Assembly (NCBI RefSeq): GCF_010537335.1
Contig: NZ_AP019711.1
Location: 558,001 to 622,000 of the forward strand
Reading direction: 5' to 3'
From: Amedibacterium intestinale
Lineage (GTDB): Bacteria > Bacillota_I > Bacilli_A > Erysipelotrichales > Erysipelotrichaceae
Length of the DNA: 64,000 nucleotides
Shown here: one piece after another, positions 1 to 64,000 of the stretch
Layout: every line of letters begins with the position of its first letter
How positions within the stretch are numbered: position 1 is the first letter of the stretch
Notes under the pieces: generated by a model
Seen by the model: only the letters and a program-made list of their open reading frames with translations
Told to the model about the DNA's origin: nothing
The model's database searches: none
Translations under genes and position numbers: made by a program

Positions 1-1
1 A

Positions 2-274
2 TTAATGGAATTCGCAGATCGAAGAGTCTCCAAAGGTTTTGCATTGCAAAAACTTTGTGAAATGAATAATATTGCTTTGGAGGATGTTGCTGCTTTTGGA
101 GATACTACCAATGATAATGATATGATTGCAATTAGTGGAACTGGTGTATGTATGTGCAATGGAAGTGATGATACAAAAGCAATTGCAGATTTTATTACAG
201 AAAAAAGTAATGATGAAGATGGTTTGGCTTATTTTATAGAAGAACATTACTTAAAACCATATGGATGGTATTAG
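2..274 (+). CDS. HAD-IIB (Cof-type) phosphatase, C-terminal fragment
   Basis: The reading frame is open at the left edge of the window, so only about the last 90 residues of this gene are present. They contain the family's motif IV, GDTTNDNDM, preceded by a VSKG motif. In Cof-type HAD hydrolases the Lys of VSKG and the Asp pair of motif IV hold the phosphate and Mg2+. These enzymes are cytoplasmic sugar-phosphate or nucleotide phosphatases, often with broad specificity. The substrate cannot be told from this fragment. The first ATG in view lies just inside the edge and is not the true start. Confidence 0.85.
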   Translation, partial: LMEFADRRVSKGFALQKLCEMNNIALEDVAAFGDTTNDNDMIAISGTGVCMCNGSDDTKAIADFITEKSNDEDGLAYFIEEHYLKPYGWY

Positions 275-370
275 AAATATTATGAAGAGTTTTAATAAGA
301 ATTTTCTTGAAACATGTATAGAGGTGGTTTTTCTTTATGAGGCATGATAAAATAGAGCAGGTGATTATTG

Positions 371-952
371 ATGATAGCATTTATTAAAGGAATTATTCAT
401 AGTTATAATAAAGATTCTCTTATTATTGAAAATAACGGTATTGGATATCGTATTTATATATCCAATCCACAAACTGTTTCTTTAAATAAAGAAGTAACGC
501 TTTATACATATCAGCATGTTCGAGAAGACGCGATAACTTTATTTGGTTTTCCTACGGTAGAAGAACATGACCTTTTTTTACAGCTTATCAGTGTAAAAGG
601 TGTAGGCCCTAAAACAGCGTTAGGTATGCTTGCTGTATGTCCTGCAAAGGATATGATTTCTGCTATTGAAAATAACGATGTGAAAACATTGAAAGCTTTG
701 CCTGGTATAGGGGCTAAAACAGCAAGTCAAATCGTATTGGATTTAAAAGGCAAACTGGTAGAGGAAAGTGTTGAAATCGAAAGTCATGAAAATAAAGAAC
801 TGATGGAAGCGATGGAAGCTTTAAAAGCACTTGGTTATCGCAATGCGGAAATCAATGATATTCGTAAAGAACTTGCGCTGGAAGAAGGAAAAACATGTGA
901 TCAGTATATTCGTTTGGCATTAACTTCACTGGCAAAAAGAAAGGGGGTATAA
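371..952 (+). CDS. ruvA: Holliday junction DNA helicase subunit RuvA
   Basis: RuvA binds four-way DNA junctions as a tetramer and loads the RuvB motor for branch migration in recombination and repair. The 193-residue product begins MIAFIKG and has the usual order: an N-terminal OB-fold, then a central double helix-hairpin-helix region (VKGVGPKTAL near residue 75 and LPGIGAKTAS near residue 110), then a small C-terminal RuvB-binding domain. I chose the ATG at 371 over a TTG one codon upstream because an AGGTGA ribosome site ends 6 bases before it. It is followed after 3 bases by ruvB, the conserved operon order. Confidence 0.96.
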   Translation: MIAFIKGIIHSYNKDSLIIENNGIGYRIYISNPQTVSLNKEVTLYTYQHVREDAITLFGFPTVEEHDLFLQLISVKGVGPKTALGMLAVCPAKDMISAIENNDVKTLKALPGIGAKTASQIVLDLKGKLVEESVEIESHENKELMEAMEALKALGYRNAEINDIRKELALEEGKTCDQYIRLALTSLAKRKGV

Positions 953-955
953 GGT

Positions 956-1969
956 GTGGAGGAACGTTTACTAGCAAATACTTCTCAAATTCAGGATGAA
1001 GAAGATACTCTTCGTCCGCAGTCATTAAAAGAATATATTGGACAATCCCAGTTAAAAGAAAACTTATCAGTTTTTATTGAAGCTGCCAAGCAGCGTAATG
1101 AAGCACTTGATCATGTGCTTTTATATGGTCCTCCAGGACTTGGAAAGACAACACTTTCGTATATTCTTGCGAATGAAATGGGTGGAAAAATTCGTACTAC
1201 TAGTGGCCCAAGTATTGAAAAAAGCGGAGATCTTGCGGCGATTTTGTCTACTTTGGAAGCAGGAGATGTTTTGTTTATTGATGAAATTCATCGTCTTCCA
1301 AAACAGGTGGAGGAGATTTTATATCCGGCAATGGAAGATTACTGCATTGATATCGTGGTAGGAAAAGATGCAGGAACAACACGTTCCATTCGTCTAGATC
1401 TTCCTCCTTTTACACTTGTAGGGGCAACAACACGTGCAGGGGATTTAACGGCACCTTTACGCGATCGTTTTGGAATCGTTTCTCAGCTTGAGTTTTATTC
1501 TATGCAGGAACTTCAGCAAATTATCACACGTACCGCACGTGTCATGGATACTGGAATTGATGATGAAGCAGTACTTGAAATTGCTTTGCGCTCTAGAGGA
1601 ACTCCGCGTATAGCAAATCGTTTGTTTCGTCGTGTACGTGATTTTGCGCAGGTTATGAACGATGGATTTATATCCAAAGAGATTGCCTCTATGGCACTAG
1701 ATAAGCTTAAAGTAGATCATTTGGGTCTAGATAATGTTGATCATAAATATCTAAAAGGTATTATTGAGCGCTTTAAAGGTGGACCTGTTGGTTTAGAAGC
1801 ATTAGCTAGCAGTATAGGAGAAGAAGCGATGACATTAGAAGATGTGTATGAACCATATCTTCTTCAAATTGGTTTTATCAATCGCACACCTAGAGGAAGA
1901 ATTGTTACAGAAAAAGCATATCGTCATTTAGGCTATGATGTAAATGAAGGACTATTCAAAATGGATTAG
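956..1969 (+). CDS. ruvB: Holliday junction DNA helicase motor RuvB
   Basis: RuvB is the hexameric AAA+ ATPase that pulls DNA through the RuvA-bound junction. The 337-residue protein has Walker [10 protein letters not shown] near residue 59, Walker B with DEIHRL near residue 109, and a sensor region GATTRAG followed by the arginine-finger segment. A C-terminal winged-helix domain ends in the usual TPRGR motif. Translation starts at GTG; the strong AAGGGGG ribosome site lies inside the last codons of ruvA, so the two genes are translationally coupled. The stop codon lies in a hairpin terminator shared with the convergent neighbour. Confidence 0.97.
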
Positions 1970-1978
1970 TCCTTTTTT
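1947..1978. terminator. Terminator overlapping the ruvB stop codon
   Basis: AAGGACTA (1947-1954) pairs with TAGTCCTT (1967-1974) across a 12-base loop, and a T run follows on the plus strand. The hairpin is made from the last codons of ruvB and also covers the end of the convergent membrane-protein gene. The two coding regions overlap by 4 bases here, so the terminator had to be embedded in coding sequence. Confidence 0.7.
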
Positions 1979-2316
1979 CTTAAGAAAATAGCACATGCAC
2001 ATAAAAGAAATACAATTAATTTACCTGTTATGAGCAACATAGATGTGATTTGTTTATCCCATAATAAGAAAGATAATATTCCTATAGGAAGAAGTATTCC
2101 AAAGATGTGAAGGAGTACTTTCTTTTTTATATGTTTTCCAAGCCATAAACCACAGCATCCATAAATAAGATAAGCAGAAGTGATATTCAATAAGTGAAAA
2201 GTTGAATAAGAAATCCATTGAAAATAGTATAAAGCAGAAAATATAAGAGAAAATAAGAGTGTTAAAACAACAAGCATGGCAAAGCTTTCTACATAAGTTT
2301 GTAATTTTATATTCAT
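1966..2316 (-). CDS. TIGR04086/YrzE-type small membrane protein
   Basis: A 116-residue hydrophobic protein with four predicted membrane segments (about residues 10-33, 43-62, 68-87 and 92-112) joined by short loops and ending in a lysine-rich tail (FLRKKD). Length, topology and position near the ruv/secDF block fit the TIGR04086 (YrzE-like) membrane family. Its function is unknown. The start at 2316 has a GAGGTGAA ribosome site upstream. It is transcribed against ruvB and overlaps its last 4 bases. The family assignment rests on overall resemblance, not on a catalytic motif. Confidence 0.65.
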
Positions 2317-2376
2317 ACATTCACCTCGTTGTAGTTTATGACGATAGTTGTATGGGTATGCAAGGAGGAAATGAAA

Positions 2377-3033
2377 ATGGCTGCATATATTACACTAATT
2401 TTTAAATGTTTTCTATTTTATATGGTTATTATAATTGCTTTGCGTATCATGGGAAAAAGGGAAGTGGGTGAACTGTCTGTATTTGATATCGTTATTTATC
2501 TAGTTATGAGTGAACTATTGGCTTTGTCAATAAGCAATCCTAAGGAAAGCGTATTTAAATCATTAGTACCGATTTTTACGCTTGCTTTTCTGCAAATTAT
2601 TATTTCTGTGATTTTACTGAAAAGCAAAAAACTGCGTGATATTTTTGATGGGAAAGCAGTTATTATCATTCATGATGGACAAATTAATCAAAAAACCATG
2701 AAAAAAGAAAGATACAGCATTGATGATTTAATGTCGCAGATACGAGATAAAGATTTGTGCAGTCCGGAAGAAGTGGCATTTGCTATTTTAGAGAATAATG
2801 GAAATTTGAGCGTTCTTCCTAAAAAAACATGCAAGGTAAGACATCCTGATCCACTAATCAGTGATGGAAAAATAAATAAAGAAGCTTTAATAGAGATTGA
2901 AAAAGATGAAGAATGGTTAAAAAAAGAACTTCAAAAAGAGGGGGTAAATGGTATAGAAGAGGTGTTTTTGTGTCTTTGGCAGAAAAGTGGCATGTATGTG
3001 ATTAAAAGAGAATTTAAGAATTCATCCTCTTAA
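2377..3033 (+). CDS. DUF421 (YetF-type) membrane protein
   Basis: A 218-residue protein with three N-terminal membrane segments (about residues 3-25, 35-50 and 60-80) followed by a soluble alpha/beta domain. The family signatures LRIMGKREVGELS and VFDIVIYLVMSEL are present, as is the cytosolic stretch from DGKAVIIIHDGQI to DDLMSQIRDKDL. YetF/DUF421 proteins are widespread in sporulating Firmicutes; some are needed for spore or stress functions, but the molecular role is not settled. The ATG at 2377 is preferred because AAGGAGG lies 8 bases before it; in-frame upstream starts are too close to it or upstream of it. Its 3' end overlaps the convergent flippase gene by 20 bases. Confidence 0.85.
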   Translation: MAAYITLIFKCFLFYMVIIIALRIMGKREVGELSVFDIVIYLVMSELLALSISNPKESVFKSLVPIFTLAFLQIIISVILLKSKKLRDIFDGKAVIIIHDGQINQKTMKKERYSIDDLMSQIRDKDLCSPEEVAFAILENNGNLSVLPKKTCKVRHPDPLISDGKINKEALIEIEKDEEWLKKELQKEGVNGIEEVFLCLWQKSGMYVIKREFKNSSS

Positions 3034-4315
3034 AGGCAATACATACACGAATTGCATGCATGCACGTAGTGACAAGCATGCCTGCACACAAACCTAAATA
3101 TAATGCGTTTTCTTGAAATATACAGGAACAAAAGCCAATGATGAAAAGACGTATTAGACATCCTGCAAAGGTATCAAATACGCTTTTTTTACTTAAGGAT
3201 AAAGCGTGCAGCAGGCTGCTTAAGCAGGGTTGAAGAGAATAAAAAGCAAAAGGAATTGATAAGAGTTTTAACGCGTCTGCACCAGTCTCGTTATGATAAA
3301 ATAATCGTAAAAGCTGCTCTGGATAAAAAAAGCAAATGCTGCTGCATAAAATTCCAACAAAAAAGCAGCACAAGGAAATGGTTAGAAAAAGTGTTTTGGC
3401 GCGTTTATAGTTATGACGTGAATAGTGATACGTAAAGGAAGGAAGTAAAAGATTGCTTAAAGTAATCGTAAGGAAAGCAGGCATGGTTAAAATTGGAAGC
3501 AAGTATCCATTTATTTGACCATAGGTTTGAATCATCTGCTGAATTTGTGCTTTGTTTTTATTAAATAACATAACCATGGGCTCTAAAAAACTGCATAAAG
3601 AACCTATCAGGCGACTGCATGTCATAGGTAGTGAAATTGCTAAAACAGAAGTGAATTCGCTTTTTTTTAATTGTTTTATCAGGTGTGAAGCTTTTGTGAT
3701 TTTTTTAAAAGATATATGCAGAGATAGAATCATGTAGAAGCAGCTGGCAGCTTCTCCAACGCTGATAGACAGCATGGCAATGCTTGCCATGTGTATTGCG
3801 TTGAGATGGGGACATAAAGCAAAAGCAATATATAAGAATAACAGTCTGGCAGTTTCTTCCCATATTTGTGTTGCCCCTGCCTGTATAGGTTTTTGTATAC
3901 CATATAAATATCCTTTTAATGCTCCGGATAAGCTTACTAAAGGAAGCAAGGGGAGAATGGATTGAAATACTAAAAGAATGTTTTGTTGCTGTATGACATG
4001 GTCTGCAAGAAAAGGAGCTAAAATAGAAAAGGAAATGCTTAGAAAAAGGGTGTTGATACATATAATCATTAAACTGGCAAGCAAAGGCGGATAAGTATTT
4101 TTGCTTTGTGCAGTAAGTTTTGATAAAGCGGCAGGTATTCCCAGCTGTGCCATCGTTATTAATATAGACATTGTAGGTGTGGCTAAGGTATAAGCGTTCA
4201 TGGCATCACTGCTTAATTGTCTGGCAAGTAAAATTCTAACAAAAAAAGATAAAAATTTTCCTGCTGCAGAGAAAATGATAAGTAAAAAGGCAGATTGCAG
4301 AAGTGATTGTTTCAA
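3014..4315 (-). CDS. SpoVB-like polysaccharide/lipid flippase (MOP/MATE superfamily)
   Basis: A 433-residue integral membrane protein with about 12-14 hydrophobic segments and no soluble domain. It opens with LLQSAFLLIIFSAAGKFLSF and continues with the polar helix RILLARQLSSDAMNAY, typical of the oligosaccharide-flippase/SpoVB branch. Relatives move undecaprenyl-linked precursors (lipid II or wall polysaccharides) outward across the membrane; SpoVB itself acts in spore cortex synthesis. The protein is shorter than B. subtilis SpoVB (about 518 residues), so the exact paralogue is uncertain. It runs alone on the minus strand, convergent with the DUF421 gene and divergent from comN-secDF. Confidence 0.75.
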   Translation of the reverse strand: MKQSLLQSAFLLIIFSAAGKFLSFFVRILLARQLSSDAMNAYTLATPTMSILITMAQLGIPAALSKLTAQSKNTYPPLLASLMIICINTLFLSISFSILAPFLADHVIQQQNILLVFQSILPLLPLVSLSGALKGYLYGIQKPIQAGATQIWEETARLLFLYIAFALCPHLNAIHMASIAMLSISVGEAASCFYMILSLHISFKKITKASHLIKQLKKSEFTSVLAISLPMTCSRLIGSLCSFLEPMVMLFNKNKAQIQQMIQTYGQINGYLLPILTMPAFLTITLSNLLLPSFTYHYSRHNYKRAKTLFLTISLCCFFVGILCSSICFFYPEQLLRLFYHNETGADALKLLSIPFAFYSLQPCLSSLLHALSLSKKSVFDTFAGCLIRLFIIGFCSCIFQENALYLGLCAGMLVTTCMHAIRVCIAFKRMNS

Positions 4316-4379
4316 AGAATTTCCTCCTATCTTTACTACGATATGATGATATTTAAAGGTTTATGTAACTTTTTTCGTG

Positions 4380-4408
4380 TTGCCTAATCTTTATGATTGT
4401 AGTAAAAT
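4380..4408 (+). promoter_or_regulatory. Vegetative promoter for comN-secDF
   Basis: TTGCCT (4380-4385) and TAAAAT (4403-4408) are separated by exactly 17 bases, and comN starts 27 bases further on behind a GAGGAGG ribosome site. This matches sigma-A promoter architecture. Confidence 0.65.
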
Positions 4409-4435
4409 TATGAGCATGGTATTGAGGAGGAAATT

Positions 4436-4726
4436 ATGTATCAGCAAAGTGAAATAAAAGATAAAAACATCAAACTTGCGATAGCATTAAAAGTACATGA
4501 GTTACAACGTACACAGTTATCTTCCTTGACATATCAGCATGTAGAAAGTACATTGATGGATCGATGGAAACTTAGAAAACCAGATAGTTTGCAGGATGCT
4601 GTAAACGATATAATGCATTTAACAGCTGGAGAAGTAGTTGCTTTTTTATCTAGCCAGGCAATTATTATGGGTTCCAGAATGAAACTCAATGACTTTGATG
4701 ATTTATTTGGAGGAGACAAGCAATGA
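4436..4726 (+). CDS. comN: Post-transcriptional regulator ComN
   Basis: A 96-residue, helix-rich cytoplasmic protein of the ComN/YrzD family, recognised from the block VESTLMDRWKLRKPDSL followed by DAVNDIMHL. In B. subtilis ComN controls comE mRNA at the post-transcriptional level and its gene lies beside secDF, which is exactly the arrangement here. The strong ribosome site GAGGAGG precedes the ATG. Its last codons overlap the secDF start (ATGA-type overlap), so the pair is translationally coupled and read from the promoter at 4380. Whether it still controls competence in this organism is unknown; no com genes are in view. Confidence 0.8.
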   Translation: MYQQSEIKDKNIKLAIALKVHELQRTQLSSLTYQHVESTLMDRWKLRKPDSLQDAVNDIMHLTAGEVVAFLSSQAIIMGSRMKLNDFDDLFGGDKQ

Positions 4727-7011
4727 AAAAATCACGTTTTATCGTTTTTGGAATTACCGTGGTTACTATTTTTGCGATTATTGCAGCTTCTTTCGGCAGT
4801 GTAAAAGATGGTATGAAACTGGGTCTTGATTTACAGGGAGGGTTTGAAATCCTCTATGAAGTAAGCCCTCTTGAAGGAAAAGATATGCCGGATATGAGTG
4901 CTGTAGCAGAATCAGTAAATAAACGTGTCGATGTTTTAGGAGTTAATGAACCTGAAATAACAGTTGAGGGGAATAATCGTATTCGTGTTCAGCTTGCAGG
5001 AGTTAAGAATGCAGATCAGGCAAGAAGAGTAATCTCATCTACTGCAAATTTAACATTTCGAGATGTAAATGATAATCTGCTAATGGATGCCAGTGTTTTA
5101 AAAGAAGGTTCCGCAAGTGTCGGTTATGATGAATATGGAAATCCGTTAGTGAATTTGAAATTAGCTGATCAAAAGAAATTTTATGAAGTAACAAAAGAAG
5201 TGGCGTCAAAATCAGAAGGTGAAAATTTAATGGTCGCATGGCTGGATTTTGATGAAAAAACAGATTCTTATGCAAAAGAAGCAAATGCAGAGAATCCAAA
5301 ATTTATTTCTGCTGCAAGAGTGCAGGAAGGAATTAATAGTACGAGTGCACAAATTAGTGGGAATTTCACAAAGGAAGAAGCAAAAGAGTTAAGTGATTTA
5401 ATTAATTCTGGATCACTTCCAGTAAAAATGACAGAAATATACAGCGACAGTGTAACTGCTGATTATGGAACAGATGCATTTTCTGTGACAATGTTTGCGG
5501 GTGCTGTTGGTATTGGACTTATCATGCTGTTTATGATTTTATATTATCGTTTACCAGGTGTGATCAGTGCGGTTACGATTGCGGCATATGTATTTGTTGT
5601 ATTTGTTTTATATAATCTTATGGGAGCAGTCTTTACACTTTCAGGAATTGCAGCTTTAGTTCTTGGGGTTGGTATGGCTGTTGACTCCAATATTCTTACA
5701 TTTGAGCGAATTCGTGATGCTTTATACAGTGGAAGAAGTGTTCGTACGGCTTTTTATGAAGGAAGTTCTAAATCATTTATTACGATTTTTGATGCACAAG
5801 TTACAACCTTTATTTCTGCATTAATCTTGTTTGAGTTTGGTAAAGGTTCCGTAAAAGGATTTGCGACAATGTTGATGGTTTCTACGATTACAACTTTATT
5901 GCTAATTGTATTTATTGCAAAATTCCTTTTAAAACAGCTGGTAGAAAGTGGATGGCTAGACGATAAACGCAGCTGGTTTGGTGTAAAAGAGAGCAATATT
6001 CCAGATGTTTCCAAGGGGCAGGAACGTTTCTATTTTGGAAGATTTAAAGGTTTTGATTTTGTAGGAAAAGCGAAATACTTTATCTTTACTTCTTTAGCTG
6101 TTTTGGTTATTGGTGCTGGCTGCATGACGTTTAATGGTGTAAAAGGAAATGGTATCTTCAACTTTGGTATTGATTTTACCAGTGGTACAAAAATAACAGT
6201 ACAAAGTGATACGCCAATTGATAAGAGCACATTAAATAATCAGTTAAAGGACTTAGGTATTCAGGCAAACAGTATTAAAATTAATGGTGAAAACAATCAA
6301 AATGCAACAGTGTTTGTAAAAGATGCTATTAAAACTGAGAAAATGGATACAGTGAAAGCAGAATTGAAGAAGACATATAAGCATGATGTGAATGAAAATA
6401 CGGTAACGCCAGTAATTGGGAAAGAGCTTGTTCAAAATGCAGTGTTGATCTCTATTCTTGCGTGGATCGGGGTCATGATTTATATCTCTGTTCGATTTAA
6501 ATGGGATTATGCACTTAGCGGTATCGTTGCATTGGTGCATGATGTATTTATCATTTTAGCATTCTGTGCGATTTTCCGTCTGGAAGTTAATACAGAAATA
6601 ATTGCAGTAATGCTTGCTATTATTGGTTATTCTATTAATAACTCCATTGTTGTATTTGATAGAATTCGTGATCAGGTAAAAGAAAGACGTCATGAAACAC
6701 TAAATGCAGTCACTTATCGTGAAATTGTGAATGTTGCTTTGCAAAATACAGCAACACGTTCCATTCTTTCAACTTTTACAACAGTTCTTCCAGTTATTTG
6801 CTTGTTAGGATTTGGAAGCAACGCCATCTTTACATTCTGTCTTGCGCTATGTATTGGATTGCTTGCAGGTGCTGGATCATCTTTATTTATAGCTGCCCAG
6901 TTATGGTATCAGATTCGAGTTCATGAAAAACCTAAAAAAGCTAAGAAGCATAAACCTCGCAAAAAAGAAGAAAAAGAGGAAATGATTGTTCCTGGTTTAA
7001 ATGATTTTTAA
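4723..7011 (+). CDS. secDF: Protein translocase subunits SecD and SecF, fused
   Basis: This fused SecDF uses the proton gradient to help pull exported proteins through SecYEG. The 762-residue protein starts with one membrane segment followed by the SecD signature LGLDLQGGFEILYEV. It then has an extracytoplasmic P1-like domain, a six-helix half with a VGMAVDSNILTFERIRD motif near residue 320, a second short leader segment with FGIDFTSGT, and the SecF half with IIGYSINNSIVVFDRIRD near residue 630. The fusion is the Bacillus-type arrangement. The lysine-rich C-terminus is cytoplasmic. It is the second gene of the comN operon and is followed by a strong terminator. Confidence 0.95.
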   Translation: MKKSRFIVFGITVVTIFAIIAASFGSVKDGMKLGLDLQGGFEILYEVSPLEGKDMPDMSAVAESVNKRVDVLGVNEPEITVEGNNRIRVQLAGVKNADQARRVISSTANLTFRDVNDNLLMDASVLKEGSASVGYDEYGNPLVNLKLADQKKFYEVTKEVASKSEGENLMVAWLDFDEKTDSYAKEANAENPKFISAARVQEGINSTSAQISGNFTKEEAKELSDLINSGSLPVKMTEIYSDSVTADYGTDAFSVTMFAGAVGIGLIMLFMILYYRLPGVISAVTIAAYVFVVFVLYNLMGAVFTLSGIAALVLGVGMAVDSNILTFERIRDALYSGRSVRTAFYEGSSKSFITIFDAQVTTFISALILFEFGKGSVKGFATMLMVSTITTLLLIVFIAKFLLKQLVESGWLDDKRSWFGVKESNIPDVSKGQERFYFGRFKGFDFVGKAKYFIFTSLAVLVIGAGCMTFNGVKGNGIFNFGIDFTSGTKITVQSDTPIDKSTLNNQLKDLGIQANSIKINGENNQNATVFVKDAIKTEKMDTVKAELKKTYKHDVNENTVTPVIGKELVQNAVLISILAWIGVMIYISVRFKWDYALSGIVALVHDVFIILAFCAIFRLEVNTEIIAVMLAIIGYSINNSIVVFDRIRDQVKERRHETLNAVTYREIVNVALQNTATRSILSTFTTVLPVICLLGFGSNAIFTFCLALCIGLLAGAGSSLFIAAQLWYQIRVHEKPKKAKKHKPRKKEEKEEMIVPGLNDF

Positions 7012-7036
7012 GAAAGAGTGTCTTTAATTCACTTTA

Positions 7037-7086
7037 GGCCGTTGACAAAGTTGCTTAAGCATGCTTTGTCACTCGGTCTTTTTTTG
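7037..7086 (+). terminator. Terminator after secDF
   Basis: An extended hairpin in which GACAAAG (7044-7050) pairs with CTTTGTC (7064-7070), and flanking GGCCG pairs imperfectly with CGGTC. A run of seven Ts follows directly. It lies between secDF and recJ. Confidence 0.75.
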
Positions 7087-7154
7087 TGCTTTTAATATGA
7101 GCATAAAATCACTTTTTCAATAAAAAGTATGATAAGATATGTAAAGGTGGTAGT

Positions 7155-8762
7155 ATGAAGATTGAAAAGTTGAATGCTGAACATTCTAATTATATAAAGG
7201 AACATTATCCAATTAGTCATCTTTGCGCAAAGGTGCTTAGTGCAGCTGATATGGAAGATAAGGAGATTCAAGAGCTTTTAAGCATTCCCAAATTATCTGA
7301 TCCATTTTCTGCGAAAGGCATGAAAGAAGTGGCAGATAGAATATATCAGGCAAAAATACAAAAAGAGAAAGTTTTGGTTTGTGGTGATTATGACGCTGAT
7401 GGTATTTGTTCTACGGCTATTTTGGTAGATGCTTTGCGTAAGTATGGTGTTACATGTGGCTTCTATATTCCAAATCGTTTTAAGGAAGGGTATGGTCTTC
7501 ATGTGGACACTGTACATATGGCTTATGAAAAAGGATATCGTCTATTGATTACTGTTGATAATGGAGTGAAGGCTTTTGATGCTTTGAAAGAAGCTAAAAG
7601 ACTTGGAATTGAGGTAATTATAACTGATCATCACGCGATGGAAGAGGAGCTAGATTGTTTGTATTTGCTTCATCCTTTTCACATGGGAGATGCATTTTCC
7701 ACTTTAAGCGGAGCAGGTGTAGCGTTAGAAATTTCAAGAGCTTTGCTTCCAGAAATAAAGGAACATGTAGTTTTAGCGTGTGTTGCAGCTATTGCGGATG
7801 TTATGGAGCTTAGAAAAGAAACGCGTGCTATTGTAAAACTTGGAATACAGTACTTAAAACAAGGAGTATGTAAACCAATACAAATGCTGGCAAAAAATCG
7901 ATATCCTCAATGGGATGAAGTGTTGATTGCCTACCAGATCGTACCTAAACTTAATGTGATAGGTCGTTTAGCAGATATGGCAAATGCCAATAATGCGGTG
8001 CGTTACCTTTTGTTAACGGATTATGAAGAAATACAAAAAGTATCCCATCAGATTACGGATTTGAATGAAAAGCGTAAAAAAATGAGCGATGCTATGGTAG
8101 AAACAGCGAAATCTCTTATTCATGATGAGTATCCATTCCAATTGCTGTTTCATGATTCTTTTCATGAAGGAATCGTTGGTTTGGTAGCAGGCAAACTTGC
8201 ACAGGAAAGAAATCAGCCTGTCATGATTGCGGCAAAATCGGAGAATGGATTTAAAGGCAGTATTCGAAGTATGGGGTTGCTCGATTTAACAACATTCTTT
8301 GATGGATGCAAAGAAGAATTGAGCAGTTATGGAGGCCATAAATCTGCAGCAGGAATTGGTTTTTCTTTTGACAAAAAACAAGAAGTACAAGATTATGTGA
8401 ACAAAAAAATGGAAGGTATCACATTTGAAAATGAGCTATGTTACAAAGTTATTCCTATATTGGAAAATGAAATAACGCAAAAAGAAGTGGAAAGTTTATC
8501 TATGCTTGCTCCTTTTGGAAATGGATTTGAAGAGCCTTTATTTTTGCTTGAAAATTTAAAAGTAACTTCTCCTAAAAGAATGGGAAATGGCAAACATTTA
8601 AAATGGGTATTGAATGATGCGATAGATATCGTCTATTTTAACTGTGAGAAAGAAGCTCAATATCTTTCATCAGCATCTTCTCTTTCTTTTATTGCAAATT
8701 TACGCATAAATTCTTTTATGGGAAGAAAAAAAATTAATATTTTTGTTGCGGAGGCTTTTTAA
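7155..8762 (+). CDS. recJ: Single-strand DNA exonuclease RecJ
   Basis: RecJ degrades single-stranded DNA 5' to 3' in recombination and repair. The 535-residue protein has the DHH-family motifs: VCGDYDADGICSTA near residue 75, the TVDNG motif, ITDHHAM near residue 157, and the later DHHA1-type GGHKSAAG near residue 395, followed by an OB-like C-terminal part. B. subtilis RecJ is far longer (about 786 residues); this short form lacks the extra C-terminal domain and resembles the E. coli length class. The start has an AAAGGTGG ribosome site. It is followed after 58 bases by apt, which has its own promoter. Confidence 0.93.
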   Translation: MKIEKLNAEHSNYIKEHYPISHLCAKVLSAADMEDKEIQELLSIPKLSDPFSAKGMKEVADRIYQAKIQKEKVLVCGDYDADGICSTAILVDALRKYGVTCGFYIPNRFKEGYGLHVDTVHMAYEKGYRLLITVDNGVKAFDALKEAKRLGIEVIITDHHAMEEELDCLYLLHPFHMGDAFSTLSGAGVALEISRALLPEIKEHVVLACVAAIADVMELRKETRAIVKLGIQYLKQGVCKPIQMLAKNRYPQWDEVLIAYQIVPKLNVIGRLADMANANNAVRYLLLTDYEEIQKVSHQITDLNEKRKKMSDAMVETAKSLIHDEYPFQLLFHDSFHEGIVGLVAGKLAQERNQPVMIAAKSENGFKGSIRSMGLLDLTTFFDGCKEELSSYGGHKSAAGIGFSFDKKQEVQDYVNKKMEGITFENELCYKVIPILENEITQKEVESLSMLAPFGNGFEEPLFLLENLKVTSPKRMGNGKHLKWVLNDAIDIVYFNCEKEAQYLSSASSLSFIANLRINSFMGRKKINIFVAEAF

Positions 8763-8784
8763 CAGTGCAATTTTGTGTTTTTTT

Positions 8785-8793
8785 TGATATAAT
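8785..8793 (+). promoter_or_regulatory. Extended -10 promoter for apt
   Basis: TGATATAAT is a perfect extended -10 (TGnTATAAT) in the 58-base gap between recJ and apt. No good -35 is visible, as is allowed for this promoter class. Confidence 0.55.
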
Positions 8794-8820
8794 AGATACA
8801 TATTTACAGGAGGCTAATTT

Positions 8821-9336
8821 ATGGATTATAAAAAATATATTGCTGATGTCGTAGATTTTCCTAAAGAAGGAATTTTGTTTCGTGATATCACACCGTTAAT
8901 GGCAGAAGGAGAAGTATTTAAGTCTGCCTGCGATGAAATACTTGCTTTTGCGAAAAAAGTAGGTGCTAACGTAATTGTTGGACCAGAGTCTAGAGGTTTT
9001 ATTTTTGGATGTCCGGTTGCCTACAGCATGGGAATTGGTTTTATTCCAGTAAGAAAACCCGGAAAGCTTCCTAGAGAAACGGTTAGTATGAGCTATGATT
9101 TGGAATATGGAAGCAACGAGCTTCATATTCATAAAGGAGATATTAAAAAAGGGCAGAAAGTTTTGATCATTGATGACTTGCTGGCTACTGGAGGAACTGT
9201 GAATGCCACTATCCAGATCGTTGAATCTATGGGGGCTGAAGTAGTTGGGTGTGCTTTTTTGATTGAACTAGAAGATTTAAAAGGCAGAGAGCTTCTTAAA
9301 AATTATGAAGTTTTTTCCCTCATGTCTTATAAGTAA
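8821..9336 (+). CDS. apt: Adenine phosphoribosyltransferase
   Basis: Apt salvages adenine by joining it to PRPP, giving AMP and pyrophosphate. The 171-residue protein is the standard length and has the family opening [15 protein letters not shown], the GPESRGF loop, and the PRPP-binding motif [13 protein letters not shown] near residue 120. It acts as a cytoplasmic dimer. The gene sits between recJ and the (p)ppGpp synthetase gene, the same neighbourhood as in Bacillus (recJ-apt-relA). A GGAGG ribosome site precedes the ATG, and an AT-rich terminator separates apt from the next gene. Confidence 0.96.
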
Positions 9337-9337
9337 T

Positions 9338-9364
9338 AAAAAAAAGGGGGAATTTCCCCTTTTT
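9338..9364. terminator. Terminator between apt and relA
   Basis: AAAAAGGGG pairs with CCCCTTTTT around a short AT loop, with A and T runs on either side. It lies 2 bases after the apt stop and 20 bases before the relA start, so relA may be partly read through from apt or need another promoter. Confidence 0.65.
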
Positions 9365-9383
9365 CTTGAATGTAGGTGATAGT

Positions 9384-11585
9384 ATGGTAAGTAAAAAAGT
9401 TGTTACATTTGATGAAATGATGCAGGAAGTAAAAAAATATATTAAAAAAGATGAAAATATAGACTTGATTACTCGTGCATATCTTTTTGCGGAAAAAAAT
9501 CATGATGGACAATACCGTAAAAGTGGAGAACCATATATTATTCACGCAATTCAAGTTGGTTATATCCTGTCTTCACTTCGTACAGGACCTAAAACTATAG
9601 CGGCAGGTCTTTTACATGATGTAGTAGAAGACTGTGATGTCTGTTTAGAGGATGTAAAAGAAAAATTTGGCGATGAAGTAGCTTCGCTTGTAGAGTCTGT
9701 GACAAAAATCGGAGCTCTAAAATTCAAAGATGAGAAGGAATATCTCGCTAGTAACCATAGAAAAATATTCATAGCTATGGCAAAGGATGTTCGTGTCATT
9801 TTGATTAAATTATCTGATCGTCTGCATAATATGCGAACATTGCAGTATATGAGGCCGGAAAAGCAAAAGAAAATAGCAAATGAGACATTAGAAGTATATG
9901 CGCCTATTGCGCATCGCTTAGGTATTAGTGATATTAAAAATGAATTGGAAGATTTATGTTTTCAATATCTAAACAAGGAAAAATACTATGAAATTGCTCG
10001 TCTTGTTGAGGTAAGAAAAACAGAAAGAGATGAACAGGTACAGCATATGATCAAGGAAATTAGTGAACTTCTTGATGAACAGCATATGAAGTATCGTATT
10101 TTTGGAAGAAGCAAGCACTTGTATAGCATCTATAAAAAAATGAAAACAAAAAACAAGAGATTTGAAGAAATCTTGGACTTGCTTGCAATTCGTATTGTTA
10201 CGGATACAGATACTGCCTGTTATGAGATTTTAGGATATATCCATGCTAAATATCGTCCAATACCAGGCCGTTTTAAAGATTATATCGCAATGCCGAAAGT
10301 GAACATGTACCAATCTTTGCATACGACAATTGTGGCAGATAATGGAAATATATTTGAAGTGCAGATTCGAACGGAGGCAATGGATGAAATTGCAGAGCAG
10401 GGGATTGCTGCTCATTGGCGTTATAAAGAAAATAGCAATGGTGGAAAAGAGGTTCATCAAAAAGAAATAGAAGAACAGCTGCATTGGTTTAAAGATTTCA
10501 GTGTGATGAGTGATGAAGTCAATGATGATGCAATGGAATATATGAATCTTCTACAAAAAGATATTTTTGAAGCGAATGTTTATGTTATGACGCCGAAAGG
10601 AAAAGTCATTGCTCTTCCAAATGGATCTACACCGATTGATTTTGCTTATCGAATACATACAGAAGTAGGACATCACACAGTTGGTGCTACAATCAATGGA
10701 GTATTAGTTCCTTTAAATACCATCTTAAAAACGGGTGATGTTGTTAGTATTCGTACAAACAAACAATCTCCAGGTCCAAGTGAGGACTGGATAAAAATTG
10801 TAAAAAGTGCGCATGCCAGAAATAAAATTCGCTCTTTTTTCCAGAAACAGGAAAGTGAGCGACGCTCTTTGGATATAAAAAAAGGAGAAGAAATCTTAGC
10901 AGAAGAATTAAAACGCAGGAATTTAGACGTTGTTTCTTACACAGATACGAAAAAATTAGAAAGTATTGCGAAAACATTAAGTTTTAGTAATGTAGATGAT
11001 TTAATGTATGCGATTGGTGTTAAACAAATTTCACTGCCGGCTGTAATTGATCGTTTGGCTAAGCATAAGACGGCGGTTCCGCTAGATAATGAGGAACTCG
11101 CAAAAATGTTTAATCGTCAGGATCGTAAGAAGAAAGTGTCTTCCAGTGGTATTAAGGTTGCTGGTATTGACTCTATGAAAATATCTTTGGCTGCCTGCTG
11201 TTCTCCTGTTCCTGGTGATGAAGTTGTTGGCTATATTTCTCAAGGACAGGGAGTAAAAGTGCATCGTAAAGATTGTCCGAACATTGCGAATGAAAAACAG
11301 CGTTTAATTGATGTAGAGTGGGATGAAAACATTGAGCAGAAAACATATGAAGTAAAACTTGTTGTTAGGTCAACCGATCGAAACTTCTTGTTAAGTGATA
11401 TTGTGACAGTTGTTTCTCAATGCAAGGCGGGATTGCAGCATGTTGATTCTGGTGTTGAGGAAGATAAAATATCAGCTACTACAAAATTAACAGTAATTGT
11501 ACAGGATGCAGAACATTTACAATCACTGATGGCGAATTTAAGGAAAATAAATAGCGTTAGAACTGTTGAACGTATCATCCAATAA
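9384..11585 (+). CDS. relA: Bifunctional (p)ppGpp synthetase/hydrolase (Rel)
   Basis: Rel makes and degrades the alarmone (p)ppGpp on starved ribosomes. The 733-residue protein has an N-terminal HD hydrolase domain (KSGEPYIIHAIQVG, then LLHDVVEDCD near residue 70), a synthetase domain with the YQSLHTTI motif near residue 310, a TGS domain starting near residue 390 (VMTPKGKVIALPNGSTP), a Cys/His region CCSPVPGDEVVGYI near residue 605, and a C-terminal ACT domain. Both catalytic halves look intact, so it should be bifunctional. The ATG at 9384 was chosen over a TTG 18 bases upstream because AGGTGAT lies directly before it. Confidence 0.95.
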   Translation: MVSKKVVTFDEMMQEVKKYIKKDENIDLITRAYLFAEKNHDGQYRKSGEPYIIHAIQVGYILSSLRTGPKTIAAGLLHDVVEDCDVCLEDVKEKFGDEVASLVESVTKIGALKFKDEKEYLASNHRKIFIAMAKDVRVILIKLSDRLHNMRTLQYMRPEKQKKIANETLEVYAPIAHRLGISDIKNELEDLCFQYLNKEKYYEIARLVEVRKTERDEQVQHMIKEISELLDEQHMKYRIFGRSKHLYSIYKKMKTKNKRFEEILDLLAIRIVTDTDTACYEILGYIHAKYRPIPGRFKDYIAMPKVNMYQSLHTTIVADNGNIFEVQIRTEAMDEIAEQGIAAHWRYKENSNGGKEVHQKEIEEQLHWFKDFSVMSDEVNDDAMEYMNLLQKDIFEANVYVMTPKGKVIALPNGSTPIDFAYRIHTEVGHHTVGATINGVLVPLNTILKTGDVVSIRTNKQSPGPSEDWIKIVKSAHARNKIRSFFQKQESERRSLDIKKGEEILAEELKRRNLDVVSYTDTKKLESIAKTLSFSNVDDLMYAIGVKQISLPAVIDRLAKHKTAVPLDNEELAKMFNRQDRKKKVSSSGIKVAGIDSMKISLAACCSPVPGDEVVGYISQGQGVKVHRKDCPNIANEKQRLIDVEWDENIEQKTYEVKLVVRSTDRNFLLSDIVTVVSQCKAGLQHVDSGVEEDKISATTKLTVIVQDAEHLQSLMANLRKINSVRTVERIIQ

Positions 11586-11593
11586 ATAATATA

Positions 11594-11633
11594 AAAAAAA
11601 CAGAGTTTAGTGTTAGTGTTAACTCTGTTTTTT
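11594..11633. terminator. Bidirectional terminator between relA and ydcF-like gene
   Basis: AAAAACAGAGTT and AACTCTGTTTTT form a perfect 12-bp stem with A and T runs on both sides. The stop codon of the convergent minus-strand gene lies in the loop. It can serve both genes. Confidence 0.85.
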
Positions 11634-12191
11634 CTTCTTTAATTTTTGTTCATAATACAATGTATTCCATAGACGAAAATATTCTTGCATATACAAGGAA
11701 AAAGGACTTTTATGGTCTGCTGCATCCATATCAAAGTCATTAAAAAATTTTCTTACAAAAAAAGCACTTCTTCTTATGTGAAAATCACTTGTTATAACCA
11801 AGACTTTATGAAAATTCTGCTGTATGCATATTTGCTTGCATAATTTTAAATTTTCAAAAGTATTAGCGGCTTTGTTTTCAGTAATAATAACCTGTTCTTC
11901 TATGTTTTTAGAAAGTGCATATTTTTTCATGCATAAAGCTTCGTTGTGATTGTTATGTATACTTCCTCCACTTACAATAAGATAAAGTGCTTTCTTTTGG
12001 GTATAAAGTGAAATGGCCTTATCCATTCTTTCTCTTTGCATTACAGAAATTGAACCATCTGCCTTACAGGGACAGCCTAATACAATAATAACATCATAGA
12101 AGCTTGTGTCTTTGGGTTTTGAGGGAGCAGGGAATTGCTGGAACAGATAGATATTTAGCAAAATCAAAAGTAAAAGTAAAACCAATATCAT
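11619..12191 (-). CDS. YdcF family (DUF218) membrane-anchored protein
   Basis: A 190-residue protein with an N-terminal membrane anchor (residues 2-18), then the DUF218/YdcF fold: VIIVLGCPCKADG, RMDKAISLY, LIVSGGS, and a late VLVITSDFHIRRS motif. Members such as SanA are linked to envelope integrity, and E. coli YdcF binds S-adenosylmethionine, but no general reaction is established. Its start overlaps the end of tmcAL by 4 bases (ATGA), so the two genes form a translationally coupled pair. Expected location is the outer face of the membrane. Confidence 0.8.
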   Translation of the reverse strand: MILVLLLLLILLNIYLFQQFPAPSKPKDTSFYDVIIVLGCPCKADGSISVMQRERMDKAISLYTQKKALYLIVSGGSIHNNHNEALCMKKYALSKNIEEQVIITENKAANTFENLKLCKQICIQQNFHKVLVITSDFHIRRSAFFVRKFFNDFDMDAADHKSPFSLYMQEYFRLWNTLYYEQKLKKKKQS

Positions 12192-13279
12192 GGGATATAG
12201 ATAGGGGGCTGCATTTCTTTAGACAGCTCTTTTTTTCTGTTTAAGCCATTTAAGGGATAAGCGTATGCATGACATGCACGCAATTCTATCTGTCTAAAAG
12301 CTTGTGGAACCTGTTTAAAACAGGAAGCAATTTGCACATCTTTTTTTCTTAAAGAAGATAAGTGTTTCTTTCCTTTTTCATTAAAGCCAAGGACACGTAT
12401 ATGGTTTAAGTTAGAAAGGTTGTCAATTTCCATTTTCGTTGTTTGCGTCATTAAATGAATTAAGGTACGCTGGATTCTGCTTTTTGTATATTTTTTAGAA
12501 GTACAGCTATCTATAAAATCATCTAAAGTATCATATTGTACAGCTTTCTTTATAAATAAATTTTCAATACCTTCATCCATTAAAAATATCGTAGATAAAT
12601 AGGATGGTGAAAGTGTAGTTAACAGTGTTTGAATCAAAGGGTAATAAAGAGAAAAAGCATGCTGCTTATTAAGTTCATTAGCCATAACAGTGGCATGCGA
12701 TATATCTTTATTGTTAAATACCCCTTTTCGTATGGCAGTAGCACTTGCGATACTTTGAGCTAAGTCAGTATCATGGTATTGATTTGTACGTTTTATAGTA
12801 TAGGGGATGATATTTGTATTCTGCAATGCCTTTAGATAACTGATGCCTAAAATATCATTGCTTGATAAAGTGTCGAAAGTCATCGAGAAATTTTTCGCCA
12901 TAGAAAAATCCTTTGTTTTAGGCTGGAAAGCTTCTTTTGCGATTGTTTGCAGTTTTATGATGTCGTTTGTTTCACTTCCAAACACAATACAATTTACCCC
13001 TGCTAACTGTAAAGAACGAATAGCGCCTTTAGCAAAGCCATCTGCACTTTGAAGAGCAAAAGGATAGGGAAGTTCTATTACGATATCAACGCCATTTTCT
13101 AAAGCGTATTTTGTACGCAGCCATTTGTCAGCAATAGCAGGTTCTCCTCTTTGAACAAAATTTCCGGACATAACGGCAATAAGGATATCGCATTTGCTGA
13201 TTTCCTTTGCTTTTTTTATATGATATAAGTGCCCGTTATGAAATGGATTGTATTCAGTAACAATACCGCATATTTTCAT
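12188..13279 (-). CDS. tmcAL: tRNA(Met) cytidine acetate ligase TmcAL
   Basis: TmcAL (B. subtilis YlbM) activates acetate with ATP and forms N4-acetylcytidine at the wobble base of elongator tRNA-Met. The 363-residue protein begins MKICGIVTEYNPFHNGH, the nucleotidyltransferase signature with the HxGH motif, and continues with IAVMSGNFVQRGEPAI. The true start is the ATG at 13279, directly behind AGGAGG; a longer frame begins 30 bases upstream without a ribosome site. The protein is a little shorter than the B. subtilis one (about 415 residues). It lies upstream of and divergent from yceD-rpmF, as ylbM often does. Confidence 0.92.
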   Translation of the reverse strand: MKICGIVTEYNPFHNGHLYHIKKAKEISKCDILIAVMSGNFVQRGEPAIADKWLRTKYALENGVDIVIELPYPFALQSADGFAKGAIRSLQLAGVNCIVFGSETNDIIKLQTIAKEAFQPKTKDFSMAKNFSMTFDTLSSNDILGISYLKALQNTNIIPYTIKRTNQYHDTDLAQSIASATAIRKGVFNNKDISHATVMANELNKQHAFSLYYPLIQTLLTTLSPSYLSTIFLMDEGIENLFIKKAVQYDTLDDFIDSCTSKKYTKSRIQRTLIHLMTQTTKMEIDNLSNLNHIRVLGFNEKGKKHLSSLRKKDVQIASCFKQVPQAFRQIELRACHAYAYPLNGLNRKKELSKEMQPPIYIP

Positions 13280-13459
13280 AGTTGACCTCCTTTTTGAACA
13301 GTATACCATGTTTTTATCAAAAAAAGGATATGAATACTAAGGAATGGAAAGGTTAATGGCAAAAGAAACAAAAAAGAAATAAAAAAGTAAAAAAAAACTT
13401 TCTTTCCTATGGATTTTATGTTTTAATAATATAGCCTAGTTATGGGAAACAGAAAAAGA

Positions 13460-13488
13460 TTGACTTTCTCATCTGATTTCCTTATAAT
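13460..13488 (+). promoter_or_regulatory. Strong vegetative promoter for yceD-rpmF
   Basis: TTGACT (13460-13465) and TATAAT (13483-13488) are separated by 17 bases, a near-perfect sigma-A promoter. The start codon of yceD lies 29 bases beyond the -10 box. Confidence 0.85.
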
Positions 13489-13517
13489 AAGATAGGTCAG
13501 ACAACGAGGTGATTCTT

Positions 13518-14027
13518 TTGAAATGGTCAAGAGCACAATTATTACAGGCTGAAAACTGTACGATCTATTTTGATGAAACAATTGATTTTGGTCCTGAAAT
13601 ATTTGCGAAGATGAATCAAATCAGAGGATTGCAGGATGTTACGGTATCAGGAAATGTTCATTACGATACAGCCAGTGAACGCGTATTTGCAGATCTGGAT
13701 ATTGAAGGCGTGATGATAGTGCCGTGTTCTATAACCTTAGAGGATGTAGAATATGATTTCCACACGAAATCTTTAGAAGTGTTCTCTTTTGATAAAGTGG
13801 ATGATGAAGATGTACACGAAGTAAAAGGTGATGTCGTAGAACTATTACCGGTAGTCTTTCAATTGATACTGATGGAAGTCCCTTTGAAGGTTGTCAAAAA
13901 GGGCTTGAAACAGTATCCTAAAGGTGACGGTTGGGAAGTTGTCAAAGAGGAAGACTATAAGAAGTCTGAAAAGAAAGATATAGATCCTCGTTTAGCAAAG
14001 TTGAAAGAATTCAAAGTAGAAGATTAA
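13518..14027 (+). CDS. yceD: YceD family protein (DUF177)
   Basis: A 169-residue soluble protein of the YceD/DUF177 family, which nearly always precedes rpmF. In plants and bacteria the family is tied to 23S rRNA processing and ribosome assembly; the exact activity is unknown. The sequence shows the family's VSGNVHYD and DLDIEGVMIVPCSITLEDVE segments and a short acidic/basic tail. I place the start at TTG 13518 because AGGTGA (13507-13512) is correctly spaced for it; a GTG at 13509 lies inside that ribosome site. It is 15 bases upstream of rpmF and shares its promoter. Confidence 0.9.
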   Translation: MKWSRAQLLQAENCTIYFDETIDFGPEIFAKMNQIRGLQDVTVSGNVHYDTASERVFADLDIEGVMIVPCSITLEDVEYDFHTKSLEVFSFDKVDDEDVHEVKGDVVELLPVVFQLILMEVPLKVVKKGLKQYPKGDGWEVVKEEDYKKSEKKDIDPRLAKLKEFKVED

Positions 14028-14042
14028 GTAGGAGGTGCTAAC

Positions 14043-14213
14043 ATGGCTGTTCAGCAGAGACGTAATTCAAAAACTAGAAAAGCAAAACGTAGAACTCACT
14101 ATAAATTAGCTGCGCCAACATTGGTAAAATGTCCAGCTTGCGGTGAATACAAGGTTCCACACAAAATGTGTGAATGTGGTGAGTACAACGGTAGAACAAT
14201 CGTAGAAAAATAG
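14043..14213 (+). CDS. rpmF: Ribosomal protein bL32
   Basis: A 56-residue basic ribosomal protein of the large subunit. The N-terminus [17 protein letters not shown] is typical, and the zinc-binding form is present: CPACG near residue 30 and CECG near residue 43 supply the metal-binding cysteines. A zinc-dependent L32 is the usual primary copy. AGGAGGTG lies 7 bases before the start. It is the second gene of the yceD operon and is followed immediately by a terminator. Confidence 0.97.
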
Positions 14214-14221
14214 ATTTTTTC

Positions 14222-14252
14222 AAAACAGTGATATTTCATCACTGTTTTTTTT
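14222..14252 (+). terminator. Terminator after rpmF
   Basis: AAACAGTGA pairs with TCACTGTTT across a 7-base loop, followed by a run of Ts. It ends the yceD-rpmF transcript. Confidence 0.85.
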
Positions 14253-14260
14253 GAAAAGCA

Positions 14261-14289
14261 TTGAATTTTCTTTTGTTACATGTTATATT
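14261..14289 (+). promoter_or_regulatory. Vegetative promoter of the rimP-nusA-infB operon
   Basis: TTGAAT (14261-14266) and TATATT (14284-14289) are separated by 17 bases, between the rpmF terminator and the rimP leader. It should drive the whole rimP to rbfA operon. Confidence 0.65.
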
Positions 14290-14308
14290 ATCTACAGATA
14301 CTTCAATC

Positions 14309-14329
14309 GGAGTGGGTTATGCCCACTCC
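14309..14329 (+). promoter_or_regulatory. Leader hairpin upstream of rimP
   Basis: GGAGTGGG (14309-14316) pairs perfectly with CCCACTCC (14322-14329) over a 5-base loop, in the short 5' untranslated leader of the rimP operon. Hairpins in the rimP leader are common in Firmicutes and may act as attenuators or protein-binding sites. Only a weak T-rich tract follows, so a role as a terminator is uncertain. Confidence 0.5.
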
Positions 14330-14354
14330 TTCATTTATGTAAAAGGAGAAGATT

Positions 14355-14822
14355 ATGGATCAGTTAACAAAAATCAAAGAACTTGTTACACCTATTCTGC
14401 AAGAAGAAGATATTCTTCTTTATGATGTCAAATGGCATACAGAAGGTAAAAATCGTATTCTGCAGATTTCCATTATGAGAAAAGATGGCAGCATGGATAT
14501 TGATACATGTGCAGAAATGTCTGAAAAAATCAGCGTAAAGCTAGATGAAGAAGATTTGATTGCAAGCGAGTATTTCCTGGAAGTGTGTTCTCCAGGTGCA
14601 GAAAGAGAATTGCGCAGTGATGAAGAAATTCAGCATGCTGTTGGAGAATATGTATATGTAAAATTAAAAAATCCCAAAAATGGATTAGATGAGGTTAAAG
14701 GGGATTTGACAGCGTATGAAAATGGTATTGTCTATATAAACTATATGGCAAAAGCTGTGAAGAAAAAAGCAGAGATTGAAAAAGAAAATATTTCTTTGAT
14801 CCGCTTATCAGTAAGAATATAG
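14355..14822 (+). CDS. rimP: Ribosome maturation factor RimP
   Basis: RimP assists maturation of the 30S subunit. The 155-residue protein has the two-domain layout of the family: an N-terminal alpha/beta domain ending in the conserved ASEYFLEVCSPGAERELR block near residue 75, and a C-terminal SH3-like domain (YVYVKLKNPKNG). It opens the rimP-nusA-rnpM-ylxQ-infB-rbfA operon, whose order is conserved across Firmicutes. The ATG is preceded by AAAAGGAGAAG. Confidence 0.95.
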   Translation: MDQLTKIKELVTPILQEEDILLYDVKWHTEGKNRILQISIMRKDGSMDIDTCAEMSEKISVKLDEEDLIASEYFLEVCSPGAERELRSDEEIQHAVGEYVYVKLKNPKNGLDEVKGDLTAYENGIVYINYMAKAVKKKAEIEKENISLIRLSVRI

Positions 14823-14839
14823 AAGAAAGGATTAGAAAC

Positions 14840-16471
14840 ATGAAGTTAAAAGATTTTATGGCCGCTATGCAGGCAATCGAAAGTGATCGTAAATTATCAA
14901 AAGATGTTGTTGTGGAAGCGTTGCAGGAAGCGTTGGCAAAAGCTTTTCGTAAACATATTGAAATTCCAGATGCATTGGTACGTGTAGATGTAAATGATGC
15001 AAACGGAGATATTAAAGTATATCAGCAGCGTCGTATCGTTGAAAAAGTGGAAGATGACGAGCTTGAAATTTCTTTGGAAGATGCCAAGAAAGTGAACCAG
15101 GATTTAGAACTTGATGGTGTTGTTGAAGAAGAAGTAGATATTACACAGCTTGGACGTGCAGCAGTTATTTTGGCAAAGAATGTTATGAAACAGAAAATTC
15201 GTGAAGCAGAAAAACTGGTTGTATATGAAGAATACTGTGATAAAGTAGAAGAAATGGTAATTGGTACAATTGAATCTGTTGAAGAAAAATTCTGTATCGT
15301 AAATATTGGAAAAACATTGGCGTTGATGCCGAAAAATCAGCAGATTCCAAATGAACATTATCATGAGGGAGAAAGAATTCGTGTTGTTATTACTGAAGTT
15401 AATAAAGAAACAAAAGGTGCGCAGGTATTAGTTTCTCGCGGAGATGCAACTTTAGTAAAACGTTTGTTTGAAAAAGAGGTTCCTGAAATTTATCAGGGAG
15501 TCATTGAAATCAAGGCAATTGCACGTGAAGCTGGAGAACGTACAAAAATGGCAGTGTATTCTCATAATGAAAACATTGATCCTATTGGTGCTTGTATTGG
15601 ACCTAGAGGTAGTCGCGTGCAGGCAATCATCGATGAATTAAATGGTGAAAAAATTGATATCTTTGAATGGAGTGAAGATGTTAGTGAATTGATTAAAAAT
15701 TCCTTGTCTCCTGCAGAAGTATTAGCGGTTATTCCTAGTGAAGAAAGAAAAGGGGCATTGCTTGTTGTTGTACCAGACAACCAATTGTCTTTAGCAATTG
15801 GAAAGCGTGGTAAAAATGCGCGTTTGGCTGTTAAGCTGACTGGAAATAAAATAGATATCAAATCAGAAAGTGATATGGAAGCTTCTGGTATTGACTGGAA
15901 AGCTATTGCGGTTAAACAGCGTGAAGAATATCTAGCTGCACAGGCAGAAGCAAAAGCTCTTGCACAGCAGGAAATCTTTGAAAATGCGCAGGAAGAAGAA
16001 GCGCTAACTCTTGATGATGCAGGTGTTGTATTTGAGGAAAGCTATATTCCTGAAGAAGAGGAAGAAGCAGTTGAAATTGAAACACAAGTGGTTGAAGAAA
16101 CTGCTGTTGAAGACGAAAAAACTTCTGTAGAAAATGATTTGGAAGAAGCGGCTCGTATTGCGAAAGAGAAACAGCGTCAGCAAGGTTTAAATGTAAAAGA
16201 AAAACAGGAATATACATCAAAATTTGAGTCTTTAGCGGATGCTAGTACAAAAACAGAAGCAGCTCCTTCAAAACCAAAATATAAGAAACATGAAGAAGAA
16301 ATACCACATAAGGCAACGTTTGACTTAAGTAAAAAAGAATATGAAATGAAACCAATCTATTCCGAAGAAGAATTAGAAGAAATCGAAAGAGCACAGCAGG
16401 AAGAAGAAGAAAATGATTGGATTCATGATGATATTGATTTTGATGAATATGACGAGTATTATGATAACTAA
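14840..16471 (+). CDS. nusA: Transcription termination/antitermination factor NusA, with long acidic C-terminal extension
   Basis: NusA binds RNA polymerase and modulates pausing, termination and antitermination. Residues 1-130 form the polymerase-binding domain, about 135-200 the S1 domain, and about 205-345 the two KH domains with GPRGSRVQAI and GKRGKNARLA loops. Typical Firmicute NusA ends near residue 350-390. This one continues to 543 with about 190 residues rich in Glu, Asp, Ala and Lys, low in complexity and probably disordered. The tail keeps one open frame to its stop, so it is real coding sequence. Second gene of the operon. Confidence 0.95.
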   Translation: MKLKDFMAAMQAIESDRKLSKDVVVEALQEALAKAFRKHIEIPDALVRVDVNDANGDIKVYQQRRIVEKVEDDELEISLEDAKKVNQDLELDGVVEEEVDITQLGRAAVILAKNVMKQKIREAEKLVVYEEYCDKVEEMVIGTIESVEEKFCIVNIGKTLALMPKNQQIPNEHYHEGERIRVVITEVNKETKGAQVLVSRGDATLVKRLFEKEVPEIYQGVIEIKAIAREAGERTKMAVYSHNENIDPIGACIGPRGSRVQAIIDELNGEKIDIFEWSEDVSELIKNSLSPAEVLAVIPSEERKGALLVVVPDNQLSLAIGKRGKNARLAVKLTGNKIDIKSESDMEASGIDWKAIAVKQREEYLAAQAEAKALAQQEIFENAQEEEALTLDDAGVVFEESYIPEEEEEAVEIETQVVEETAVEDEKTSVENDLEEAARIAKEKQRQQGLNVKEKQEYTSKFESLADASTKTEAAPSKPKYKKHEEEIPHKATFDLSKKEYEMKPIYSEEELEEIERAQQEEEENDWIHDDIDFDEYDEYYDN

Positions 16472-16489
16472 GTAAGGAGGGAAGATTTT

Positions 16490-16750
16490 ATGAAAAAAAT
16501 ACCAATGCGTAAGTGTGTGGCAACAAATGAAAGTCTTCCAAAGAAAGAATTGATTCGTATCGTTCGTACTCCAGAGGGAACGATAGAGATAGATGAAACA
16601 GGAAAACGCAATGGACGAGGCGCCTATTTAAAAAGAAGTGTTGAGGCAGTAGAAATTGCGAAAAAACGTAAAGCATTATCTCGTTCGTTAGAATGTCCTA
16701 TTCCAGATGAAATCTTTGAAGAATTAAGAAAGCGTTTTGACCATGAATAA
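16490..16750 (+). CDS. rnpM: RNase P modulator RnpM (YlxR)
   Basis: An 86-residue basic RNA-binding protein of the YlxR family. The signature RKCVATNESLPKKELIRIVR near the N-terminus and GRGAYL near residue 42 are intact. In B. subtilis YlxR (now RnpM) binds and modulates RNase P. It sits between nusA and ylxQ as usual; its last 8 bases overlap the ylxQ start, and a GGAGG ribosome site precedes its own start. Confidence 0.93.
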   Translation: MKKIPMRKCVATNESLPKKELIRIVRTPEGTIEIDETGKRNGRGAYLKRSVEAVEIAKKRKALSRSLECPIPDEIFEELRKRFDHE

Positions 16751-17036
16751 TGCGATGGGAATTTTAGGACTGGCAGCTAGAGCTAGAAAAATAGCCACTG
16801 GTGAGACAGTAATGAAACAACTTCGCAGTGGAAAGGTAAAACTTGTAATTCTTTCAAAAGATATGGGGGATAATGGGAAAAAGAAACTGCTGGATAAATG
16901 CAGTTTCTACCATGTTCCATATGTATTTATGGAATGTGACGAAATAAATCAAGCCATCGGAGATCGTAATAGGAAATCCGTAGCTATATTAGATGAAGGT
17001 TTTGCGCAAAAACTTCAGACTTGCTTGAAAGGCTAG
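16743..17036 (+). CDS. ylxQ: L7Ae-family RNA-binding protein YlxQ
   Basis: A 97-residue member of the L7Ae/L30e family of kink-turn binding proteins. The opening [17 protein letters not shown] and the following VKLVILSKD are characteristic. It is a putative ribosome-associated protein with no essential role known in B. subtilis. The start is ATG 16743, inside the 3' end of rnpM; a TTG two codons upstream is less likely. It is the fourth gene of the operon. Confidence 0.9.
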
Positions 17037-17044
17037 GTGATTAT

Positions 17045-18889
17045 ATGGCAAGACAACAGAAAAAGGGTAACAACAAAAAAGGAAACAATGGTAAAAAAAG
17101 AGATTTTTCATCTAAAAAGGAACGTGTAGAAGTAACTGAAATAACATATAGCGCTCCAATTACTGTTGGTGAATTGGCTGAAAAGTTAAATCGTAATGCC
17201 AGTGAAATTATTAAATTGTTATTTATGATGGGAACTATGGTTACCATTAACTCAGTTTTAGACGATGAAACAGTTGAATTGATTTGTATGGAATGGAATG
17301 TAGAATGCCATAAAGAAATCATTATTGATGAAAGTGATTTTGAGGAACAAATCAATAACGAAGAAGAGGATGAAGCAAATCTTGTTGAACGTCCTCCAGT
17401 TGTGACAATCATGGGGCATGTTGACCATGGAAAAACAACGTTGTTAGATACGATTCGTAAAACACATGTTACAGAAGGTGAGTTTGGGGGCATCACGCAG
17501 CATATTGGGGCTTATCAGGTCGGCGTTAATGGAAAGAAAGTAACATTCCTTGATACACCAGGGCATGAAGCTTTTACAGCAATGCGTGCACGTGGAGCTC
17601 AGGTAACAGATATTGTAATTATTGTGGTTGCTGCTGATGATGGTGTTATGCCACAGACAAAAGAAGCAGTTGATCATGCGAAGGCTGCTGGTGTGCCAGT
17701 TATTGTTGCGGTAAACAAAATTGATAAACCAGGTGCTAATAGAGATCGTGTCGTATCGGAAATGAGCGAATTAGGTCTTATGCCTGAAGAGTGGGGCGGA
17801 GATACGATTTATGTAGATGTATCTGCTAAATTTGGAGATGGCGTTCCAGATTTATTAGAAACGATTCTAATTGTTGCAGAAGTTGAAAATTTCAGAGCGA
17901 ACCCTAATAAAATGGCTACTGGTACTGTAATTGAAGCAAAATTAGATAAAGGTCGGGGACCAGTTACTACATTGCTTGTACAAAATGGTACTTTGCATAC
18001 TGGTGATGCTTTAGTAGTTGGAACTGTATTTGGACGTGTTCGTAAAATGACAGATGATCGTGGACGTGAACTAAAAGAAGCTTTACCTTCTATGCCAGTA
18101 GAAATCATTGGGTTAAATGATGTTCCAGTTGCTGGAGATATCTTTAAAGCATTTGATTCTGAAAAGAAAGCTCGTAATATTGCAGAAGAGCGTTTAAATA
18201 AGAAAATTGCACAGGAACGCAGTTCATCTAGTGCTATGTCTTTGGACGATTTGGCTCGCCAGATTGAAGAAGGGGAAGTACAGGATGTTAATGTGATCAT
18301 TAAAGCCGATGTACAAGGTTCTGCAGAAGCAGTTAAAGCAAGTATGGAAAAAATCGAAGTTGATGGTGTTCGTGTTAATGTAATTCGTTCTACAGCAGGG
18401 GCAATTACAGAATCTGATATCATGCTTGCAAGTGCTTCAAATGCAGTTATCTATGGATTTAATGTAAGACCAAGTGCTATGGTTCGTAAGAAAGCAGAAG
18501 AAGAAGGAATCGATATTCGTTTGCACAACATTATCTATAAAGCTCTTGAAGAAATGGAAAGTGCAATGAAGGGTATGCTGGCTCCAGTCTTTGAAGAAGT
18601 AGTTATTGGACAGGCTGAAGTTCGTCAGACATATAAAGTAAGCAAAGTTGGTACGATTGCTGGTTGTATGGTTACAGATGGATGTATTCGTAAGGACTGT
18701 GGAGTTCGTTTGATTCGTGAAGGTGTCGTTATATACACTGGGAAATTAGGTTCTTTAAAACGTTTCCAAAACGATGCAAAAGAAGTTCAGAACGGATTTG
18801 AATGTGGTATGACAATTGAAAACTTTAATGATATTAAAGAAGGAGATATCATTGAAGCTTATGAAGATCAGCAGGTTGATCCTGCCTAA
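17045..18889 (+). CDS. infB: Translation initiation factor IF-2
   Basis: IF-2 is the GTPase that brings initiator tRNA to the 30S subunit. The 614-residue protein is a short-form IF-2: a lysine/asparagine-rich N-terminus of about 30 residues, an IF2-N domain, then the G domain with GHVDHGKTT (G1), DTPGHE (G3) and NKID (G4). Domains II, III and IV follow, with the C-terminal fMet-tRNA-binding domain near residues 510-610. I start it at ATG 17045, just behind AGGTGA; the frame is open 24 bases further upstream. Fifth gene of the operon. Confidence 0.96.
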
Positions 18890-18906
18890 AAGTTGAGGTT
18901 TTCTAC

Positions 18907-19254
18907 ATGACATTAAAAGCAGAAAAGGTTGCTGGAATTATTCAGAAAGAAGTTTCAGAAATTATTCAATTCCAGCTTAAAGATCCTAAAATTGGTTTCA
19001 TTACCATTACGGATGTGACAGTGACAAATGATTTGTCTATTGCGAAAGTTTATGTTTCTTTTCTTGGACAAAAGGCTAGAGAAGAAGCAGGGATGAAAGC
19101 ACTGGAACGTAGTAAAGGATATATTCGTAGTGAACTTGCAAAACGCATGTCAATGCGTAAAGTTCCGGAATTACATTTCCTTATTGATGATTCTTTAGAA
19201 AGAGGAAATAAAATCGAACGTATTTTATATGAAATCAATCAAGACAAAAAATAA
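18907..19254 (+). CDS. rbfA: Ribosome-binding factor A
   Basis: RbfA is a cold-shock-related factor that binds the 30S subunit for late 16S rRNA maturation. The 115-residue protein is standard in length and has the KH-type fold markers, including DPKIGFITITDVTVTNDLS and the later RKVPELHFLIDDSLERG. It closes the rimP operon and is followed by a hairpin terminator. Together with RimP and IF-2 it gives this operon a 30S-assembly and initiation theme. Confidence 0.95.
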   Translation: MTLKAEKVAGIIQKEVSEIIQFQLKDPKIGFITITDVTVTNDLSIAKVYVSFLGQKAREEAGMKALERSKGYIRSELAKRMSMRKVPELHFLIDDSLERGNKIERILYEINQDKK

Positions 19255-19258
19255 ATAT

Positions 19259-19317
19259 AAAAAGGGTTGTGACAAGTAAGAGAAATTAAACTTTCTCTAA
19301 AAATCACAACCTTTTTT
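19259..19317. terminator. Terminator after rbfA (GGYTGTGA family)
   Basis: GGTTGTGA pairs with TCACAACC, flanked by A and T runs, and an inner arm AGAGAAA pairs with TTTCTCT. The sequence is closely related to the hairpin at the 3' end of the NUDIX gene near 39276-39326, which suggests a repeated element used as a terminator. Confidence 0.8.
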
Positions 19318-19428
19318 GCATTTATAAAAAGTAAATAAGTTATGTAATCGTTAGAAATGAAACCTTATGTAATTTTCAATATAATAATTGTAAAGATTCT
19401 TGTATATGATTTTGTCTTTATCTTTTAT

Positions 19429-20205
19429 TTAGAAGTTTTTTGTCCATGAAAATAAAGTATCATTTTGATCTATCTGACGAATTTGATTTATTTCTTCCTC
19501 TGTGAGATGAAAATCAAAAATATCTATATTCTCTTTTAGTCTTAACTCATGTTTTGATTTAGGAACTACGGATACTCCTCGCTGAGTTAAAAAACGTAAG
19601 GAAATCTGTGCAGGTGTTTTATTGTATTTTGAAGTGATTTTTTTCAAAACTGTTTCATCGGATAAATTAAGCAGTCCTTGAGCAAGTGGGAACCATGCCT
19701 GCATGGCAGTCCCATGTTTCATCAGTAATTCATGAAGTTCCCATTTTTGATAATAGACATGATTTTCAACTTGATTCACTGCAGGAATGATTTTACAGTT
19801 TTTGATGAATTCCTGATACTTGTTCTCATCATAATTCGAAATTCCAATGGCCTTAACTTTACCTTTTAGATATGCCTCTTCTAAAGCCTGATACATCTGG
19901 GGTCCTTGCGGATAAGGCTCATGTATAAGAAGTAAATCAATATAATCTAATTGCAGATTATTAAGTGTCTCTTCAATTGCATGCTTAGCTTTTTCATAAC
20001 TGTTGCTGATGCGATAGATTTTCGATGTGATAAATAATTGATTACGATCAATCCCACTTTTCAAGATTCCTTGTCCAACTTCTTTTTCATTTTCATACAT
20101 TTGCGCCGTATCAATTAGTCTATATCCAAGCTGAATTGCTTTTGATACAACCTGTACACATTCTTCTCCTCTAAGATTCCATGTTCCAAGACCAACAAGA
20201 GGCAT
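19429..20205 (-). CDS. Aldo/keto reductase
   Basis: A 258-residue NADPH-dependent aldo/keto reductase with the TIM-barrel catalytic set: GYRLIDTAQMYENE (Asp and Tyr), ITSKIY (Lys), and DLLLIHEPYP (His). The NADPH-binding VVPKSK segment is near residue 217. The physiological substrate is unknown. The first ATG is at 20205, with a weak AGGA upstream. However, the frame continues upstream with EYVTLNTGNK, which looks like the normal family N-terminus, and the codon in the start position (20236-20238) is ATA, behind a better GGAGAA ribosome site. The start may therefore be a near-cognate codon or a mutated ATG. It follows the P-type ATPase gene after 56 bases and may be co-transcribed. Confidence 0.88.
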   Translation of the reverse strand: MPLVGLGTWNLRGEECVQVVSKAIQLGYRLIDTAQMYENEKEVGQGILKSGIDRNQLFITSKIYRISNSYEKAKHAIEETLNNLQLDYIDLLLIHEPYPQGPQMYQALEEAYLKGKVKAIGISNYDENKYQEFIKNCKIIPAVNQVENHVYYQKWELHELLMKHGTAMQAWFPLAQGLLNLSDETVLKKITSKYNKTPAQISLRFLTQRGVSVVPKSKHELRLKENIDIFDFHLTEEEINQIRQIDQNDTLFSWTKNF

Positions 20206-20261
20206 TTTATTTCCTGTATTAAGTGTTACATATTCTATGTAATTTCTCCTTTCAATATCCC

Positions 20262-22625
20262 TTATTCTTTTCCAACATTAAGCAGGTGTTCTTTGATTTT
20301 CATCCATTTCCCGCATCGAAAGAAGAAATCCATTGCGATTGGAATGATAACCATGGCAATAATAGTAAATAGAAATTGCATGTAAGATAAGCGCACCAAA
20401 GAAAACAGTTTTGGCATAAAGATGATTGCTAAGGTAAATCCAATGCTCATTGTTAGAAAGATACATAAGCGTTTTGTGGTAAATGGATGACAAACTCTAT
20501 ATAGTACGATAAGAGAACTTGTACCGGTCAAAATCACACACATCGTAGACATGTTATCCTGTGGTATCGGCATAATAAACATTGAAATGATATTTACATA
20601 AATAATACTTAATACAACACACAAAGCACCAGGCAATGCTCTTCCTAATACATTTAGCAGGAAATTGCCCTCTACTCGTGCATGATTTGCTTCTAAGGCA
20701 AGGAAGAAAGAAGGAATTCCAATCGTTAAAGAGGAAATTAAAGTCAGCTGGATAGGTTCAAACGGATAGCGGCTGATAAAGAATAATGTCAAAATACTTA
20801 AAATAGTGGAGAAGGTTGTTTTCACAAGAAACAAAGAAGCCGCTCTTTGAATGTTATTGATAACACGCCTTCCTTCATCAACAATTCTTGGCATATTTGC
20901 GAAATTGTTATCCAAAAGTACCAGATTGGCAATATTTTTTGCTGCTTCACTGCCTTGCGCAACAGAGATGCTGCAATCAGCTTCCTTTAATGCCATGACA
21001 TCATTTACGCCATCTCCAATCATGGCAGTAACATGTTTATGATTCTTTAATGCTTTGATTAACAGTTTCTTCTGTATCGGAGAAACTCTTCCAAAAATGG
21101 TATAACGATTTACAATACGGGGAATTTCATCATCAGAAATACTGCTCATATCAATAAAGTTTTCATAACCTTTTAAATGTGCTTTTCGAGCAATCGCACA
21201 AACCGTTTTAGGATCATCACCACTGATAATTTTCAAATCGACTCCCTGAGACAAGAAGTAATCCAAGGTAGCAGGAGCTTCTTGACGAATAGGATCGCTT
21301 AAAATAAGAAGTGCAATGATATCATTTTGTTTAGAAATACTATCCCTTACAATCTTTTGATCATTGTGAGCTAATACAAGAACACGATTTCCTAAGGAAG
21401 ATTGTTCTATTATCATCTTTCTTAGTTCTTCATCACAGTGATCACATATAAACTCATAAGCTCCTAAAATATAGGTTCCTTTTCCTTCAAAAGTAACAGC
21501 AGAATACTTCCTTGCACTGGAAAAGGATAGGAAAGAGCTTGCAGTATAGAGGTGTGATGGTTTTGGGGCATAGCTGCGTATTGCCTGTGCGGTAGCATTG
21601 TCATCGCTTAATACCTCCATCATATTTGCAAGGATTTCTTCAGTTGGATATGCATGCGGGATTAGTGTTAATACATCTTCTACACGCATATTTCCTTCTG
21701 TTATCGTACCTGTTTTATCCAGACATAAGGTATCGACACGTGCCAATGTTTCGATACAATATAATTCCTGCACAAGGGTTTGACGTCGAGCAAGGTTGAT
21801 AACACCTACGGCAAGAGCTATACTTGTTAGCAGGACAAGACCTTCCGGTATCATACCAATTAATGCTGCAACTGTAGATACAATGGCATCCGCAAATGTC
21901 GCATCGGAAATGAAATACTGCTTTGTGAACAATAAAATACCAACGGGAATAATGATGATTCCGGTTGTTTTTATGATAAAGTTAATGGAATCACGCAGCT
22001 GGGATTTATGTTTTCTAAAAACTTTCGCATCGGATAAAATGGACTGTGCATAGCTGTCATTTCCAACATGAGTAACTTGTACCTTTGCATTCCCGCTGAT
22101 TACGAAACTTCCAGAGTATAAGGTGTCACCTGTATTTTTTACAATACTGTCGGATTCACCAGTTAGTAAAGATTCATTTACCTCTACTTTTCCTTCTTTT
22201 ACTACACAATCTGCGCAAACTTGAGAACCGCTTTTTAAAAACATGACATCATCTAGCACCAGCTTTTCCATATGTAGCTGTACGATTTTTCCATTTCGCA
22301 AGACATCTAAATATGGCTGTGTAATTAAGGAAAGTTTATCAAGTACACGTTTTGCGCGAATTTCCTGAAAAATTCCAATTACAAGATTACTGATTACGAC
22401 TCCTAAAAACAAAAGGTTTTTAAAGGAGCCGATAAATATAATCAAGCCGGCAAGAATGGCATTGATAAGATTAAATAAAGTAAAAATATTATCTCGAAAA
22501 ATTTCTTTATAGGACTTTGTGATGTTTGTTTCCTGTGTATTCATAAATCCTTTTTGGATACGTTCTTCTACCTGTTTATCATTTAATCCTATAGAGAGAT
22601 CAATATGCTTGTTTTCATCCAGCAT
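20262..22625 (-). CDS. P-type cation-transporting ATPase (CtpE-like)
   Basis: A 787-residue P-type ATPase with the actuator TGES (residues 155-158), a membrane motif IPEGLVLLTS (near 259-268), the phosphorylated Asp in DKTGT (residue 303), and the hinge GDGVND. Four N-terminal and about six C-terminal membrane segments are visible, with no N-terminal heavy-metal domain. The PEGLVLLTS version of the membrane motif resembles the mycobacterial CtpE group, for which Ca2+ uptake has been reported, more than Cu/Zn or K ATPases. The ion is inference. GAGGTGAT lies before the ATG and an extended -10 promoter lies upstream. Confidence 0.85.
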   Translation of the reverse strand: MLDENKHIDLSIGLNDKQVEERIQKGFMNTQETNITKSYKEIFRDNIFTLFNLINAILAGLIIFIGSFKNLLFLGVVISNLVIGIFQEIRAKRVLDKLSLITQPYLDVLRNGKIVQLHMEKLVLDDVMFLKSGSQVCADCVVKEGKVEVNESLLTGESDSIVKNTGDTLYSGSFVISGNAKVQVTHVGNDSYAQSILSDAKVFRKHKSQLRDSINFIIKTTGIIIIPVGILLFTKQYFISDATFADAIVSTVAALIGMIPEGLVLLTSIALAVGVINLARRQTLVQELYCIETLARVDTLCLDKTGTITEGNMRVEDVLTLIPHAYPTEEILANMMEVLSDDNATAQAIRSYAPKPSHLYTASSFLSFSSARKYSAVTFEGKGTYILGAYEFICDHCDEELRKMIIEQSSLGNRVLVLAHNDQKIVRDSISKQNDIIALLILSDPIRQEAPATLDYFLSQGVDLKIISGDDPKTVCAIARKAHLKGYENFIDMSSISDDEIPRIVNRYTIFGRVSPIQKKLLIKALKNHKHVTAMIGDGVNDVMALKEADCSISVAQGSEAAKNIANLVLLDNNFANMPRIVDEGRRVINNIQRAASLFLVKTTFSTILSILTLFFISRYPFEPIQLTLISSLTIGIPSFFLALEANHARVEGNFLLNVLGRALPGALCVVLSIIYVNIISMFIMPIPQDNMSTMCVILTGTSSLIVLYRVCHPFTTKRLCIFLTMSIGFTLAIIFMPKLFSLVRLSYMQFLFTIIAMVIIPIAMDFFFRCGKWMKIKEHLLNVGKE

Positions 22626-22651
22626 CCAATCACCTCAAATCCTGTGCCTTT

Positions 22652-22660
22652 ATTATAACA
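22652..22660 (-). promoter_or_regulatory. Extended -10 promoter for the P-type ATPase gene
   Basis: On the minus strand TGTTATAAT is a perfect extended -10 (TGnTATAAT) located 27 bases before the start codon. No clear -35 is seen. Confidence 0.5.
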
Positions 22661-22834
22661 GAATTCTTTGATAGAGCCCTTACATTTATGAAATATTTAA
22701 GATAACTTTAACATTTTTTTCTTTTTATGTGTTGAAGGAAAGAAAATATTGTCGAAAAGATAAGATCATGAATTCATCGTTTTATTTTATTAAAAATATT
22801 CCATAAATAATAGGTATATTTTTCATGGAAAGCA

Positions 22835-22843
22835 TGCTACAAT
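22835..22843 (+). promoter_or_regulatory. Extended -10 promoter for the ABC-F gene
   Basis: TGCTACAAT is an extended -10 element 24 bases before the ABC-F start codon, followed by a GGAGGT ribosome site. It lies in the divergent region shared with the P-type ATPase gene. Confidence 0.5.
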
Positions 22844-22867
22844 GTTGGATATGTTTGGAGGTAGTTT

Positions 22868-24421
22868 ATGAGTATTTTAACAGTATCCAATGTATCGCAC
22901 AGTTTTGGAGGCAGACAGATTTTAGAAAATGTATCATTTCGTCTATTGAATGGTGAGCATGTTGGCTTGATTGGTGCCAATGGAGAAGGAAAATCTACAT
23001 TTTTAAATATTATTACTGGAAAATTAACACCGGAAGAAGGAAAGGTAGAATGGTGCAATCGTATTACCGTTGGATATCTTGATCAGCATACGGTATTACA
23101 GAAAGGGAAAACAATAAAGGAAGTCTTGCAGGATGCATTTCATCATTTGTTTGATTTGGAAAAAGAAATGATGGAACTGTATGAAAAAATGTGTGATTGC
23201 AGTGAAGAAGAAGTGAACCAGTATATGCAGGATGTAGGAGAGATTCAGGATATATTGGAACATAGCGGTTTTTATATGATTGATACGAAAATCAATGAAG
23301 TAGCCAATGGTTTAGGGCTTATGGATATTGGATTGGACAAAGATGTCAGCATGTTATCTGGAGGACAGCGATCAAAAGTATTGCTTTGTAAGCTTCTTTT
23401 AGAAAATCCGATGATTTTATTACTGGATGAGCCTACAAACTATTTGGACGAGGAACATATTCACTGGCTGACAAATTTCTTATCCAATTATGAAAATGCT
23501 TTTATTCTTGTATCGCATGATATTCCTTTCTTAAATAATGTTGTGAATATTATTTACCATGTCGAAAACTGCGAATTAACAAGATATGTAGGGGATTATG
23601 ATTATTTCCTGGAACAGCACGCATTGAAGAAACGACAGTTAGAGGCAGCTTATCATAAGCAGCAAAAAGAAATTGAAGACTTAGAAGATTTTATTGCGAG
23701 AAATAAGGCAAGAGTCGCAACTAGAAATATGGCACATTCCCGACAGAAGAAACTGGATAAAATGGAATTGATCAGCAAGCCGAAAGAAAAGGTAAAACCT
23801 AGTTTTTCTTTTCAGAGTTCACGTACAACAGGGCGTATCGTGTTTGATGCGAAAGATTTAGTTATCGGTTATGATGAACCCTTAACAAAACCAATGTCTT
23901 TACAGCTGGAAAGAAATAAAAAAGTCGCTATAAAAGGGGTAAATGGTTTAGGAAAAACGACGCTTTTAAAAACATTAATGGGAAAGATACCTGGAGTAGC
24001 TGGACAGGTGGAAGTAGATCCATTTGCGGAAACTGGTTTCTTTGAACAGGAAACTCCTATGGAAAGTGAAAGTGCGCTAGATTATTTCTGGAAAGAATAT
24101 CCATCTTATACCAATGGTGAAGTGCGTGCAGCTTTGGCAAAATGCGGTTTAACAACCGATCATATTGAGTCTGGAATGTGTGTATTAAGTGGAGGAGAGC
24201 AGGCAAAGGTACGTTTATGTATAATTATGAATCGACCATGCAATGTACTTGTTCTGGATGAGCCTACCAACCATTTGGATGTAGATGCCAAAGATGAATT
24301 AAAAAGAGCTTTAAAAGAATATAAAGGAACAGTTCTACTTGTATCCCATGATCCAGATTTCTATGAAGGACTTGTAGATGAAGTATGGAACTTAGAAGAA
24401 TGGACAACAAAAATATTATAA
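22868..24421 (+). CDS. ABC-F family ATPase
   Basis: A 517-residue soluble protein with two ABC ATPase domains and no membrane segment, the mark of the ABC-F family, whose members act on the ribosome. The first domain has Walker A GANGEGKST near residue 38 and signature LSGGQ near residue 160 with LLDEPTNYLDEEH. A charged linker near residues 250-310 carries the arm that reaches into the ribosome. The second has Walker A GVNGLGKTT and signature LSGGEQ with LVLDEPTNHLDVD. It may be a translation factor (YdiF/EttA-like) or an antibiotic-protection protein; the sequence alone does not decide. Its terminator is split by an IS3 element. Confidence 0.88.
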   Translation: MSILTVSNVSHSFGGRQILENVSFRLLNGEHVGLIGANGEGKSTFLNIITGKLTPEEGKVEWCNRITVGYLDQHTVLQKGKTIKEVLQDAFHHLFDLEKEMMELYEKMCDCSEEEVNQYMQDVGEIQDILEHSGFYMIDTKINEVANGLGLMDIGLDKDVSMLSGGQRSKVLLCKLLLENPMILLLDEPTNYLDEEHIHWLTNFLSNYENAFILVSHDIPFLNNVVNIIYHVENCELTRYVGDYDYFLEQHALKKRQLEAAYHKQQKEIEDLEDFIARNKARVATRNMAHSRQKKLDKMELISKPKEKVKPSFSFQSSRTTGRIVFDAKDLVIGYDEPLTKPMSLQLERNKKVAIKGVNGLGKTTLLKTLMGKIPGVAGQVEVDPFAETGFFEQETPMESESALDYFWKEYPSYTNGEVRAALAKCGLTTDHIESGMCVLSGGEQAKVRLCIIMNRPCNVLVLDEPTNHLDVDAKDELKRALKEYKGTVLLVSHDPDFYEGLVDEVWNLEEWTTKIL

Positions 24422-24478
24422 AAAGTGAGAATTTTTTGAAGTGAACCCAATTTGTTGGACACTTAATTAAATTTGTTT

Positions 24479-25264
24479 TTAAGCAGTTATTAAGGATTGA
24501 TTCCTGTATTGGACAGGAGTTAGTCCTTTTAATTTTGCTGTTATTCTTTGTGTATTATAATAATCAATATATTCTTCCATCGCAACCTTTAAATCATCTA
24601 ATGTTTTAAAACTATATTCATACCCATAAAACATTTCATTCTTCATCCTTCCAAAAAAATTCTCCATTGGTGAATTATCTAAACAGTTCCCTTTCCTTGA
24701 CATCGATTGTTGAATTCTTTTTTCTTCAAGCATTTCATGATATGACTGCATCTGATATTGCCAGCCCTGATCGCTATGAAATTTCAATCCTTCTAAATTG
24801 TCATATTTATCAAATGCTTGTTTAAGCATATCTTTTATTTGTTCAAAATTTGGACTTTTTGATATATTGAATGATACTATTTCTCGATTATGCAAATCTA
24901 ATATCGGTGATAGATAAAGCTTGCCTGCTGCTATATGAAACTCTGATACATCTGTAGACCATATTTCATTGCATCTTGTTGTATTGAAGTTTCTATCATA
25001 ATATGTTTTATGTTTTTCTTCGTCTACTACTTTACTAAGTAATAAATTTTTTGTTGTACCATTCATATCGCCTTTATATGATTTATATCTTGCTTTTGGT
25101 GTTTGTCCATATAATCCCATTATAGACATTAATCGTTTGACTTTCTTATGATTGATCGTATAACCCATATTTCTTAGCTCCAAAGTTATTCTACGATACC
25201 CATATCGTTCCTTATGTGTATAAAAGATATGGATGATAATATTCATTATTTCATCATTTTTCAT
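24479..25264 (-). CDS. IS3-family transposase, OrfB (catalytic part)
   Basis: The 261 residues from the first ATG hold an rve-type integrase core with the D, D, E residues in TDVSEFHIAAG, HSDQGWQYQ and ENFFGRMKNE. The frame is open well upstream of this ATG and there encodes the normal OrfB N-terminus (a helix-rich HTH_21-like region including KISGLKRSTYYY). It runs back to the end of orfA. OrfB is therefore probably made as an OrfA-OrfB fusion by -1 frameshifting near 25375-25381, not from its own start. An HHEK-type helical domain and the DDE core are both complete. Confidence 0.9.
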   Translation of the reverse strand: MKNDEIMNIIIHIFYTHKERYGYRRITLELRNMGYTINHKKVKRLMSIMGLYGQTPKARYKSYKGDMNGTTKNLLLSKVVDEEKHKTYYDRNFNTTRCNEIWSTDVSEFHIAAGKLYLSPILDLHNREIVSFNISKSPNFEQIKDMLKQAFDKYDNLEGLKFHSDQGWQYQMQSYHEMLEEKRIQQSMSRKGNCLDNSPMENFFGRMKNEMFYGYEYSFKTLDDLKVAMEEYIDYYNTQRITAKLKGLTPVQYRNQSLITA

Positions 25265-25371
25265 ATCTTTGTTAGTCTTTGATAATGTGTAGTAATAAGT
25301 TGAACGTTTTAATCCTGATATTTTAAGAAGAATCTTTAATGAATATTTAAGCTGCAGTTCACAAACAATCG

Positions 25372-25890
25372 TTACTTTTTCTTCGATTGTTGATTTTTCC
25401 TTTTCTGAACTGCAGCACGCAGCTTTTTTAAGTATTCATTCTCTGCTTCTAGATACTGATTTTTATTTTCAAGATATTTTATTTTTTCTTCAGGTGACAT
25501 ATCTTCATATTTTTTATTGAATTGATTTTCTTTGTTCATAGTAGATGGTCTTCCTTTCTTTTTTTCTACTATAACATATCCATTCTCTTTGTACGAGTTA
25601 ATCCAGTTATTTAATAATCCATCACTAGTCAAACCAAATTCAATAGCTGTACTCGTTGATGATTGACCGTCAATAAGGACTTTATTAATAATTTCTAATT
25701 TTAATTCTGGTGAATAATAATTATTTTTGTTAGATCTTAAAATATCAAATCCATGTCTATCTATTAATCTAACTAAATAATTAATCTTACTAGATTTTAT
25801 TTGATATTCTTTAGATAAAGACGATACAGTTTCTCCTTGTTTTCGTTTTTTATATAATTCTATTTTTTGTTCTCTTGTCAGTTTTGCCAT
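25372..25890 (-). CDS. IS3-family transposase, OrfA (DNA-binding part)
   Basis: A 172-residue protein with two helix-turn-helix units (about residues 5-55 and 62-110) and a C-terminal leucine-zipper-like coiled coil (KIKYLENKNQYLEAENEYLKK segment). This is the standard IS3 OrfA: it binds the terminal repeats and forms multimers. The gene ends in a lysine-rich sequence with the slippery run G AAA AAG just before its stop codon, from which the OrfAB fusion can be produced. The start codon has a GGAGGTT ribosome site. Confidence 0.9.
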   Translation of the reverse strand: MAKLTREQKIELYKKRKQGETVSSLSKEYQIKSSKINYLVRLIDRHGFDILRSNKNNYYSPELKLEIINKVLIDGQSSTSTAIEFGLTSDGLLNNWINSYKENGYVIVEKKKGRPSTMNKENQFNKKYEDMSPEEKIKYLENKNQYLEAENEYLKKLRAAVQKRKNQQSKKK

Positions 25891-26014
25891 AATAAAAATG
25901 AACCTCCATTATTTGGTGTCCAAATAACGGGGTTCATTTCATTTCAGTTTTCTCACTTTTTTAAATATATTCCATATAGAATCAATGATAAAGAAGAATC
26001 CATCAGATCTTTTT

Positions 26015-26581
26015 TTATAACTGCAGTATGATTCCGGCAATTCCACACCCCAATATTAATAAAATGGGATGAATTTTTGTAAATTTTTTAGAAATAAAGA
26101 ATACGATAAAAAACAGAAGGATGGATAAAGGCTGCAGATAGTTCCAAAAACTTGTTATTTGTACATCTGATTGAAACATCGTTGTGATAAAGATACCTAA
26201 TCCTGCAGAAGCAATCATGGCAGTAACGGCAGGACGCAATCCATAAAACGCATTTTGGATATAGGGGGAATCTTTAAATTTCTTTAGAAAATGTGCAATG
26301 ATACAAATAATGATAATACTAGGTGCAACTAGACCTAATGTTGTGGTAATACCACCTAAGATAGATCCTGATGTATGAAAGCCTACATAAGTAGCCATAT
26401 TGACGCCCATAGCACCGGGAGTCGCTTCTGATACAGCAATCATATTCGTCAGCATTTCAGAGGTAAACCAGTGATATTTTTCCATCATTTCATAAAGAAA
26501 AGGAACAGTAGCCAATCCTCCACCTAAGGCAAATAAACCTGTTTTAAAGAATTCTAGAAATAAGATAATATAAATACTCAT
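26015..26581 (-). CDS. Chromate transporter, short-chain CHR protein
   Basis: A 188-residue membrane protein of the CHR family with five to six hydrophobic segments. The family motif FFKTGLFALGGGLATVPFL is at the N-terminus, with EATPGAMGVNMATYVG near residue 50. Short-chain CHR proteins work as pairs with opposite topology and export chromate or a related anion; many such pairs in gut Firmicutes have no proven substrate. Its start overlaps the end of the upstream chr gene by 4 bases. It is the last gene of a four-gene minus-strand operon. Confidence 0.88.
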   Translation of the reverse strand: MSIYIILFLEFFKTGLFALGGGLATVPFLYEMMEKYHWFTSEMLTNMIAVSEATPGAMGVNMATYVGFHTSGSILGGITTTLGLVAPSIIIICIIAHFLKKFKDSPYIQNAFYGLRPAVTAMIASAGLGIFITTMFQSDVQITSFWNYLQPLSILLFFIVFFISKKFTKIHPILLILGCGIAGIILQL

Positions 26582-27132
26582 GATTTCTTTGCTCCATTTC
26601 TTGTACGAATAGCCTGTATCCCTAAGCCTAACAAAGCAGATACTACGATAATCAAAACGGTAGGAACTTTACTGAAATAGGTGATACCTAGACAAATAAT
26701 AAAAATACAGATACCGATAACATCTTTTACCCCTGTATGAAACATTTTGATTACTGCATTTAATACAAGGACACATACGGCAACTCTTATGCCAGCCAGG
26801 GCATGCTGTACAACAGCCAAATCTGAAAAATTTTGTAGAAAACCAGCGATGAATAAGATGATCACAATAGAAGGAAATACAATGCCTAATGTTGCTACAA
26901 TTCCTCCTAAGATTCCTTTTTGGTAGTATCCAATAAAGGTTGCAGTATTTACAGCGATAATTCCTGGAGTACATTGCCCTACCGCATAATAATCCATGAT
27001 TTCTTCTTCGCTGGCCCATTTTTTCTTTTCAACGACTTCTTTTTGAATCAATGGAAGCATGGCATATCCTCCGCCAAAGGTAAAAGTACCAATTTTTGCA
27101 AATGTACTAAATAACTCTATATATTCTTTCAT
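26578..27132 (-). CDS. Chromate transporter, short-chain CHR protein (partner)
   Basis: A 184-residue CHR protein with the motif FAKIGTFTFGGGYAMLPLI at the N-terminus and VGQCTPGIIAVNTATFIG near residue 50, and about six hydrophobic segments. Paired with the overlapping downstream gene, it should form a heterodimeric anion transporter. Two ATG codons are adjacent; I chose the second (27132) because GGAG is better spaced for it. It follows the YczE-like gene after a short gap. Confidence 0.88.
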   Translation of the reverse strand: MKEYIELFSTFAKIGTFTFGGGYAMLPLIQKEVVEKKKWASEEEIMDYYAVGQCTPGIIAVNTATFIGYYQKGILGGIVATLGIVFPSIVIILFIAGFLQNFSDLAVVQHALAGIRVAVCVLVLNAVIKMFHTGVKDVIGICIFIICLGITYFSKVPTVLIIVVSALLGLGIQAIRTRNGAKKS

Positions 27133-27145
27133 CATAACTCCTATT

Positions 27146-27766
27146 CTATTTACATATTTTCTGAAGCAAAACTTCGCTTTTGTTTTTAAAGAACTGAATC
27201 ATGGGCCCAAATACAAGGATCATTAAAATCGTACCAATCCCAACAGGACCTTTCAATAACAACCCTAAAGCCATTCCACTTCCTTCTACGATATATTTGG
27301 AAACAGCAATTGATATATGAAATCTTTCAGAGATACAAACCATCATATGATCAATTGGATTTACAGGAAAATCACTTACTAAATATAATCCTGCTCCTAA
27401 ACTTGTACAGCTGATTCCAATCAGAAATACAAGCAGCTGTAAATATACAGGCTCAATATGAATGTGAGAAAATATAATATTCCATAAATCAATACCAAAT
27501 CCTAAAACAATGGAAGTAATAAAACATTCCAGTTTCAATCTTTCTTTTACTAATATGGAACTGATTAACAAATAAATACAGGAAAATGCATTCAGCCAAA
27601 AACCTATGCTCATACCAAAATGATTTACCATTCCAATATCAGCTGCATCCCAACCACCAACTCCAAATCCGCTAGAAATGGTGATATTGATACCTAAAGA
27701 AATAAAAAGCAGTCCGCTCAGAAAGAACAGACTACGCTGTTTCCAGTGTTTTGTATTTATAGCCAT
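27146..27766 (-). CDS. YczE/YyaS/YitT-type membrane protein
   Basis: A 206-residue membrane protein with five to six hydrophobic segments. The family opening is seen in the first helix, GLLFISLGINITISSGFGVGGWD, followed by HFGMSIGFWLNAFSC. YczE-like proteins are poorly understood; B. subtilis YczE is needed for bacillaene and surfactin-type synthesis regulation, but most homologues have no assigned role. Its start overlaps plsY by 10 bases, so the genes are transcribed together. Confidence 0.78.
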   Translation of the reverse strand: MAINTKHWKQRSLFFLSGLLFISLGINITISSGFGVGGWDAADIGMVNHFGMSIGFWLNAFSCIYLLISSILVKERLKLECFITSIVLGFGIDLWNIIFSHIHIEPVYLQLLVFLIGISCTSLGAGLYLVSDFPVNPIDHMMVCISERFHISIAVSKYIVEGSGMALGLLLKGPVGIGTILMILVFGPMIQFFKNKSEVLLQKICK

Positions 27767-28368
27767 GTGATTTTATTTTCGTTTCCTTCGCGGATTTTTT
27801 TAATATTGGAACGATGACGATAAATAACCAAGACAGTTAACAGCCAGCTTGCTAGAACAACTTCAATACTTGTATTCATTTGCATATAAGTAATATAAAG
27901 ACTGCTTGTAAAAGCGGCAATCATACTTGCTAAAGAAACCATTTTACCAAGATACAATACGATTAAAAAGAAAATCAGCGGGACAATGACATACCATGCA
28001 TTTTGAAAGGTAAAAATAGAAGTACTTAATAAAAATCCAAACATTGTCGCAACTGCTTTTCCTCCGCGAAATCCTGCAAAGATAGGATAACAGTGTCCAA
28101 ATGCTGCTGCTAGCCCTGCCCAGATGCTTGCTTCTCGATCAAAAATAGAAACAATGCCAACTGCCGCAACAACTTTTAAAATGTCACAGGCAATAACGGA
28201 GATACCAGCTTTTTTACCTAGTACTCTGCCAGCGTTTGTACCGCCAAGGTTTCCACTTCCAAAATTTCTTATATCCGTTTTGTAAAAAAGTTTTCCAATA
28301 ACTAAAGCAAATGGAATAGAACCTAACAAATATCCTAAAAGGATATATAAAATCCAATATATATTCAT
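27757..28368 (-). CDS. plsY: Glycerol-3-phosphate acyltransferase PlsY
   Basis: PlsY transfers an acyl group from acyl-phosphate to glycerol 3-phosphate, the first step of phospholipid synthesis. The 203-residue membrane protein shows the family motifs GYLLGSIPFALVIGK (motif 1), RNFGSGNLGGTNAGRVLGKK (near residue 35) and HCYPIFAGFRGGKAVAT (near residue 92), with about five membrane segments. It is the first gene of a minus-strand operon with the YczE-like protein and the two chr genes, and it diverges from parE, the usual plsY-parE arrangement in Firmicutes. Confidence 0.95.
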   Translation of the reverse strand: MNIYWILYILLGYLLGSIPFALVIGKLFYKTDIRNFGSGNLGGTNAGRVLGKKAGISVIACDILKVVAAVGIVSIFDREASIWAGLAAAFGHCYPIFAGFRGGKAVATMFGFLLSTSIFTFQNAWYVIVPLIFFLIVLYLGKMVSLASMIAAFTSSLYITYMQMNTSIEVVLASWLLTVLVIYRHRSNIKKIREGNENKITWL

Positions 28369-28545
28369 ATTTTCACTCCTCGTTTCTTCTTTGTTATTTT
28401 ATCATTATTTTATACACATGAAAAGATACAGCATACTTTAAAATATAAGGATATCGTATCATCCTGCAAATCTAAGACTGAAAAAATACAGTTATCAAAA
28501 GAAATAGAAGGATTATAAGTTTTTAGGATTTTCTACGACTTTTAT

Positions 28546-28574
28546 TTGCGATTATGAAAAGAATTTGGTAAACT
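28546..28574 (+). promoter_or_regulatory. Promoter for parE-parC
   Basis: TTGCGA (28546-28551) and TAAACT (28569-28574) are separated by 17 bases; TGG directly before the -10 gives an extended -10. parE starts 36 bases downstream behind a GAGGTGAAGG ribosome site. Confidence 0.6.
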
Positions 28575-28585
28575 AATCAAGGTAA

Positions 28586-30537
<1,952 letters not shown>

Positions 30538-30538
<1 letters not shown>

Positions 30539-33048
30539 TGAAAAAGAAAGAAAATGAAGAACAAAGCATGCATCAGGCAAACATCATTGCCTCTCCATTA
30601 GAAGAAATTATGGGAGATCGCTTTGGCAGATACTCTAAATATATTATTCAAGATCGTGCATTGCCAGATGCCAGAGATGGTTTAAAACCTGTACAAAGAC
30701 GTATTTTGTATGCCATGTATGAAGATGGCAATACATGGGATAAACCATATCGTAAATCTGCGAAAACAGTTGGTCTTGTCATTGGTAACTACCATCCACA
30801 TGGAGATACTTCTGTATATTATGCGATGGTACGTATGTCACAGGAATGGAAAATTCGTACACCGCAGATCGATATGCAGGGAAATAATGGTTCAATTGAC
30901 GATGATCCGGCAGCCGCGATGCGTTATACGGAAGCACGTCTTGGTAAAATTAGTGAATATTTACTAAAAGATATTGAAAAAGATACTGTGCAGTGGGCAG
31001 CAAACTTTGATGATACCGCAATGGAGCCAACTCTGCTACCTGCTCGTTATCCAAATCTTTTGGTAAATGGAATTACTGGGATTGCGGCAGGATATGCAAC
31101 AAATATTCCACCTCACAATCTAAATGAAGTACTGGATGCCTGTGTATATCGTATTCAGCATCCACAGTGTACTTTGGAAGAATTGATGGGCCTTGTGAAA
31201 GGACCGGATTTTCCAACTGGTGGTATTATTCAAGGTGTGAGTGGAATTAGAGAAGCTTTTGAAACAGGCAAGGGAAGAATTATTGTTCGAAGTAAAGTAT
31301 CCATTGAACAAACAAAAACGCTTCAGCAAATCGTTGTAACAGAAATCCCTTATGAAGTTGTAAAAAGCAGCATGGTCAAGAAAATTGACGATGTACGTTT
31401 AAATAAAAAAATTGATGGTATCCTAGATGTACGTGATGAAAGTGATCGTAACGGACTTCGTGTTGTCATCGACATAAAAAAAGATGTGGATGCACAGCTG
31501 ATATTAAATTATCTTTATAAAAATACGGATTTACAGGTTTCTTATAACTACAATGTGATTGCGATTGAAAATAAACGTCCGGTACAGATGGGACTTGCGG
31601 CTATGCTGGATGCTTTTATTGATCATCGCCGTATCGTGATTGAGCGAAGAAGCCGCTTTGATTTGAAAAAGAAACAAGAGCGTTGTCATATCTTGGAAGG
31701 TTTAATTCGTGCTGTTTCCGTACTGGATGAAATTATTGCGATCATTCGTGCCAGCAAGGATAAAGCGGATGCCAAAGCAAATATCATTGATCGTTTTTCT
31801 TTCAGTGAAGTACAGGCAGAAGCCATTGTTACGATGCGTTTGTATCGCTTATCCAATACGGATGTAACCTTGTTGAATGAAGAATTTAAACAGTTATGCA
31901 ATGAAATTGAAGAACTGGAAGAAATACTTGCCAATCCAAAAAAATTACGCAAAGTAATGATACAGGAATTAAACGAAGTGAAAAAAGCATTTCCAACTCC
32001 GCGCTTAAGCGTGATTGAAGAAAACATCGAAGAAATCGTTATTGATAAAACTGCGATGATTTCTCATGAGGATGTTATGGTTACGATAAGTCGTGATGGA
32101 TATGCAAAACGTGTTTCTTTACGAAGCTATGGTGCAGCAGGGGAAGCCATGACGGGTATTAAAGAAGGCGATGAACTTCTTGGTTATGTACAAAGCAATA
32201 CCATTAACCATCTTTTATTCTTTACTACTGCAGGAACCTATGGATATGTACCTGTTTATGCACTGGAAGAAGGAAAATGGAAAGAAATTGGAAGTCATGT
32301 GAATTCGTTAATTCGTATGACATCAAATGAAAAAATTACAGATGCCTTTATTGTTTCTGACTTCTCATCACAGGCATATATCATTTCTGTGACCAAACAT
32401 GGATTAATCAAAAAAACAAAACTGTCTGAATACGAAGTATCCAGAAACAACAAAACCATGAGCAATATGAAACTGCTGGAAAACGATGAAGTGATTCATA
32501 GCTACATTGCATATGAGAAAGATGAAATGCTTCTTGCCAGTCGAAATGGATATATGACAAGATATCCAATCGCATTAATTCCGGCAACATCTCCTCGTTC
32601 CAAAGGCGTTAAAGCTATGAACTTATCCGATGATGTCATTGCATCTGCCTGCATACTTTCTCCTAGTCAAAATAAACAACTGGTCATTTTTGCAGAGAAT
32701 GGGGCTGTAAAACGTATAAAAACAAGTGATATTGATATTACTGGACGTCCTACTAGAGGAACGATGATTTGTAAGAAGGTAAAATCCAATCCATATTATG
32801 TTTCAAAAATCGGATTGTATGATTTGCATGAAGAAATTACGATCATGGCAGAAGAAATCCATAAAATGCTTGGAAAAGACATCTCTTTAATGAGCAAAGA
32901 TTCCACATTCTCAATGCCACTAAAATCATTACAGAACTTTTATGTATTAAATGGCATTGATGTTGTAAAAGAAGTACATGAAGCAGAAAATACAAATAAA
33001 AAAGAACATGAACATGACTTTGAAGAAGTAAGCTTGTTTGAGGAATAA
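30538..33048 (+). CDS. parC: DNA topoisomerase IV subunit A
   Basis: ParC is the DNA-cleaving half of topoisomerase IV. The 836-residue protein has the breakage-reunion domain with RALPDARDGLKPVQRRIL and the quinolone region HPHGDTSVYYAMVRMSQ, followed by a catalytic Tyr in AAAMRYTEARL near residue 125. A coiled region lies near residues 440-500 and a six-bladed C-terminal DNA-wrapping domain follows. No GyrA-box (QRRGGKG) is seen in the C-terminal domain, which favours ParC. It is translationally coupled to parE and followed by a terminator. Confidence 0.93.
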
Positions 33049-33074
33049 ACTGTGGTGGATTGCCACAGTTTTTT
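33048..33074 (+). terminator. Terminator after parC
   Basis: AACTGTGG (33048-33055) pairs with CCACAGTT (33063-33070) over a 7-base loop, followed by Ts. It starts at the last base of the parC stop codon. Confidence 0.85.
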
Positions 33075-33402
33075 CTATGTAAAGATTCCTGTTTTATAGA
33101 AACTGTAGGATATGTTATTTTCAAATATAGATTGCACATAAGTCTTATAAATGTTTTATGACAGTATCTTTATTAAAATCATAAATAATATATTTAATTG
33201 ATTCGAGAGGGATTTTATTTGATATTATTAGATATTTTGATGGAGAAAATAACATGGACGAAGATGTAAATTATGGCATTCTTGAAAAACACGAGAATTA
33301 GTCTTTTTTAGTATATATATTATGGTAAGTTGTTTCATTTATTGTCAAGAGTATAAATAAATGAGATAATAAATATAACATTGATCACGGAGGAGTTTTA
33401 GT
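33075..33402 (+). other. Intergenic region with a promoter and a possible gene remnant
   Basis: This stretch has no full gene. A frame of about 38 codons ends at 33300; it has no ribosome site of its own. Its codons for RGILFDIIRYFDGENN read like real protein, so it may be the tail of a decayed gene, but I do not recognise the family. A vegetative promoter for the next gene is clear: TTGTCA (33342-33347) and GATAAT (33365-33370) separated by 17 bases, followed by a GGAGGAG ribosome site at the start of the exonuclease gene. Confidence 0.45.
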
Positions 33403-34758
33403 ATGAAAAAAGTATTATATTTAGATGTTGAATGGGCAAACCCTAAGAATAAAAGCATTTGTCAAATAGGATTGGTATCAGAAGATTTTGAAACAGAAGA
33501 ACCTATTTTTCCTGAATTAAATCTTTATATTAATCCAGAGGATAAATTTGATGAAAACTGTGTAGCGGTTCATAATATTACTAACTCAAAGACAAAAGAT
33601 TGTCCAAATTTTGCTGAGGTGTGGCCAGAAATAGAAAAATATTTTACAAATTCTATAATTATCGGACATAATGTTAAGAGTTCTGATTTAAATGCAATTG
33701 TAAAGAATCTAAGAAGATATAACATTGATATTCCTGTTTTATATTGTGTTGATACATATGAATTATCAAAGAAACTTGTAAAGCCATTTGAGATATCTGA
33801 TTATCAACTGTCTACATTGTGCAATTATTTCGGAATAGATATTGATAATGAGCATGATGCATTTGATGATGCCTGTGCTTGTGCAGATTTATTAAAAGAA
33901 TTTGTTAATGTATTTGAATTAAATTTAGAAGATTATGTGGAAGAATATCAAATAAAAGATACTGGTGATTTTGTTGAATATGTTTCTTCTGTTGAGTTTA
34001 GGAGAGAATTGAATACACTTTATGGTGTTTTATGTGGAATAGAGTTAGATAATCAAATAGTACAAGAAGAACATGAATATATTGTGGACTGGTTAGAAAG
34101 TCATAGGCATTATATTCATTATGAATCTGTTGGTCATATTATTAAGGTATTAAAAATGATTTTGGAAGACAATATTATCACAAAGGAAGAAATTGATACA
34201 TTGAAAACTGTAATCTCAATGTATCTTCAAGAGATAAAATCTAGTAGAGAAACTTTAGCAACTCAATTTTTACAAGGATTGACCTTGGGTATAAAAGCTG
34301 ATAAAGAAATAAAAGATATTGAAATTTATAATCTTCAAAAGTGGTTATATGATAATGATTATTTGGAAGGGCATTATCCATATGATAAATTGATCCATAA
34401 AGTCGAAGAAATTGTTGAAGACAAGATTATAACATTGGAAGAAAAAGAAGAATTAAAGAAACTATTTGATGAATTGAATAATCCAATAGAAAATCTTAAT
34501 AATGCAATAATTGAGTTTGAAAATAAGTCATTTTGTTTAAGCGGAAATTTTGAATATGGTTCAAAAGCAAAAGTTGAAGAATATATTACATCAAAAGGTG
34601 GTAGTGTGGATAAAAATATAAAGAAGAACACCAATTATTTAGTTGTTGGTGAAGATGGATCTTCTAAATATTCTAATGGAAATTATGGTACGAAAGTTAA
34701 AAGAGCAATTGAATCAGGAATTACGATTTTGAAAGAATATCAGTTATTTAATCTTTGA
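33403..34758 (+). CDS. DnaQ-like 3'-5' exonuclease with C-terminal BRCT domain
   Basis: A 451-residue protein in three parts. Residues 1-170 form a DEDDh exonuclease domain: Asp8 and Glu10 in LDVEWA, an Asp in IIGHNVKSSDLNA near residue 90, and the His/Asp of HDAFDDACA near residue 150. Residues about 185-360 are a helix-rich acidic region with no family I recognise, perhaps two TerB-like or structural repeats. Residues about 365-451 form a BRCT domain of the NAD-ligase/DnaQ type (FCLSGNF, ITSKGGSVDKNIKKNTNYLVVG). Exonuclease-BRCT fusions are probably DNA repair or replication-editing enzymes. It stands alone with its own promoter; codon use is more AT-rich than in the housekeeping genes. Confidence 0.82.
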   Translation: MKKVLYLDVEWANPKNKSICQIGLVSEDFETEEPIFPELNLYINPEDKFDENCVAVHNITNSKTKDCPNFAEVWPEIEKYFTNSIIIGHNVKSSDLNAIVKNLRRYNIDIPVLYCVDTYELSKKLVKPFEISDYQLSTLCNYFGIDIDNEHDAFDDACACADLLKEFVNVFELNLEDYVEEYQIKDTGDFVEYVSSVEFRRELNTLYGVLCGIELDNQIVQEEHEYIVDWLESHRHYIHYESVGHIIKVLKMILEDNIITKEEIDTLKTVISMYLQEIKSSRETLATQFLQGLTLGIKADKEIKDIEIYNLQKWLYDNDYLEGHYPYDKLIHKVEEIVEDKIITLEEKEELKKLFDELNNPIENLNNAIIEFENKSFCLSGNFEYGSKAKVEEYITSKGGSVDKNIKKNTNYLVVGEDGSSKYSNGNYGTKVKRAIESGITILKEYQLFNL

Positions 34759-34995
34759 TTTATTGAAATCAGAGACTTATACACTTTGTAATAAATTGAT
34801 TTATGCAGCCTGTTACTAATTCTATTGAAGTCGTGATATGATTTTTATACGAAAGGTTTGTCAAATGAGTAGAAATAAAAATAGATTATTTATATATGGG
34901 AAATCATTAAGTTTAATATACATAGGTTGGATTGCTCGGACAACTTACGGAATTTGAAAACAATAATGTATTTAAAAAAGATGAGGAGAAAGTAT
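34759..34995 (+). other. Intergenic region with a short gene remnant overlapping the next gene
   Basis: A frame starting near 34930 reads LGQLTEFENNNVFKKDEE, continues with VYDRCVYELSYI and stops inside the GNAT gene near 35030. It looks protein-like, unlike random frames of this AT-rich sequence, and may be the 3' end of a decayed gene. A separate 30-codon frame from an ATG at 34865 has no strong ribosome site. No terminator or clear promoter was seen. Confidence 0.3.
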
Positions 34996-35562
34996 ATGAT
35001 AGATGTGTATATGAATTGTCCTACATTTGAAAATGAATTCTATATGTTAAGAAAGGTAGAAAAGGAAGATGCGAAGGACTTATTAAAAGTATATTCTGAT
35101 TCTAAAGCTGTACCTTTCTTTAACAGTGATAATTGTGGTGGAGATGATTTTCACTATACTACAGAAGATAGAATGAAAGAGGCAATTGAATACTGGCTTT
35201 GGGAGTATAATAGACAAGGGTTTGTTCGCTGGGCAATTATCTCAAAAAAGACAAAGGAAGCAATAGGTACGATAGAACTTTTTCATAGGGATGCGAATGA
35301 TTTTTTTACAAACTGTGGTTTGTTAAGAATGGACATCCGTAGTGATTATGAAATTGCAAGTGAGATTATTAAAATTCTAGCGTTAATCATTGAACCTGCC
35401 TATACGCTTTTTCACTGTGATAAAATTGCGACAAAGGCGATTGCACCAGCAAAAGAGCGTATTGAGGCATTGAAATCCTTAGGTTTTAATCTTTCCAAAG
35501 AAAAACTAATAGGCCATGATGAAACAGAGTATGGTTCTTATTTTTTCTTATCCAAAAATTAA
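34996..35562 (+). CDS. GNAT family N-acetyltransferase
   Basis: A 188-residue RimJ/RimL-type acetyltransferase. It begins with the family strand FYMLRKVEKEDAKDLLKVYSD and has the central strands AIISKKTKEAIGTIELFH and LLRMDIRSDYEIASEI, followed by a helix and a final KSLGFNLSKE segment. The acetyl-CoA P-loop is degenerate: no clear QxxGxG/A motif is seen in the usual place, so acetyl-CoA binding may be weak or altered. The ATG at 34996 was chosen because GAGGAGAAAG precedes it; the frame is open 69 bases upstream. Substrate unknown. Confidence 0.75.
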   Translation: MIDVYMNCPTFENEFYMLRKVEKEDAKDLLKVYSDSKAVPFFNSDNCGGDDFHYTTEDRMKEAIEYWLWEYNRQGFVRWAIISKKTKEAIGTIELFHRDANDFFTNCGLLRMDIRSDYEIASEIIKILALIIEPAYTLFHCDKIATKAIAPAKERIEALKSLGFNLSKEKLIGHDETEYGSYFFLSKN

Positions 35563-35703
35563 TAGGGCATGTACTGTTTACTAAAATGTAGATTTGAAGT
35601 GCCTTGTACAATGTTGAAAGTCAAGATTAGTTGTTTACGAATACACTGTTTCTTTTTTGTAAGATATGCGATATAATGATGAAAAAATGAAAAGAGGTAT
35701 GTT

Positions 35704-37482
35704 ATGCAGCTGTCTTATATTCATGAACAAAAAGAAAAATTAAGAAAAGAAATAGAAATAAAGAAACAGGAATCTGGAAGGTTTTCATTTCTGCGGTTTC
35801 TATCTATTGTAGGTTTTATCTTTGGTATTTATCAGGGATATTATGGAAATCATCCATATTTTTATATAGTAAGTATCTTGATGTGTGTTGTTTTTATTTA
35901 TCTTGTTATTAAACATAATCGTATAAAAAAAGAAATAGAGGACACACAGGCACTTTTTTTCGTATATGAAGATATTGAAAAACGTAAGGATGATCGCTGG
36001 AAAGAATATACAGATACAGGCGAAGAGTTCTTGGTGGAAGATGCCAAACAAGAAGTTGATTTGGATATTTTTGGAAAAGCAAGTTTGTTTCAATATCTTA
36101 ATTGTGCAAAAACAATGGAGGGAAGAAAATATCTAGCATCACTGTTAAGCTGGAAGCAGCAGGATAGTGAGCAAATAAAACAGCGACAGGAGGCTGTGAA
36201 AGAATGTATTTCTTCCACGGATTTATCACTTCGTTTTATGCAACTGTCAAAACTTTTTGAATGGCATGCAGGGAAAAAGAAAAAATGTCAGATGGAGCAT
36301 TTTTATCAGGCAATGGAAACTCATGAACATTTTTATGCGAAACTATGGAAAAGAATATGCATATTTATTTCTGTATGTTGTGTAGGGATAACCGCTGCTT
36401 CTTTTTTCTTTCATCAGCTGCAGGCGTATGCACTTATTCTTTTTATGGGAAGTTTATGTCTTGCGTTTTTATTCTATATGAAAAATAGTGCAGTGTTATC
36501 TTCCACAGGAATGTATGCATCCATTATGCAGGATTATCAGCGCATGCTGGAAGAAATTGAGCATGCAGATGTAACAAGTGCATTTCTTCAGCAGTTGAAA
36601 AAAGATTGTGCACAAGCTGATCATGCAATTCTTAAGCTTCAGCATATTTTGCAGATGGTGCAGGTACGTAATAATTTTATTTTACATTTCATTGTAAATG
36701 GTTTTTTACTTCTTGATTTTCAATGTGTGTTCGCACTGGAAGATTGGAAAGAGCGCTATGGAAGTCATGTTCGTACATGGCTGTGTGCCATAGGGAAGAT
36801 GGAAGCAATGGTTTCTTTGGCACAAATTGGTCTAGTGAAAGATACATATTGTGAAGCAAAAGTTATAGAACATGAAACACCGACTTTCTGTTTTGAAAAA
36901 ATGTATCATCCGCTAATTCAGGAAAAGCGTGCAGTGGCTAACAGTTTTGATGCAGATAATAAAACGTATATTATTACTGGAAGCAATATGTCTGGGAAAA
37001 CAACCTTTCTTCGTACCATTGGTATCAATATGATTTTGTTTCATGCAGGAGCACCACTTTGTGCAGTATCTGGAAGTGCAACATCCATGAATCTATATAC
37101 AAGTATGCGCGTGCATGACAATGTAAGTGAAGGAATTAGTACTTTCTATGCAGAAATTCTTCGCATTAAAGATATGATGCTGGCAAGTGAAAAGAAAGAA
37201 AAAATGCTGGTGCTGGTAGATGAAATTTTTAAAGGTACAAACAGTGCTGATCGTATCGTATGTGCCAAAACGGCATTGGAAAAACTGCATTTGTCATGGA
37301 TCATTACCTTTGTATCGACACATGATTTTGAATTGTGCGATATGGATAAAACAATGAATGCAGAAAATTATCATTTCTCTGAATATTATGAAGATGATAA
37401 AATTCTATTTGACTATACGTTAAAAGAAGGACGCTGTACAACAACAAATGCCAAACAGCTAATGAAAATGGCGGGTTTTTAA
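35704..37482 (+). CDS. Membrane-anchored MutS-like ATPase
   Basis: A 592-residue protein whose C-terminal 190 residues are a MutS-type ABC ATPase: Walker A TGSNMSGKTTFLRT near residue 428, the VSEGISTFYAE motif, Walker B VLVDEIFKGTN near residue 505, and the STHDFEL switch. Unlike true MutS there is no mismatch-binding domain; instead four hydrophobic segments occur in two pairs (about residues 27-70 and 217-260), with a MutS-lever/clamp-like helical region between. Such membrane-associated MutS paralogues are common in Firmicutes but have no known role. A TATAAT box lies 27 bases upstream. Its terminator has been split by the IS1182-like element. Confidence 0.82.
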   Translation: MQLSYIHEQKEKLRKEIEIKKQESGRFSFLRFLSIVGFIFGIYQGYYGNHPYFYIVSILMCVVFIYLVIKHNRIKKEIEDTQALFFVYEDIEKRKDDRWKEYTDTGEEFLVEDAKQEVDLDIFGKASLFQYLNCAKTMEGRKYLASLLSWKQQDSEQIKQRQEAVKECISSTDLSLRFMQLSKLFEWHAGKKKKCQMEHFYQAMETHEHFYAKLWKRICIFISVCCVGITAASFFFHQLQAYALILFMGSLCLAFLFYMKNSAVLSSTGMYASIMQDYQRMLEEIEHADVTSAFLQQLKKDCAQADHAILKLQHILQMVQVRNNFILHFIVNGFLLLDFQCVFALEDWKERYGSHVRTWLCAIGKMEAMVSLAQIGLVKDTYCEAKVIEHETPTFCFEKMYHPLIQEKRAVANSFDADNKTYIITGSNMSGKTTFLRTIGINMILFHAGAPLCAVSGSATSMNLYTSMRVHDNVSEGISTFYAEILRIKDMMLASEKKEKMLVLVDEIFKGTNSADRIVCAKTALEKLHLSWIITFVSTHDFELCDMDKTMNAENYHFSEYYEDDKILFDYTLKEGRCTTTNAKQLMKMAGF

Positions 37483-37535
37483 ATAGAGGTATAAGACATA
37501 AAGGGGCTGTGACAGATAAATCAAAGCTCTAAGGT

Positions 37536-37579
37536 AAAAAAATACACCCAATCCTATAAGGAAAAAGGTGTATTTTTTT
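37536..37579 (+). terminator. Hairpin upstream of the IS1182-like transposase
   Basis: A perfect 13-base inverted repeat (AAAAAAATACACC with GGTGTATTTTTTT) across an 18-base loop, ending in Ts. It lies inside the element just before the transposase promoter and probably stops transcripts that enter from outside, a common protection in insertion sequences. Confidence 0.75.
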
Positions 37580-37593
37580 GGTATAATTTATGT

Positions 37594-39168
37594 ATGACAA
37601 TTACTCAAATTAACCAACCAAATTATACAGCATATCAGCCATATATGCTACTGGATTTTGAATTTTCTTTTCAAAACGATGTCCTTAAGGATGATTTGAG
37701 TATCACGATCCTGGAAGTCTTGAGGAGGATTGATCTGAGTAAGTTCATAGATTTCCATCATCTTGATTCTCGTTCTTATGATCCTGTCATGATGCTGACC
37801 GTCATTCTTATGGCCTTCGCTGAAGACGGCTACGCTTCTTTACGCAAGCTGGAAAAACTTTGCCGCTATGATGTCCGTTATCGCAGTATCACAAACGGCT
37901 TCATTCCCAGCTACAAGAGCTTTGAACGCTTCATCAATAACACACTGAAAGAATCGATAGAAACCATTGCGAAAGAAATCTATCTGTATGTACAAGATGA
38001 AAAGGCATTGGAAGAACAGATTCTTTATATTGACGGGACGAAATTTGAGGCCAATGCCAATAAGATGACTTTCTGCTGGAGAGGCTGGAGCAAGCGTTAT
38101 CTTCCAAGACACTGGCAGAAATGCATGGAACTGTTGAGACAGGTAAACCGATACTTTAAGAAACATGAAATCGATATACATTATTCGATTCTGAAATATC
38201 CAAATATCGAATATATGATAAAAATAGATGAAGCACTTGAAAACTGGCTGAAGGAAAAAGAACATATCCGAAAAGGCAGAGGAAAACACGAGATCGCAAA
38301 ATTGTGCGATGAACTGAAGAAAAGTGCAGTCAAGATGTGGCAGTATGCCATACAGGAAGATATACTTGGAGAAAGAAACAGTTTCTCCAAGACGGATCCG
38401 GATGCCACATTCATGCATATGAAATATGATTATTATAATCATACGAATGTGTTCAAGCCTGGATATAATGTACAGATAGGAGTAAACAATGGGTACATCG
38501 CTTATCAGTATATCAGCAGTGATGCCAACGACATGAGAACCCTGCAGCCATTTACAGAAGGATACAAAGAACTGTATGGGCAGTATCCAAAGATGGAAGT
38601 AACGGATGCAGGATATGGGAGCTATGAAAACTACAGCTACTGTAAAAGCAAGGGGATCAAAGGCATATTGAAATATAGCGGATATGAAAAGAAGAAAGAA
38701 AAAGTAACTGACAAGAACCGTTATCAGCTGCGGCATATGGAACGCATGGAGGATGGAACACCAGTTTGTCCTGCAGGACATGTGTTTGAAAAAGAGCGAA
38801 TCGGAGTAAATCTCCAGGGACAGTATCCAAAAATGACAGTGTATTATAGAAATAAAAACTGTTGTGGGTGTGCACAAAGAAATAAATGCACGACTTCAAA
38901 AAATGGAAGAAGTGCAAGGATCGTACCGGCATTAGAGAAGATGCATACAGAAATAGATGAATATCTAAAGAGCGAAGAAGGAAAGATGTTGATGAGGAAA
39001 CGCAGCGCACAGGCAGAGGGGGCATTTGCGGATATCAAGCAGGACTTTGAATATGTGCGACTTCATCGACGAGGGGAAAGCGGAGTAAAAGTAGAATTGA
39101 TTCTGGTATGTATAGGATATAACCTAAGAAAGTACCATAATCGAAAAAAGGTGAAAAATATGAATTAG
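37594..39168 (+). CDS. IS1182-family transposase
   Basis: A 524-residue DDE transposase. It has the N-terminal DUF772-like domain (YDPVMMLTVILMAFAEDGY, YRSITNGFIPSYKSFERF), catalytic Asp in ILYIDGTKFEANANK near residue 145, second Asp in VTDAGYGSYENY near residue 340, a Cys cluster CCGCAQRNKCTT near residue 430 and the catalytic Glu in AEGAFADIKQDF near residue 488. The full length and intact triad suggest an active element. The -10 box TATAAT (37582-37587, extended TG) ends 6 bases before the ATG and no ribosome site is present, so the mRNA may be leaderless. Confidence 0.93.
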   Translation: MTITQINQPNYTAYQPYMLLDFEFSFQNDVLKDDLSITILEVLRRIDLSKFIDFHHLDSRSYDPVMMLTVILMAFAEDGYASLRKLEKLCRYDVRYRSITNGFIPSYKSFERFINNTLKESIETIAKEIYLYVQDEKALEEQILYIDGTKFEANANKMTFCWRGWSKRYLPRHWQKCMELLRQVNRYFKKHEIDIHYSILKYPNIEYMIKIDEALENWLKEKEHIRKGRGKHEIAKLCDELKKSAVKMWQYAIQEDILGERNSFSKTDPDATFMHMKYDYYNHTNVFKPGYNVQIGVNNGYIAYQYISSDANDMRTLQPFTEGYKELYGQYPKMEVTDAGYGSYENYSYCKSKGIKGILKYSGYEKKKEKVTDKNRYQLRHMERMEDGTPVCPAGHVFEKERIGVNLQGQYPKMTVYYRNKNCCGCAQRNKCTTSKNGRSARIVPALEKMHTEIDEYLKSEEGKMLMRKRSAQAEGAFADIKQDFEYVRLHRRGESGVKVELILVCIGYNLRKYHNRKKVKNMN

Positions 39169-39266
39169 TTTTCCACAATGAGCAGGGGGAAGATTGAAAA
39201 GCAAAGGTAGAAAATAGCTATTTTAAGGATAGTTGTTTTTAAAATACCCAAAAGCAGGAAGAATTA

Positions 39267-39842
39267 TTAAAAAAAGCTGTGATTTTCGGAGAAACTATAA
39301 TTTCTCTTACTCGTCACAGCCCCTTTGTTTAACAATGCATATTGCAATGCAATGATCGTTTTCGCATCATCAATTTCTCCATTTTCTAACATCTTCTGGA
39401 TTTCATCAAAGGAAAACCAAAGGGTCTCGATTTCTTCATCCTCATCCATTGCCTTTGGGTTTTCTACTTTTATCAAGTCATTGCTGTAATATAAATAAAT
39501 CTTTTCATTACAGAAACCTGGTGTCGAGTACATTTCACAGATAGGGTATAGCTTCTCACTTGTATAGCCGCTTTCTTCTTCCAATTCCCGCAATCCACAT
39601 GTATAAGGATCTTCTCCTTGTTCCAGCTTACCTGCAGGAATTTCTAAAGACGTTTTTTGAATCGCATAGCGATATTGTTTTACCAGCAAGACCTTATCTT
39701 CTTTTATCGCAAGAACGCCAACACCGCCATGATGATGAATGACATCACGTTCATATATCTTGCCTTTGATTTCTACTTCATCTTTACTCATGGTAAAGAT
39801 AGAACCACGATACACTTCTTTTGAAGATATTTTTTTCTGCAT
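39267..39842 (-). CDS. NUDIX hydrolase, ADP-ribose pyrophosphatase type
   Basis: A 191-residue NUDIX enzyme of the NudF/ADP-sugar pyrophosphatase type. The NUDIX box fits GX5EX7REUXEEXGU in GKLEQGEDPYTCGLRELEEESGY, read as separate blocks near residues 72-95, preceded by SLEIPAG. These enzymes hydrolyse ADP-ribose to AMP and ribose 5-phosphate. The last 15 or so codons lie in the hairpin terminator, and the present stop codon (39267-39269) lies in the IS1182-like element, so the insertion changed the C-terminus. The gene follows the amidase gene after 51 bases on the same strand. Confidence 0.88.
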   Translation of the reverse strand: MQKKISSKEVYRGSIFTMSKDEVEIKGKIYERDVIHHHGGVGVLAIKEDKVLLVKQYRYAIQKTSLEIPAGKLEQGEDPYTCGLRELEEESGYTSEKLYPICEMYSTPGFCNEKIYLYYSNDLIKVENPKAMDEDEEIETLWFSFDEIQKMLENGEIDDAKTIIALQYALLNKGAVTSKRNYSFSENHSFF

Positions 39843-39893
39843 ATTTGATCACCAATACCATTATACGAAAAATCAACGTATATGCAAGATATC

Positions 39894-40598
39894 TTATAAA
39901 GGATGTTTCATAATACTTTGTGCCAATGCATTGGCAATCGCATCTTGTCCTTTTTCGGAAGTGATATATGCCACATCTTTATCATCACTGATAAATCCGA
40001 TTTCTACCAGCATTGCGGGAATATTATTTTCGTCAATGACTAGCAGTGGGTTTTCCTGTGTTGTCTTGATTCCACGATTTTGTGTAAAATTTAACTCCTG
40101 CAGGTTTGTTTCCAAAGTCTTCGCCATGTTTGTAGTTAGCTCTTCTTTATCTTTGATATAGATTTCAAAGCCTCTTGCCCCATCATTGTAGTAAGCTCCA
40201 TAGTTTAAATGCAGGGATATAAAACAATCGGCATTCGCATCTTTTGCAATTTGTACGCGGGATAACAAATCCTGTCGATTATCATTTTCCCATGCTACAT
40301 CATCACTGGTTCTTGTGTATACGACTTCATAATTGTTCTTTTTTAGTATTTCTCCGGTTTTCATTGTTAAAGACAATGCGATGTCAGCTTCTTTTAAATT
40401 TTTTCTGGAAAGAGAACCGCCATCATAACCGCCATGTCCAGCATCTAGAGTAATTACTCCTTTTTTTACTACCGTTGTATTTTTAGGTGCTGTTTCTTTG
40501 CTGTACACTTCTACCGGCTTTTTCTCCGGAGAGAAACCGGCATAAACAAAGCAGAGACTAAACAGGGTAATCCACATGTATGTAACTATATTTTTCAT
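39894..40598 (-). CDS. N-acetylmuramoyl-L-alanine amidase (Amidase_3)
   Basis: A 234-residue exported or membrane-anchored zinc amidase that cuts the bond between MurNAc and the stem peptide. An N-terminal hydrophobic segment (residues 4-22) is followed by the catalytic domain with ITLDAGHGGYDGG (zinc His near residue 54), a Glu in NLKEADIALSL, SLHLNYGA (zinc His near residue 127), and the terminal AMLVEIGFIS (catalytic Glu). Single-domain amidases of this size include CwlD, which makes the spore-cortex muramic lactam. Its place beside the spoVA operon makes a sporulation role plausible, but this is inference. Confidence 0.87.
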   Translation of the reverse strand: MKNIVTYMWITLFSLCFVYAGFSPEKKPVEVYSKETAPKNTTVVKKGVITLDAGHGGYDGGSLSRKNLKEADIALSLTMKTGEILKKNNYEVVYTRTSDDVAWENDNRQDLLSRVQIAKDANADCFISLHLNYGAYYNDGARGFEIYIKDKEELTTNMAKTLETNLQELNFTQNRGIKTTQENPLLVIDENNIPAMLVEIGFISDDKDVAYITSEKGQDAIANALAQSIMKHPL

Positions 40599-40721
40599 AT
40601 AAATGTATTCCTTTCTGAATGAACTGCTATGTAAAATATCTTTTTTAAAATATGACTTTTATAATTTTACACAAAACTTTCGTTATTTTTCAAGCAAAAG
40701 ATGTGAAAATTATGTGATTTT

Positions 40722-40750
40722 TTATATTTTCCATAGCAAAGGCCATACTA
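40722..40750 (+). promoter_or_regulatory. Putative forespore (sigma-G type) promoter for spoVA
   Basis: CATACTA (40744-40750) matches the sigma-G -10 pattern CATNNTA; TTATA (40722-40726) lies 17 bases upstream and matches GHATR in four of five positions. The spoVAC start is 24 bases downstream behind AAGGAGG. No good sigma-A promoter is seen. In B. subtilis spoVA is transcribed by sigma-G. Confidence 0.45.
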
Positions 40751-40773
40751 CGTTTAGGAAGGAGGCTTCTTGT

Positions 40774-41214
40774 ATGAAGGAAAAAGTCATAAGAGAACGT
40801 TCTAAAATACATAAACCCAAACAGCATAAAATAAGAAATGCGCTTGTTGCATTTGCAGGCGGAGGAAGTTTGGCAGTGGCTGCTCAGCTTGTTATGCAGA
40901 GTTTTGTGGTATTTCTTAATGTCAAAAAAGATATGGCAGTATCCATGACGATCGTGCTGATTATTTTTGTAACTGCATTGTTAACAGCGCTTGGAAAATA
41001 TGATAAGATTGCACAGTTTTTTGGCGCTGGGGTATTTATACCAATTTCCGGATTTGCGAATTCACTGGCATCCTGTGCTCTGGAAGGAAAAAGTGAAGGT
41101 TTGATTTTTGGTATTGGAAGCAACATGTTTAAACTGGCCGGTTCTGTTTTAACGTGTGGTGTTGTATCGGCATTTGTGTTTGGTATGGCACGATTTCTTT
41201 TGTTTGGAGGGTAG
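40774..41214 (+). CDS. spoVAC: Spore germination/DPA channel protein SpoVAC
   Basis: SpoVAC is the mechanosensitive membrane protein of the channel that takes up and releases dipicolinic acid in spores. The 146-residue protein has a basic N-terminus and four to five membrane segments with the family pattern VAFAGGGSLAVAAQ, GAGVFIPISGFANSLASCALE and GIGSNMFKLAGSV. The correct start is ATG 40774 behind AAGGAGG; the frame is open far upstream but lacks a ribosome site there. First gene of a spoVAC-AD-AE-AF operon. Genes for SpoVAA and SpoVAB are absent, as in many Firmicutes outside Bacillus. Confidence 0.95.
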   Translation: MKEKVIRERSKIHKPKQHKIRNALVAFAGGGSLAVAAQLVMQSFVVFLNVKKDMAVSMTIVLIIFVTALLTALGKYDKIAQFFGAGVFIPISGFANSLASCALEGKSEGLIFGIGSNMFKLAGSVLTCGVVSAFVFGMARFLLFGG

Positions 41215-41217
41215 ACT

Positions 41218-42213
41218 ATGACAACCATTACGTTTCAAAATGTATATGTAACTTCAAGAGGATGTGCAGTAGGCCCTTTGGAAGCAAGCGGACCTTTAAA
41301 AGGAAAATTTGATATTTGTTTTGATGATTTGTACTGCAATGAAAAAAGCTTTGAAAAGGCAGAACAGAAATTGCTGTATAGCGCTATTGATGCGACAATG
41401 CGTAAAAGCAAAGTGGTGATGAAAGATGTGGACTTGCTGTGTGGAGGAGATTTATTAAATCAATTGTTATCTTCTCACTATGTAGCTCGCGATTTTCACC
41501 GTCCTTTTCTTGGTATGTATGCCGCATGTGCAACCAGCAGTGCACTCATTGGACAGGCGGCTATATGGGTGGAACATGGGTATGCACAATATGCATTGGC
41601 ATTTACAAGTTCCCATGTCGCAACGGCAGAACGACAATTTCGTTATCCTAATGAATATGGCATTCAAAAAAAAGAAACAACCACAAGTACGGTAACAGGA
41701 GCAGGAGCAATACTTTTATCAAATAAGCCAGGAAATCTAAAAGTTACTGCGTTTACACCAGGAGAAATTGTTGACTGGCAGCATACAGATGCCAATGATA
41801 TGGGGCTGGCAATGGCACCCGCTGTATTTTCTACCTTAACGACACATTTAAAAGACACCAATAGAACGATGCAGGATTATGACTGTATCGTCAGTGGTGA
41901 TTTATCTGAAATCGGTTTTTCTTTCATGATGGATTTGCTGGTAAAAGATGGCTATGATATAGATGATCGTTTCAATGACTGTGGTTTATTGATATACGAT
42001 AGAAAGAAACAACATGTGTTTTGCGGAGGAAGTGGATGTGCATGCAGTATGGTCGTAACGATTGCCCATTTATTACAACTATTGGAAGAAGGAGTATATC
42101 ATCGTATTCTTGTGATTGCCAGCGGGGCGCTGTTATCCCCAGTTGCGCTGCAGCAGAAAGATACGATCCCCTGTATAGCCCATGCGATTGTTTATGAAAG
42201 AGGGGATGTATGA
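41218..42213 (+). CDS. spoVAD: Dipicolinic acid-binding protein SpoVAD
   Basis: SpoVAD has a thiolase-like fold and binds dipicolinic acid for uptake into the forespore. The 331-residue protein starts 3 bases after spoVAC. Family features are the opening VYVTSRGCAVGPLEASGPL, the central GMYAACATSSALIGQA with the thiolase-position Cys near residue 103, the late DCGLLIYDRKKQ and the FCGGSGCACSM motif. It is soluble and likely to sit on the inner spore membrane with SpoVAC and SpoVAE. Confidence 0.95.
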   Translation: MTTITFQNVYVTSRGCAVGPLEASGPLKGKFDICFDDLYCNEKSFEKAEQKLLYSAIDATMRKSKVVMKDVDLLCGGDLLNQLLSSHYVARDFHRPFLGMYAACATSSALIGQAAIWVEHGYAQYALAFTSSHVATAERQFRYPNEYGIQKKETTTSTVTGAGAILLSNKPGNLKVTAFTPGEIVDWQHTDANDMGLAMAPAVFSTLTTHLKDTNRTMQDYDCIVSGDLSEIGFSFMMDLLVKDGYDIDDRFNDCGLLIYDRKKQHVFCGGSGCACSMVVTIAHLLQLLEEGVYHRILVIASGALLSPVALQQKDTIPCIAHAIVYERGDV

Positions 42214-42563
42214 TGGTATATATCAATGCTTTTTTATTTTGCGGTACGATTTGTATGCTGGGACAGATTCTATATGATAATACAAAGTGGACAGCGGGCC
42301 ATATTACCTCCCTGTTTGTAGTTATCGGTGCTTTTTTAGATACCTTTAGTATTTATGACTGGTTTTTGGATATTGCAGGCATGGGGGCAAGTCTTCCTAT
42401 TACCAGTTTTGGACACAGTTTAATTCATGGGGCATTGGCACAGGCAGAAAAACAGGGAATCTTAGGAATTGCATTAGGTATGTTTGATCTTACTGCAGCA
42501 GGTATCACAAGTGCAATTCTTGCGGCATTTTTTGTCGCGTTATTCGCACGGCCAAAATCATGA
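42213..42563 (+). CDS. spoVAE: Spore DPA channel protein SpoVAE (SpoVAEb)
   Basis: A 116-residue membrane protein of the SpoVAE (AEb) family with three to four hydrophobic segments and the pattern GQILYDNTKWTAGHITS, followed by GAFLDTFSIYDWF, GASLPITSFGHSLIHG. With SpoVAC and SpoVAD it forms the minimal set for dipicolinic acid transport. Two adjacent ATG codons overlap the spoVAD stop; the second (42213) is best spaced for AGGGG, and the first is one codon earlier. The C-terminal residues overlap the next start by 4 bases. Confidence 0.93.
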   Translation: MVYINAFLFCGTICMLGQILYDNTKWTAGHITSLFVVIGAFLDTFSIYDWFLDIAGMGASLPITSFGHSLIHGALAQAEKQGILGIALGMFDLTAAGITSAILAAFFVALFARPKS

Positions 42564-43924
42564 ACGATTTAAATCAGCGATTTCAGGATTTTAAAGAAAA
42601 GATTGCCCCTTCTTTTGACTTTGCGACACGCTATCTCTGTATACAAAATACCCATGTATATCTGTTGTTTTTATCCTCTTTAACCGACAGCAAACTATTA
42701 TCATATCTGGTAGAAAGTGTTGTCATTACAGCTTCCCATGATGTTGAATTGACGGTATATCCTGCGGCTGTTGAAAAAACAGCAGATGAAAATAAAGCGA
42801 TAATCGCAATATTAAGTGGACAATGCGTTTTGTTATGTGAAAACAGTGATGCCTACTATATTATAGAAACAAGACAGTATCCTTCACGAACAACCGCAGA
42901 GCCGGAAGTAGAAAGAAGTGTTCGTGGTTCTCATGATGGATTTGTCGAAAATTTCCTGCTGAATGTAGGGCTTGTTCGAAGAAGAGTACGAGATCCAAAA
43001 TTAAAGTGCATCCTACGTCAGGGGGGTAAAAAAACACATTGTGATATTGCCTATATGTACATTGAAGATTTGGTGGATGTAGATGTACTGGATGATTTTA
43101 CATCAAGACTTTCTTTGCTGGATGATGCCGAAATCTTAAATGAACGCAATCTGGTAGAAGAGCTTTATGGAAAAACATTAAATCCTTATCCACATGTTCG
43201 TTACAGTGAACGTCCTGATGTATGCGCAACCCATTTGCTGCAGGGGTATCTGCTTGTTTTCGTAGATAATTCACCTTCCATCATCATTTTGCCAACCACC
43301 TTTTTTGAACAGATCAAACAGGTAGAAGAATATACCCAGACAACACTGGTTGCTTTTTTTACCCGTATCATTCGTATAATCGGTATTTTGTTTTCCTTAT
43401 ATTTATTACCGCTTTGGGTGGCACTAATGATGGATCAAAATCCTACAATGTTAAAAATTCCCATTCAGGAAGTTCGGCTGTTTGCCTTTGCGATACAGGT
43501 TCTTCTTGCGGATATTGCGGTAGAATGGATTCGTCAGTCTTTAATTCACACACCATCTATCTTATCCAGTATCATGAGCTTTATTGCGGTTTTCCTTTTA
43601 GGTGATATGGCAATTTCTCTTGGTGCATACAGTGAAGAAATCTTGATTATGGTAGCTGCCTGCAATATAGGAAACTTGTTAACACCTTCGTATGAACTCT
43701 CTATGGCAAATAAAGTGTTTCGTATAATGTCTACCATGATTACCCTGGTATTAGGAAGTCCTGGATTCTGTATTAGTGTTGTCATTCATATTTCCATATT
43801 GCTTTCAACCAAAACAATCAAATATCCTTATTTATATCCTTTCATTCCTTTTTCTTATAAAGAATGTAAACGACTGTTATTTGGTACGCCGATTCATTTA
43901 TCCAAACATAAAAAATCACCATAG
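42560..43924 (+). CDS. spoVAF: GerA-family spore protein SpoVAF
   Basis: A 454-residue homologue of the GerAA subunit of germinant receptors. The N-terminal 270 residues form the soluble GerA domains, including ETRQYPSRTTAEPEVERSVRG (read near residue 110) and EGxxE-like FVENFLLNVGLVRRR. Four to five membrane segments follow (residues about 275-430). In B. subtilis SpoVAF forms, with a partner, an ion channel that amplifies germination. It is the last gene of the operon, overlapping spoVAE by 4 bases, and is followed by a short terminator. No spoVAEa or partner gene is seen here. Confidence 0.93.
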   Translation: MNDLNQRFQDFKEKIAPSFDFATRYLCIQNTHVYLLFLSSLTDSKLLSYLVESVVITASHDVELTVYPAAVEKTADENKAIIAILSGQCVLLCENSDAYYIIETRQYPSRTTAEPEVERSVRGSHDGFVENFLLNVGLVRRRVRDPKLKCILRQGGKKTHCDIAYMYIEDLVDVDVLDDFTSRLSLLDDAEILNERNLVEELYGKTLNPYPHVRYSERPDVCATHLLQGYLLVFVDNSPSIIILPTTFFEQIKQVEEYTQTTLVAFFTRIIRIIGILFSLYLLPLWVALMMDQNPTMLKIPIQEVRLFAFAIQVLLADIAVEWIRQSLIHTPSILSSIMSFIAVFLLGDMAISLGAYSEEILIMVAACNIGNLLTPSYELSMANKVFRIMSTMITLVLGSPGFCISVVIHISILLSTKTIKYPYLYPFIPFSYKECKRLLFGTPIHLSKHKKSP

Positions 43925-43949
43925 AAGCAGTGCATGCTGCTTTTTTTGT
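43924..43949 (+). terminator. Terminator after spoVAF
   Basis: AAGCAG pairs with CTGCTT over the loop TGCATG, followed by seven Ts. The stem is short but ends directly in the T run, and begins one base after the stop codon. Confidence 0.6.
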
Positions 43950-43974
43950 TGTGGTGGAATAATCATGCTATAAT
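43946..43974 (+). promoter_or_regulatory. Promoter for the GNAT gene at 44007
   Basis: TTGTTG (43946-43951) and TATAAT (43969-43974) are separated by 17 bases, with TGC before the -10 box. It begins in the T run of the spoVAF terminator. Confidence 0.65.
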
Positions 43975-44006
43975 ATGGATAAAGAATTTAAAAAAGGAGC
44001 ATGAAC

Positions 44007-44465
44007 GTGATAAGGGAAATATTAGATAAGGAAGAGAAAAAGAGAATTTCTCGCAAAATACTAGAAGCACTTCCTAATTGGTTTGGAATTAAAGAGGCAA
44101 GAGAGGAATATATTTCAGATTGTGAAAGCCAGTATTTTTTTGCGGCAGAAAAAGATAGAGAGGCAATTGGATTTCTATGCCTGAAACAAACGGGAAAAGA
44201 TACGGTTGAAGTAAGCGTGATGGGTATTTTACCAGAATTTCACCGACAGGGAATAGGAAAGGAATTATTTGCACTCGCAAGACAATATGCACTGGAAAAA
44301 GGATTCTCTTTTATGCAGGTTAAGACCGTACAAATGGGATGTTATGATATTTATGATGATACAAATAAATTTTATAAAAGTCTTGGTTTTAAAGAGTTTG
44401 AAGTGTTTCCTACTTTATGGGATGAATGGAATCCCTGTCAAATATACGTAATGTATTTAGGATAG
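44007..44465 (+). CDS. GNAT family N-acetyltransferase
   Basis: A 152-residue acetyltransferase with the acetyl-CoA site intact: VSVMGILPEFHRQGIGKELFALA, of which RQGIGK near residue 80 is the Q/RxxGxG/A motif. It begins IREILDKEEKKRISRKIL, and the NWFGIKEAREEYI block after it is shared by a common Firmicute GNAT group. I place the start at GTG 44007 because AAGGAG (43994-43999) lies 7 bases before it, whereas the ATG at 44001 is only one base away. Substrate unknown; probably a soluble monomer or dimer. Confidence 0.85.
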   Translation: MIREILDKEEKKRISRKILEALPNWFGIKEAREEYISDCESQYFFAAEKDREAIGFLCLKQTGKDTVEVSVMGILPEFHRQGIGKELFALARQYALEKGFSFMQVKTVQMGCYDIYDDTNKFYKSLGFKEFEVFPTLWDEWNPCQIYVMYLG

Positions 44466-44505
44466 AAAATGAATGTTACAGGTTATGGTTAGTGGAGGAA
44501 ATGTT

Positions 44506-44871
44506 ATGGAAACGAATATCCTTATGGTATTTATTGTGAATGCAGTATATCTTGCGATATGGTATGCAGTATATAAAATACGAACTTCAAAACGTAAAGA
44601 ATTGCGTATATGGGATAATGGCTATGAATTTTTTGATTCTTTAGATGATGGAGTTAAAGAACGATACTGGAAAGAAGATACAAAAATCATCCATACGTTT
44701 TTTATCATATTTTTATTTTTCCTTGAAATAACTCTTTTTCTATACTATATCGACTCCACAAAACTGTACTGGATCATAAGTTTAAGTATTGGAATCGTGG
44801 CTTCTGTAGGTGTGGCAATGATTTTAAGTGTAAAACTGCAAAAGAAATTTCGTAGTAGAGAAAAGAAGTAA
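44506..44871 (+). CDS. Small membrane protein of unknown function
   Basis: A 121-residue protein with an N-terminal membrane segment (residues 4-20), a charged cytoplasmic stretch (ELRIWDNGYEFFDSLDDGVKERYWKED), two adjacent membrane segments (about 63-85 and 88-108) and a basic tail. I do not recognise the family. The ATG at 44506 is behind GGAGGAAA. It stands between a GNAT gene and arsC on the same strand; there is no terminator between it and its upstream neighbour. Confidence 0.65.
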   Translation: METNILMVFIVNAVYLAIWYAVYKIRTSKRKELRIWDNGYEFFDSLDDGVKERYWKEDTKIIHTFFIIFLFFLEITLFLYYIDSTKLYWIISLSIGIVASVGVAMILSVKLQKKFRSREKK

Positions 44872-44921
44872 GTCTATCGTTTTACCATATTTCTTATAGC
44901 AATAGAAGTAGGTAGTTTATA

Positions 44922-44993
44922 TTGACAGATGATGTCATCGAATATATGAAGCATATATCAAAAAAATTTGATGGAGGCCTAAAGATACGATGA
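44922..44993 (+). pseudogene. 3' remnant of a gene upstream of arsC
   Basis: A frame of 23 codons from TTG 44922 encodes TDDVIEYMKHISKKFDGGLK and ends in a TGA that overlaps the arsC start as ATGA. That overlap and the protein-like sequence suggest it is the tail of a former operon partner of arsC. An in-frame stop lies just upstream, and no ribosome site is seen. Its family cannot be told from so short a piece. Confidence 0.35.
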
Positions 44994-45406
44994 AAAAAGA
45001 TGTAGTGAAAGTTGCATTTGTATGTGTGCATAATTCCTGTCGCAGTCAAATTGCCGAGGCGCTGGGAAAACGGTTGGCTTGTGATGTGTTTGAAAGTTAT
45101 TCTGCTGGAACAGAAACAAAACCGCAAATCAATCAGGATGCTGTGCGTTTAATGAAACAAAAGTATCAGATTGACATGGAAAAAACGCAGTACTCCAAAC
45201 TTTTATCAGATATTCCACCAGTGGATGTTGTGATTACAATGGGATGCAATGTAGATTGTCCAAACCTTCCATGCAAATACAGAGAAGATTGGGGATTGGA
45301 AGATCCTACGGGGAAAAGTGATGAAGAGTTTGCATATACAATAGAGCAAATTCATACAAAAATTATAGAATTATCCAAAAGAATACAGGAATATATATCC
45401 GTATAA
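44990..45406 (+). CDS. arsC: Arsenate reductase ArsC, LMW phosphatase type
   Basis: ArsC reduces arsenate to arsenite with electrons from thioredoxin. The 138-residue protein has the phosphatase loop CVHNSCRS (Cys12 to Arg18) near the N-terminus, the SAGTETKP block, cysteines 86, 90 and 95 in MGCNVDCPNLPC, and the DWGLEDPTGKSDEEF segment. This cysteine pattern is that of the clostridial-type ArsC rather than the S. aureus plasmid type. No arsR, arsB or acr3 is adjacent. It may be read from upstream; the start overlaps a gene remnant. A terminator follows. Confidence 0.9.
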   Translation: MKKDVVKVAFVCVHNSCRSQIAEALGKRLACDVFESYSAGTETKPQINQDAVRLMKQKYQIDMEKTQYSKLLSDIPPVDVVITMGCNVDCPNLPCKYREDWGLEDPTGKSDEEFAYTIEQIHTKIIELSKRIQEYISV

Positions 45407-45424
45407 GATAGTTTGCTTCAGTAT

Positions 45425-45454
45425 AAAAGGCTAGTCATAATGATTGGCCTTTTT
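45425..45454 (+). terminator. Terminator after arsC (GTCATRATGATT family)
   Basis: AAAGGC pairs with GCCTTT, followed by Ts. The loop contains GTCATAATGATT. Two other terminators in this window (49351 and 55133) share this layout and loop sequence. Confidence 0.75.
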
Positions 45455-45465
45455 AATATATGTGA

Positions 45466-45494
45466 TTGATAATCAAATCCAGTTTAATTATAAT
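45466..45494 (+). promoter_or_regulatory. Promoter for the GNAT gene at 45534
   Basis: TTGATA (45466-45471) and TATAAT (45489-45494) are separated by exactly 17 bases, and the start codon lies 40 bases downstream. Confidence 0.75.
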
Positions 45495-45533
45495 GTATAT
45501 AAATAAAAATAAAAGTTCTGGGAGATTTGTATA

Positions 45534-46046
45534 ATGAAAAAAAGCAAAGAGATAAAAACAAAAAGACTACTTTTAAAATCATTCGATAGCACTGACTTTG
45601 AAGTAATGAAATCACTTTTATGTAATAATGAGATTAGTAAGACTTATATGATTCCTACTTTTTCTTCAGAGGAAGAAGTGATTAAATTGTTTCGTACTTT
45701 AAAAGATTTTTCAACTTCAGATGATCATTTTGTATACGGTATCTATTATAGAGGTAACTTGATAGGTTTCATAAATGATACAGAAACAGATGCTGAATTG
45801 ATAGAAGTTGGATATGTAATTAGCCCTGATATGAAAAATCAAGGATTTGCAACAGAAGCTCTAATATCAGCTATTCAGGAGCTTTTCAGAATGGGGTATT
45901 TTGTTGTAAGAGCAGGTTGTTTTGAAAGCAATATAGCTAGTAAAAGAGTAATGGAGAAAAGTGGAATGCAACTTATTGATAAGACGGAAGATGTTGAATA
46001 TAGAGGCGAATTACATCACTGTATTTATTTTGAAATAAAACAGTAA
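45534..46046 (+). CDS. GNAT family N-acetyltransferase (RimJ/RimL type)
   Basis: A 170-residue acetyltransferase beginning with the family strand IKTKRLLLKSFDSTDFEVM. It has VGYVISPDMKNQGFATEAL near residue 100, in which NQGFAT is the acetyl-CoA loop, and a typical NIASKRVMEKSGMQ segment near residue 142. RimJ/RimL-type enzymes acetylate N-terminal amines of proteins or small molecules; the substrate here is unknown. It has its own promoter and GGGAG ribosome site, so it is transcribed as a single gene. Confidence 0.85.
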   Translation: MKKSKEIKTKRLLLKSFDSTDFEVMKSLLCNNEISKTYMIPTFSSEEEVIKLFRTLKDFSTSDDHFVYGIYYRGNLIGFINDTETDAELIEVGYVISPDMKNQGFATEALISAIQELFRMGYFVVRAGCFESNIASKRVMEKSGMQLIDKTEDVEYRGELHHCIYFEIKQ

Positions 46047-46167
46047 TACAGAGATTTGCGGGTAAAAAAGACCATCAATTAAAATACTATCTTACTTTTT
46101 AGTTATGTTTAAATATAGATGTTCCTAAATGATTGTTTTCTTTTATGAAGTTGAAACAGCGTTTTAA

Positions 46168-46176
46168 TGGTATAAT
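46168..46176 (+). promoter_or_regulatory. Extended -10 promoter for the flavin-binding protein gene
   Basis: TGGTATAAT is a perfect extended -10 element 52 bases before the start codon at 46229. Confidence 0.5.
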
Positions 46177-46228
46177 TTTTATGAAAAGTTACATAAAACA
46201 TAATTTATAAAAGATGAGGAGATAGTTT

Positions 46229-46645
46229 ATGAAAAAATGGAGTGAAGAAGCTGAAAAGATAATGGTAGAGCGGTTTGGAAAAGATACTGTCATGGCACTT
46301 GCAACGATTGACAATGCTATTCCTTATGTGCGATATGTAGATGCTTATTATGAAGATGGTTGTTTTTATATCATAACTCATGCTCTTTCTAATAAAATGC
46401 AGCAAATAAAAAACAATCCTATTGTTTCGATTGCAGGTGAATGGTTTACAGCACATGGAAAAGGAATGAATATGGGGTATTTTTGTAAAAAAGAAAATCA
46501 AAGAATAGCAGAAAAATTAAAACATGTTTTTTCAGACTGGATTGATAATGGACATAATGATTTTAGTGATACAAATACGATTATTCTATGTATTGAAATA
46601 AGTGATGGAGTATTGTTTTCTCATGGAAAAAGATATGAAATTTAA
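46229..46645 (+). CDS. Pyridoxamine 5'-phosphate oxidase family protein
   Basis: A 138-residue FMN-binding split-barrel protein. Family features are VMALATIDNAIPYVRYVDAYY near residue 20, FYIITHALSNKMQQIKNNPIVSIAG near residue 50 and the late WFTAHGKG. Small members of this family in anaerobes are flavin reductases or of unknown role; most do not oxidise pyridoxamine phosphate. The start has a GAGGAGA ribosome site. Directly downstream is a decayed zinc-ribbon gene. Confidence 0.83.
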   Translation: MKKWSEEAEKIMVERFGKDTVMALATIDNAIPYVRYVDAYYEDGCFYIITHALSNKMQQIKNNPIVSIAGEWFTAHGKGMNMGYFCKKENQRIAEKLKHVFSDWIDNGHNDFSDTNTIILCIEISDGVLFSHGKRYEI

Positions 46646-46678
46646 ACATGAAATATTCTTTTATTTGGAGATAACTAT

Positions 46679-46899
46679 ATCAAATGTCCTTATTGTGAAA
46701 AAGAAATGCAGAGTGGTTATATTCCAACAGATAATATACCTGCACAGTGGCTTCCTGATGGGAAAAGACAAAGTTTATTAAAAATTGCATACGCAAAAGA
46801 TTGTATAAAATTATTGAAGAAAATGGAATTCTAGGGCATCATGCAAAAGCGGATTATTGTGATAAATGTGGCATTATTTTATTAAAGGAAGAACGATAA
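46679..46899 (+). pseudogene. Frameshifted zinc-ribbon protein (PF20097/DUF6487-like)
   Basis: The first part encodes IKCPYCEKEMQSGYIPTDN and ends at a stop near 46832. A second frame carries on with HHAKADYCDKCGIILLKEER to 46899. Together they make one small protein with the two CxxC pairs of the PF20097 zinc-ribbon family, so a frameshift between about 46790 and 46835 has broken it. The expected start position, 8 bases after GGAG, is ATC (46679-46681) instead of ATG. Both faults point to decay. Confidence 0.65.
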
Positions 46900-46925
46900 G
46901 AGAAAATCTGGAGGTTTTTATAGCG

Positions 46926-47465
46926 ATGAAAAGATATGCTGCTTTCTTGCGAGGAATTAATATAAGCGGGAAAAACAAGGTGCCAATGGCAGAATTAAAG
47001 AAAAGGTTTGAGAAACTTTCATTTAAAGAGGTTAAAACCTATTTAAACAGCGGCAATGTGTTATTTTCTAGTGAAGAAGAAAATATACCTGAGTTTGTAG
47101 AACAAATCGAGGGAATGATAAAACAGCAGTTTGGTTTAACTATCCCTGTTTTAGTAATAACAATAGAAAATCTAAAGGATATTTTAAATCATGCCCCTAA
47201 CTGGTGGGGAAATGATAACAAAGAAATTTATGATAATTTAATATTTATTATGCCGCCTGCAAAATTTTCAGATGTATATGCTGCTATTGGTGAACCTAAA
47301 AAAGAACTGGAAAAAATAGAGAATTATAAAGATGTGATATTCTGGTCTTTTTATCGTAAAGATTATCAAAAAACAAATTGGTGGTCTAAGACAGCAAATG
47401 CAGGTATAAGCATAAAACTAACAATAAGAACAGCGAATACGATTAGAAAAATAGTGGGGATGTAG
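46926..47465 (+). CDS. DUF1697 domain protein
   Basis: A 179-residue soluble protein of the DUF1697 family, recognised from the opening YAAFLRGINISGKNKVPMAEL, the YLNSGNVLFSS block near residue 40 and the final KTANAGISIKLTIRTANTI. The function is unknown; the family is common as a stand-alone gene in Firmicutes and soil bacteria. The frame is open 60 bases upstream, but ATG 46926 fits the usual family start and has GGAGG upstream, though at 11 bases the spacing is long. No terminator separates it from the next gene remnant. Confidence 0.85.
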   Translation: MKRYAAFLRGINISGKNKVPMAELKKRFEKLSFKEVKTYLNSGNVLFSSEEENIPEFVEQIEGMIKQQFGLTIPVLVITIENLKDILNHAPNWWGNDNKEIYDNLIFIMPPAKFSDVYAAIGEPKKELEKIENYKDVIFWSFYRKDYQKTNWWSKTANAGISIKLTIRTANTIRKIVGM

Positions 47466-47497
47466 TTATATAGAGAACAAGTAGTTAAGGAGGGACT

Positions 47498-47620
47498 ATG
47501 GCTTCAAGCAAAGAATATTTACAATTTATTTTAGGACAGTTGTCGGAATTAGAAGAAATTACATAAAAACGAAAAAAAGAAATAAATAAGATCCTGTTTG
47601 TTGAAAAAAGTGAGTATTGA
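47498..47620 (+). pseudogene. TfoX/Sxy N-terminal domain protein, internally deleted remnant
   Basis: Behind a strong AGGAGG site, the ATG at 47498 starts MASSKEYLQFILGQLSELEE, a near-perfect N-terminus of small TfoX-domain proteins. After 22 codons it meets a stop (47564-47566). The same frame then continues with a lysine-rich stretch to a stop at 47618-47620, reminiscent of the basic tail that ends these proteins. About 80 central codons are missing, so the gene appears to have lost its middle by deletion. Confidence 0.65.
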
Positions 47621-47634
47621 ACGGAGGTGAAAAA

Positions 47635-48030
47635 ATGATAACTTCGTATATGAAAGATATTATAGATAGTGATATTCATAAGGTTTGGGAAACTATTTTA
47701 GCAGTTGATAAGTATAGTGCATGGCGAAGTGATGTAAGTAAAACAGAAATCATAGATGATCATAAATTTATTGAATATAACAATGAGGGTTATGCTACTA
47801 CCTTTACAACTACGTTTATAGAGCCATATAAACGATGGGAATTCGATATGGAAAATAGTAATATAAAAGGACATTGGACAGGAATTTTTACTTGCGTTGA
47901 TAAGAAAACGCAAATTGATTTTACAGAAGATGTAATTTGTAAAAAATGGTTTATGAAGCTATTTGTAAAATCATACTTGAAGAAACAACAGACACAATTT
48001 GTTTTAGATCTAAAACGAATACTAAAATAA
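47635..48030 (+). CDS. SRPBCC family protein
   Basis: A 131-residue START/Bet v1-like (SRPBCC) protein. It has the usual opening in which a helix with IHKVWETILAVDKYSAWRSD follows the first strand, and the central strands GYATTFTTTFIEPYKRWEF and GHWTGIFTCV. SRPBCC proteins bind hydrophobic ligands in a deep cavity; the ligand here is unknown. The start has a perfect GGAGGTGA ribosome site. It may be co-transcribed with the DUF3795 gene that follows 27 bases later. Confidence 0.78.
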   Translation: MITSYMKDIIDSDIHKVWETILAVDKYSAWRSDVSKTEIIDDHKFIEYNNEGYATTFTTTFIEPYKRWEFDMENSNIKGHWTGIFTCVDKKTQIDFTEDVICKKWFMKLFVKSYLKKQQTQFVLDLKRILK

Positions 48031-48057
48031 TCAGCTGGAATCAAGAGGAGTTCTGTC

Positions 48058-48615
48058 ATGAAAGAATTTAAAAGGAAAAATCAATTGCTGTCTCTTTGTG
48101 GATTAAACTGCGGGCTTTGTCCAATGTTTTTAGGAAAGTACTGCGGTGGTTGTGGAAACGGTAAATCCTCGTGTAAAATTGCCAAGTGCAGTCTTGAACA
48201 TGGAAACATTGAATATTGTTTTGAATGTAAGAATTATCCTTGTGCACATTATCAATATGTCGATGAATACGACTCCTTTATTACGCATAAACATCAAAAA
48301 AAAGACTTAAAAAAAGCGCAACGCATTGGGATTAAACAATACAATCTTGAACAGAAAGAAAAAATACAAATTCTATCTTATTTACTTTCTAACTATAACG
48401 ATGGACGCAGAAAAAATTTCTTTTGCATAGCGGTCAATCTGCTGGAAGTATCTGAATTACAGGAAGTCATGAAGCTTCTGCAATCGAATGTGGAATTGTC
48501 TTTGTTACCTGCAAAAGAACGATCCTTGTATGTTGTAAATGCAATGAAAGAAATTGCCGAAAGAAGAAATATCGAGGTAAGGTTAAGAAGGAAATCAAGA
48601 AAGGATGATGTGTGA
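48058..48615 (+). CDS. DUF3795 cysteine-rich protein
   Basis: A 185-residue protein with a cysteine-rich N-terminal domain: CGLNCGLCPMF near residue 14, YCGGCGNG near residue 30, CKIAKCSLEHG and CFECKNYPCAHY near residues 39-65. This pattern is the DUF3795 family, probably a zinc- or iron-sulfur-binding fold. The C-terminal half is helix-rich and charged. Function unknown. Its stop codon overlaps the start of the next small gene (TGATG), so the two are translationally coupled. Confidence 0.8.
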   Translation: MKEFKRKNQLLSLCGLNCGLCPMFLGKYCGGCGNGKSSCKIAKCSLEHGNIEYCFECKNYPCAHYQYVDEYDSFITHKHQKKDLKKAQRIGIKQYNLEQKEKIQILSYLLSNYNDGRRKNFFCIAVNLLEVSELQEVMKLLQSNVELSLLPAKERSLYVVNAMKEIAERRNIEVRLRRKSRKDDV

Positions 48616-48776
48616 TGAAGGATAAAAATATTTGGATGATTGCTGGAATTATAATTTATATTTTCCTATCTGGAATCGATCGATTTGTATATAGAATCCC
48701 TAATATCATTTATATTCCAGTGGCAATTTTTGGTATGTTCTTAATATTCGCAGGAGTTTTTAAAAAGAAAAACTAA
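48615..48776 (+). CDS. Small two-helix membrane protein
   Basis: A 53-residue protein starting in the TGATG overlap with the DUF3795 gene. Two hydrophobic segments (about residues 7-21 and 30-48) flank a short polar turn GIDRFVYRIPN, and the protein ends FKKKN, so both ends are probably cytoplasmic. No known family is recognised. Its coupling to the DUF3795 gene suggests it is really translated and may anchor or assist that protein. Confidence 0.6.
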   Translation: MKDKNIWMIAGIIIYIFLSGIDRFVYRIPNIIYIPVAIFGMFLIFAGVFKKKN

Positions 48777-48806
48777 ATAAATAAAGTGTATATGGAGGAT
48801 TAGAAG

Positions 48807-49319
48807 ATGGTTGTATTGATAACAGGAGCATCACACACAGGGAAGACGTTGCTTGCGCAAAAACTGTTAGAAAAATATAAATACCCATATGTATCAATAG
48901 ATCATATAAAGATGGGTTTGATTCGTAGTGGATATACCAATCTTACAGTGGAAGATGATAGTGAACTTACACACTATTTGTGGCCGATAGTTCGCGAGAT
49001 GATAAAAACTGCGATAGAAAATAAACAGAATCTTATTGTGGAGGGGATTTATATTCCTTTTGATTGGACAAAGGATTTTGATAAGGAATATCTGAAACAT
49101 ATAAAATACTTTTGTCTTGTTATGAGTGAGAAGTATATAAAACATCATTTTGACAGTATAAAGAAATATGCAAACAGTATTGAATACCGTATGGATGATG
49201 AAGGATGCACAATAGAAAGTGTTTTAGAAGATAATGCTTATTTTTTACAAAATGCCAAGAAATACAATTTGAATATCGTCTTTATTGATGATACGTATGA
49301 AATAAATGTTGAACTATGA
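48807..49319 (+). CDS. P-loop kinase-like ATPase
   Basis: A 170-residue protein with Walker A GASHTGKTLLAQKL at residues 7-20, a DHIKMGLIRSG segment, and a Walker B-like strand NLIVEGIYIPFDW near residue 75. The layout resembles zeta-toxin/shikimate-kinase-like small-molecule kinases often annotated as 2-phosphoglycerate kinase-like or adenylate kinase-like. No antitoxin gene is adjacent, so a toxin role is not supported. It has its own ribosome site GGAGG and is followed by a terminator. Confidence 0.78.
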   Translation: MVVLITGASHTGKTLLAQKLLEKYKYPYVSIDHIKMGLIRSGYTNLTVEDDSELTHYLWPIVREMIKTAIENKQNLIVEGIYIPFDWTKDFDKEYLKHIKYFCLVMSEKYIKHHFDSIKKYANSIEYRMDDEGCTIESVLEDNAYFLQNAKKYNLNIVFIDDTYEINVEL

Positions 49320-49350
49320 TCACCGTTAATGGAAATCGAATATAAGTTGG

Positions 49351-49380
49351 AAAGGTTAGTCGGAGTGATTAACCTTTTTT
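49351..49380 (+). terminator. Terminator after the P-loop kinase gene (GTCATRATGATT-like family)
   Basis: AAAGGTTA pairs with TAACCTTT, followed by Ts; the loop GTCGGAGTGAT is related to that of the terminators at 45425 and 55133. Confidence 0.8.
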
Positions 49381-49489
49381 CGTATTATAAAATGTAATAA
49401 ATACAAAATAAGAAATAAAACAAATAATATTGTCACTTTTTGCGTTATTCTTTCATCTATTATATGTAACGTCGAAAGGAGTATATCAC

Positions 49490-50884
49490 ATGGTTTTTAG
49501 CAGTTTACAATTTATATTTATTTTTCTACCCATCTTTTTTGGGTGTTACTATATGGTGCCTAATCGTAATAAAAATTATATTTTACTCATTGGAAGCTTG
49601 TGTTTTTATTTTGTTGGAACGATAAACAATCCAGAATACTTAATACTTTTTATTATAAGTATCCTGATAGATTACATAGTAGCTTTAGGGATAGAAAAGC
49701 ATGTTAAGTATAAAAAAATAATATTACTTACAGGGATTTTCTTTCATGTTGGCAGTCTTGTTGTTTTTAAATATTTAGGGTTTGTTTTGATGGAATTAAG
49801 CAAGCAGATGGAAAGTTTTAACTTTACAAAGAATATCGTTCTTCCTATTGGTATTTCATTTTATACTTTCCAAGGTATTTCTTATATTGTTGATGTATAT
49901 CGAGGAAATATAAAGGCAGAAAGAAGTCTTCTGCATTATGCAGTTTATATCGCTATGTTTGAACAGTTGATTGCCGGTCCCATCGTTACGTATAAGCAGG
50001 TTAGAAAGGAATTATATGTCAAAAAAATTAATCGCTTATCTGTAATGGAGGGAATAGGTACATTTATTATCGGACTTGGATTAAAGGTTCTTCTTGCGAA
50101 TCCGATTGGTAAATTGTGGACGCAAACCTGTGCAATTGGTTTTGAAAGTATCTCTACTCCACTTGCATGGTTATCTATATTTGCGTTTACGTTTCAAATT
50201 TATTTTGATTTTTGGGGATATTCTTTAATGGCAATTGGACTTGGAAAAATGCTGGGCTTTCAACTTCCTAAAAATTTTGATTATCCCTATTTAAGCCTAA
50301 GTATGACACAGTTTTGGAGAAGGTGGCATATGACACTAGGTTCCTGGTTTAAAGAGTATGTGTATATCCCATTAGGCGGAAATCGAAAGGGATTTATAAA
50401 AACCATTAGAAATTTAATGATTGTGTGGCTGTTAACAGGGATTTGGCATGGAGCAGGATATAATTTTATTTTGTGGGGTGCCGTGCTGTTTATTATTTTG
50501 GTTATAGAAAAATTCTTTATTGGAAAGTGGCTGCATCGTTATTCGATGGCAGGACATCTTTATATGTTTATCATAATTCCGCTAACCTGGGCAGTTTTTG
50601 CGATTGATGATATAGGGCAGATGGGTGTGTTTTTTACAAGGTTATTTCCGTTTTTATCGCAAGGCATGGAGTCGATTTTTCCAAATGATTACATAAAATA
50701 CTGGAATTTATACTATCCGTTTTTTATTGCGGGAATCCTTTTTTCAACAAAAATACCGTTTCAATTACTAAAAAAGATCAAAAATAAAACCATTATTACT
50801 GTGATATTGCTGCTTGTTTTTCTTGCCTGTACATATTGCATGTATAAAGGACTGGATGATCCGTTTTTATATTTTAGATTTTAA
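49490..50884 (+). CDS. MBOAT family membrane O-acyltransferase
   Basis: A 464-residue multi-spanning membrane protein (about 10-11 segments) of the MBOAT family, like AlgI, PatA or DltB. The conserved blocks are intact: GISFYTFQGISYIVDVYRG near residue 123, MTQFWRRWHMTLGSWFKEY near residue 280 and WLLTGIWHGAGYNFILWG near residue 325, where the His of WHG is the catalytic residue. Such enzymes carry acyl groups outward for transfer to alginate, peptidoglycan or teichoic acid by a partner. The partner, an SGNH protein, follows after 11 bases. The ATG at 49490 has AAAGGAG upstream. First gene of the locus that includes sigV-rsiV. Confidence 0.92.
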   Translation: MVFSSLQFIFIFLPIFFGCYYMVPNRNKNYILLIGSLCFYFVGTINNPEYLILFIISILIDYIVALGIEKHVKYKKIILLTGIFFHVGSLVVFKYLGFVLMELSKQMESFNFTKNIVLPIGISFYTFQGISYIVDVYRGNIKAERSLLHYAVYIAMFEQLIAGPIVTYKQVRKELYVKKINRLSVMEGIGTFIIGLGLKVLLANPIGKLWTQTCAIGFESISTPLAWLSIFAFTFQIYFDFWGYSLMAIGLGKMLGFQLPKNFDYPYLSLSMTQFWRRWHMTLGSWFKEYVYIPLGGNRKGFIKTIRNLMIVWLLTGIWHGAGYNFILWGAVLFIILVIEKFFIGKWLHRYSMAGHLYMFIIIPLTWAVFAIDDIGQMGVFFTRLFPFLSQGMESIFPNDYIKYWNLYYPFFIAGILFSTKIPFQLLKKIKNKTIITVILLLVFLACTYCMYKGLDDPFLYFRF

Positions 50885-50895
50885 GAGGTAACAAC

Positions 50896-51315
50896 ATGAA
50901 AAAATCAAATTTTATCACCATACTAATATTTGCACTGTTTATTGCAGGAAGTATCTTTGTAATGAACAAAGATTACAATAAAGAAGCTGTACATAAAGTT
51001 GTGAAAGAAAACTCTGTAGCGAAAGTTAAAAAACCTGTTTCAAAACCGCAAAAGAAAAAAGAAGAAAAGAAGCAGGACAAAGTGGAAGAGGATAAGAAAC
51101 AGGTTTCCAGTTTTTCTATGCAAAATACACTGTTTATTGGAGATTCCAGAACAGTAGGGTTAATGGAATATGGAAAAATGAAAGAACCAGATTTTTTCTG
51201 CAGTGTAGGTATGAGTGTTTTTAATATATATGATGATGCACTTAGTGTTCCTAAAGTAGGAAATGTAACCTTATCACAATTATTAACGAATAAAAAGTAT
51301 GATAAAATATACATT
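50896..51315 (+). pseudogene. SGNH/GDSL hydrolase, N-terminal half (interrupted)
   Basis: The first 140 codons of an SGNH acyltransferase/hydrolase: a membrane anchor (residues 5-23), a Lys/Glu-rich linker to about residue 75, then block I LFIGDSRTVGL with the catalytic Ser near residue 86. The frame then enters the IS1634 element and stops at 51333 after six foreign codons. The rest of the gene resumes at 53291. Intact, the protein would have about 267 residues and act on the outer face with the MBOAT partner. In this state it lacks blocks III and V and should be inactive. Confidence 0.85.
51245..51315 (+). repeat. 71-bp direct repeat, left copy
   Basis: Identical over 71 bases to 53291-53361, one copy on each side of the IS1634-family element. 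It encodes part of the SGNH hydrolase. A target duplication this long is a known trait of the IS1634 family. Confidence 0.95.
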
Positions 51316-51340
51316 CTCGTCTTTGACAGTTAGAAAGCGA

Positions 51341-51386
51341 AAAAAGTGCATTAAAGACTTTAGAATTAAGCTTTTTTGCACTTTTT
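51341..51386 (-). terminator. Terminator after the IS1634 transposase
   Basis: AAAAAGTGC and GCACTTTTT form a 9-bp stem with T/A runs on both sides; it lies 20 bases beyond the transposase stop and close to the left end of the element. On the plus strand it may also cut off transcripts of the interrupted operon. Confidence 0.7.
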
Positions 51387-51405
51387 GTCTTTGTAACGAA
51401 TTGTG

Positions 51406-53148
51406 CTATATATGATGTTCTTTTGTGTATTTGATAATATTTCTCATTGTGGATCGTTTTATTATTTCTCTGTCTGTTTCAAAACCAAACAACTCATGCA
51501 GTAAATCTGTTAAATCTGTTCGTGTGTAAGAAGGTATATATCCTAATCCTTCTTTTAATTTTGTTACGTTCATCTTTCTCAATGTATCTATTATTTGTTC
51601 AGATGTATATTTTTTCTCTAATTTATATTCTAATATTCGATATATCAGAAGGGACAAGAAACAAATCAGGAAATGCGCTTTGATCCTGTCTTCTCTTTGC
51701 AGATAGATTGGTCGTGCATCAAAATCCGTTTTCATTATTCTAAAGCACTCTTCGATCTGCCATCTGCGTTTGTTGATAGCGATGATCTCCGCTACATCAC
51801 CTTCCATATCTGTGCTTACCGCATAGAAACCATCATACATTGCTTCTTTATCTATAGCCTCCTGATCGATTTCGTAGATTTCTTCTTCTGCTACTTCTCC
51901 ATTCGCTGTGATGGAAGTCCTCTTTGTAAATCTGCTTGGATCATTCGGATTTTTTCTATTCTTTTTGATTTTTCCATTTTTACTTATCATGTTTTTTGCT
52001 CTGTCTATCTGCCCTTGTCTTATCTTTTCCTGATAAGCTTTATATTTTGGAGAATAGGTAACGATAAGAGTTTCCGATATCTTTTTAGATTCTATAGGTA
52101 CTTCTTTATAATAGATGGATTCATATACCTCTGGGTCATTTTCATCAAGATCTTTCAAATCAATGAATGTGCTGCTTCCTACTTTTCGATATTGTTTCGT
52201 ATTTAAAGCGATATCTCTATCTTCTTTCTTTAATTTTTTTAATGACTGTGTAATGACATAGGATCTTCCTCCTATATCATTGAACAGTTTGTTATTCTGT
52301 GATGCCAGTCCACTGTCTGAGCAGTAGATGAATTCGGAACAGTCGAAATCCTGAATAACTTTATGTTCTAATGGTTTCAAGGATTTCTGTTCGTTTTGAT
52401 TTCCGGGAAAGATATCAAAAGCTAAAGGGAAACCATCTCCATCCATGAATAACCCCATGCCTACGATAGGATTTGGACGATGTTCTTTGCTTTTTCCGTA
52501 TTTTTTAAGTTCATCTTCTTGTTCGATTTCAAAGTAATAGTTCGTACAGTCATAATAAAGAACTTTTGTGTTTCTTTTATGAAGAAAGTTAGAATTTCGA
52601 TAAACTTCCGCCTGTATGTAATCAGATTCCTCGGCCAATATAGATAAGGAACGATAGATATCCTGTAATTTATACTTTGGCTGTTCCAGCAGAGAATGAG
52701 CGAAAGAGAAAGAAGAGCGTTTACTGGAAGGATATAGAACACGAGCGTAGACAAGATCGCAGAGGATGCGATGGATATCATATTCGAATTTATGATGATT
52801 CTTAATATTACGACAAATATTGTCAAAATGAAGATTGGAACAGATGGATTGAAGGAATAGGTAGCCAACATTAAATAACAAAACTTCATTTTTTTTGATT
52901 TTTTTGTCGCTAGAGAAAGGTATGAGAACAGGTGCAGTATCCTGTTGATGGGATAAAGTGTCCTTTTTAGCTTCAGAACGAGCCCATTCCAATAATTTTT
53001 CTTCATTATTATCAAATTGAGGAAGCAGGTCATTTAATCGACCAAGCTTTCTAAAAATGCGACTAGAAGTTTTACCATTGTTTTTGCGATAAGAACTCAT
53101 AATATAAATGCTTTTGGAATTGCCAGTGCCATTGATTGCAACGTACAT
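51406..53148 (-). CDS. IS1634-family transposase
   Basis: A 580-residue DDE transposase of the IS4-like superfamily. The start MYVAINGTGNSKSIYIMSSY, the VLYYDCTNYYFEIEQ strand (first catalytic Asp near residue 200), the GMGLFMDGDGFPLAFDIFPG block, the CSDSGLASQNN strand (second Asp) and the late RWQIEECFRIMKTDF with the catalytic Glu match IS1634 transposases. The ATG at 53148 was chosen over ones 6 and 48 bases upstream because GGGTGAT is best spaced for it. The gene looks complete. A 10-bp tandem repeat (53176-53195) lies in its promoter region. Confidence 0.92.
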   Translation of the reverse strand: MYVAINGTGNSKSIYIMSSYRKNNGKTSSRIFRKLGRLNDLLPQFDNNEEKLLEWARSEAKKDTLSHQQDTAPVLIPFSSDKKIKKNEVLLFNVGYLFLQSICSNLHFDNICRNIKNHHKFEYDIHRILCDLVYARVLYPSSKRSSFSFAHSLLEQPKYKLQDIYRSLSILAEESDYIQAEVYRNSNFLHKRNTKVLYYDCTNYYFEIEQEDELKKYGKSKEHRPNPIVGMGLFMDGDGFPLAFDIFPGNQNEQKSLKPLEHKVIQDFDCSEFIYCSDSGLASQNNKLFNDIGGRSYVITQSLKKLKKEDRDIALNTKQYRKVGSSTFIDLKDLDENDPEVYESIYYKEVPIESKKISETLIVTYSPKYKAYQEKIRQGQIDRAKNMISKNGKIKKNRKNPNDPSRFTKRTSITANGEVAEEEIYEIDQEAIDKEAMYDGFYAVSTDMEGDVAEIIAINKRRWQIEECFRIMKTDFDARPIYLQREDRIKAHFLICFLSLLIYRILEYKLEKKYTSEQIIDTLRKMNVTKLKEGLGYIPSYTRTDLTDLLHELFGFETDREIIKRSTMRNIIKYTKEHHI

Positions 53149-53290
53149 ATTCATCACCCAATATAATAATAACACATATAGCACAATATAGCACATAATA
53201 GAACATAAAATTTGACAAAAAAAGTAAAAGAAAAGCGCCTGTTTAAAGCGCCATAGTAAATTTATGAAATTTTATATGTGTCAAACTCCC

Positions 53291-53361
53291 GTGTTCCTAA
53301 AGTAGGAAATGTAACCTTATCACAATTATTAACGAATAAAAAGTATGATAAAATATACATT
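53291..53361 (+). repeat. 71-bp direct repeat, right copy
   Basis: Identical to 51245-51315. Recombination between the copies would remove the IS element and one repeat, leaving the SGNH gene in frame. Confidence 0.95.
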
Positions 53362-53742
53362 ATGCTGGGAGTTAATGAGATGGGATATCGCTTTGATAAG
53401 ATAATAGAAAAATATAAAGAATTACTTTCTTTTATAAAGCAGAAACAACCGGATACAACAATTTTTCTTCAGGCAAATTTACATGTGACAGGCGAGCGTT
53501 CTAATAGTGATGATACGTTTAATAATCACTCCATAAATAAACTGAATAAGGCTCTTTCCAAGATGGCGGATAATAAAAAGATTTATTATTTAGATGTAAA
53601 TCCTATATTTGATGATGAAAACGGAAATTTATCAGCAGATAAATCAGAAGATAACACACATCTTTATGCCAAATATTATGAAGTTTGGGGAAAGTGGATT
53701 GTTTCACAGAGTGCTTCGCTTACAAAGGAGGAATTACATTGA
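53291..53742 (+). pseudogene. SGNH/GDSL hydrolase, C-terminal half (interrupted)
   Basis: This part repeats the 71-bp segment and continues to the natural stop. It has block III as MLGVNEMGY and block V as DNTHLYAKYY, which carries the catalytic Asp and His. The catalytic Ser is in the other half, before the IS element, so neither fragment holds a full triad. A GTG at 53278 inside the element could start a short product, but without ribosome site or anchor. The stop overlaps the sigV start. Confidence 0.85.
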
Positions 53743-54236
53743 ATATAAAGGAGGAGTTTTGTGAAAATATTCGACTTTATGAAAAATCTATGTATCATTT
53801 GGCATATTCTATTGTAAGAAATGATGCCGATGCCAGCGAAATTATCAGTGAATCGATATATCGGGCCTATAAAAACTATGGAAGTTTAAAAAATAAAAAA
53901 GCTTTTAAAACATGGATTCTTCGAATTGTACACAATACGGCAGTAGAAATGATTAGAAAAAATGCAAAATTTATAACGATGGATGAAATAAAAGAAGATA
54001 TTGGAGGAAGTATCAAACATGACATAACAACCAAAATTACAGTAAGAGAAGCAGTGGAAAGTTTGAAACAGCCATATCGAACAGTGACCGTTTTGTTTTA
54101 TTATGAAAATTTATCACTTTCTCAGATTGCACATATTACTAACACCAATATCATAGCGGTGAAGAAGCAATTATCTCGTGCCAGGAAAAAACTCTTGGAA
54201 ATTTTGAAGGAGGACTTCATGTATGAAAAAATTTGA
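53739..54236 (+). CDS. sigV: ECF RNA polymerase sigma factor, SigV type
   Basis: A 165-residue extracytoplasmic-function sigma factor. Region 2 covers about residues 10-75 (MYHLAYSIVRNDADASEIIS, then KNKKAFKTWILRIVHNTAVEMIR), and region 4 about residues 105-160 (LKQPYRTVTVLFYYENLSLSQIAHI and VKKQLSRARKKL). Region 3 is missing, as expected for ECF factors. Translation most likely starts at TTG 53739, which overlaps the SGNH stop and sits behind AAAGGAGG. It is followed, with a 14-base overlap, by an RsiV-type anti-sigma gene, which identifies it as SigV-like. Confidence 0.88.
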   Translation: MNIKEEFCENIRLYEKSMYHLAYSIVRNDADASEIISESIYRAYKNYGSLKNKKAFKTWILRIVHNTAVEMIRKNAKFITMDEIKEDIGGSIKHDITTKITVREAVESLKQPYRTVTVLFYYENLSLSQIAHITNTNIIAVKKQLSRARKKLLEILKEDFMYEKI

Positions 54237-55110
54237 TACTTACCTTAGACATAAAATATCAAAAGAACAAAGAGAAGTTTCAAATCTTGTGAAAGATAAA
54301 ATTGAGGAAACATTGCAGACGCTGCCACAGACAACACCGAATGAAAAAAAATCCCTCCATCTTCCACGATTTGCATTTGCGGCAGGATGTTTGGTGTTTG
54401 TGATGGTATTCCTGCTTCCCAATGTAAGTGTCGTATATGCCGATACGATGGAAAAAGTTCCATTTATTGGGGATATCATCCATGTTGTTACGATCAGGAA
54501 TTATTTCTATTCTGATGACAAACATGAAATGGATATTAAAGTGCCAAAAGTTGAACATGAAAACAGCAGCGCATTAGATTCTATAAATGAGGAAATAACA
54601 GAATTAACGGATACTGTTTTAAAACGGTTTTATGCAGATCTGGAACAAATCAAAGATAAGGGACACAGCTCTGTTTATGTTGATTATAATGTAGTTACCA
54701 ATACGGATTTTTGGTTTACCTTGAAGATACAGGTTGTTGAAGCAGCGGGAAGTGGAAATACATACTATGAATATTATCACTTGGATAAAAGAGCTGATAA
54801 AATTATAAAACTAGGGGATATTGTAGAAAAGGAAGCATTTTATGAAGTAGTAGAAAAGGATATAGAAAAGCAAATGCTGCAAAAAATGAAAGAGGATAAA
54901 AATTTGGTATACTGGGTAAAAGATGCTACTTTTGGAGACTGTGTTTCGATTGATTCCAAGCATAATTTTTACTGGGATAAAGAAGGAAATCTTGTGGTGC
55001 CATTTGATAAATATGAAGTTTCTCCAGGTTATATGGGTACACCAGAATTTTGTGTCAAAAAAGATATTATAAAGAAATATTTAAAAGATGAGTTTAAAGA
55101 TATGTTTTAA
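54223..55110 (+). CDS. rsiV: RsiV-type anti-sigma factor (lysozyme-binding family)
   Basis: A 295-residue membrane protein: a cytoplasmic N-terminus (residues 1-48) that should hold SigV, one membrane segment (about 49-68), then DUF4163 and DUF3298 domains outside (about residues 95-285). This is the RsiV domain order. In B. subtilis and Enterococcus RsiV binds lysozyme directly and is then cut by signal peptidase; here the segment ends in NVSVVYADT, a good VxA signal-peptidase site. The gene overlaps sigV by 14 bases. Lysozyme sensing is inference from the family. Confidence 0.88.
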   Translation: MKKFDTYLRHKISKEQREVSNLVKDKIEETLQTLPQTTPNEKKSLHLPRFAFAAGCLVFVMVFLLPNVSVVYADTMEKVPFIGDIIHVVTIRNYFYSDDKHEMDIKVPKVEHENSSALDSINEEITELTDTVLKRFYADLEQIKDKGHSSVYVDYNVVTNTDFWFTLKIQVVEAAGSGNTYYEYYHLDKRADKIIKLGDIVEKEAFYEVVEKDIEKQMLQKMKEDKNLVYWVKDATFGDCVSIDSKHNFYWDKEGNLVVPFDKYEVSPGYMGTPEFCVKKDIIKKYLKDEFKDMF

Positions 55111-55132
55111 AAAGTAACTATGTTACTTAAGT

Positions 55133-55161
55133 AAAAGGTTGGTCATGATGATTGACCTTTT
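55133..55161 (+). terminator. Terminator after rsiV (GTCATRATGATT family)
   Basis: AAAAGGT pairs with ACCTTTT and the loop contains GTCATGATGATT. It ends the MBOAT-SGNH-sigV-rsiV locus and closely resembles the terminator at 45425. Confidence 0.75.
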
Positions 55162-55450
55162 AATTTTGATGGTGTAGCTAAGACACGATAGAAGAAAGGA
55201 GGTGTTATGATGTGCAATAGGTAAACCTTGTGGAACAATGGATTCATCTTATGAAAAAAACAAAAAGTAGTAACGAATTGACATGAAAAATACAAGAATT
55301 AGCTATGTATCGCTTATGAAAAGATAAGGCAGGATTTATCATTTATTAGTTTTCTAATACGTTTTATCTTCAATTCAAGGCGAATTTCCGTTATTTTTCC
55401 TACAAAAAGATAGGAAATCTTGTTATAATATGCTTTGCGAGGTGAATTTT
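55162..55450 (+). other. Intergenic region before scpA, with gene remnants
   Basis: No full gene is present. A perfect AAGGAGGTG ribosome site near 55197 is followed by only five codons and a stop, then by a protein-like frame (AIGKPCGTMDSSYEKNKK) one frame away, which suggests a decayed gene. A 14-codon frame from ATG 55282 is also seen. The last 55 bases hold the scpA promoter and a dyad. Confidence 0.4.
55396..55429 (+). promoter_or_regulatory. scpA promoter with an operator-like dyad
   Basis: TGTTATAAT (55421-55429) is a perfect extended -10 element. Directly upstream TTTCCTA (55396-55402) and TAGGAAA (55411-55417) form a perfect inverted repeat with an 8-base spacer, covering the -35 region. 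It could be an operator; the regulator is unknown. Confidence 0.5.
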
Positions 55451-56194
55451 ATGGCATTTACAATTACAATTGAACAGTTTGAAGGTCCTTTGGATTTAAT
55501 GCTGCATCTAATTAAAGAAAATAAACTTGACCTGTTTGATTTGGATATGAATTTGCTAAGTGAACAATATTTACAATATTTAAATGCCATGGAATCCATG
55601 CATCTGGAAATTGCCAGTGAATATCTTGCAGAGCTTGCAGGGTTGCTGGAATATAAAAGTAAAAAACTTCTTCCAAGAGAAAAAGTAGAAATAGAAGAAG
55701 AGTATGAAGAAGATCAAAGAGAACGTCTTGTGAAAAGGCTTTTAGAATATCAGCGTTATAAAGAAGTTAGTGCCGATTTTGAAAAGAAATATGAAGAGCG
55801 ACAGCTTTTGATGAGCAAACCAATCAGTGAAGAAACAAATAAATGGATGAAAACTTCTATTGAAAAGAAACTGGAAGGAAATCCTTATGATCTGATCAAA
55901 GCGATGAATAAAGTGCTTCGCCGTATGGCATTGGCACACCCGATAGAAACTCGTATGACTGTAAAAGAGTTGTCTAGTGATGAGCGTATCTTGCAAATAA
56001 AAAAACGTTTAGAGGGGTTTGTAGGAAAAATGAACTTTGAACAGCTTTGCAGTGACTGTACAGATTTGCATATGGTTATCGTTACCTTTCTTTCTATATT
56101 GGATTTAATTAAACATAAGGAAATCACCTTTACGGTAGATGAAGAAGAAACGATTTGGATTATTAAAGGAGAAAACAGTTATGGAGAAGTATAA
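55451..56194 (+). CDS. scpA: Segregation and condensation protein ScpA
   Basis: ScpA is the kleisin subunit that bridges the heads of the SMC dimer in the bacterial condensin. The 247-residue protein has the family opening FTITIEQFEGPLDLMLHLI, the LEIASEYLAELAGLLEYKSKKLLP block near residue 55, a charged middle, and a C-terminal winged-helix domain (VTFLSILDLIKHKEITFTV). The ATG at 55451 is used because GAGGTGAA precedes it; the frame is open 21 bases upstream. Its end overlaps scpB by 14 bases. Confidence 0.95.
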   Translation: MAFTITIEQFEGPLDLMLHLIKENKLDLFDLDMNLLSEQYLQYLNAMESMHLEIASEYLAELAGLLEYKSKKLLPREKVEIEEEYEEDQRERLVKRLLEYQRYKEVSADFEKKYEERQLLMSKPISEETNKWMKTSIEKKLEGNPYDLIKAMNKVLRRMALAHPIETRMTVKELSSDERILQIKKRLEGFVGKMNFEQLCSDCTDLHMVIVTFLSILDLIKHKEITFTVDEEETIWIIKGENSYGEV

Positions 56195-56729
56195 ACAAAT
56201 ACTGGAAGGACTTCTTTTTTTAAGTGGGGATGAAGGCCTTTGCATGACGCAGCTGTTAGGGGTGTTTCAAGATGAATTAACGCAAGAAACACTGGAAACA
56301 CTGCTTGATGAAATGATGAAAGAATATATGGAGCAGGCAAGAGGATTTGAGCTTGTTTGTTATGGGGGCGTATATAAACTGGTATCAAAGGCAATCGTAC
56401 ATCCATATGCGGAAAAGTTATTCTCTAAAATTCATGTGGCAACGTTATCGAATGCAGCTATGGAAACTCTGGCCATCATTGCTTACAAACAGCCAATTAC
56501 AAGAGCTGAGGTTGAAGAAATTCGTGGTGTAAACTGCGATATGATGGTGCGTAAGCTAATGGCTAGAAACTTGATTAAAGAATGTGGAAGAAGTGATGCA
56601 CCGGGAAGACCTTTTTTATATGAAGTTACAGAAGAGTTTATGGATACTTTTAAACTTGAAAGTTTAAAGGAATTGCCGGAATTGCCGGAATTTAAAGAAG
56701 AAACAGAAGAAGAACTGTTCGTAGAATAG
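56181..56729 (+). CDS. scpB: Segregation and condensation protein ScpB
   Basis: ScpB binds ScpA in the SMC complex. The 182-residue protein has two winged-helix domains; family segments are ILEGLLFLSGDEG at the start, ATLSNAAMETLAIIAYKQPITRAEVEEIRGV near residue 90 and GRSDAPGRPFLYEVTEEF near residue 138, read in blocks. It begins inside scpA at ATG 56181, behind AAAGGAGA. A hairpin terminator is built from its last codons. Confidence 0.95.
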   Translation: MEKYKQILEGLLFLSGDEGLCMTQLLGVFQDELTQETLETLLDEMMKEYMEQARGFELVCYGGVYKLVSKAIVHPYAEKLFSKIHVATLSNAAMETLAIIAYKQPITRAEVEEIRGVNCDMMVRKLMARNLIKECGRSDAPGRPFLYEVTEEFMDTFKLESLKELPELPEFKEETEEELFVE

Positions 56730-56741
56730 TTCTTCTTTTTC
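56707..56741 (+). terminator. Terminator overlapping the end of scpB
   Basis: AAGAAGAACT (56707-56716) and AGTTCTTCTT (56728-56737) form a perfect 10-bp stem with an 11-base loop, followed by Ts. The scpB stop codon lies at the base of the 3' arm. Confidence 0.75.
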
Positions 56742-56774
56742 TTTTTGTCTCATATATTTTTGAATGGTGATATG

Positions 56775-57746
56775 ATGAAAATACTGGTAAGTATAGTAGT
56801 TAGTATTTTGTTCATTTGTTCAAGTATATCTGCAGATTCTTATTGTGTCATGAGTGGGGAAGATGGAAACATTATCGAAGAAAAGGACATGCATAAACAG
56901 CAAAGTGTTGCCAGTATTTCAAAGATCATGACGGCAATTATTGTGATAGAGAATGGAAATTTATATGATACATGGAAATGCAGCGATGCGATTGATAAAG
57001 CTTATGGTTCTATGTTGTATTTGAAAAAAGGACAAGAGGTATCTGTTGAAATGCTGCTGTATGGCTTGCTGCTTAGAAGTGGGAATGATGTAGCAGTAGA
57101 ACTGGCACACCATGAATCTGGAAGTATAGAAGCCTTTGTAGATAGGATGAATAAAAAGGCAAAAGATATAGGTATGTTAAATACGGTATTTAAAAATCCA
57201 AGCGGACTTGATGAAGAAGATGGAGGAAATCTTTCAACAGCTTATGATATGGCGATACTTATGCGCTATGCAATACAAAATCCAGTCTTTGTGAAAATTA
57301 GTTCTAGTAAATATTATAAAACAAAAGAAAATGGGACATGGAAGAATAAAAATCGACTGCTGTTTGAATATCCGTTTACAATAAGCGGGAAAACAGGATT
57401 TACGAAAAAGGCAGGAAGAACCTTGGTAAGTGCTGCAAGTTACAATGATATGCACAGTATTGTTGTTACATTAAATAAAGGAGATGATTTTGCCTTTCAT
57501 GAAGAGAAACATACTGCTTTTTTAAATGACTACAAAAATCTGGAAGTGCTAGAAAAAGGTACGTATCGTATTCTAGGAAGGAATTATACAGTAGATGAAG
57601 CAATTTCCATGAATTTAAAAAAAGATACAAAAGAACAAATAGAAACCTTTTCTTATATTGATAAGAAAAAATTATATGTAGAAGTACTTCAGAAAGGGAA
57701 TGAGCAGGTGTTTTCTTATATGGCAGGCAAAGGAGTTAGAAAATGA
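56775..57746 (+). CDS. dacB: D-alanyl-D-alanine carboxypeptidase (DacB/DacF type)
   Basis: A 323-residue low-molecular-weight penicillin-binding protein that trims D-Ala from peptidoglycan stem peptides. An N-terminal signal segment (residues 2-20) precedes the serine peptidase domain with ASISKIMT (SxxK near residue 46), the SGN motif in LLRSGNDVAVEL, and SGKTGFT (KTG). The neighbourhood scpA-scpB-dacB-spmA-spmB-rluB is that of B. subtilis, where DacB controls cortex cross-linking under sigma-E. The start is one of two adjacent ATGs. It overlaps spmA by 4 bases. Confidence 0.88.
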   Translation: MKILVSIVVSILFICSSISADSYCVMSGEDGNIIEEKDMHKQQSVASISKIMTAIIVIENGNLYDTWKCSDAIDKAYGSMLYLKKGQEVSVEMLLYGLLLRSGNDVAVELAHHESGSIEAFVDRMNKKAKDIGMLNTVFKNPSGLDEEDGGNLSTAYDMAILMRYAIQNPVFVKISSSKYYKTKENGTWKNKNRLLFEYPFTISGKTGFTKKAGRTLVSAASYNDMHSIVVTLNKGDDFAFHEEKHTAFLNDYKNLEVLEKGTYRILGRNYTVDEAISMNLKKDTKEQIETFSYIDKKKLYVEVLQKGNEQVFSYMAGKGVRK

Positions 57747-58315
57747 ATATAGTATGGATGGGAATGCTTTTATTATCTTTTGCTGTAGCGTTATATCATG
57801 GGGATGTTGAAGTATTAAATCATGTGTTTATGGAAGTAGGAAAGGACACTTTTGATTTTGTGCTGCCATTGTTATGTGTAACTGCTTTTTGGAATGGTAT
57901 TTTGTATATTGCAAAGGATGCAGGTATTTTATTGTTTCTAGAAAAACTCATGCATCCCTTGTTAAGACGTTTATTCCCAGATATAAAAGAAGATCGTCAA
58001 ACACTAGGTTATATTGCCAGCAATGTGGTTGTGAATATGGTAGGACTTGGTTCGGCTGCTACACCTATGGGCTTAAAAGCAATGGAAGGTATGCAGAAGC
58101 ATAATCATGATAAAACAAAAGCTACACGATCTATGGTTACATTTCTTGTATTAAATACAGCAGGTGTAACCCTTTTATCAACGACACTACTTGCGATACG
58201 ATCAAATTTTCATTCTCAAAACCCTGCTTCCTTTATGCCTTATGCCATCATCGCCACCTGTTTTGCATCTTTTGCCGGTTTGTTGATGGATCGATGGAGA
58301 AACTATCATGAGTAA
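57743..58315 (+). CDS. spmA: Spore maturation protein SpmA
   Basis: SpmA is a membrane protein needed, with SpmB, for full dehydration of the spore core. The 190-residue protein has four to five hydrophobic segments and the nucleoside-recognition/Gate-domain pattern NVVVNMVGLGSAATPMGLKAME near residue 92, then MVTFLVLNTAGVTLL. It is coupled to dacB by an ATGA overlap and to spmB by an 8-base overlap, giving a sporulation operon with dacB. Confidence 0.94.
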   Translation: MNIVWMGMLLLSFAVALYHGDVEVLNHVFMEVGKDTFDFVLPLLCVTAFWNGILYIAKDAGILLFLEKLMHPLLRRLFPDIKEDRQTLGYIASNVVVNMVGLGSAATPMGLKAMEGMQKHNHDKTKATRSMVTFLVLNTAGVTLLSTTLLAIRSNFHSQNPASFMPYAIIATCFASFAGLLMDRWRNYHE

Positions 58316-58820
58316 GAGTATTTATATACTTCCTATCATCGTCATTGTTATCCTGCTTATTGCTTTTTTCAAAAGGATAAATGCATATCATTCATTTACA
58401 TGTGGAGTACAAGATGGAATTCGACTGTTTATTGAAATATATCCAGCTATGCTTGCTATGATGTTTGCGATTTCCATGCTGGAAGAAAGTGGACTAATGG
58501 ATATGGCAGGCAGCTTTTTTTCTAATCTAATTCCTTCAATTCCTAAAGATATATGGCCAATGATCTTCTTTCGGCCGATATCGGGAAATGCTTCTTTAGC
58601 AATACTTTCTCATATATTTGAAGAAAATGGTCCGGATTCTTTGGCAGGTATGATGGCAAGTATTTTACAGGGTTCTACAGATACTACATTTTATGTGATT
58701 ACCTTATATTATTCCAGTGTAGGAATTTCAAAAATAAAGAATTCTTTAAGCATTGGTTTGTTCGCAGATTTTGCAGGAATCAGCATGGCAATTTTACTGG
58801 CACTGTATTTCTTTAAATAA
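58308..58820 (+). CDS. spmB: Spore maturation protein SpmB
   Basis: The partner of SpmA, also with a Gate domain. The 170-residue membrane protein has IRLFIEIYPAMLAMMFAISML near residue 40, FFRPISGNASLAILSHIFEENGPDS near residue 88 and LQGSTDTTFYVITLYYSSVGI near residue 125. Its last 24 bases, including the stop codon, are repeated exactly at 61506-61529, downstream of the GGDEF/EAL gene, which shows that this spot received an insertion. Confidence 0.94.
   Translation: MSKSIYILPIIVIVILLIAFFKRINAYHSFTCGVQDGIRLFIEIYPAMLAMMFAISMLEESGLMDMAGSFFSNLIPSIPKDIWPMIFFRPISGNASLAILSHIFEENGPDSLAGMMASILQGSTDTTFYVITLYYSSVGISKIKNSLSIGLFADFAGISMAILLALYFFK
58797..58820 (+). repeat. 24-bp direct repeat, copy in spmB
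   Basis: The last eight codons of spmB, stop included. The same 24 bases occur at 61506-61529, so the 2.7 kb between them is bracketed by a direct repeat. Confidence 0.95.
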
Positions 58821-59017
58821 AAGCAATGAATTAATGATAAATGAATTGAATTAAAAATAGAAAGTGTTATATTTAAGTTGTAAAGAAATAATGATGTTTA
58901 ATAATTAAGTTTTTTATAATAAAGAACAATATCGACGAATAATGCAGCAAGTAAATCTTCCATTATACAATCAATTTGATTTTTAATTGATGATTAAAAA
59001 AGAATGGTGGCTAGAAT

Positions 59018-61246
59018 ATGAAAAAACACAAGAGAATTATTTTTTTGGTTATATTGAGTATTATGGGATTAGTTAATGCATTATTATTATTCAACAAATA
59101 TATTGATAACAAACTGGAATCCCAGCTCATGACTTCTTTGGAAAATTTATCACAACAAAACGTTGTTATTATAAACCACCAGATTGAGGATAAGTTTTCT
59201 TTGCTTCAAATGTTCACAAATGAGGTAGGGGATAAGAAAAACTATGATATTGTTCAAAATCATAAAAAAGTAGAGAAACTATCTCAAATTTTCGGCTTTC
59301 GATTGGTCGGTATTGCTTTGCCTGATGGAACCGCATATACAAGTTACAAAAAAGTCGTAGATGTTAGTCAGCGCAGGTATTTTCAAGAGAGTATGAAAGG
59401 TAAAAACTATGTAAGTGAACCATTAGATGATATTTATGATCCTAATGTAAAAATAAATGTATACAGTGTTCCCATCTATGATGAGTACAAAAATATAAAA
59501 GGTGTTTTTTTTACAACTTATAAGAATGAAGATTTTAAGAAATTTTTACGAATTTCATCTTATAATGGGAAAGGCTATTCTTATATTTTAGATTCAAAGG
59601 GAAATGTTATCTCAGATTCTCCACAGGCGCAGATTTATGGTACAAAAAATATGTTTAAAACGCTTGAAAAATATAGTGAAAATAAGGAAATTGTCAACCA
59701 AATGAAAAAAGACTTTCAAAATGGACAAGGAGGGGAGATCAGCTACAACTACAAAGGTTATAAATATGCCAATTATGCACCACTTAACATCAATGACTGG
59801 TGGTGTGTGACGATTGTTCCAAAAAATGTATTGGAACAACGAATTTTACCTATTAGTTATGGTGTTATCGCAATCTGTATAGCAATCTTTATAGTATCAT
59901 TAGGTGTGATTGCTTATATAGTATTAAAACAAAATAAATATCAAAGCCATTTAAAGAAAATTGCTTACTATGACAAATTAACTGAAATCCATAATAAAGC
60001 CTATCTTGAAGAGAAACTTACCCAAAATATAAATGCAAATACAGAGAAGAAGAGTGCTTTAGTTATTTACAATATACGCAAATTTAAAATGATTAATGAG
60101 ATATATGGTACTGGGGCAGGTGATTATATTCTAAAGAGTTTTGCGAATAGTCTAAAACAATATAAAACAAATGAATTAGAAATTGTTGTTCGTGGATATG
60201 GAGATGAATTTGCTGTATTATATTTCTATAATCATAAAGAAGAGCTGGAGAAAAGGATTCAATCAATATTGGCAATAAATAAACATATTCAATATTTAAG
60301 TTATCCGATTGATTTATCTTTTGCAGTTGGTATTTATGAAATAAAAAACATGAATTGTATGTTTGAACGAATATATAATTACGCCAGTATTGCGAAAAAT
60401 GAAAATAAAGAAAGACAAGATTTGTTCACTTACTATTGTGATGAGCTTGGCAATGAACAAATAACAATCAAACGAAAAGAAGATGCTATTAAAAAAGGAA
60501 TTGAGAATAAGGAATTTAAAGCATGGTTTCAACCTAAATTTGATGCAAAAAGCAAAAAAATTACAGGTATGGAAGCTTTAGCTCGATGGGAAAAAGAGGA
60601 TGGCAGCATATTATTACCAAATTATTTTATTTCATTAAGTGAGAAAATCCGATTAATACAAGATATTGATGAGCTGGTTTTTATTGATGTCTGTAAAAAA
60701 ATAAAACAATGGGAGCTGCAAGGATTGTCGATTTTACCAGTTTCAGTTAATTTATCACAAGCATATTTAAATGGATTAAGTGCATTGAATCATCTTAAAA
60801 AGATAATGGATGAATATGGTGTGTCGAGTGAATTCATTCAATTAGAAATTACTGAGAGCTACATGATAGATAATGAAGAGTCATTAAATTTGGCTGTTAC
60901 TAAGATGCATGAGTATGGCTTTAAAGTTTTATTAGATGATTTTGGTGTAGGATACTCTTCATTGATGTCAATACATTCATTAGATTTTGATATTCTTAAG
61001 ATTGATAAGAGTTTTGTTGATGCTATTGGAACTGCATCTGGAAATGCGATTATTCAGTATACGATTCAATTAGGGAAAAAATTGGATATGAAAATTGTTG
61101 TTGAGGGAGTAGAAACAAAAGAGCAATACGAATTCCTAAAAATATGTGGATGTGATGAAATACAAGGATATTATTTTGCAAAGCCACAAACATTTTATGA
61201 AATTAGTAAAATTTTGATGCTTAAAAAGGAAAACATTTCATATTGA
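59018..61246 (+). CDS. Membrane-bound GGDEF/EAL protein; likely c-di-GMP phosphodiesterase
   Basis: A 742-residue signalling protein. A first membrane segment (residues 8-26), an extracytoplasmic Cache-like sensor (about 30-280, with SQRRYFQESMKGKNYVSEP and a WWCVTIVP end), and a second segment (about 286-308) precede a GGDEF domain (about 320-480) and an EAL domain (about 490-740). The GGDEF motif is degenerate (GYGDEF, with Asn for the first Asp in VIYNIRKFKMINE), so cyclase activity is doubtful. The EAL domain keeps EAL, NLSQ, LEITES, LDDFG, DKSF and VEGVET, so it should hydrolyse c-di-GMP. It is inserted between spmB and rluB and is more AT-rich than both. Confidence 0.9.
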   Translation: MKKHKRIIFLVILSIMGLVNALLLFNKYIDNKLESQLMTSLENLSQQNVVIINHQIEDKFSLLQMFTNEVGDKKNYDIVQNHKKVEKLSQIFGFRLVGIALPDGTAYTSYKKVVDVSQRRYFQESMKGKNYVSEPLDDIYDPNVKINVYSVPIYDEYKNIKGVFFTTYKNEDFKKFLRISSYNGKGYSYILDSKGNVISDSPQAQIYGTKNMFKTLEKYSENKEIVNQMKKDFQNGQGGEISYNYKGYKYANYAPLNINDWWCVTIVPKNVLEQRILPISYGVIAICIAIFIVSLGVIAYIVLKQNKYQSHLKKIAYYDKLTEIHNKAYLEEKLTQNINANTEKKSALVIYNIRKFKMINEIYGTGAGDYILKSFANSLKQYKTNELEIVVRGYGDEFAVLYFYNHKEELEKRIQSILAINKHIQYLSYPIDLSFAVGIYEIKNMNCMFERIYNYASIAKNENKERQDLFTYYCDELGNEQITIKRKEDAIKKGIENKEFKAWFQPKFDAKSKKITGMEALARWEKEDGSILLPNYFISLSEKIRLIQDIDELVFIDVCKKIKQWELQGLSILPVSVNLSQAYLNGLSALNHLKKIMDEYGVSSEFIQLEITESYMIDNEESLNLAVTKMHEYGFKVLLDDFGVGYSSLMSIHSLDFDILKIDKSFVDAIGTASGNAIIQYTIQLGKKLDMKIVVEGVETKEQYEFLKICGCDEIQGYYFAKPQTFYEISKILMLKKENISY

Positions 61247-61589
61247 AAATGAACTCTATACAGAGTGAATAAAGGGTTAAGTTAAAAAATCCTATGAGGA
61301 AGAAAACATATTTTTGATAGATATTTTTGTGGATTTCTCAAGATATGAACTTGCCTACTGAAAAAAAGCATGGAAAATTCGTTCATTACTTCAAATAAAT
61401 AAGAGACTTTCAATTAGCTTAATTATACATATTCATTTTAAATTGGATTAAAAATTATTTTGTCAAGAATATAGATTTATTGAAAACTTTACCAAAAGTA
61501 AAAGGCTGGCACTGTATTTCTTTAAATAATGCTTGCAAAGTTATAGATTTCATGTAAAATAACGTACGAGATAACAGGATGGTGATCAT
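61247..61589 (+). other. Intergenic region between the GGDEF/EAL gene and rluB
   Basis: No gene, hairpin terminator or clear promoter was seen. The only marked feature is the 24-bp repeat of the spmB 3' end at 61506-61529. The sequence from there to rluB probably is the original spmB-rluB spacer, and the part before it came with the inserted gene. Confidence 0.5.
61506..61529 (+). repeat. 24-bp direct repeat, copy downstream of the GGDEF/EAL gene
   Basis: Exact copy of the last 24 bases of spmB (58797-58820), here not part of any gene. The upstream neighbouring bases differ between the copies, so the repeat is sharply bounded. Confidence 0.95.
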
Positions 61590-62327
61590 ATGGAAAGGTT
61601 ACAGAAAGTAATTGCACAGGCAGGAATTGCTTCTCGTCGTAAAGCAGAAGAGATGATTGCGGCAGGCAGGGTTCGTGTAAATGGTGAAATCGTAAGTGAA
61701 ATGGGATATAAGGTAAAACGTGGAGACTATATTGAAGTAGATGGTAATCCAATTGAAAAAGAAAACAAAGTATATTTTCTGATGAACAAGCCGAAGAAAA
61801 CAATGTGTACCAGCAACGATGAATTTGGCAGACAGACAGTTGTAGATCTGATTGATTGCAAAGAAAGAATTTTCACAGTAGGACGTTTGGATTATGATAC
61901 AAGTGGTTTGCTTCTGTTAACAAATGATGGAGAATTTGCGAATGAAATCATTCATCCCCGCTACCATATTCCAAAAGTATATAATTTAACGATCAACGGT
62001 ATTTTGACAGGAGAAGATAAAAAGAAAATCAAGGAAGGAATTGTTCTTGATGATGGTATCAAAACACTTCCTGCAAAATATAAAATGACAGAAATTGATA
62101 AAGAAAAAAATCAGTGCAGTTTAGATTTGACAATTTATGAAGGAAGAAATCGTCAAATTAAACGTATGATGGAATCTTTAGGGTATGAAGTGCGCCGTTT
62201 ACATCGCAAAGAGCTGGCTTTCTTAAAATGCAGTGACTTAAAACAGGGAGAATATCGAAAATTAAAACCATTTGAAGTACAGCAGTTAAGAAGTCTTTCA
62301 CAAAAAGGGGTACTAAAAAATAAATAA
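61590..62327 (+). CDS. rluB: 23S rRNA pseudouridine synthase RluB
   Basis: A 245-residue RluB/RsuA-type pseudouridine synthase. The N-terminal S4 RNA-binding domain (LQKVIAQAGIASRRKAEEMI) is followed by the synthase domain with VGRLDYDTSGLLLLTNDG near residue 105, whose Asp is catalytic, and the closing EGRNRQIKRMMESLGYEVRRLHR near residue 190. RluB modifies 23S rRNA position 2605 (E. coli numbering). Its place downstream of spmAB matches Bacillus. GGTGAT precedes the ATG; a terminator follows. Confidence 0.94.
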   Translation: MERLQKVIAQAGIASRRKAEEMIAAGRVRVNGEIVSEMGYKVKRGDYIEVDGNPIEKENKVYFLMNKPKKTMCTSNDEFGRQTVVDLIDCKERIFTVGRLDYDTSGLLLLTNDGEFANEIIHPRYHIPKVYNLTINGILTGEDKKKIKEGIVLDDGIKTLPAKYKMTEIDKEKNQCSLDLTIYEGRNRQIKRMMESLGYEVRRLHRKELAFLKCSDLKQGEYRKLKPFEVQQLRSLSQKGVLKNK

Positions 62328-62341
62328 CATAAATAGGATAG

Positions 62342-62368
62342 AAAGGTTTGTGTCATGCAAACCTTTTT
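62342..62368 (+). terminator. Terminator after rluB
   Basis: AAAGGTTTG pairs with CAAACCTTT around a 7-base loop (TGTCATG), followed by Ts. Confidence 0.85.
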
Positions 62369-62385
62369 GAATATCAAAAAAAAAC

Positions 62386-62413
62386 TTGACGAATAGCAAA
62401 GGAATGATATGAT
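62386..62413 (+). promoter_or_regulatory. Promoter for the ABC exporter operon
   Basis: TTGACG (62386-62391) and TATGAT (62408-62413) are separated by 16 bases, 45 bases before the ATP-binding protein start. The -35 box is close to consensus. Confidence 0.7.
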
Positions 62414-62458
62414 GAAGTTATAAATAAAGGTGCAGCTATATAGAAAAAGGGAGTACTT

Positions 62459-63400
62459 ATGAAACATTGTATTGAAATCCAGCATTTAAAAAAATCTTTT
62501 GGAGATATTCATGCAGTTGATGATATTAGCTTTCATGTGAAGGAAGGAGAGCTGTTTGCGTTTCTTGGGATAAATGGGGCAGGAAAGTCAACAACCATTC
62601 ATATGATTTGTGGACAGCTTCGTAAGGACAGTGGAAGTATTATCGTCGATGGCTATGATTTAGAACAGGATATGAACAAGATGAAACAATCCATTGGAAT
62701 CGTGTTTCAAAATAGTGTGCTGGACAGTGCATTAAGTGTTTATGATAATTTGGAAAGTCGTGCAGCATTATATGGTATTTATGGAAAAGAATTTCAAATG
62801 CGATTAAAGGAACTTGCGAAACTTTTAGATTTTGAAGATTTGTTGAAACGAACATTAGGGAAATTATCTGGAGGACAGCGCAGAAGAATTGATATTGCCC
62901 GTGCTTTGCTGCATAAACCAAAGCTTTTGATTTTAGATGAGCCAACAACAGGGCTTGATCCACAAACAAGAAAACTGTTATGGAAGGTTATTCGTGATTT
63001 GCAGAAAAAAGAAAATATGAGTGTCTTTCTTACGACACATTATATGGAAGAGGCTGCAGAGGCGGATTATGTTGTGATTTTGGATAAAGGTAAAATTCTT
63101 GCGGAAGGAACACCACTGCAGTTAAAAAGCACCTATACGAAAGATTGCATTACACTTTATGATACGAGTGAAGAAGAAGTTCAAATGCTTGCACATCCTT
63201 ATATAAAGCTTCGTGATGCGTATAAAATAGAAATAGAAAATACGCAGGAAGCTACAAAATTAATTATGCAGTATCCACATGTTTTTCATGATTATGAAAT
63301 TTCGAAAGGAAATATGGATGATGTTTTTCTTGCGGTTACAGGAAAACAGCTGATGGGCGGTGATGAGTATGAAGATGTTAAGAATTCTGATAAAACGTAA
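62459..63400 (+). CDS. ABC transporter ATP-binding protein (drug/lipid exporter type)
   Basis: A 313-residue ATPase of the ABC-2 (DrrA/CcmA-like) group. Walker A GINGAGKST is near residue 40, the signature LSGGQRRR near residue 138, Walker B LLILDEPTTGLDPQ near residue 158, and the H-loop in TTHYMEEA. The C-terminal 90 residues are the extra domain common in drug exporters of this class. It overlaps by 32 bases a permease gene in another frame, forming a two-gene exporter. The substrate is unknown; related systems export antibiotics, lipids or Na+. Confidence 0.9.
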   Translation: MKHCIEIQHLKKSFGDIHAVDDISFHVKEGELFAFLGINGAGKSTTIHMICGQLRKDSGSIIVDGYDLEQDMNKMKQSIGIVFQNSVLDSALSVYDNLESRAALYGIYGKEFQMRLKELAKLLDFEDLLKRTLGKLSGGQRRRIDIARALLHKPKLLILDEPTTGLDPQTRKLLWKVIRDLQKKENMSVFLTTHYMEEAAEADYVVILDKGKILAEGTPLQLKSTYTKDCITLYDTSEEEVQMLAHPYIKLRDAYKIEIENTQEATKLIMQYPHVFHDYEISKGNMDDVFLAVTGKQLMGGDEYEDVKNSDKT

Positions 63401-64000
63401 TATCAAATTGTTTTTCAAAGATAAAGGTATGTTTTTTACATCCTTGATTACACCAATCGTTTTGCTGGTACTGTATACGACATTTTTAGGAAATGTATAT
63501 CGTGATAGTTTTTTGTCTGCTGCTCCAAAAGGGATGGAGTTTTCTGAATCACTTGTGAACGGATTTGTAGGAGGACAGCTTGTTTCTTCGATTCTTGCCG
63601 TATCCTGTGTGTCGGTAGCATTTTGTGCCAATATGATCATGGTACAGGACAAAGTAAATGGAAGCATTCATGATTTAATGATAACGCCGGTGAAACCATC
63701 TGTTCTTGCGTTTGGATATTATCTTGCAAATTTTATTACGACTCTTTTGGTTTCTTTCTGTGCTGTAATAGCTGGGCTTATCTTTATGGCAGTAACAGGC
63801 TGGTATATGAGTGTTGCAGATATTTTTGGGTTATTTTTGGATGTTGTGCTGCTTACAATGTTTGGAACAGCGATATCCAGTGTTGTCAGTTTCTGCTTGA
63901 AATCACAGGGGCAAATTTCTGCAGTCAGTGCAATTATCAGTGCAGGATATGGATTTTTATGTGGAGCTTACATGCCTATCTCTCAGCTTTCAAAAGGAGT
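63369..64000 (+). CDS. ABC-2 type permease, N-terminal part (runs off the window)
   Basis: The frame is open from ATG 63369 to the window end, 210 codons. It starts MKMLRILIKRNIKLFFKDKG, then has a membrane segment (about residues 20-40), a short external loop, and four further segments, with VNGSIHDLMITPVKPSVLAFGYY in between, the typical ABC-2 membrane domain pattern. The start lies inside the ATPase gene behind GGCGGTG; another in-frame ATG is two codons upstream. The permease completes the exporter encoded by the previous gene. Confidence 0.88.
   Translation, partial: MKMLRILIKRNIKLFFKDKGMFFTSLITPIVLLVLYTTFLGNVYRDSFLSAAPKGMEFSESLVNGFVGGQLVSSILAVSCVSVAFCANMIMVQDKVNGSIHDLMITPVKPSVLAFGYYLANFITTLLVSFCAVIAGLIFMAVTGWYMSVADIFGLFLDVVLLTMFGTAISSVVSFCLKSQGQISAVSAIISAGYGFLCGAYMPISQLSKG

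Follow-up and report, generated by a model that had tools for sequence, protein, structure and literature searches.

How did a single c-di-GMP signalling gene come to stand between spmB and rluB in Amedibacterium intestinale, bracketed by two exact copies of the end of spmB? The window, that is, the whole stretch of 64,000 nucleotides that was analysed (contig NZ_AP019711.1, positions 558,001 to 622,000, forward strand), holds the genes scpA-scpB-dacB-spmA-spmB in this order, followed, across the insert, by rluB. The order, which is as the original prediction had given it, was read from the open reading frames (ORFs), and Pfam matches at the locus (Peptidase_S11, two Gate proteins and an S4/PseudoU_synth_2 protein) agree with it for all genes except scpA and scpB, which were named by reading of the ORFs. 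The spmB gene (58308..58820, plus strand) encodes the Gate-domain spore maturation protein B and is intact, as judged from the ORF, its homologues and a PF07670 match of 29.1 bits, just below the cut-off of 29.6. The rluB gene (61590..62327, plus strand) was assigned from its ORF and its S4 and PseudoU_synth_2 domains.

The two copies of the 24-bp direct repeat, CTGGCACTGTATTTCTTTAAATAA, lie at 58797..58820 and 61506..61529 on the plus strand and are identical at 24 of 24 positions. The left copy consists of the last seven codons and the stop codon of spmB, in frame, bearing out the observation from which the original prediction started, namely that the last 24 bases of spmB recur exactly. When up to three mismatches were allowed, these were the only two sites in the whole genome (2,488,096 bases), and at the same tolerance no chance match was found in the window in 100 shuffles. 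The right copy, together with the bases that follow it, matches the ancestral spmB-rluB junction described below.

Exact direct repeats of this kind were surveyed in a 418-kb sample of the same genome (the window plus another 19 stretches, scanned one at a time, with repeats across their borders missed), where 10 repeats of at least 18 bp lay within 10 kb of each other. Six were spaced more than 1 kb apart. Insertion sequences account for three of these as target duplications, two at an IS1634-family element (71 and 90 bp) and one at an IS1182-family element (20 bp); one is the 24 bp at the end of spmB, another falls within a pair of neighbouring genes that, by reading, encode serine recombinases, and the sixth is a palindrome around a gene that reads as AAA-type. 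Among the remaining four, one resembles tandem tRNA copies, by reading. The duplication of 20 bp around the IS1182-family element (L163:10978-12666 of the same genome) is palindromic and terminator-like, and inverted ends that match each other lie next to it.

The junction was compared between genera of one family, with one genome per species. spmB was detected at an E-value of 1e-30 or better in 36 of 272 family genomes, the window's own included, and rluB was found on the same contig in all 36. The gap between the two genes was 32-268 bp in 33 of them, counting one (G253) whose spmB match is truncated, and it was large in three, at 2.8 kb in the window, 4.2 kb in G007 and 1.3 kb in G227. Note that gaps were computed for 30 loci, and those of the other six were taken from the match coordinates of spmB and rluB. 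When the window's flanks were joined over one repeat copy, they aligned with the empty junctions of two relatives, G015 and G045, and the element TCATGTAAAAT upstream of rluB was common to all three. A candidate sigma-70-like promoter of rluB (TTGCAA-16-TAAAAT, 61533..61560, plus strand) was picked up there by motif scan and by the conservation of TCATGTAAAAT in the junction alignment; such matches are equally frequent in shuffled sequence. Given the empty gaps and the alignment of the joined flanks, the segment is a lineage-specific, derived insertion, most simply explained by a gain on the branch that leads to the window's genome. The original prediction had regarded the gene as inserted, and the empty sites of the relatives agree with it. 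The counter-case that it had named, an ancient tandem duplication that has left the gene and the repeat in all relatives, is excluded for the genomes examined because the relatives have an empty gap. G001, a genome of the same genus rated 97% complete, had neither spmB nor rluB detectable at the thresholds used, and therefore could not serve as an empty-site control.

Other cargo was found at the same spot in two near relatives. The gap of G007 (L104:2923-7109) is occupied by an unrelated 4.2-kb insert with an ABC transporter gene and membrane-protein-like ORFs, along with a small secreted-looking protein without family match, which we take to resemble those of lactococcin-972 bacteriocin clusters. 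The gap of G227 (L105:2728-3983) holds an unrelated 1.3-kb insert with an Mbeg1-like gene (PF11187), seemingly split into two frames. The G007 insert showed no repeat of its spmB 3' end better than random. In G227, a partial repeat of the spmB end (15 of 17 bases) lies near the far side of the insert; one of 60 randomised targets was as good, indicating that this match is marginal and probably due to chance. With unrelated cargo and no convincing repeat in either relative, the junction is more readily seen as permissive than as an att site.

Between the repeat copies, the insert comprises 2,685 bp with a GC content of 28.0%. Genome windows of the same size averaged 34.4% with a standard deviation of 2.9% (736 windows from the 418-kb sample), and 0.8% of them were as low as the insert; such foreign-looking, low-GC DNA points to a horizontal origin. 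The left flank (58821..59017, plus strand) is AT-rich and, in Pfam frames and in comparison with tenA, has no recognisable gene remnant; Pfam scans covering two of its six frames, and eight of the twelve frames of both flanks, gave no match. It is followed by one intact gene of 742 codons (59018..61246, plus strand) for a dCache_1-GGDEF-EAL protein and by the decayed 3' end of a tenA gene (thiaminase II, TENA/THI-4 family) at about 61240..61386 on the plus strand. The AT-rich remainder (61387..61505, plus strand), i.e., the last 119 bp of the insert, resembled neither tenA nor the DNA that follows the intact copy of that gene. The original description of a single AT-rich gene with its flanks is therefore correct as to the low GC and the one intact gene, and needs amending in that a tenA remnant also lies inside, occupying part of a right side that had been called non-coding.

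The remnant contains in-frame stop codons and a 19-residue deletion. It matches the intact tenA of the same genome at 77% DNA identity over 75 bp (blastn, E 1.6e-7) and, as protein read through the stops, at an E-value of 1.2e-11 (tblastn), and the similarity scored above all 300 shuffles under both scorings. The right flank is homologous to TenA as a broken 3' fragment only. The 3' end of the GGDEF/EAL gene and the remnant meet or overlap slightly, and thus the insert came as, or became, a mosaic; the start of the remnant is uncertain by some tens of bases because the similarity may run into the last codons of the EAL gene. The left flank contained no tenA 5' part and no similarity to tenA above shuffles; a simple landing of the gene within a tenA that still has both its halves was therefore rejected. 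The intact tenA (G000:C1:752999-753646; PF03070) adjoins genes that read as thiD- and thiE-like from their ORFs, and few family genomes have an intact tenA (15 of the 266 examined). At the blastn level, DNA like the insert was absent from 50,697 phage and 72,556 plasmid records. Blastn lines at 53-64% identity over AT-rich stretches, other than those for GGDEF/EAL and tenA, were dropped as composition noise, and a sub-threshold Rfam tmRNA match inside the coding region was discarded.

We favour, with a probability of about 60%, the reading that some 2.7 kb of acquired mosaic DNA was inserted by illegitimate recombination at a permissive spmB-rluB junction. An acquired dCache-GGDEF-EAL gene together with a rotted tenA 3' end would have entered downstream of the spm genes and ahead of the rluB promoter. 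Most likely, the duplication of 24 bp would have been made in the joining itself, either by the filling in of a staggered break or by a short-homology or template-switch join, and it may have persisted because spmB needs one copy to be complete while the other maintains the sequence in front of rluB. This reading is supported by the exact repeat, the empty ancestral site, the low GC content, the tenA remnant and the other cargo in two relatives; the recombination route, the order of events and the reason why the duplication was kept are what we infer. Several points count against an illegitimate insertion. Typical microhomology is shorter and less tidy than a 24/24 repeat whose end coincides with the stop codon, and integrases leave just such perfect copies of a gene 3' end. 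In addition, the best relative of the gene is merely 39% identical and the donor was not found, and the partial repeat in G227 also weighs marginally on this side.

In E. coli, S. aureus and S. pyogenes, repeats that are mostly shorter than 30 bp flank 10-18% of the small variable segments studied (PMC2884548). The present insert is like the segments described there in that a few kb or less of DNA lies between conserved genes, is present or absent between these flanks (here spmB and rluB) with empty sites in relatives, carries a repeat below 30 bp, varies in content among relatives and has no recombinase. However, those segments were defined between strains of one species whereas ours is seen between genera, and the cargo here is a whole 742-aa gene. 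The insertion is ordinary in kind: real, derived and small. A literature search for spmB or rluB as an insertion or integration site returned nothing related, as judged by title. The interest of the locus lies in its clarity as an example: a lone signalling gene has entered a chromosome and left a fingerprint, i.e., the 24-bp duplication and the pseudogene tail, with no mobility gene beside it; if the route were solved, it would bear on the entry of single genes into bacterial genomes in the absence of mobile elements.

The main rival is an integrative element that has since been stripped, which we regard as unlikely though by no means far-fetched. A tyrosine or serine recombinase would have used the 24 bp as its core (attL and attR) at the spmB 3' end, and the recombinase and most of the cargo would later have been deleted, so that the GGDEF/EAL gene and a piece of tenA were all that remained. 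A perfect repeat of a gene 3' end including the stop codon, with one copy restoring spmB, is the classic footprint of such elements, and integrase-type islands at the 3' ends of protein genes likewise have a perfect repeat on the far side and a restored gene. The insert is also lineage-specific, and seven integrase matches elsewhere in the genome indicate that such elements do visit it. However, unlike those islands, the locus has no recombinase, recognisable remnant or second site, and its content is small and mosaic. The absence of a recombinase had already been remarked upon in the original prediction, and no integrase was found in the ORFs, and neither an integrase nor a remnant of one next to a repeat copy in the flank frames scanned. 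The genome holds no further copy of the 24 bp at up to three mismatches, beside an integrase or elsewhere, and the viral contigs hold no exact one. An integrase-bearing insert at spmB was found in none of the 36 family genomes, of which 33 are empty at this site, and the inserts of G007 and G227 show no integrase in their ORFs, which were listed and mostly scanned. Taken with the cargo of these two relatives, which is not convincingly bracketed, these results lend no support to the site-specific integration of which such repeats had originally been called the footprint.

Improbable as well is a long target-site duplication of the IS1634 kind, left either when such a transposase mobilised a non-autonomous unit or by a composite element that later lost its IS ends. 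Such transposition is at home in this genome, where long duplications flank all eight full-length IS1634-family copies (family by NCBIfam), including a copy that precedes the left repeat by about 5.4 kb. As reported in PMC2266710, IS1634 and IS1549 make repeats of 8-514 bp, and therefore 24 bp is within the range; long perfect direct repeats around inserts of about 2 kb are a likeness between those elements and the present one. In contrast to them, the insert has neither a transposase nor IS ends, and its repeat is shorter. Specifically, the IS1634-family end motifs are absent from the insert ends, which also differ from those of IS1182. No terminal inverted repeats were found, and the two ends, compared as inverted repeats, were alike at 13 of 30 positions, no more than random pairs (median 13). 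The 24-bp repeat is shorter than any of the eight duplications in the genome and lacks the ATTATA-like start seen at several of them. The missing ends largely refute the transposition route. The longest exact duplications at the eight copies measure 61, 71, 86, 88, 90, 144, 172 and 218 bp. The element within the window occupies 51316-53290, with its 71-bp duplications at 51245-51315 and 53291-53361, and the gene that it interrupts reads as an SGNH-type hydrolase. As of 2008, according to PMC2266710, no mechanism had been proposed for duplications of such variable length.

The original suggestion of a single-gene cassette, mobilised in trans by a recombinase from another locus, is very improbable: the repeat copies do bracket one intact gene with a short tail, but the unit is mosaic and carries the end of a pseudogene, unexpected content for a cassette, the genome has no second place with the same site, and 12 GGDEF/EAL loci (eleven in relatives plus one; one locus with less than 1 kb on one side) lacked flanking exact direct repeats above 13 bp. 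We give equally little credit to the wider notion in which a recombinase with the spmB 3' end as its target would have the 24 bp as its att site, the GGDEF/EAL gene would be the cargo of a minimal recombinase-less unit moved in trans, and the spmB-rluB gap, with three cargoes in three near relatives, a hotspot.

As for the gene itself, an active diguanylate cyclase has an intact GG(D/E)EF active-site loop, and the catalytic signature of EAL phosphodiesterases comprises the EAL motif, N, ITE, DDFG, K, EGVE and QGY. In an alignment with five homologues, all EAL positions checked were present in the 742-aa protein (GMEALARW, VNLS, ITES, DDFG, LKIDKS, EGVET and IQGYYF), and the GGDEF loop was degenerate and read RGYGDEF, with Y in place of the first G of the motif. 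The protein is therefore probably a c-di-GMP phosphodiesterase with a regulatory GGDEF domain. Its domain order is that of dCache-GGDEF-EAL phosphodiesterases, from which it differs in the GYGDEF loop and in an identity of at most 39% to any relative found. The best homologue, at 39%, is in G001; no relative above this identity was found in the order (315 genomes) and none in viral contigs; apart from the window's own, no homologue reached an E-value of 1e-110 in the 395 genomes of the class that were searched, and all phage and plasmid protein matches were below 60% identity. A search for literature joining GGDEF, EAL, horizontal gene transfer and Erysipelotrichaceae found none in the collection searched. 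As it stands, the insertion brings the genome one predicted phosphodiesterase, and only two other loci there matched the protein query. G001 had 13 matches to the GGDEF/EAL protein, compared with three in the window's genome.
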